DNA of 64,000 nt. It comes from Antennarius striatus. Taxonomy: Eukaryota; Chordata; Actinopteri; Lophiiformes; Antennariidae. Each line of letters starts with the position of its first letter. The stretch's first letter is position 1. The stretch spans positions 273,501 to 337,500 of the forward strand of contig NC_090783.1 of NCBI RefSeq assembly GCF_040054535.1. The letters are read 5' to 3'. The notes under the pieces were generated by a model, which did no database searches, was not told the origin of the DNA, and saw only the letters and a program-made list of their open reading frames with translations. The translations under genes and the position numbers were made by a program. This document shows positions 1 through 64,000 of this stretch, piece after piece.

Positions 1-2645
1 GCGACGAGTAGGTGCCCCGGGGGGCGGGGCTTGTTGTTGAGCGGGTGGAGGTGTTAGCGTGTGGAGTGACACGTGTGTCCCCCCCCAGCTCAAGCCAATG
101 GCGTTACCTCAGCGACGACGACAGGGAGTGTCTGAGTCACCGCTCAGAGGACGGCGAGTTCTGGTAGGCCCCGCCCCATCCCTCCACCCTGGCCCCACGC
201 GGTCCAATGGGACGTGGCTAACCCTCTGCTCCGCCCCAAGGATGTCGTTCTCCGACTTCCTGCGCCACTACTCGCGCCTGGAGATCTGCAACCTGACGCC
301 CGACGCCCTGAGCGACGACTCCGCCTCCAAGTGGGCGTTGTCCAAGTTCGATGGCAGCTGGAGGCGGGGCTCCACGGCTGGCGGCTGCAGGAACTACCCC
401 GGTTAGACGTCCCGCCAGACGCGGTGCAGGTTGGGACGCCCCGCCCCTTGCGCCCACCCCTCACGCCCGTGTCCGTCCCACAGACTCGTTCTGGACCAAC
501 CCCCAGTTCGTGATCCGATTGGACGAGGAGGACGACGACCCCGACGACGGGCAGCGCAGCTGCAGCCTGGTGGTGGGGCTGATCCAGAAGAACCGGCGCC
601 GCATGAGGAAGATGGGCGAGGACATGCAGACGGTGGGCTACGCCATCTACAAGGTGGGTGGGGGGCCACGCCCTCTGACAGACACGCCCCCTGACACGCC
701 CACTCCAGGTCTGACTGATTGTAACCCTTTCTTTGCTTCAGGTTCCTGAAGAGGTATGAAGACCTTATGACCTCTGACCCTGTAACCCCCCCCGACTAGC
801 TCAATGCTGTGTGTTGTGACCTGTCACCCTGTGACCCTGTGTGTGGTGACCTGTGACCCTCTACCCCTGTGCGTGACCCGGGTCAGCTGTGGGGCCAGCG
901 GGGCGTGCACCTGGGCCAGGCGTTCTTCCTGAGTAACGCGTCGGCCGCCCGCTCTGAGACCTTCATCAACCTGAGGGAGGTGTGCAGCCGCTTGTCGCTG
1001 CCGCCGGGCGAGTACCTGGTGGTGCCCTCCACCTTCGAGCCCAACAAGACGGGCGACTTCTGCGTGCGGGTGTTCACCGAGAAGCAGGCCGACTTCCAGT
1101 GAGTCCGCCCCCCGGTGGGCGGGGCTTAAACAGGAAATGGTGTGTGGCACGTCCTAACGGCCTCTCTGTCCCCGCAGGGAGCTGGACGACCCCGTTGAGT
1201 GCCGGGTGGAGCAGGTGAGGCCACGCCCCCGGGCGGTCCCGATCCCGTTACACGATCAGCTGATCGACCCGGTACGGATCGGTTGCCGACGGTAACCGTG
1301 TGCTGATCATGTGACCTTCCAGATGGAGGTGGACGAGGACGACGTGAGCGAGCGCTTCAGGAGCCTGTTCGACCAGCTGGCGGGAGAGGTGAGGTCACAT
1401 GACCCGCACTGCGTCATGGGTGATGAGGCTGGGCTGACAGAAAGTGTTTGGGGCCGCAGGACGGCGAGATCTCCGCCTTCGAGCTGAAGGTCATCCTGAA
1501 CCGGGTGGTGCCCAAACGTGAGTCACATGACTGCTGATGTCATCCTGTGTCTGCCCTGCCACTGACCGCTGATGTCATCCTGTTTGCCCCGCCCACAGGA
1601 ACCGACATCTCCACCGACGGCTTCACCCTGGGGACCTGCCGCAACATGGTCAACCTGGTGGACGTATCCTTCTTCTGTGTGCGTGGCCCCGCCCCCTCAG
1701 CCCCGCCCGTCAGAGGGTGTGGCTGATGGGGCGGGGCTGAGGGGCGTCAGACGAGCAGCTCATCGACTCGTGACCACACGGGGGCGTTGAGCTAAAGGGT
1801 TGTGTGGTCACAGCTTGGCGGGTGGGGCCTGTGGTGTGGGGGCGGGGCCGGTGGCGTTGGGGGCGGGGCCACAATGCATACAGCTCCTGAACGGCGCTGC
1901 AGAGGAACGGCAGTGGGAAGCTGGGCCTGACGGAGTTCAAGGTGCTGTGGACCAAGATCGACCAGTACCTGGTGAGTGACCGCCCCCACATCCTGGTCCT
2001 CCAGTGAGGTCATGTGATCAGCGGTGAGTAGAGCGGCGCTTCCGGGGGTGTGGTCGCCGGTCATGTCACCTGTGCTCTCCGTGGAACAGAAAGTGTACCG
2101 AGCCAAAGACGGGGACCGGACGGGGACGATGAGCGCCACGGAGATGAGGGCGGCGGTGGAGGAGGCTGGTGAGCTGCTAGCTTGCATTAGCTTAGCAACA
2201 TGCTAGGAAATATCTCCAGTACTCTGCTGCTGTACCTCCAGGAGGTGACCTCTGACCTCTGCTGCAGGGTTCAGCCTGAACAACGCCCTCCATCAGGTGC
2301 TGGTGGCGCGCTACAGCGCTCAGGACCTCACCATCGACTTTGACAACTTTGTGAGCTGTCTGGTCCGCCTGGAGGCCATGTTCAGTGAGTCGCCACGGCA
2401 ACGATGATGATGATGATGGTGGTGGTGATGATGATGATGATATCTGTCCCCTCAGATTCCTTCTCCTCCCTGGAGGAAGACGGCTCAGGAACGATTCGGC
2501 TCGGCTTCTTCGACGTGAGAAGCTTCAGTTTGCGTGATGGGATGTCACCATGGAAACGGGTGCCTCTGGTTTCCATGGTGACATCACACTCACCTCTAAT
2601 GTGACCTCTGTCCTCCTGCAGTGGCTCAATGTGACCATGATGTGA
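1..2645 (+). CDS. Calpain large subunit (CAPN1/CAPN11 class), C-terminal half, 5' truncated by window
   Basis: Calcium-dependent cytosolic cysteine protease. Exons read: 1-7, 89-163, 241-401, 484-653, 742-753 (a 12-nt microexon), 887-1098, 1178-1214, 1323-1388, 1460-1517, 1599-1663, 1903-1971, 2090-2168, 2268-2384, 2456-2514, 2622-2645 (TGA). The window opens just after the protease core, so catalytic Cys/His/Asn are not visible. The C2-like domain is recognisable by [31 protein letters not shown] and [17 protein letters not shown] penta-EF-hand domain follows; EF3 has a canonical [12 protein letters not shown] loop. There is no CAPN3-type IS2 insert between C2L and PEF. The protein ends WLNVTMM, as in CAPN1-type WLQLTM ends. 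In human, CAPN11 lies near AARS2, so capn11 is a synteny-based guess; the exact paralogue is not settled. The intron 1664-1902 is U12-type. Confidence 0.9.
1664..1902 (+). other. U12-type GT-AG intron in the calpain EF-hand region
   Basis: The donor reads GTATCCTTC directly after the GAC codon of NLVD, matching the minor-spliceosome 5' splice site (A/G)TATCCTT. CTCCTGAAC at 1884-1892 is close to the U12 branch consensus TTCCTTAAC, 11 nt before the AG at 1901-1902. Flanking exons join in frame to the calpain EF-hand [13 protein letters not shown]. All other calpain introns here have ordinary U2-type donors. Confidence 0.8.
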
Positions 2646-2868
2646 GGGACCCGACCCCCCCATCAGGATGTGAGGGACCCGACCCCCCCATCAGGATGTG
2701 AGGGACCAGACCCCCCCCCCCATCAGGATGTGAGGGACCAGACCCCCCCATCAGGATGTGAGGGACCAGACCCCCCCCCCCCATCAGGATGTGAGGGACC
2801 AGACCCCCCCATCAGGATGTGAGGGACCAGACCCCCCCCCCATCAGGATGTGAGGGACCCGACCCCCC
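2638..2868 (+). repeat. Minisatellite starting at the calpain stop codon
   Basis: About eight copies of a 28-31 bp unit made of GATGTGAGGGACC followed by a C-rich run and CATCAG. The first copy contains the calpain TGA, so the array grew out of the stop codon into the 3' UTR. Length differences lie mostly in the C homopolymer. Confidence 0.9.
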
Positions 2869-2878
2869 CATGTTGTTC

Positions 2879-2928
2879 TTTATTCTCAGGTCATAATAAA
2901 AGACGAGGAGTGGTATCTGTGGTTTATT
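2879..2928. terminator. Interleaved polyadenylation signals of convergent calpain and aars2 genes
   Basis: On the + strand AATAAA lies at 2895-2900, about 250 bp past the calpain stop. On the - strand AATAAA (TTTATT on +) lies at 2879-2884 and 2923-2928, about 180-220 bp past the aars2 stop. The two transcripts probably overlap at their 3' ends by tens of bases. Confidence 0.7.
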
Positions 2929-3102
2929 GGTCTGACAGTCGTCCAATCACAGGCTCCCCAGTGGAGTTGTGGGCGGGGCTAATTTTTAGTTCTTTCAGCA
3001 ACATTAGCATGCTAACAGGACAGCAGCGCATTTCTGATTGGCTGACGTCTCGGCGCGTCCTGTGCAGACAGGAGGTAGTTAGGTGATGTCACATTAGTGA
3101 CA

Positions 3103-10562
<7,460 letters not shown>

Positions 10563-10741
10563 GTGGACCGAAGGAGCCGGATCTCAAGGAGACGGTGCCA
10601 TGTCGGGTTGCGCATGCGCAGTCCTCCTCCTCTTCTTCTATGGTGGTGGTGGTGGTTGTTGTTGTTGTTGTTGTTGTTGTTTGAATACAGCCCGCGGACT
10701 CACGCGCCTTGAATGCTTTATTTTCCAACTTTATTAATGAA

Positions 10742-10815
10742 CACAAAACAAGACGTAAACATTTATGACGTAAACATTTATGACGTAAACATTTATGACG
10801 TAAACATGTATGACG
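10742..10815. repeat. 15-bp tandem repeat ACGTAAACATTTATG upstream of aars2
   Basis: Four near-identical copies about 180-250 bp 5' of the aars2 start codon, the last varying to ACGTAAACATGTATG. No function can be assigned. Confidence 0.85.
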
Positions 10816-10870
10816 CAGGTTTGAACGACTTACAGAATAAGGTATGATAGAAGGACCATCACTCACACAC

Positions 10871-10958
10871 ACTGCAGTAATAGAGTACTGTAGTACTCTA
10901 CTACTGCAGTAATAGAGTACTGTAGTACTCTACTACTGCAGTACTCCATTACTGCAGT
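10871..10958. repeat. Nested inverted repeat (possible cruciform)
   Basis: Outer arms ACTGCAGTAAT (10871) and ATTACTGCAGT (ending 10958). Inside are two tandem copies of an AGAGTACT-GT-AGTACTCT hairpin. The structure is nearly self-complementary over about 88 bp. Confidence 0.85.
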
Positions 10959-11009
10959 GTCTCTGCTGTCTGATTGGTCAGATGGAAAAAGAAACATTTT
11001 TCACATCAA

Positions 11010-11240
11010 ACTGGTTCATTGGCGCAGTGGTTACCGCTGTGGCCTCACAACACGGAGGACCCGGGTTCGAGTCCCGCTCTGTGTGGAGTTCTGCTGTCCA
11101 CTCAAAGTATGGACAGCAGTTAACCATGATGCTCCTGTGGACATTTATTTATTTAACCTTTATTTAACCAGCCAAGCAATTAAGAACAGGTTCTTATTTA
11201 CAAATGCTGCCTGAGCTAAGAGCAGTGGCTCTTAGAGGTG
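11010..11240 (+). mobile_element. tRNA-derived SINE-like fragment
   Basis: Contains a pol III A box TGGCGCAGTGG (11020-11030) and B box GGTTCGAGTCC (11064-11074) at tRNA spacing. The acceptor stem does not pair and the anticodon loop is too long, so it is not a working tRNA. The downstream TTTATTTAACCAGCCAAGCA segment resembles a tail seen in many teleost dispersed repeats. Confidence 0.6.
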
Positions 11241-12240
11241 TGGGGGTGGGGAGGAAGTCTAAAATAAACACAAAGACATACACTATACAGAAAATATAAG
11301 AAAAATAAATACAAGACAAGAGAACGAGGCCGAGAGAGAGAGAGAAAGAGAGAGAGACACTCAACAAGTGCAGCTGTCAGCTGTCAACATTAAGACCGAC
11401 ACCCCCAGCACAGATGACTCCGTCACATGAAGGGTCCTCAGCTCGTCTCAAACTTGACATTTTTGAATTAGTTTCCTTCACAATACCAACAGCTGCTTGT
11501 TCAAACTGTCAATGGGTTTATGTAGAGAGATTAGAGATCATAGAGGAGATTTTAGACATTAGAGAGATGAAAGACATTAGAGAGATGAAAGACATTAGAG
11601 AGATTAAAGACATTGTGGTGGAATGTTCAGATTTGAATGTTAAAGGGACAGTAAAGTTAATTTTAGGCCTGTTTGAGTAAGACCACAGATCAAAGCTGGT
11701 GCTTTGATCAATGACAGTAGGTCAGAGCACTAGCTTTGATCTTTGAACTATGCTAGTAAACATTTAATGTCTGAATTGATTGATAGCATGTAATGACAGA
11801 GATGTGTGTTGATTCTGTTGGACGGGAATTTCACAAGCCTAATGTCTTCTACCTGTCAGCCCTTTACTTTTTCGGATGTTGTTGTCGATGTTGTAAATGT
11901 GATGAAGGTGTGAAGTCTGTTATATTAACATGTTATATTAACATGTAAAAAATAAAATAAAAAATATAATAAATGCATTCAAATGTTTTCATAAAACTAC
12001 TTTTGGATTTATTAATCAGTGGTTCATTGAACAAAAAGAATTAATGTACTTAAATTATCTGAATGTGTGTAAACACGTTAACCCGCTGGTTACGTCATCT
12101 GTTTGTTGTTTAGAACTGTAATAATAACAACAATCAATAATTATAACTACCTGTTTGTTTACGGTTTTTATGTTTAAATAAAGCTTTAATAAAAAAACCC
12201 TCCTCTGCGGTCTGCCCGGTAGCTCCACGGAGCTGCAGCG
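11241..12240. other. AT-rich intergenic block without a recognisable gene
   Basis: Contains a GAGAGA run near 11334-11356 and a short GACATTAGAGAGATGAAA repeat near 11555-11612. The one open frame here (11414-11680) is driven by that repeat and resembles no protein I know. It is probably remains of dispersed repeats. Confidence 0.5.
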
Positions 12241-12366
12241 ACACCTGGCGGTGGGCGGGGACGTATCGGGTCTCTTCCGGTAAGTGTGGTTCTACTTCCG
12301 GTTAGTGTAGCTCTACTTCCGCATCTGTGACGACACGACGGCGAGCGGACGGCGGCTCAGCGGTCC
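12240..12366 (+). promoter_or_regulatory. Putative pgap4 promoter and noncoding first exon
   Basis: GC-rich stretch with three ETS-like sites (CTTCCGG at about 12274 and 12295, CTTCCGC at about 12316) in a loose tandem repeat. A donor-like GTGAGT follows GGTCC at 12366, and a CTGCAG acceptor at 12881-12886 precedes the coding exon. Inferred; no transcript evidence. Confidence 0.5.
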
Positions 12367-12933
12367 GTGAGTCTTCCTGTTACTGTGAGTCTTCTTCGCG
12401 TTTTATCCGTCAGCTAGCCTAGCGGTCAGCTAGCCTCACGGTTAGCCTGCTGCTCGCTAGCCTTCACGAGCTCAAAGCGCTCTGCCGGTAGCGATTTGCG
12501 TCACTTCCTGTTCCCTACTTCCTGTTTCCTGTCGTTGTGCCTGCTAGCTTCTCAGACCGCAGTTTTAGCTGTTTTTAAAGCAGCACGAGCCTCATTATTG
12601 TGACCAATCACCGGTCAGCACGTGCGACAGCTGTCCCGTTAAGCACCGCGCCGCCTCGCGGTTCGGTAACGACCCACCGGAGCCCGTTAGCACACACTTA
12701 GCCTAGCGGCTAACGGCGTCTATCCGGTGCTAGCGGCTTAGCCTCCGGTGGTGACGTCACGAGTCAGTTATGGGTCTGAACCGCTCTGAAGTGACGTCAC
12801 CGGTCCCCCTCCGGTCAGAGAGCCCCCCAGGAGGGACTCGGGTCATGTGACAGCCGTGGCTCTGACACTCCGGTCTCTCCCTGCAGACCCGGACCCGCTG
12901 AGACGCCCCCTGCTGGTCGGGTTCTCCGCCCCG

Positions 12934-14109
12934 ATGCGGCGGCGGTGGTGCAGCGCCCCCCGGTGGTCCAGCCCGGCGGTGCAGCTGCTGGTGCTGAGCG
13001 CCGGGACGCTGTGCGCGCTGCTGCCGCTCTGCCGCCGGCTGCCCTTCTCCTACTTCTACCTGCGCTCCGTCTACCTGGACGCCATGAGCGAGGAGGCGCT
13101 GCAGGACGGCTTCCGGCGCGGCCAGGACGCCCTCCGCTTCTGGCGGGGCGTCCCCGCCTCGCCCTCCGGGTTCAGGGACGTGACCCCGCGTCCGGAGCTG
13201 CTGGTCGCCGTGGTGACGGCCCGGCGGAGGGAGGGCGGCGAGCTCCACTACCTGCTCCAGGTGATGCAGCAGCTGAGGGTCCTCCTGGAGGATTGTGGGC
13301 CGCGGCGCTGCGCCGAGGTGCTGGTCTGTGACGTGGAAGGCGGGCCCCTGGACAACCCGGACGCCGCCCGGCTGGAGGGCCACTTCCAGGTGATCCGGCG
13401 GACCCCCCAGGAGCAGGAGCGTGACCGGGGGCGGGTCAACACCTTCGAGCGGGAGAAGCGGGACTATGTGTTCTGCCTGCGGAGGGCGTGGCAGCTGGTG
13501 GCGCCGCGGAACCTGCTGGTCCTGGAGGACGACGCCCTGCCGGGGCGGGACTTCTTCGCCGTGGTGCGTGACCTGCTGGGGCGGAGCTTCGCCGCCCACA
13601 CGCTCTACGTGAAGCTGTACCACCCGGAGCGGCTGCAGCGCTACTGGAACCCGGAGCCCTACCGCCTGCTGGAGTGGGTGGGGCTGGGCGTGGTGGGGGC
13701 GTCGGCGCTGCTGCTCGCCCTCCCCCGCTGGAACCCGTGCGCCCTGGCCTTCACGCCCTGCCCCGCCCACCTCCTGCTGCTCACGCTCTACTTCATGGCG
13801 GCGGCGGAGCTGCTGGGGCGGCACTACCTGCTGGAGGCGCGCCGGCTGTCCCCCCAGCTGTACGCCGTGTCGCCCGCCACCGAGTGCTGCACGCCTGCCA
13901 TGCTGTTCCCCGGCAACGCCTCCCAGCGGGCGGCGGCCTACCTGGAGGGCGTGGCCTGCTCCAAGGGCAACGCCAAGGACACGGCACTGTACCGGCTGGC
14001 GCGGGCGCGGCCCGGGGAACACGCCCACAGCGTGGAGCCCAACCTGGTCGCCCACATCGGGGCGTACTCCTCCGTCAGACCCAACCCCCCCCGACCCAAG
14101 CTCCTCTGA
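12934..14109 (+). CDS. pgap4: PGAP4/TMEM246-type GPI-GalNAc transferase, 391 aa
   Basis: Golgi enzyme adding the GalNAc side chain to GPI anchors in mammals. The coding part is a single exon of 391 codons plus TGA; human PGAP4 is 403 aa. An N-terminal membrane segment (AVQLLVLSAGTLCALLPL) is followed by a GT-A domain with acidic EDD at residues 198-200. A hydrophobic pair near WVGLGVVGASALLLAL and HLLLLTLYFMAAAEL interrupts it, as in the family. Conserved words are LYVKLYHPERLQRY, LEWVG, ELLGRHY, CCTPAMLFP and SVEPNLVAHIG. Start chosen at 12934 because the upstream in-frame ATG (12847) lies before a probable 3' splice site at 12886. Human PGAP4 is on another chromosome arm from AARS2, so this may be a teleost paralogue. 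Poly(A) signals lie at 14762-14767. Confidence 0.88.
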   Translation: MRRRWCSAPRWSSPAVQLLVLSAGTLCALLPLCRRLPFSYFYLRSVYLDAMSEEALQDGFRRGQDALRFWRGVPASPSGFRDVTPRPELLVAVVTARRREGGELHYLLQVMQQLRVLLEDCGPRRCAEVLVCDVEGGPLDNPDAARLEGHFQVIRRTPQEQERDRGRVNTFEREKRDYVFCLRRAWQLVAPRNLLVLEDDALPGRDFFAVVRDLLGRSFAAHTLYVKLYHPERLQRYWNPEPYRLLEWVGLGVVGASALLLALPRWNPCALAFTPCPAHLLLLTLYFMAAAELLGRHYLLEARRLSPQLYAVSPATECCTPAMLFPGNASQRAAAYLEGVACSKGNAKDTALYRLARARPGEHAHSVEPNLVAHIGAYSSVRPNPPRPKLL

Positions 14110-14790
14110 GGGGGGGGCGGAGTCTAATAGATGCTAACAGCATTAGCATTGTTAAGGCAAGTGGGGCTCAGGGTTTCCATCGATGGGGGCGTGGCTGATC
14201 GGTGGTGTGACCTCTGACCTGTGACCCCCCCCAAACCCCTCCTCCTCACTCTGATTGGTTCTACTGATGAAGCTGTTTAATCCGATGCTGTCCGCAGCCG
14301 TCGCCATGGAGACGGGCTGGAGGCGGAGTCTTTCTTCACTAGCAGCTAAGCTAATATGAGGCTAACATTAACTGATGGCGCTCATAACACAAACACACTC
14401 TATGCTAACGTTAGCTTAGCTCAAGGTTAGCAGTACACGAGGGTTTACCTCTGGATCACATGACGTGCCTTTAGCTTGTGTCTTAGCGTGTGTCTTAGCT
14501 GCTGAACCCCTGAGATGAAAGCTGCTTCCTGATTGGTTGTTTTGTTCTCAGTGACCTCTGACCTCTGTGGGGGCATGGCCACACGTCACATGATGCTGGT
14601 TGTGTTGTGCTCTTGCTGACTCCACCAATCCGATGCTGTTTTTTTTTCTTCACTGCTGCTTTATTTAAATTCACCGATCACATCAGTTATTGATAAGAAA
14701 AGGTGGTGATTGATTTGGGATTATTGATTCTATTCTGCAAACGTTTGATCTGTTTCCTGTCAATAAAGACTAAATAAACAGGAAGTTGAC
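14110..14790 (+). other. pgap4 3' UTR with poly(A) signals
   Basis: No coding potential. It ends at AATAAAGACTAAATAAA (14762 onward), the natural 3' end of the upstream gene. Confidence 0.65.
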
Positions 14791-14929
14791 ATCTGCGTTA
14801 CTTTATTTATCCATTAAGTGTGACTGTGTGACGAGCTGGCGTCTCCTCCGGGGTGTACCCTGCCTCTGCCCCGCCGGGCTGAGGACCAAACAGCTGCTCT
14901 TCAAGACGATCAGGAAATGTGAGGCTCCA

Positions 14930-15075
14930 CAGCGCCCCCCCAGGACAGGATGTGTACCCAGAGACCCGCCCCCCCAGGACAGGATGTGTACCCAGAGACC
15001 CGCCCCCCCAGGACAGGATGTGTACCCAGAGACCCGCCCCCCCAGGACAGGATGTGTACCCAGAGACCTGCCCCC
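14930..15075 (+). repeat. 35-bp minisatellite between pgap4 and tpcn3
   Basis: Four copies of a unit containing CAGGACAGGATGTGTACCCA and AGAGACCCGCCCCC, with little divergence. Confidence 0.92.
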
Positions 15076-15099
15076 CCACAACCAGATAGATGGATCGTC

Positions 15100-15620
15100 T
15101 CTGCGGGTCACGTGACCCCGTGCTGCCTTCAGGACCCTCTTCAGGTACAGCCTGTAACCCTGGAGCCGTGTGACGTCACTGGTTCGTGTTCAGCGTTCAG
15201 TGACGTCACAGCCTGCAGCTCTCGAGCCGCATCAGAGTGAACTGAACCCGTTATCGTCATGCGCCCCCAGAGGGCTTCTGGGTAGCTTTCAGTAGTCCGT
15301 TAGATCCGTTTGCTGACGTCAGTCCTTCTGAACCCGGTTCCACGTCACGTGAGTTTTGTCCGACGGTCCGTGAAGGCAGCGCGAGCTGTTCATTAGCGCG
15401 AGCGAGCGGCAGCTGGGCAGACCGGGAGCACCGGGACGCTCCGCAGTGACGTCACAAAGTAACGTGAAGGAGCGGCGGAGAAAAGTTTGTCCCGCAGAGA
15501 GGAGGAGGAGGAGGAGGAGGAAGAGTTCCCGCCATGGAGGAAGAGGAGGAAGCGGTCCCGAACGGAGGGAACCCCGACGCCAACAAAGAGGTGAGGCGGT
15601 CACGTGACCACCGGACTCTG
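15100..15620 (+). promoter_or_regulatory. tpcn3 5' region with CACGTG E-boxes and CRE
   Basis: GTCACGTGAC occurs exactly at 15107-15116 and 15600-15609 (just inside intron 1), and GTCACGTGAG at 15344-15353. A CRE-like TGACGTCA lies near 15314. The E-boxes match the CLEAR element bound by TFEB/TFE3 at lysosomal genes, which would suit an endolysosomal channel. CACGTG phrases recur elsewhere in the window, so this is suggestive only. Confidence 0.4.
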
Positions 15621-17065
15621 GAGCTCGAGTGACGCCATAAAACCTCCGCGCACGCGGGGCAGGAGGTCGGTCAGCTGATCGGTGATCGAACTGATCGATC
15701 TGGTCCTGTCTGGAGAACCGGAACCCCTGGGGGGGTCCGAGCCCTGTGGATGGACACGTGACGTCACCGCCCTGTGGCGTTCCACCGTTGCCTTAGCAAC
15801 CACAGATTTAACAGTTCTGTGAGCCAGCGCTGGTCCTTATCATTAGCTTTGGGCTGGCTCTGCTGTGTCGCAGCTTCTGATTGGACAAGCTGATCTTAGG
15901 TGCTACTCTGTTAGCATGTTAGCATGTGGTGTGTGTATTTCAGGATCTGGACCTGGCGTCTGCCTACGTGTCCGACGCCCAGTACAACAGGAACATCCAC
16001 TTCGACACGGCGCCGCCCGCCGTCAGGTGAGTCTGGAGCCACTAGCCGTTAGCCGTCAGGTGAGTCTGGAGCCGTTAGCCGTCAGGTGTGTCTGGAGCCA
16101 CTAGCCGTTAGCCGTCAGGTGAGTCTGGAGCCGTTAGCCGTCAGGTGAGTCTGGAGCCACTAGCCGTTAGCTGTCAGGTGAGTCTGGAGCCACTAGCCGT
16201 TAGCCGTCAGGTGAGTCTGGAGCCGTTAGCCGTCAGGTGAGTCTGGAGCCACTAGCCGTTAGCCGTCAGGTGAGTCTGGAGCCGTTAGCCGTCAGGTGAG
16301 TCTGGAGCCACTAGCCGTTAGCTGTCAGGTGAGTCTGGAGCCACTAGCCGTTAGCCGTCAGGTGAGTCTGGAGCCACTAGCCATTAGCCGTCAGGTGAGT
16401 CTGGAGCTGCTAGCTGATAGCCAGTAAGACGTTTCCAGGTTACTTGCTGTTTCTGACACTTTGGTCTCCAGCTATCGCTAACAGGTTTCAGCCACCAGGT
16501 GGAAGCTGTCAGACGAGCTGAGCTAATGTTAGCGATGATGCTAACGCTGAAGGCGTGGCCGTGTGTCCAGGCTCTACCTGCGCTACCACCACTGGCCCCT
16601 GAAGGTGCTGCTCTACGTCTTCATCCTGGTGGACCTGGGTCTGGCCGTCTTCGAGGAGCCGGCGGTCTTCCCGCTGCCCACCTGGGTAAGATGGCCGCCA
16701 GGGACTGGTGCCACGATCCCATTGGTCTGTTCAGGGCTCAAAGGGGTGTGGCTTCATCCTTAGGCTGGAGAGTATCAGAAACAGGAAACAGGAAGTACTT
16801 CAGTCCTGATCCTGAGATGAGGACTACTGGACTGCTAGCATGACCAGCGCTAGTTAGCTAGCTTTATTGAGTTCAGCAGGACGTGAGCTCTACGGTGAGA
16901 CGATGCTACATGCTAACGTGCTAACGTGTGTCCCCAGGCCACCCTGCTGGTGGAGCTGGTGTGTCTGCTGGTGTTCAGCGGCCGGCTGGTTCACTACGCC
17001 CGCGTCATCCCCCGGGACAAGTTCTGGAGGGACCCCAAGAACATCTGCATCATCATCATCCTCAT

Positions 17066-17105
<40 letters not shown>

Positions 17106-17114
17106 TTTGTGTGT

Positions 17115-17155
<41 letters not shown>

Positions 17156-20100
17156 GTGCTGACCGTTCACTTCTGGTTTCTGGACTTCCTGTTGTCGTCT
17201 GGTGAAACTGTCTGCTCAGCAGCTTCCAGTGGGAGGGGCTTCCTGGAGATTCAGACTACCAATCAGAGCGGTGCGTCTGTGCTGACGCTGCGTTTTAGAC
17301 GAGCGGTTTCTGTCAGGGGTGGAGCTGGACCCACACTGGACTGTCCTCAGCAGGGGGCGGGACCAGGTGTGAGCGGGCCCAGTGTGTGGTCTCAGGTGTG
17401 AACGTGTCTCTCTCCAGCTCACCCTGGTGGACATGATGGTGTATGGCGCCCTGCGGGCGTCCAACTCGAGTGCCGTCCGCTGGTCCCGAGTCCTCCGGCC
17501 GCTGCTGCTGGTCAACGTGACCGAGGGACGACAGGTAAGTCCCGCCCTGTTAGCGCCACGCCCTATTTGAGCCCTGGTGCTGCCTTCGGGGACCCGCGGT
17601 GCCTTCGGGGACCCGCGGTGCCTTCGGGGACCCGCGGTGCCCTCGGGGACCCGCGGTGCCTTCGGGGACCCGCGGTGCCTTCGGGGACCCGCGGTGCCTT
17701 CAGGGTCTGTGTGTTGCAGCTGCGCCGCGCCTTCAGGAGCATCAGGAACGCCGTCCCTCAGATCTTCTACGTCTTCCTGCTCTTCATGTTCAGCCTCCTG
17801 ATCTTCTCCCTCATGGCGCTGAAGCTGCTGGGGAAACGGTGAGACGACCTTTAACCCTGAACCTGCAGCGCCCTATGGACACACCCCTAACGTGTGTGTG
17901 TGTGTGTGTAGGGGCCTGACGACCATCAGTGGGGCGCCCTACTTCACGTCCTACCTGGACATCGTGTTTGACCTCTACGTCCTCGTCACCACGGCCAACA
18001 GCCCTGACGTCATGTAAGACCGGGCTCCGCCCCCGCCGGCCGGGCTCCGCCCCCGCCGATGCGTTCATGTCCATCTGTCGTTGTGCTGTCCGCAGGATGC
18101 CGGCCTACAACGCCAGCTTCGTCTTTGCCATCTTCTTCATCCTCTACATCCTCATCAACACCTACATCTTCATGTCCGTCTTCCTCGCCGTCGTCTACAA
18201 CAACTACAAGAAGTACCTGAAGGTAGCCCCGCCCCCGCCCCGCCCCTGAGCCTGGCGCTGCGTGTCTCAGGTGTGCTCGTCCCCCCAGGAGGAGGTCCGG
18301 CAGCTGGTGAGGGCCAAACGCCACAAGATGGTGCGGGCGTTCGCCGTGCTGCAGGAGCAGCGGCCGGGGGCGGAGCCTGTGGTGACCCGGGCCAGCTGGA
18401 CGCGGCTGGTGGGCCGGGTGCGGCCCGGCATCAGCACCGCCCACCGGGAGCTGCTGTGGAGCGTCTCCGACGACAAGAACCGGGGCTGCATCGGTGGGTT
18501 CAGGGCCGGCACGGCTGATTGGTCCCCACAGGGAACGCCCACCACCCATGGGCACGCCCACCACCCACGGGAACGCCCACCACCCACGGGCACGCCCACC
18601 ACCCACGGGCACGCCCACCACCCACGGGAACGCCCACCACCCACGGGCACGCCCACCACCCACGGGCACGCCCACCACCCACGGGCACGCCCACCACCCA
18701 CGGGCACGCCCACCACCCACGGGCACGCCCACCACCCACGGGCACGCCCACCACCCACGGGCACGCCCACCACCCACGGGCACGCCCACCAGCATAATTT
18801 CAATTTCACTTTAAAATTTCAATGTAAAATTTCACGATCTCAGTCTGGTGGCGCTGTGGGGGGGTTTTAATTCCTCGTCTCTGAATCTGGTTTTAGTTTT
18901 TCAATCTCGACGGTTTTTGCCGCCCTGAGTTCAGGCTGCAGGCTTCCTGTGTGCAGCCTGGCCGACGGCGAGCAGGGCACGACGAGCGGCGGTGCCTGAA
19001 CGCACCCTGAAGCCTTGTGTTCTTAGTTTACCTGCTGAGGCACTGAGAACACCTGACGTGGTTTATCATTGACGGGACACGCCCCCCACCAGGTGACCTT
19101 TAACCTGGCCTCATCTCATAAACACTCAGCCAATAGGAGCTGTCCGTTCCCAGCGGGTGGCGCCACGTCGTCTCGTTAAACCACCATTATCCAACATGGC
19201 CGACTTCCTGTTGGGTCAGGAGGGCGGGGCCCCCGGGGTCCGCTGCGGCGCCCCCTCCCCCACATTGACGCTGTTTTGATCGACAGGTAAGCTGGCTTTC
19301 GTCCAATTGGCCGACCTCCTGAACATCGAAGTCATCACCCTCAAGTCGAGGCCACACCCACTGCTCACCAGGTGCCCCGCCCTCTACCTGTCGGCCCCCA
19401 GCCGCCTGGTCTGCCGGCTGGTCCAGCACCGGTGAGGCCACGCCCCTGATGAGCAGATGTGAGAGGGCGGAGCCAGAGACGGCGTGAGGTCATGTGATGC
19501 CTCTGTCGTTGCAGGGCCTTCGTGGTGGCCTATGACCTCATCATCCTGGTGAACGCCGTGTTCATCGGTCTGGACGAGGACCACGCCCTCATCGCCCACT
19601 CCGAGTGGGCGTTCCTCGCCCTCTACCTGCTGGAGATCCTGCTCAAGCTCTACGTGGTCGAGCCGCGCGCCTTCTTCTCCAGACACTGCTTCTGGAACTG
19701 GTGAGATGCCTCCCCCCGCGGCATTCTGGGTAATCCCCTGGCCTAGTGCTGATGATGTCACAGTGATGTCACCACGTCAACAGGTTCGACACCATCATCG
19801 TCATCTCGGCGCTCGTCGCCACCGTCGTCAACTCCGCCTCCAAGTCACGTGAGTCTGGCTCCGCCTCCGTCCCGTGGCCCAATGGGCTTTAATGATGCGT
19901 AACGGATTGGCTCCTCCCCCAGTGGGCGGGTACAGCAGCCGTCAGATCCTGGACATCGTCTTCATCCTGCGTGTCCTGCGGCTGGTCCGGGTGGTGGACA
20001 GCATTCAGAGGTGCAACTCGCCTCCCATTGGCTGGGCCGTGCGTCACCATGGCAACAATGTTGATTGGCTGTCTTCTCTTTGGCCCCTCCCCCCCAGGTT

Positions 20101-21501
20101 CCGTACCATCATCAACACGCTGATCCGGATTGGACCGGCCATCCTGACCTTTGGTCAGCTGATCATTGTAAGTCCAGCCGCGTGCTAGCTGACGCTAGCC
20201 GTGCTAAGATGCTAACATTAGCCGGTCCAGTCCTGACCGACGTTAGCTTTTAGCCTTTAGTGGTGAAGCTGGCTCCGCCCCCTCTTCAGGTGGTGTACTA
20301 CATCTTCGCCATGGTGGGCATGGAGCTGTTTAAGGGGCGGGTGCGGTTCTACGAGGACAGCGACGCCCCCGAGGCGGCGTCCTGCGGTAACGCCCTGCTG
20401 GAGGGGACGGCCTTCGCCCAGCTGGGCTACTGCAAGAACAACTTCAACAACGTGGTGGCGTCCTTCGTGCTGCTGCTGGAGCTCACCGTGGTCAACCAAT
20501 GGCACGATATCCTTCCCCCGCAGCCACGCCCACCGGGGCGTGCCTCAGTTAGCGGTGCTTAGCGATGAGCTAACCTATTGCAGCTAAAGCTAGCGGTATT
20601 AGTATGTGAAGGTATGCTAAATCCACTAGACGTGGCATACCAGTAGCTAGGTAGCTAAATCTGTCAAGTAGCGGCGATGGCGCCGACATGCTAGCTGCTG
20701 TCCCCTCCTCTGCTCTGATTGGTCGGATCGATGCCTTAGCGATGACGTCACTCCTCAGCAGCGGCTTCGCCGCTGTCACCCACGTGTCGGCCCGGATCTT
20801 CTTCGTCCTCTTCCACATCGTGGTCGTCATCGTCATCATCAAGTAAGCTGTATGTCGCCGGGCGACGCCCGTTTGCGCCGTCCTCGTCCAATCACGCCTC
20901 GCTTCCTGTCTCCCAGCATCTTCGTGGCGTTCGTCCTGGAGGCGTTCCTGCTGGAGTACTCGCTGGAGAAGAGCGACCTGCAGACGTCGCTGGAGAGGAA
21001 GATCCAGGAGCTGGAGCTGGGCGTGGCCCAGTGCGTTACCATGACAACCGCCCATGATGCCATCCCACGCTGTGCTCTGATTGGTCAGCACTGATGGGTC
21101 TGTGATGGTTGTTTGTCCACCAGGGAGAAGGTGGAGAACAACTTGGTGGACGCCATGGAAACCAGTGACGGCGATCAGGGCAGCAGCCAATCAGACGACA
21201 GCAAACCGGGCCTGAGGTTCAAGATCGCCTCCAAGAGTAAGACGCGCTTTTATTTTGAAGGGTGCGCCAGTACCGATCATCAGTATTGATCATCAGTATT
21301 CATCATCAGTACTGATCATCAGTACCGAACGATGGTATTGGGATGTGATTGATCTGTTTCCTGTCAGGATACCGGACGGTGGACGCGCTGCTGCAGCGGA
21401 TGTTCGAGTCCGACCTCGACCCCGAAGACTTCGCCGAGAGCGACGACCCCGACGCGACCCCCAGCAGGAACTTCTCCAACCCGGTGTTCAGCTGCGCCTG
21501 A
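15534..21501 (+). CDS. tpcn3: Two-pore channel, TPC3-like; complete, 19 exons, 758 aa
   Basis: Endolysosomal/plasma-membrane cation channel with two 6-TM repeats. Exons: 15534-15590, 15944-16026, 16571-16685, 16938-17066, 17418-17534, 17720-17838, 17912-18013, 18096-18222, 18289-18493, 19287-19431, 19515-19700, 19784-19848, 19923-20010, 20098-20167, 20290-20506, 20752-20842, 20917-21030, 21124-21236, 21368-21501. All phases agree (2277 nt). Filter I is TTANSPDVM (T234-A235-N236), filter II VNQ (604-606). The second voltage sensor has arginines at 500, 503 and 506. The start is the first ATG after a purine-rich leader. TPC3 rather than TPC1/2 is favoured by VNQWHV after filter II, the KIASK/YRTVDALLQRMFE tail and the length. 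Intron 15 is AT-AC; the exon 2 donor and the exon 4 and 7 boundaries sit in tandem repeats. A poly(A) signal lies near 21616. Confidence 0.85.
16016..16400 (+). repeat. Minisatellite carrying copies of the tpcn3 exon 2 splice donor
   Basis: Thirteen occurrences of GTCAGGTGAGTCTGGAGCC (one with GTGTGT), in alternating 27- and 32/33-bp units with CACTAGCCGTTAGCC spacers. The first copy is the true exon 2/intron 2 junction (GTCAG then GTGAGT at 16026/16027). Confidence 0.95.
17066..17156 (+). repeat. (GT)n microsatellite beginning at the tpcn3 exon 4 donor
   Basis: CTCATG ends the exon and the intron starts GTGTGTGTGT without interruption for about 90 bp, so the donor has many equivalent neighbours. 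Confidence 0.9.
17577..17705 (+). repeat. 19-bp minisatellite in tpcn3 intron 5
   Basis: About seven copies of TTCGGGGACCCGCGGTGCC, ending shortly before the exon 6 acceptor at 17719. Confidence 0.93.
18534..18792 (+). repeat. 19-bp minisatellite after tpcn3 exon 9
   Basis: About thirteen copies of CACGCCCACCACCCACGGG, starting about 40 bp into intron 9. It yields spurious open frames on both strands. Confidence 0.93.
20507..20751 (+). other. U12-type AT-AC intron in tpcn3
   Basis: The intron starts ATATCCTTCC and ends GACGTCAC. No GT donor can keep the conserved pore sequence. Splicing at CACG/ATATCC and GTCAC/TCCTC restores codon G-TC (Val609) and reads VNQWHVLSSGF. TGCCTTAGC at 20732-20740 is close to the U12 branch consensus, with its A 13 nt from the AC. 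Both ends and the branch site agree with the minor spliceosome. Confidence 0.9.
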
Positions 21502-22290
21502 TCAATAATCAATATCTATGAAGATCGATTGATCGATCGCTTTTTATATTCACATATATTTTTATATTTGTGTAGTTGTGTAGAAACGTCACAAACTGTT
21601 TACAATCAGCCCAATAATAAATAATAATAAACAAACGTAAATAAATCACAACCAGTGGATCGTTTTCATGCTGAGTCATGATATGTTGATCAATACACTG
21701 ATTATTGATTATTGACAGGATGTTGACCCGCACATCTCTACACAACAAACGACGACAAACGTTTATTTCCGGTCTGGATCAAACCCGCTGGGCCCACGTG
21801 ACCATGATGATGATGATGATGATGAAGAAGAACCCAGCAGACGAACAATCGATCACCGATCGAAGCCCGTAAACAGGAAGCCGTGGTCACGTGCGTGAAC
21901 AGGATGCGGGTCATGAACGTGATGTGAGGGCGCGTGAGGCGTTCACGCGCTTCTTCAATGAGTCAACGTCAGAGCTTCCGGTCGCCCCTGTCAAAATAAA
22001 AGACAGTGGTGAAGGGTTAATCACGATAAACCCTATCACCAGGAGGCTCGCGCGCAGATTGGGTTCGGAACCGGAACCTGAGCGCTGTTAGCATTCATCA
22101 GGACGGAGGGACATGCTAATGTGAGCTAGCTGTGCTAGATAGCGTTAGCTGTTGGAAGCGTAGTGAACATGATGGGCGGAGCTTCTCGCCGGTAGGTGCT
22201 GTACCGTGACGTCACATTGGTTAGTATGGAGTAAATAATGCGATTATGACGTCATCAGTAACAAACAGACTCATTTGTCGACGACGTTAA
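21502..22290. other. tpcn3 3' UTR and intergenic sequence
   Basis: AT-rich 3' UTR with AATAAA near 21616, then a short ATGATG run (21803-21824) and unremarkable sequence. No gene seen. Confidence 0.5.
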
Positions 22291-23070
22291 AATCCGTCAG
22301 GAACTTCCTGTTTCGGCTGGAGGTGCTTTTACTCTGGAGGTCTCGGGCGGATGTTGTGCTGGAGGTGCGTGACGCGGCTTGACGCAGCGGCTGCGGAGCT
22401 GCAGTGCGGACAAACCGGCTGCAGCGGGAGACGCTGCCCCACGGCCCCCGCTGCCCCACGGCCCCCGCTGCCCCACGGCCCCCGCTGCCCCCGCTGCCCC
22501 ACGGCCCCCGCATTGGGTCTCCGGCTCCGCTTCACCAGGTTTAGATACCGGATCCGGTCCCGCAGGACGACCCCGGTCCGCATCCTCCGCCCTGCTCCGC
22601 CTCCTCGGCTGCAGACGCGGGGAACCGGAGGAGAACCCGGACCCGGACGGCAGAGGAGGGGGCCTCCGCTCGGAACGGAACCTGTTTTTTTTTTTTTTTT
22701 TGTGGACCCGTTCCAGCAGCAGGACCCGAACCGAGGGCTGCTGGGGGACATCGATGGTCCGGTCCCCGGGCAGGCCCACACCCGAGCCCTGAGGAGCGGT
22801 GGGCTTCCTGGACCCACATCCAGTCCCAGATGAGGAGCCCCAAAAGGCGGAAGAGGAGCGGACGCTGCGCCAGGTAGGCCCGATCCGGGACCGGGATCCG
22901 GCCCGGCCCGGCCCGCACGGATCAGTGGGTGTGTGTCCCCCCCCGCAGTGATGCGTGAACAGATTGGATGTGTGTCTGTGGGAACGGGACGAGGCCCGGT
23001 GGTCGTCCGGTCCGGTCCGGTCCGGGTCCGGGTCGTGTTCCGGTCGGGACTCGGGTCAGGCCGGGCCAGT
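22290..23070 (+). promoter_or_regulatory. GC/CpG-rich island, probable ttbk1 promoter and noncoding first exon
   Basis: CpG-dense block with a CCCCACGGCCCCCGCTG tandem repeat (22435-22510) and a T15-16 run at 22684. A candidate noncoding exon ends at 22873 (GCGCCAG then GTAGGC). The first coding exon of ttbk1 has its own 3' splice site at 26426. Placement is inferred from composition and splice signals. Confidence 0.5.
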
Positions 23071-23765
23071 TTATTGATCAGCAGGATGCGCTGCTGCGCA
23101 TGCGCAGTGAGGACCCATGACTGTGCACTGCAGAGAAAAGATTCAACATGGGTGATGGGGGGGGGCGGAAGTGCGTCACAGAAGCTTTAGTGAATATATT
23201 TACTGAATTTAAATCAGAACAAGATGACGTCATCGAGGTGAAACACGTGGTTTAGCTCCTGTCAGTGATTTAATTTAACACTGAGCCGTTCAGCTGTTAT
23301 TCTTTACCAGATTAGCATTACATGCTAACGGTTAAAATGCTTCTATATATTAGATAATAAATGTTTAGACATAAAAGTTTTTGTTTGTTCTTGTATCATT
23401 TCCTATTTGTTTGTTAATTATTTGTCATTTGAACGTCATGGATCCGTTCAAAGCAACATTTCACGTTGTTCACTCATTTCTTGCCGTTATTCTTTATTTC
23501 CACTTCTTTGATTTGTTTCGTTTTCATTTCATTTGTTCGGATTGAGAAGCAAATGATCATTAATAATTTAATTCATTCACACCAAAACACAAACGTGTTG
23601 ACTTTATTTAATATGGAAGCAATTATTTTAAAACCTCTTTAGCCAAGCTAATGCTATGCTAACATGGCTGAAAGGTGTCACTGGTCATGTGATCAAAACA
23701 CTTCAGTTCAATGGTGATTCTGAGGAACCTCTCTCTATGCTCCGCCCTCCTGTAATGTCACAACC

Positions 23766-23859
<94 letters not shown>

Positions 23860-26426
23860 ACTGTGCCCTCTGCTCTGGCTTGTAGGCTGACTCAGGATTG
23901 GTTGTAAACCGTCAGGTTTTCCTGGAGCTCAGAACTATGGTGAGCTCTGATTGGTTCACAGCTTGAATGATGTAATCCTGGCTTCTGGCAGAGCCCCTCC
24001 CCCTCCCCCCAGTAACTGACGACCAGATTTGTAGAAGAAGAAGAAGACGATGAGGATGAGGGTTAAAGGTAGAGGACGGGAGGTTTGACTGAAGGAGGTG
24101 CTGGACCACAGAGTTACACACAGTACTACACTATAGTACTACATCATAGTACTACACCATATTACTACACCATAGTACTACACCATAGTACCACACCATA
24201 GTACTACACCTTAGTACCACACCATAGTACTACACCTTAGTACCACACCATAGTACTACACCATACTACTACACCATAGTACTACAACATAGTACCACAC
24301 CATAGTACCACACCATAGCACTACACCATAGTACTACAACATAGTACCACACCATAGTACTACACCATAGTACTACAACATAGTACCACACCATAGTACT
24401 ACACCATAGTACTACAACATAGTACCACACCATAGTACTACACCATAGTACCACACCATAGTACTACACCATAGTACCACACCATAATACCACACCATAG
24501 TACTACATATGTACTGCATCATGTGACTCATGCAGTACTTCTTTCAGTTCATGCTGACAGAAACACGTTTGCTGATGATGACGTCGTCTTCCTCACAGGT
24601 CATGTGATGTGATAAAACACTACAAACAAACACTAACACAACAGAAAACAACAATCCTTTGCTTCCTTGTCTGCCGACAACAGAACATTCAATCCACTCT
24701 GATTGGTTGATGATCTGATGCTGGTCTGTCAGGTGGACTCTGTGGTCCCGCCCCCTGCAGTGACTCCCAGCTGCTGGTCGCCACTGAGCTGATGATGATG
24801 ATGGTGATGACGGTGATGTGCTGCTGGTAGCAGCTGCATCACTGCAGATGCAGAGAAGCCCTCCCCTTCCTGGAGGTCCTACCGGTCCTCCTGGTGCTCC
24901 CGGTACCCCCGTCCCCTCGGGGACCCGGTCTGGCTGGAGGCGTGGCCTCCCGGCTCTGCATGCACTGGCCTTGCATGCTGACAGCATGTTGGACTGATGT
25001 GCATCGCTGAAAACATCATGGCCGCCGCCACCTTCTGGCTGTGGAGGGTGCTACCAATGGATGTTGGCAGGTTACCGTGGTAACGCCATCATCGGGGCTC
25101 ATCCCTGCTGAGGACAGATGGTTTGGATAGTTGTCATTGACGACGCTCAACAACAACAACAACAACGACAGCTTTACTGCAGAAACTAAAACACGCCAAT
25201 TGGGTTCCAGCGGCGGTTCTCGACCGGCTACTTCCTGCCAGGGCCCCACTGCTTCCTGGCGCTGACTGTGCTAAACAGCGTCAAGCTAACAATCATTTTT
25301 AGAGGTTTGTTCTGGACATGGATGGTCTAGCATTGTATTTTGCCTTGATGCTAAGCTAAGTTATACTAATCAGAAACATCGGAGCAGAAGTCAGGTGGGT
25401 CAGACATGTCAAACGAACGTTGAGACGTCGTGTCGTCACGTCTGTGGACCTCAGGCTGAGTTTCTGAGTCCACAGACGTTTGACAGTGAAGCTAAAGCGT
25501 TAGCACTGCGCTAATCAAGATGGAGGACAACTGGTTATGTCCGCATAGCTTAGATGCTGCTCACCACCTGGACTAGCAGTTGTGCATTAGCTGCGTGTAT
25601 GCTAACACTTTTAACTGGAAAAAGGTCGTAAACTGTCTATTACAAGTGCTGAAAGCTAAGAAGTTAGCATAGCCTTGGTTAGCAAGTGTCTGGTTCTGGT
25701 TGATGCTGTCAACCAGTCGACTCGGGTTCAACGGTACCTCGCTAAACACTACAGCGCAGAGGTCACACGTAAAGGGTTGGGGTCAGGCTAGTCTTCTTCA
25801 GGTGTATTAGTAGACTAGTCTTCAGGTGTTGGTAGACTAGTCTTCGGGTGTTAGATTAGTCTTCAGGTGTTGGTAGACTAGTCTTGAGGTCTTGGTAGAC
25901 TAGTCTTCAGGTGGTACTAGTCTTCAGGTGTTGGTAGACTAGTCTTCAGGTGTTGGTAGACTAGTCTTCAGGTGCTAGTAGACTAGTCTTCAGCTGTTGG
26001 TAGACTAGTCTTGAGGTCTTGGTAGACTAGTCTTCAGGTGTCAGACTAGTCTTCAGGTGTTAGTAGACTAGTCTTCAGGTGTCAGACTAGTCTTCAGGTG
26101 TTAGTAGACTAGTCTTCAGGTGTCAGACTAGTCTTCAGGTGAGGATGATGATGAGAGTCAGGCTGCTTCCTCTGCATTCATGATATTTGCTCCAGTTACT
26201 GCAAATACCATCATGCCCCCCCCCACTGATGCCCCCCTCCCCCGGCCTGTAGCCTGATCCAGCTGACGAATGGCTTCTAATGGCCCCATCTCTGATGCCT
26301 GTTGTTCTACTGCTCTGTCCCTGCACATGGGCCCCCCAGGACCAGGTCCCATCGCAGGGCTGTGGTGAGCCTGGGCCCCCCCAGCTTCAGGTGGTGCTGT
26401 CCTGACTGACTGTGTCCCCCCCACAG
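23071..26426 (+). other. ttbk1 5' intron: AT-rich sequence and tandem repeats
   Basis: Holds (GT)n at 23767-23857, a CCATAGTACTACA-type minisatellite at 24124-24510, and a GTAGACTAGTCTTCAGGTGTT-like array (written here as two blocks, GTAGACTAGTCTTC and AGGTGTTG) at 25790-26140. No convincing exon was found. Confidence 0.6.
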
Positions 26427-26477
26427 ATAAATGGCTCTTTCAAGTTGGGAGCTGCTCGGGTCCTGTCCGGCTGGCAG

Positions 26478-42551
<16,074 letters not shown>

Positions 42552-44466
42552 TACAAAGACGCATCGCTGAAGCTGGGGGGCGGGGTTTAAAAACACCGAG
42601 AATGAAGATCAGGTTTCAAGAGTGAAATGAGAATTTCATGAAATTAAAGATGAAATGATGAGAACCAACCAGGTCCTGACCTGATGGTCATGTGGGGTCT
42701 CATCACAATGAGAAAGTCACATGATGATATTTCTGATCACAACGACAAAGTCTAATCATTCTCATCATGACCCGAGATGAGAAATCACGTTCTCGTTATG
42801 AGAAATTACGTAATGATTCTCATCACGATGAGGAGAATTCTCTCCGTGATGAGAATCAGTGTTTTCAGTTTGACCCGTCGACTAATCTCATCATGATGGG
42901 GATTCTCATGTTAATGACTCATCAGATTCTCATGTTAATGACTCATCAGATTCTCATGTTAATGACTCATCAGATTCTCATGTTAATGACTCATCAGATT
43001 CTCATGTTAATGACTCATCAGATTCTCATGTTAATGACTCATCAGATTCTCATGTTAATGACTCATCAGATTCTCATGTTAATGACTCATCAGATTCTCA
43101 TGTTAATGACTCATCAGATTCTCATGTTAATGACTCATCAGATTCTCATGTTAATGACTCATCAGATTCTCATTTGATGACTTTGTAAAGTTCTGACCTG
43201 CTTCTTGACGTCTGGAGGTTTGACTTCCTGTCACGGGTCAGATCAAAACCACCGACCGGCCGTGACGATCGACCTCTCAGGGGGCGGGGCTATCTTTAAG
43301 AGGGAGGAGTCTTAGGGTTGTTTTTCTGTGGATTTTCAAGCTGGAGCGAAATCTGCGTGTCTTTAAACCCCTCGTTTCCCAGATGTCAGCCTCGTCAGAG
43401 CTCCGCCTCCCAGGGCCTGACCCGGTCCATCCCAGACGGAACCGGTTCTGTCCCAGACGGTACCGGTTCTGTCCCAGACGGTACCGGTTCTGTCCCAGAC
43501 GGTACCGGTTCTGTCCCAGACGGTACCGGTTCTGTCCCAGACGGTACCGGTTCTGTCCCAGACGGTACCGGGCCGCCTGCAGACGCCTCTGTTCTTCTCG
43601 GGCTTCCAGTGGTGACTGGTGCTATGGATGCTGATTATCTGTCCTGGGGGGCCCCGCCCCCGCCGGCCCGCCCTGCTTGGACTGCTGCATGGAGACGTGT
43701 CTCAACCCTGTAGAGGACCACAACCTGTCCCTTTAAAGGCGTGACCCCCACCGGGCGGACTGGGACCTGTGATGACGTTGAACGTGAGCGCTGAAAGGTC
43801 AGCTGGTGGCTCCGCCCCTCATGCTGTGATGACAGGTGTTTATTTTGTTGACATGTATATAAAACTTTATTTTTGCCCCCCAGCAGACTGTAGATCTGCC
43901 CCCCCTCCCCCACGCTTGTTTTTATATGCATGAGAAAACAGGGTCACCTCCAGCCGGGCGTCAGACCCGGCGGCCCGGCGGGGATGTTCAGTAAAGTTCT
44001 GGTCATGTGGAACGAGTCCTGTCGTTTGTTCTTACTGGTTCCCATTAAACACTCCAAACAAACCAGGTTCACACCAGATTCAGATCCACTTCACACCAGG
44101 TTCAGATCCACTTCACACCAGGTTCAGATCCACTTCACACCAGGTTCAGATCCACTTCACACCAGGTTCAGATCCACTTCACACCAGGTTCAGATCCACT
44201 TCACACCAGGTTCAGATCCACTTCACACCAGGTTCAGATCCACTTCACACCAGGTTCAGATCCACTTCACACCAGGTTCAGATCCACTTCACACCAGGTT
44301 CAGATCCACTTCACACCAGGTTCAGATCCACTTCACACCAGGTTCAGATCCACTTCACACCAGGTTCAGATCCACTTCACACCAGGTTCAGACCAGGTTC
44401 AGGAAATTTGGGCAAATCAAGAAGTTAGTTAAGTATATCTACGTATGTATTTATATGTATATTATT
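42552..44466 (+). repeat. ttbk1 3' flank: three minisatellite arrays
   Basis: Arrays at 42897-43165 (24 bp, blocks GATTCTCATGTTAATG and ACTCATCA, about 11 copies), 43432-43570 (21 bp, blocks GGTACCGGTTCTG and TCCCAGAC, about 7) and 44065-44400 (22 bp, blocks GGTTCAGATCC and ACTTCACACCA, about 15). The upstream part may be ttbk1 3' UTR; its poly(A) site is not clear. Open frames here are repeat artefacts. Confidence 0.85.
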
Positions 44467-45669
44467 AGGGCTGTCGCTTTAACGCGTTAATTAGATTAAT
44501 TAATCACGCTGCAAATTAACGCGCTATAAAAATTAACGCAATTAATCACGAGTGACAAGTCAATGCGCAAGCATTTTAAATTTGTCCCATTGAGGGACCC
44601 GTAGGCTGCAGTGACGTCACGCCCTACCTGCCCCCCTAGTCAGAAGCAGGGTGACAACACAGATGGACGCCACAGGAGAGCGAGGCAAGACCACCGGGTG
44701 TTTTTCCCGAACACACACGAATCACTGCGTACGTTTGACACGTCGTGTCTATTCGTGATGACACGCCCCCTTAGCCATCACTAGCTGCAGGTGATCACGT
44801 GACGCTACATCACTAGCCTACCTGTGCTACAGGGGATTTTGCTCACTCAGTAGTGGATTTCTGCCTGTCATGATGGTACGTCTTCTGATCGATTTCTTAA
44901 TGTTTTAATTCATAGTAACTATGTTGAGCAAAAACAAAAAGCGGTCAGACGAACATGTGTAACCTGAATGTACCTGTACTGTCTAACAGAACGTGATGGG
45001 AGTCAGGGTTCTGCAGGATCTGAATGTCAAGGTGAACACCTCTAGTCTGGCGCTGGTAAAAATAAAGGAACACTTCCTGAAGCTGATGGAAAACAACAGA
45101 AACAGACTTTGGTGTAAAATGACATCAGAGTAACACCTGTCAAGGTGAAGCTACGCATACCTGAACTGGTCTCTATGACAACAGCAGGAGGCACTGATTT
45201 ACAGGTAGGTCATTTCATGTCAGTTCATGCACTGTCCTGGTTTAGTTCTTTGAAAAAGGTGACATTAATGCACAATTCATTAAATACACCAGGAAAACAT
45301 GTACAGTACTAATGTCTGAAATTGGATTTTTTTTAAACTTTTTTTTTTTACTGTTTTTTTTTTAAACTGTATTCATATTTCAGTTTCAGAAATGCCCCTG
45401 GCCTCATTGGTTTGCTGATGTGCTTGACCTTTTTTCTTTTGAATTTCATTTATAAAGAACACTTAACCAATAAAAATGTGGATTTTAAACCTTCTCTTCT
45501 TGGTGTATTCTATTGATTAGTCAGGAACTACAATTTTGTAATGTCCTAGAATTCAAATTCTTTATTTGGGGCCTTTAGCAGTTATGAGATTAAAATGCGA
45601 CTAATTAGATTAACTAATTACAAATCCTGTAATTAATTAGATTAATTTTGTTAATTGCCTGACAGTACT
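44467..45669. mobile_element. Non-autonomous DNA transposon, about 1.2 kb
   Basis: Left end GGGCTGTCGCTTTAACGCG then TTAATTAGATTAATTAAT; right end, inverted, GTACTGTCAGGCAATTAAC then AAAATTAATCTAATTAATT. These imperfect terminal inverted repeats resemble the abundant fish element whose ends read GGCTGTCAATTAAACGCG. No transposase frame inside; the target-site duplication is not certain. Confidence 0.65.
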
Positions 45670-46436
<767 letters not shown>

Positions 46437-46502
46437 CAGTTCTGCCACCAGGTGGTGCTGACGACATCACGTCCGGAAGCTGCCGTGATGACGCAATCCA
46501 AG

Positions 46503-49500
46503 ATGGCGGCGCAGGTGGAGCTGTGCTGTGTGGACAGTTTTCCGCCTCACCTGAGCCCTCTGGACGGGCTGATGCTGCGTTCTGAGCTGGGCTCGGTGTT
46601 CCGGAGCGCCGCCGACCCGCCGACGCTCCTCCTGAGCCCCCAGAGGCCCGACGGCTCCGCTCAGCCGGGGATTCTCCTGCTCGTCCACCCGGCCACGGAG
46701 GAGGAGCTGGCGGGCTGCTGGGCAGACACGTCCCCCGGGCGGGCGTCCGGCCGCCGGGTCCGGCTGTTCACCAGCCCGCTCTTCCTGCAGCACCACCGGC
46801 TCCAGCAGCTCGGCAGCACCGGCACCGCCCGGGTCCTGGAGCCCGTCAGTCTGGACCGGGTGGTGCTGGGAGCCCGCTGCTCGCTGCTCCGCCGGCCCGG
46901 AGCCCAGCTGCTCCCGGCCGCGCTGCTGGAGCTCTGCCGCCCGGGACGGTGGCTGCTGGCCCGGCGGGGAGACCCGCTGCTGGTCCCGGGGGGCAACCCG
47001 GGACAGGTGGGTCCAGAGGAGCCGGGACAGGTAGGTCCAGGTCCTGTTTATTTTTAGACACTCTGACCTTTAATGCTCTCGCGGGCCACGTCAGATGATG
47101 TGGAGGGCCACGTTTGGCCCCCGGGCCGTGAGTTTAAACTGGTGTTAAACCCACGTTAAACGTCACTGGTGATTTTGTTGTTGCCATGACGACAGGAGGT
47201 CACCTAAACACATGGTAGAGAGAGCATGACTGTGGAGCGGTGCTGACGTCACTATGACATCACTGATGACGTCACTGCGGTGCTTTCAGGTGCTGCTGAC
47301 GGTGTTGGACTGTAAACCCGTCGCTCAGGGACGGATCACCGCCGACACGTCTCTGGTTGTGACGGACTGGGACCCCCCAGAGCCCCCCACGCCCCGTGGA
47401 CCCCCCGCAGCCCGTGGCCCCCCCACCCTGTGCGTGTCAGACTTCGCTCAATTGGCCGACGGCCTCAGAGGGGGGCCGTCTCTCCTGGACAACAGGAAGC
47501 TGCTGGACGGGGGGCCGTGGGGGGGCCTGCAGGCGCTGGAGGGCCGGCTGGAGGTGCGGGTGGGGGACACGCACCGGTGGGCGGGGCTCCGAAGTCAGGG
47601 GGGCGTGTTCGTGGACGTGGACAGCTGTGTGTTTGTGGGGAAGCGGCTGCTGCTCCAGCTGGGGCTGTTCAACCAGGAGTGGGTGAGGCTGTGGAGGGGC
47701 GGGGCCTCCTCCAGAGGGGGCGGGGCCTCCTCTCAAAGGGGTGGGGCCCCCAGAGAGCGGCTGGTGTCGGTGCAGGTGGTGGATTCAGGACCGGAGCTGC
47801 AGCCGAACCAGGAGCACGGGGTCGTCTCCAGGAGCCTGTGGTTCAACCTGACAGGAGGCCACGCCCCTGACACGCCCCTCAGCGTCAGGGTCAAGGTTCA
47901 CACACACATACACACACACATAGAATACACACACACACACACACACACTAACATCACCTGTGTCTCAGAGGTGGAGTCCGTCTCCTGGTGGGCGGGGCTC
48001 TGATACACCCTGTCGCTGGGCGTGTCCCCCATGGGCCAGGGAGCTCCGCCTCCAGCCGGTGGTGACTCCGCCCCGCGGCGAGCGTCTGAGCTGCGACCAG
48101 CTGCTGTCAGAACATTTCAGCACGCCCAGGTCAGCTGACTACCGCTGAGGCTACGCTAACACGCTAGCAGTGAGCACGAGCTCACCTGTGCCTCCTCCCT
48201 GTCCCCCCCCTGCAGGCTGGTGTCAGTGGGGGACGTCCTGAGTGTCCCCGCAGGAGCCCCCCCTGAGCTGCAGGAGGCGTCAGAGGGCATCCACAGGTAC
48301 CGGCGCACACGAGACACCGGCGCAAGGGTGTGCAGGTGTGTCAGGTAAACACGTGATGATGTGGACGTGTTCAGTGACCTCTGACCTTTGACCCGTCAGG
48401 TGTCCGGTGCTGTTCTTCAGGGTGCAGGGGGTGTGTCCGTCCGCACCCAACCAGGAAGAGGGGGGAGGAGCTTTCCTGGCCGACCGACACCACACCTCAC
48501 TCTACCTGGTGACTTTTGACCCCGACCTGTGCTCCTGTTACCCCCGGTTCATCTGGACGGGTGAAAGGATCTCAGTCTGTTGTCCCGCCCCCAGGGCTTG
48601 TCCACCAACAGCAGCGTGCCCTGGCCTGTGGGCGGAGCTTCCGAGTGGAGCAGCCAATCGCCTGCAGGCCTCAGCCGGGCGGTGGAGGTCCTGAGCGCCG
48701 TCATCCTGCCGCACCTACGCCACAGGTAACGCCCTCAGCTTCACGGGCAGCGCTGGTGGGTCATGTGATCGGTTAAGTCACTTGTGTCCGGCTGTAGCTC
48801 CGCCCTCTCCGGCTGCACCGTCCTCCTTCACGGTCCGGCAGGAAGTGGGAAGGTGACGGCGGTGAGCGCCGTGAGCCGCCGGCTCAACCTGCACTTGCTG
48901 AAGGTATGCCGCGTCCCCCTGTTAGCGCCGCTAGCCGTTAGCGGTAGGCGTGGCCTGATGACGTGTCCTGTGCAGGTGGACGCCGTGGGGCTTTGCGCCG
49001 ACACGCCGGCGGCCGCTGAGGCGCGGCTGGCGGTGGCGCTGGAGCGGGCCGACGCCCTGCAGCCCTGCATCCTGCTGCTGAGGAACCTGCAGCTGCTGCT
49101 AGGGGGCGGAGCCGGGGGCGGGGCTGAGGAGGACGGGCGGCTCCACGGCGCCTTCTGCCAGCGGCTGGCCGCCGCCCCCCACAGGTGACCTCTGAACTCT
49201 GTGGTGTTTAGCGTCAGCACGCGCTCGGTACGCCCGGGGTCACGTGTCACTGTGTCTCCAGCGTGGTTGTCGTGGCGACGGTCCGCAGGAGGCGGGACCT
49301 GGCTGCGGGCGTTACAGCGGCGTTCGTCCACCAGGTGGCGCTGGAGGAGCCGACCGCCGAGCAGCGGCTCGCCGCGCTGGATCACCTGACCAGGGACCTG
49401 GAGCTGGACCCCGACATCAGCCTGGAGCGGCTGTCCAGGGTCACTGCGGTAGGACCGGACCAGTAGAGACCAGTAGGGACCAGTAGGGACCAGTAGAGAC

Positions 49501-52170
49501 CAGTAGGGACCAGTAGAGATCAGAAAGGACCAGAAGGGACCAGTAGGGACCAGAAGGGACCAGAAGGGACCAGTAGAGACCAGTAGGGACCAGTAGAGAT
49601 CAGAAGGGACCAGTAGGGACCAGAAGGGACCAGTAGGGACCAGAAGGGACCAGAAGGGACCAGTACAACCAGTCCAGAACTGTCCTGATTCTCTTTAGGG
49701 CTTCCAGCTGGGGGAGCTGAGGGTTCTGCTGGTGGGGGCGGGTCGCTCCGCCTGCAGGAGGCTCCGTCAGTCCTGGTGAGTCCTGGACGAGGTTTAGCCG
49801 CGCCTCCGAAGTCCCTCTGCTGACCTCCTACCCCTGACCTCTGCTCCCTGCTGCCCCCCCAGCGCCGGGCAGAGGGAGGAGGACCTGTGCTCCAGCGGGG
49901 TGACCCTCCAGGACCAGGACTTCAGCCGTGCCTTGGAGACGCTGCAGGACGCCCGCTCCAGCGCCGTCGGCGCGCCCAAGGTGACCCCCCGCCCCCCGGG
50001 TGTGGCCCCGCCCCCTTGAAGCCGCCGGCGCTAACCTCTGACGTGTTTCAGATCCCGGACGTGCGCTGGGAGGATGTGGGGGGGCTGCAGCGGGTGAGGG
50101 GGGAGGTCCTGGACACGGTCCAGCTGCCCCTGCTGACCCCCCAGCTCCGGGCCCCCGGCCTGACGCGCACCGGCCTGCTGCTCTACGGCCCCCCCGGCAC
50201 CGGAAAGACCCTGCTGGCCAAAGCCGTGGCCACCGAGTGCTCCATGACCTTCCTCAGGTAGGCCCCGCCTCCTGGCCGTCACCGTGGAGACGTGTGACCG
50301 TCACCGTGACGACCGTCTGTCTGCTTCAGCGTTAAAGGGCCGGAGCTCCTCAACATGTACGTGGGGCAGAGCGAGGAGAACGTCCGGGCAGGTGGGTACC
50401 AGGGGGGTGTCCGGGTCCGACCCGGAGCAGGCGTCTGATTGGTCGAACGGGATCAGCGTTCTGATTGGCCGACCCGTGTCTGCAGTGTTCCACAGAGCGC
50501 GCTCAGCGGCGCCCTGCGTCGTCTTCTTCGACGAGCTGGACTCCCTGGCCCCCAGCAGGGGGCGGAGTGGAGACTCTGGAGGCGTGATGGACAGGTGGGT
50601 ACTGCCCCCTTTGTCACCTGACTCCTCCTCCTCTGACCCGCCCAGTTAAAGGAGCGGACGCCCGGCGCCGCTGTGGGGGTGTTGCTGTTCTGCTGGTCCA
50701 GGATCAATAAAGTTGTGTTGAACTCCTCCAGGGTCGTCTCCCAGCTGCTGGCCGAACTCGACGCCCTGCAGGCGTCAGCGGGCGTGTTCGTGATCGGAGC
50801 CACCAACCGCCCGGATCTGCTGGACCAATCACTGCTGAGGCCCGGCAGGTCAGAGGTCACACGTGTGTGTCTGTGTGTGTGTGCGTGTGTGAGACCCGGA
50901 CCGGCTGCTGGACCTGGACCCGGTTGGTTTGGCGTTATCAGCTGTCAGGTGATCATGTGACCACCCCCCAGGTTTGACAAGCTGGTCTACGTTGGACTCA
51001 ATGAGGACCGGGCGTCTCAGCTGCAGGTCCTCCAGGCCGTCCTCAGGAAGTAAGAGCCCTGCCCCCGACCATCCTGGACCGCGTCTCATTCTGATCCGGT
51101 CGGTCGGTTCAGATCTAACCGACCCCTGATTGGGTCTCCAGGTTCCAGTTGGACTCGGATGTGGACCTGCAGGAGATCCTGGACCAGTGTCCGGCTCATA
51201 TGACTGGTGCCGACCTCTACGCCCTCTGCTCCGACGCCATGACGGCCGCCATCAAGAGGAAGGTCGCCCTCATCTGTGACGGTAAGACCACATGGAGGCG
51301 GTCCTGGAGGCGGGGCCGGGGTTTGGAGGCAGGACAGGGGTCTGGACTGGGGGGGGTCGCTTTATTCAGGATCTGGTTCATTGAGTTCTGAAACCATCCA
51401 GGTCCCTGTCTGGAACAATTAGTATGTACTAACTAGTATATACTAACTACTATTCACTAACCAGTATGTACTAACTAGTATGTACCAATCAGTATGTACC
51501 AATTACTATGTACTAACTGATGTGTACTTGCTACCATGTACCACCAATTAGTACATACTGACTGGTATGTAGTATTTAGTATGTCTAGTATACTATGTGC
51601 TAACTAGTATGCACTAGTTAGTATGTACCAACAACTACATACTAACCAGTATGTACCAACTACTACGTACTAACTAGTATGTAGTAACTAGTATGTATCA
51701 GCTAGTATGTACTAATATAGCAATTACTAACTAGTATGTACTAGCATGTGCTAACTAGTATGTACTTACTAGTATTAACTCTGAAGTTAATACTATCATT
51801 TAGTGTGTACTAACTTGTATTGCCAACTAAGTACTTTATTGGTAATTGGGTGACATTTTTCCTAACTATTGCTGCCCTGACAGCAGTGTGTAGTACATAA
51901 ATACTAGCTAGTATGTACTATCCAGCAGTACGTAGAACACATACAATCCCCTCTGGTAATTAAGTCATTGGTGTTTTCACTGCAGAGCAAACCTTTAATA
52001 GTTTAATAATAGTTTATTGAACCCCTCCCTCAGGTCTGGACTCCCAGAATTCCCCTCTCCTCGTCTCCGGACAGGATTTCTCCGCCGCCTTGAGGAGCTT
52101 CAGGCCGTCGGTGTCGGAGCGGGAGCTGCTGCGGTACCAGGACCTCCACCAGAGGCTCACGGCCTGCTAG
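46503..52170 (+). CDS. pex6: Peroxisomal AAA+ ATPase PEX6, complete, 18 exons, about 1045 aa
   Basis: Partner of PEX1 in the motor that recycles the PEX5 import receptor. Exons: 46503-47006 (or 47030), 47290-47889/47895, 47969-48129, 48216-48296, 48400-48508, 48595-48725, 48798-48903, 48976-49184, 49262-49448, 49699-49775, 49863-49980, 50052-50257, 50330-50391, 50486-50594, 50732-50848, 50972-51049, 51142-51281, 52034-52170. D2 is canonical: Walker A GPPGTGKT, Walker [47 protein letters not shown]1 Walker A reads GPAGSGKV, lacking the usual Thr/Ser. ATG 46503 sits in CAAGATGGCGGC (strong context, YY1-like); an in-frame ATG lies 5 codons upstream. Exon 2/3 junction is the least certain. AATAAA at 52226-52231. 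Human PEX6 is 980 aa and lies near TTBK1. Confidence 0.95.
47070..47165. mobile_element. Short hAT-like repeat terminus in pex6 intron 1
   Basis: GGCCACGTTTGGCCCCCGG then GCCGTGAGTTTAAACTGG is the inverted counterpart of the fragment at 9740. Only the end is present. Confidence 0.45.
49450..49682 (+). repeat. GGACCAGTAGGGACCAGAA minisatellite in pex6 intron 9
   Basis: About 20 copies of a 10-bp core GGGACCAGTA / GGGACCAGAA, beginning right after the exon 9 donor (GTAGGACCGGACCAGTAG). Confidence 0.93.
51415..51960 (+). repeat. ACTAGTATGTACTA-type repeat in last pex6 intron
   Basis: Degenerate 10-15 bp units of TAGTATGTACTAACTAG occupy most of the 750-bp final intron. Confidence 0.75.
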
Positions 52171-52231
52171 AAGATCTTCATCACCAGAGAGGAAGACTGG
52201 AGGCCCCGCCCCCTAACGCTCTGTAAATAAA

Positions 52232-53286
52232 CACCTGAAGAAAATCTATAAACAACATGGAATCCTGACCTTTGACCCGCGTTTCTGTCTGGAGTCCGTC
52301 CTGACCAGCCTGAGACCAGATTAGCTTATGTTAGCCAATGGTAGCTAGTTTCAGACAATCCTAGCTAGTATTAGGTTATGTTAGCTAGTATTAGCTGATC
52401 TTAGCTAATGTTAGCTAACTAGTGCACACTCACCATTATGTCACAGCAAACAAACAAACAAACAAACAAACAAACAAACACAACAAAGGGATTTTGTTTC
52501 AAAACTCATTTTAAATACTTTGTGGAAAAAACAAAGTTTGACAAAAGTCTCATTTTGTCGATGAACGTTTGTTGTTGACGTCAACAGGAAGTAAACCCTC
52601 TCCACCTCCAAGCTGATTGGCTGCCTTGTTTCTGTTTGAGGTCATGTGATCAACGGTTGAATGTTTGTGTGACAGAGGGAGGGGGGGCGTCCGGGCGAGT
52701 TCTACCAGGAAGCGTGAGCCGGAACCGGAGACCGCCCCGGGGCTCAGTGGGGGGTCGGGGGGTCCTGGTTCCTGGGGTTCGTTGCTGGGACACAGATCTG
52801 ACGGTGGGGGGGTCCCGTCGTCCTTCATGTGTAACGGCCGACCCGGTCCGGTCCGGACTCAGGTGAAGTGGGGCATCCGGCTGCAGGTTCTGGGACACAC
52901 GGGACATTTTTAAAGTGGGTTTCCTTGACAACCACAAGCTGAACAACACCTGACAGCTACGTTAGCAGCGTTACGTTAGCTTCAGAAGGCTAACAGGCTG
53001 CTAGTTGTAGCTAAACTTCTCAAATACTGAACTGCTGCCTTTCCCCAAACGTACTGGAGTCCAGTTAGCGGCTAATGAGTCCGGAGCTAATCCTGATCGA
53101 TCGATTGATCGTTTCGTTAGCAATACACAGTCAGATGCATCTTGGCTTTTGGTTGCATGTGAAGCTAAAGCGTTAGCATGTACACAAAGTCTGCAGACAT
53201 TTGGAGGAACACCAAAATAAAAATGTAGCCTTAGCTTCTGTGGCATGCTAACGCTGTTAGCTTAGCTCCCGTACTGACCTGGTAAC
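52232..53286. other. pex6 downstream intergenic region
   Basis: Contains a (CAAA)n run (52446-52480) and a GC-rich 250-bp block (52665-52915) that is open in several frames on both strands. I could not choose a frame or find agreeing splice sites. The rest is GCTAAC-rich filler. Confidence 0.45.
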
Positions 53287-53433
53287 TTTATTGACACTCT
53301 TTGTCCAAGTGAGTCTAAAAGCGTTAGCAGCCTGTTAGCACACGTGAACACAGGAATCTTGAGGCTTGGTGGCGCGTTGGGATGTGTGCTAACGTCGTTA
53401 GCTTAGCATGCCCCACCTAGCATTATTTACCGC

Positions 53434-54747
53434 TTACGTGGCCTTGGCTACTTTGGTGCGCTTCATGCGTTTCCTCCTCATCAGGGTCACCTGGGGCCTC
53501 TTCAGCCCGGCGATCAGCAGCAGCAGGCGGGGCCGCGACTTGGTGAGCCAGCTTCTCAGTAGCGTCCCCTTGGGAAACCTGCAGGAACAGCAGCGTTAGC
53601 ATCCCCGGCTAACGTTAGCATGCTAGCGGAGTCTGTTCACACCAGTTAAATGCATTATAACAAGGTTTTTGATGCTAACGCTAACGTGTTTACCGTTGCA
53701 AGACTGACAGACCAATCAGTGATCAGCTGATCACACACTGACCAATCCGACCACAGGACTCAGGTGATTGGAGGTTTGACCAGCCAATCAGGATCAGTCG
53801 AGTGGAGCTGGACCTGAAAATATCCCCAAAACCAGAACATGATCCAGAACCCATAGGGGGTTCTGGTCCAGAACCGTCAGCATCCTCAGAAGCTGCTGAT
53901 GGAGATCTAGAACCTGATTGGACGAAGTTAACCATGTGACCGTTACAGCTGCTTTCCTCCATCAGCTCCACCTTCAAATGGAGCTGTTTGACTGGAGGTC
54001 CTGTTGCTCCGCCCTGAACAGGAAGTGTCTGTTAGCTTCCTGATTAGCATCGCTAGCAGCACAGACTGGACTAGTTTGATGTCAACATGATGGAAGAACA
54101 GAGATGATGTCATCACTGGGATGACATCACACCCGTCCAAATGCCCCAGATCAAAACACTAGTCACCAGTTAAACCAGTCCAGTCGGACCCGTTTGAACT
54201 GGTCGTGTTGTTGTTTATGCTTCCTGAAGCGCTGTGACCTCACAGGAGGCGGGGCTGACCCCAGGTGAGGTCACAACCCCTGGTGGTCCAGCGTCCTTCA
54301 GCGACAGATTCTCAGAACAGAAGATCAGATTCTTCTTCTCCTGACGTGAACTCTGACCTCCAGTCAGAACAGCAGGCAGCGCCTCAGCCAATCAGAGCAC
54401 AGCTAGCGTTAGCCGCAGCGTCTTTTGTGTGGACTGCTCCTTTGTGCTGCCGGAGCAAAGCAGAGGGATCCAGCAACGCGTGGGGGGGCAGCTCATTGTT
54501 GGGGGGTAGGGGGGGCTCAGCGCAGCGAGGCTAACGTGTTTGTGCAGCAAGCCCCTCCCCCGCCCTCTGCCCCCCCCTCCAGGTGAACCGGAGCTACTTC
54601 TCTCTTGAAGGCGCTGCCTGGTGTCCGGGGCTCGTGGGTTTTCTTGGCCCTGCTCTTTGTCTGACCGGCGCTCTGACCTTTACCCCTCTGGCCGCCGCCC
54701 CCCTGGCCTTCACCCGCCCAGGCGTCCGCTGTCTTTCTTGTCTTCAT
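53434..54747 (-). CDS. Unrecognised 4-exon gene, predicted 195 aa basic protein
   Basis: Proposed exons 5'-3': 54598-54747 (ATG, 150 nt), 54260-54352 (93 nt), 53814-54013 (200 nt), 53434-53578 (145 nt, TAA). Phases 0/0/2 all agree and total 588 nt. A - strand AATAAA (TTTATT at 53287-53292) follows the stop by about 145 bp. N-terminus MKTRKTADAW is followed by a Gly/Lys-rich segment with SRAKKTHEPRTPG. The third exon has VKQLHLKVELMEESS and a Ser/Gly/Pro-rich acidic part. The last exon is compact and basic: GTLLRSWLTKSRPRLLLLIA, then KRPQVTLMRRKRMKRTK. No membrane span or enzyme motif is obvious; the C-terminus could be a nuclear localisation signal. I do not recognise the family. The last two exons are better supported than the first two. 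Confidence 0.6.
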
Positions 54748-54884
54748 GGCAAACAGACGACCATCAGCGACGTCACAAATGCCCCGGTGGGGCGACCCGA
54801 CTCGCCCTGTGGGGCGTTCAGGGTCGCCTGCTCACACCCACACGTTTACATCAGTTTAAAACCACCAGCCTCACCCCCCCACGG

Positions 54885-54912
54885 CGACACACACACACAC
54901 ACACACACACCC
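54885..54912. repeat. Short (CA)n run
   Basis: Thirteen or so CA units in otherwise GC-rich intergenic sequence upstream of the unrecognised gene. Confidence 0.9.
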
Positions 54913-54947
54913 CGGCTCTTACCAGTTGACCCCACACATTTGTCAGC

Positions 54948-56215
54948 TTCTGCCCCGCGGCGCTGCGGGGGCTCACATATGACCCGGCGCCGCCCGACTA
55001 GAAGCTTCAGGCGACGCCCAAACACACACAATGGGAGGCCGGGGGGCGGGGCTTCAGAGCGGAGGGTCCACTCAGCACTTCTGACAGGCCCAAGGACACG
55101 CAGCCAATCAGGGCGCAGACCGCTGTTACCATGACAACCAGAGTAGACCAGGAGGGGAGGGGGCACCAGGTGGAAAGTAATCGAGTACTTTTACTCACTA
55201 TTAAAAAGACTAAGCCAATAAACAATAATACATAAATAAAAAACACCAATAATTAAACACAAAACAATGTTGTCATTATTATCAATTAAACAATAAACTC
55301 ATTTAATAAAATAAATAGTAGAGATAATAATAAATAAATGATAATAAATAAATGATAATATATAAATAATAGAGATAATACTAAATAATAATAACTCACA
55401 AAACTCAAGAACAATATTTTTGATGTGTGAATATAACTACATTCTGATAACATGATATAAGTTAACAATATGTTTACAATATGTGAATATGTAAATTTCA
55501 TATGTTGCAGATGTTAATGTGTACGTATATTATTAACTATTTATGATTGACCCCCCCCCACTGTGGGACAATAAAGGTTTATTATTATTATTATAAATGA
55601 CAATAATAAATTAATTAATAATAAAAACAAATTGATCAGCTACATTAAAATAAATAATAGAGAACAGAATGAAAACTATTGATTAATGATTGATTGGGGT
55701 TTATTGATCATATTGATCCTGATTGACTTTTATCTTTCTCTAACTTTATTAATATTAAACGTTACTGGAATAGTTCTCAAGTGATTCCAGCTGCTAGCTG
55801 CATTAGTGTAGCATTTAGCATGTGAGGCGTCGCCACGGTGATGATGTTTAATTAATTATTGGTTTGATTTAATCAATAATTGATTGAATGAACAGAATTT
55901 TGTTCCTTGTTTTTGTTTTTTTTGACTCTCAGGAAAACATCAAACCTGAGGGGGGGCTGTGGCACGGGGGGGGGGGGGGGGCTGTGGTATGGGGGGGGCT
56001 GTCAGGCATGTCAGCCTCAGACTGCAGAGGGGGGGGGTCCAGCTGGCACTGCAATGCAGAACATCTGAGGACAAAGAGGGAGGAGGGGTATGGGGGGGGG
56101 GCGGAGCTGCTGACTGAGGAGCTTCAGGGATTGGCCGTCGTCGTGGAGACGATCCAGACAAAGATGATGAAGATGAACAGAGGAATGAAGACAGCAGAGC
56201 TTCAAACTATAAAAC
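54948..56215. other. Intergenic AT-rich block (55190-55880) and G-homopolymer block (55950-56100)
   Basis: The AT block is dominated by ATAATAAATAA-like sequence. The later block has several runs of 7-13 G. No gene was recognised. A - strand AATAAA (TTTATT at 56216-56221) at its right edge could end the kcnh1 3' UTR. Confidence 0.5.
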
Positions 56216-56694
56216 TTTATTGACTCCGTCCTCCTGACGGTGAACACAGGTTTGTTCTCCTGGTGGGGGGGTTCCACCGGAACACGGTCTCTACATGCAG
56301 ACGGGGCCGTTACGTACACGTGACCGACGGGGGGAGGGGAGACACAGAGGGTGGAGGGGCGACATAGAAGGGGGGGGCCACAGAAGCGTCTGTTTCGACT
56401 CTTTAAATAAAGTTTCACGTCCTGTGGAGACGACGCAGCGGCGCTCCAGGGTCAGGGACTCTGATTGGTCGGTGTGAATCACAGTGCTGACAGTCACATG
56501 GACACAGATGACATCACACCTAAAACACAACACAACATGAGCCCCGATTGGTCGGTTCAGACACACCTCCACGCGCCAGACAGTTAGCATGTAAGCTAAC
56601 GCTGTGCTACGAACAGACCTGGAGGCGGAGCTAATCCAGACGGAGATCATCAATCAATCAATCAACTTTTAGATCATGTTTACAAATGAAACAC

Positions 56695-56875
56695 CACTGG
56701 GGGTGGGGTCAGGGTGGGGTTAGGGTGGGTTTTAGGGTGGGGTCAGGGTGGGTTTTAGGGTGGGGTCAGGGTGGGTTTTAGGGTGGGGTCAGGGTGGGTT
56801 TTAGGGTGGGGTCAGGGTGGGTTTTAGGGTGGGGTCAGGGTGGGGTCAGGGTGAGTTTTAGGGTGGGGCTACATT
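56695..56875. repeat. GGGTGGGGTCAGGGTGGGT repeat
   Basis: About seven copies of a 23-bp G-rich unit (GGTCAGGGTGGG plus TTTTAGGGTGG), probably in the kcnh1 3' UTR or flank. It is G-quadruplex-prone on the + strand. Confidence 0.9.
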
Positions 56876-57154
56876 TGACTAGAAGACTCGGTCCCAGCTA
56901 GAGGGCGTAACCTGATGGACGGCCTCAGCCAATCACAGTCAGGAGGTCATGTGGTCTTTACTTAAAGGGTTCTGACTCCAGGACTGGAACCGTTCCCTCA
57001 GTTCAAACATGTGACCGACCCGACCAATGAGATGAGCTGAACACGATCAGCTGACCAGAGCAGTCTCTGTGATGGAGGCACAGATGAGGAAGACGAAGTC
57101 CTGCGAGCCAATCACAGCTCAGGTGAAGAACCCAGGTCCTGGATGTGTTTTGGT

Positions 57155-57392
57155 GCATTCAGGTTCAGGTTCAGGTTCAGGTTCAGGTTCAGGTTCAGGT
57201 TTAGGTTTAGGTTTAGGTTTAGGTTCAGGTTCAGGTTCAGGTTCAGGTTCAGGTTTAGGTTCAGGTTTAGGTTCAGGTTTTGGGTTCAGGTTTGGGTTCA
57301 GATTTGGGTTCAGTTTCAGGTTCAGGTTCAGGTTCAGGTTCAGATTTGGGTTCAGGTTCAGGTTCAGATTCAGGTTTGGGTTCAGGTTCACC
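57155..57392. repeat. (GGTTCA/GGTTTA)n hexamer array downstream of kcnh1
   Basis: About 40 hexamers with variants GGTTTG and GATTTG. The alternating open frames through it are artefacts. Confidence 0.93.
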
Positions 57393-57552
57393 CTGAACTG
57401 GCTCCCCTCCGGTCCCGTTGGGGCGGTTCAGGGGTGATTATTGCTGTCATCTTGAGGTCTGGAGGTTTGGAACCGGAGTTCCAGAAGTCCAGCGTGGTTC
57501 CGCCCCCCACCCCTGAAGGGTGCCGGGTTCCGGTGGCCCGACCCCGTCAGGC

Positions 57553-63479
<5,927 letters not shown>

Positions 63480-64000
63480 CTGACAGGAAGTAGAGGGGCG
63501 GGTCAGCCAGGGGCGAGGGGCGGGGTCGACAACAACAACCAGAACTAACAGCTGCTTCCTCCCCTGTGGTTCAGGAGGAAGAGGAAGGAAAGAGGAAGAT
63601 GCCCCTGGATGTATCAATCAATGACCCCGCCCCTTGACAGGAACATGATTGGCTATTGATCAGGACCTCCTCCTCACTTTCAGAGGGGATCATGTGATCA
63701 CAGGCTGTGAACCCAATCAGATCCCGATCAGAACCTGGTCTGATCCGGAGTCTTGATGGCGAGCGGGTTCTGAACCAGAGGGCATCAGAATCCTGGACTG
63801 TTTCTTGTCTCTTGGCTCCGCCCCAGTCATGTGACCCGGTGCTGGCAGAGTCATCAGACCTGGAGGCTCTACGGCGCCGGCCCGTCCTCCAGGATACGGG
63901 TCACGGGTTCAGTTCAGTGTTACCATGGTGACGACGAGGTTGACTGAGGAAAGCACTGGAGGGCGACGCCCACTTTGATGACAGGAGCAGAGTCCATCCA
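63480..64000 (-). other. kcnh1 upstream intron, no exon recognised
   Basis: I looked for the preceding EAG-linker exon ending in SRLAE and did not find it here, so the next 5' exon lies outside the window. Confidence 0.5.

Follow-up and report, generated by a model that had tools for sequence, protein, structure and literature searches.

Few natural examples exist in which the spliceosome has to choose among identical 5' splice sites, and the clearest one that we found is intron 7 of F7, the human gene for coagulation factor VII. The primary paper on the repeats in this intron is reportedly that of Borensztajn et al. from 2006 (PLoS Genet 2:e138). The section on F7 in PMC6627357, which cites that work as its reference 103, describes a variable 37-bp repeat that bears the donor, and states that the most upstream 5' splice site alone is used normally. 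Other systems are related in part. Tandem overlapping alternative 5' splice sites, as summarized in PMC2423196, resemble the locus described here in having close competing donors at one exon end; however, those sites overlap and lie about 4 nt apart, while our locus has 13 donors at distances of 26-33 nt that are generated by a minisatellite. Intronic minisatellites linked to splicing have also been described for ABCA7 (PMC5954066) and for TERT, there termed VNTR6-1 (PMC11830802), but the abstract-level accounts of both do not mention a real donor in the first copy of the repeat. Among the matches listed in a search of the open-access literature, no genome-wide survey of minisatellites that span donors appeared. 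We show here that the donor array in intron 2 of tpcn3 from Antennarius striatus is, by its layout, a further case of the known F7 intron 7 type.

The array lies in a stretch of 64,000 nt (the window; Table 1). Joining the four exons of Table 1 with five more yields a stretch of 352 amino acids that matches zebrafish TPC3 (6v1q) over residues 9-352 with an E value of 5.4e-166 (the join covers the first 352 residues). The same stretch contains an ion-transport domain (Pfam PF00520, Ion_trans, E 3.7e-24), and is thus collinear with a TPC3 and equipped with the domain that we required for a TPC3 two-pore channel. Two small insertions interrupt the alignment, the first close to the exon 1/2 join and the other within the last exon, whereas the exon 2/3 join via the first donor is gapless. 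By homology, the gene is therefore identified as tpcn3, a fish ion-channel gene, and the name and the exon 2/exon 3 junction coordinates that had been proposed by a sequence-only reading of the window are borne out by the zebrafish protein.

Table 1. Features of tpcn3 around intron 2, in window coordinates.
Feature	Position	Strand	Basis
tpcn3 exon 1, coding, phase 0 end	15534..15590	+	ATG at 15534; joined translation, aligned to zebrafish TPC3 6v1q from residue 9 on
tpcn3 exon 2, 83 nt, phase 2 end (AG/G)	15944..16026	+	zebrafish TPC3 alignment, gapless through exon 3 join
tpcn3 exon 3	16571..16685	+	zebrafish TPC3 alignment
tpcn3 exon	16938-17066	+	part of joined translation
Minisatellite, 33- and 26-nt units, first unit over exon 2/intron 2 junction (8 exonic nt)	16019..16422	+	TRF
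Authentic donor CAG/GTGAGT, cut between 16026 and 16027	16024..16032	+	motif count, zebrafish TPC3 alignment
12 further donors: 11 CAGGTGAGT and one CAGGTGTGT (at 16083)	16057..16400	+	motif positions
TGA stop met if donor 1 is bypassed; terminates every longer isoform	16029..16031	+	reading frame

In total, 13 donors follow one another in the array every 33 or 26 nt; twelve are exact copies of CAGGTGAGT (CAG/GTGAGT) and one has the sequence CAGGTGTGT (CAG/GTGTGT). Hence, 11 of the 12 downstream sites are identical to the authentic donor in all 9 nt and one differs once, in line with the earlier claim of twelve further near-perfect donors. On both strands of the window CAGGTGAGT occurs 14 times, while 1.22 occurrences are expected, and none of 100 shuffles reached 14. 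The units are either 33 nt long (GCCGTCAGGTGAGTCTGGAGCCACTAGCCGTTA) or 26 nt long, the latter lacking a 7-nt piece of the former, and carry a few private variants. All nine matches of the 22-mer core GCCGTCAGGTGAGTCTGGAGCC in the 548-Mb genome fall within this array. Exact copies of the final 8 nt of exon 2 (GCCGTCAG) precede donors 2-5, and none of the 12 later donors shows a match longer than 8 nt. Thus, the repeat unit extends across the boundary between exon 2 and intron 2. The array delimited by TRF likewise opens over this junction with donor 1 in its first unit, and the proposal that the donor is part of the repeat unit was correct.

A comparison with F7 intron 7, as it is portrayed in PMC6627357, shows the same arrangement: the first repeat copy holds the real donor and later copies carry donors. 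In tpcn3 this first donor belongs to a coding exon, the unit includes 8 nt of exonic sequence and the downstream copies contain donor-identical sites. The two loci differ in the unit, which is 37 bp in the human gene as given there and 33/26 bp in the fish gene. A further difference is the immediate in-frame TGA of tpcn3.

This TGA decides what later donors could produce. Exon 2 ends in phase 2, so the next codon after donor 1 is a stop and reading straight on gives AGG TGA. Frame translation places the first stop for all 12 later donors at this one shared TGA after codon 47, and frame shifts further on are therefore irrelevant. The sequence-only reading had expected later donors to add repeat-coded residues or to shift the frame. 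Added residues are wrong for tpcn3, and the possible length-polymorphic isoform series of that reading is ruled out at the level of proteins unless the stop is read through; the shared stop leaves a series of NMD-type transcripts as the only conceivable one. Leakage to later donors would hence yield NMD-type transcripts and not repeat-coded proteins. Whenever the donor of a phase-2 intron begins with GTGA or GTAA, the genetic code makes its bypass run into a stop (NNG TGA or NNG TAA), a simple safety feature that is illustrated by tpcn3.

We consider it likely that the array as a whole goes back to a duplication of the junction followed by minisatellite expansion, that donor 1 is used while the later donors are silent, and that the array is tolerated and has no function of its own. 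According to this explanation, a short junction segment, comprising the last 8 exonic nt and about 18-25 intronic nt, would have been duplicated in tandem and would then have spread into intron 2 by ordinary minisatellite turnover. The copies would have retained the donor because the founder segment contained it. At the RNA level, the most upstream donor would define exon 2 and be the one used, and donors 2-13 would be twelve silent pseudo-sites, by analogy to F7 intron 7, so that the first donor wins. Tolerance of the array would follow from the reading frame, since leakage to any later donor would meet the in-frame TGA and give a truncated, NMD-type transcript. Ala-Val, encoded by the repeated 8 exonic nt, is common to zebrafish TPC3, and copying therefore most likely went from the exon to the intron. 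A point against this explanation is that, without the consensus CAG, the exonic match amounts to only 5 nt, which corresponds to a chance of about 1 in 1000 (4^5). Direction and age of the duplication are putative.

RNA structure hiding the later donors is unsupported: the predicted unpaired probability of the donor 1 9-mer is 0.0007 within a range of 0.0001-0.018 over the 13 donors, so that predicted accessibility is low and scattered over all of them and donor 1 is surpassed by others. Since modelled accessibility does not distinguish donor 1, position appears to be a likelier discriminator than structure. In duplicated-donor competition experiments intron-proximal sites have reportedly been favoured in some settings; this would predict leakage and counts against the explanation by a silent array. 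Recursive (ratchet) splice sites, taken as a pyrimidine tract followed by a YAG directly joined to GTRAGT, were rejected for tpcn3, where the 17 nt ahead of every one of the 12 array CAGs have a pyrimidine content of just 53-59% and include AG.

Among the alternatives, a leaky array that acts as an expression dial fares best, although we regard it as distinctly unlikely. Some transcripts would use later donors, hit the TGA and be degraded, and array length would tune the tpcn3 level. The twelve later donors, 11 of which are identical to the true donor, and the one stop common to all later isoforms are in line with such a dial, but F7 normally uses only its most upstream 5' splice site, as put in the F7 section of PMC6627357. 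An array that recruits or sequesters U1, be it as a sink, as a shield from premature polyadenylation or for stronger exon 2 definition, is a good deal less probable. It would find thirteen strong U1 sites in about 380 nt; however, titration of the abundant U1 by one intron is unlikely, and donor 1 is already a strong site. Neither AATAAA nor ATTAAA was found in intron 2, so that there is no such signal to mask and a guard against premature polyadenylation was dismissed. Also, the nearest known parallel, intron 7 of human F7, is reported in that section of PMC6627357 to use the most upstream donor only, and the decoy reading is unlikely for tpcn3. Still less credit is due to an assembly artefact in which the array was collapsed or expanded: the copy number is known from one assembly alone, but the mix of 33- and 26-nt units with private variants and the intact coding exons on both flanks speak against it. 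A protein isoform series with repeat-coded residues has next to no chance at tpcn3. In its favour, the added length is a multiple of 3 at some donors (e.g. 2, 8 and 9) and an ABCB6-like array elsewhere in the genome is in frame at all four donors with no stop in the array, but the reading frame leads every tpcn3 alternative into the same TGA.

Strong-donor arrays are found elsewhere in the genome. Whole-genome pattern searches for three strong donors in a row, with the reversed pattern as control, gave 279 versus 71, 91 versus 70 and 55 versus 437 matches, the last being strongly opposite; since every copy in an array counted as a match of its own, the figures cannot be read as a comparison of arrays. 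A special tendency of donor motifs to form arrays is not supported, because the counts against the reversed controls go both ways. We examined 26 arrays, 14 distinct ones from the 91-place search, ten new ones from the 55-place search and two (C4:6265247 and C6:25922178) among the listed places of the 279, this 279-place search being represented by its listed matches and its dispersed 12/13-mer CAGGTGAGTCACA arrays being left out of the count. For five arrays there is some support that they begin where an exon ends, one (L079) is ambiguous and has no Pfam match, and 20 are without a supported exon end. The latter were judged by open reading frames only, with no annotation or family search, and five is therefore likely a lower bound. 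In this group of 20, L073 looks like a coding repeat of the other strand, and L081 and L094 are acceptor-side arrays of apparent other-strand exons. Apart from tpcn3, such support exists for 4 of the 25 other arrays, with weaker gene evidence than for tpcn3, and the junction-array layout thus recurs. In any vertebrate genome, a good part of the strong donor motifs should be genuine splice donors, so that a number of arrays that grew from such donors would arise with no special mechanism at work.

The four other exon-end arrays differ in size and frame. In a diacylglycerol kinase gene (L071, G000:C6) an exon joined as ..KMLD R/WSIM.. in phase 2 is followed by a 620-nt intron that is largely array, with 32 donors of the form AGGT[AG]A[GC] and an immediate stop for all 31 later donors. 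Pfam finds PF00781 with an E value of 1e-8 and PDB gives one match with an E value of 0.94; the family match is confined to residues 9-50 of 87 and hence leaves the exon join itself uncovered. By eye, another intron of this kinase gene, from about position 3627 in the oriented sequence, opens with a minisatellite of about 21 bp right after the donor. The second array (L080, G000:C22, minus strand, oriented 3916-6981) lies in an intron of 3,066 nt with 105 GT[AGC]AGT sites, and its unit has only 2 nt in common with the exon. Here, 101 of the 104 later donors meet a stop, while the other three stay open up to where the joined stretch ends, two of them out of frame. The gene is an EGF-domain gene and probably stabilin-like, the name stabilin being partly our assumption. 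A Pfam stabilin match (E 3.5e-4, 21.3 bits, cut-off 27) was discarded, as its query had joined non-adjacent pieces and the match was gone once adjacent exons were joined. The longer correct join gives two general EGF families above the cut-off in Pfam and EGF modules in PDB; the best stretches all lie beyond residue 59, so that the join at residue 20 is uncovered. The L080 intron consists largely of 23-bp units that begin with GTGAGT and finish with a pyrimidine tract and CAG or TAG, and where ends meet starts each unit boundary looks like a ratchet splice site. Of the 104 sites after the first, 63 follow CAG, 38 TAG and 3 GAG, with at least 83% pyrimidine in the preceding 12 nt, and the definition of a ratchet site given above fits L080 better than tpcn3.

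The ABCB6-like exon (L088, 541-610, G000:C12) has its four donors 21 nt apart and is the only one of the five exon-end arrays that keeps the frame at every donor. Six of six PDB matches are ABCB6 (E 0.11-0.2 over 25 aa); a Pfam match was not obtained, and the stretch that was read showed no recognisable next exon. Use of the three later donors would append VSHNQVE repeats and meet no stop in the array. The fourth array (L091/L093) starts at the end of the first coding exon of a presumably AFAP1-like gene and has nine donors, 27 exonic nt in the unit and an open joined frame. Seven of its eight later donors meet a stop, donor 2 shifts the frame, and searches of Pfam and PDB returned no match.

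Tandem repeats also touch coding ends in other ways. The intron 4 donor of tpcn3 (ATG/GTGTGT) coincides with the opening GT of a (GT)46 microsatellite at 17066-17158 of the window; together with intron 2, two of the eight tpcn3 introns of the joined stretch have a donor in a tandem repeat. At 2639-2871 of the window a 28-bp minisatellite starts from the end of a coding region that we take to be calpain-like, with the TGA stop in the first copy. A 16-bp array of AGACAGGTGAGC units at 5521-5593 lies on the acceptor side of an apparent minus-strand exon and is an acceptor-side counterpart of the donor array. Similarly, a 19-bp CAGGTGAGTCAGAGAGGCA-type array (L094, G000:C6:25922150-25922850) is placed directly before the acceptor of an apparent other-strand membrane-protein exon, presumably anoctamin-like.

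A wider reading, which we offer as tentative and somewhat doubtful, would see junction donor arrays as a recurrent class in this repeat-rich fish genome and not as a one-off, with at least one array, that of L080, as a ratchet-like ladder and an ABCB6-like array that could make an in-frame VSHNQVE length series. If the ladder were real, any splicing inside the L080 intron would regenerate a donor and stay silent. If the wider reading holds, such arrays would together amount to experiments set up by nature, with varying copy number, on how a 5' splice site is chosen. One genome appears to offer several cases with differing unit lengths, copy numbers and intron phases, one of them frame-keeping. 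RNA-seq from one species could probe at several loci together whether the most upstream donor wins.
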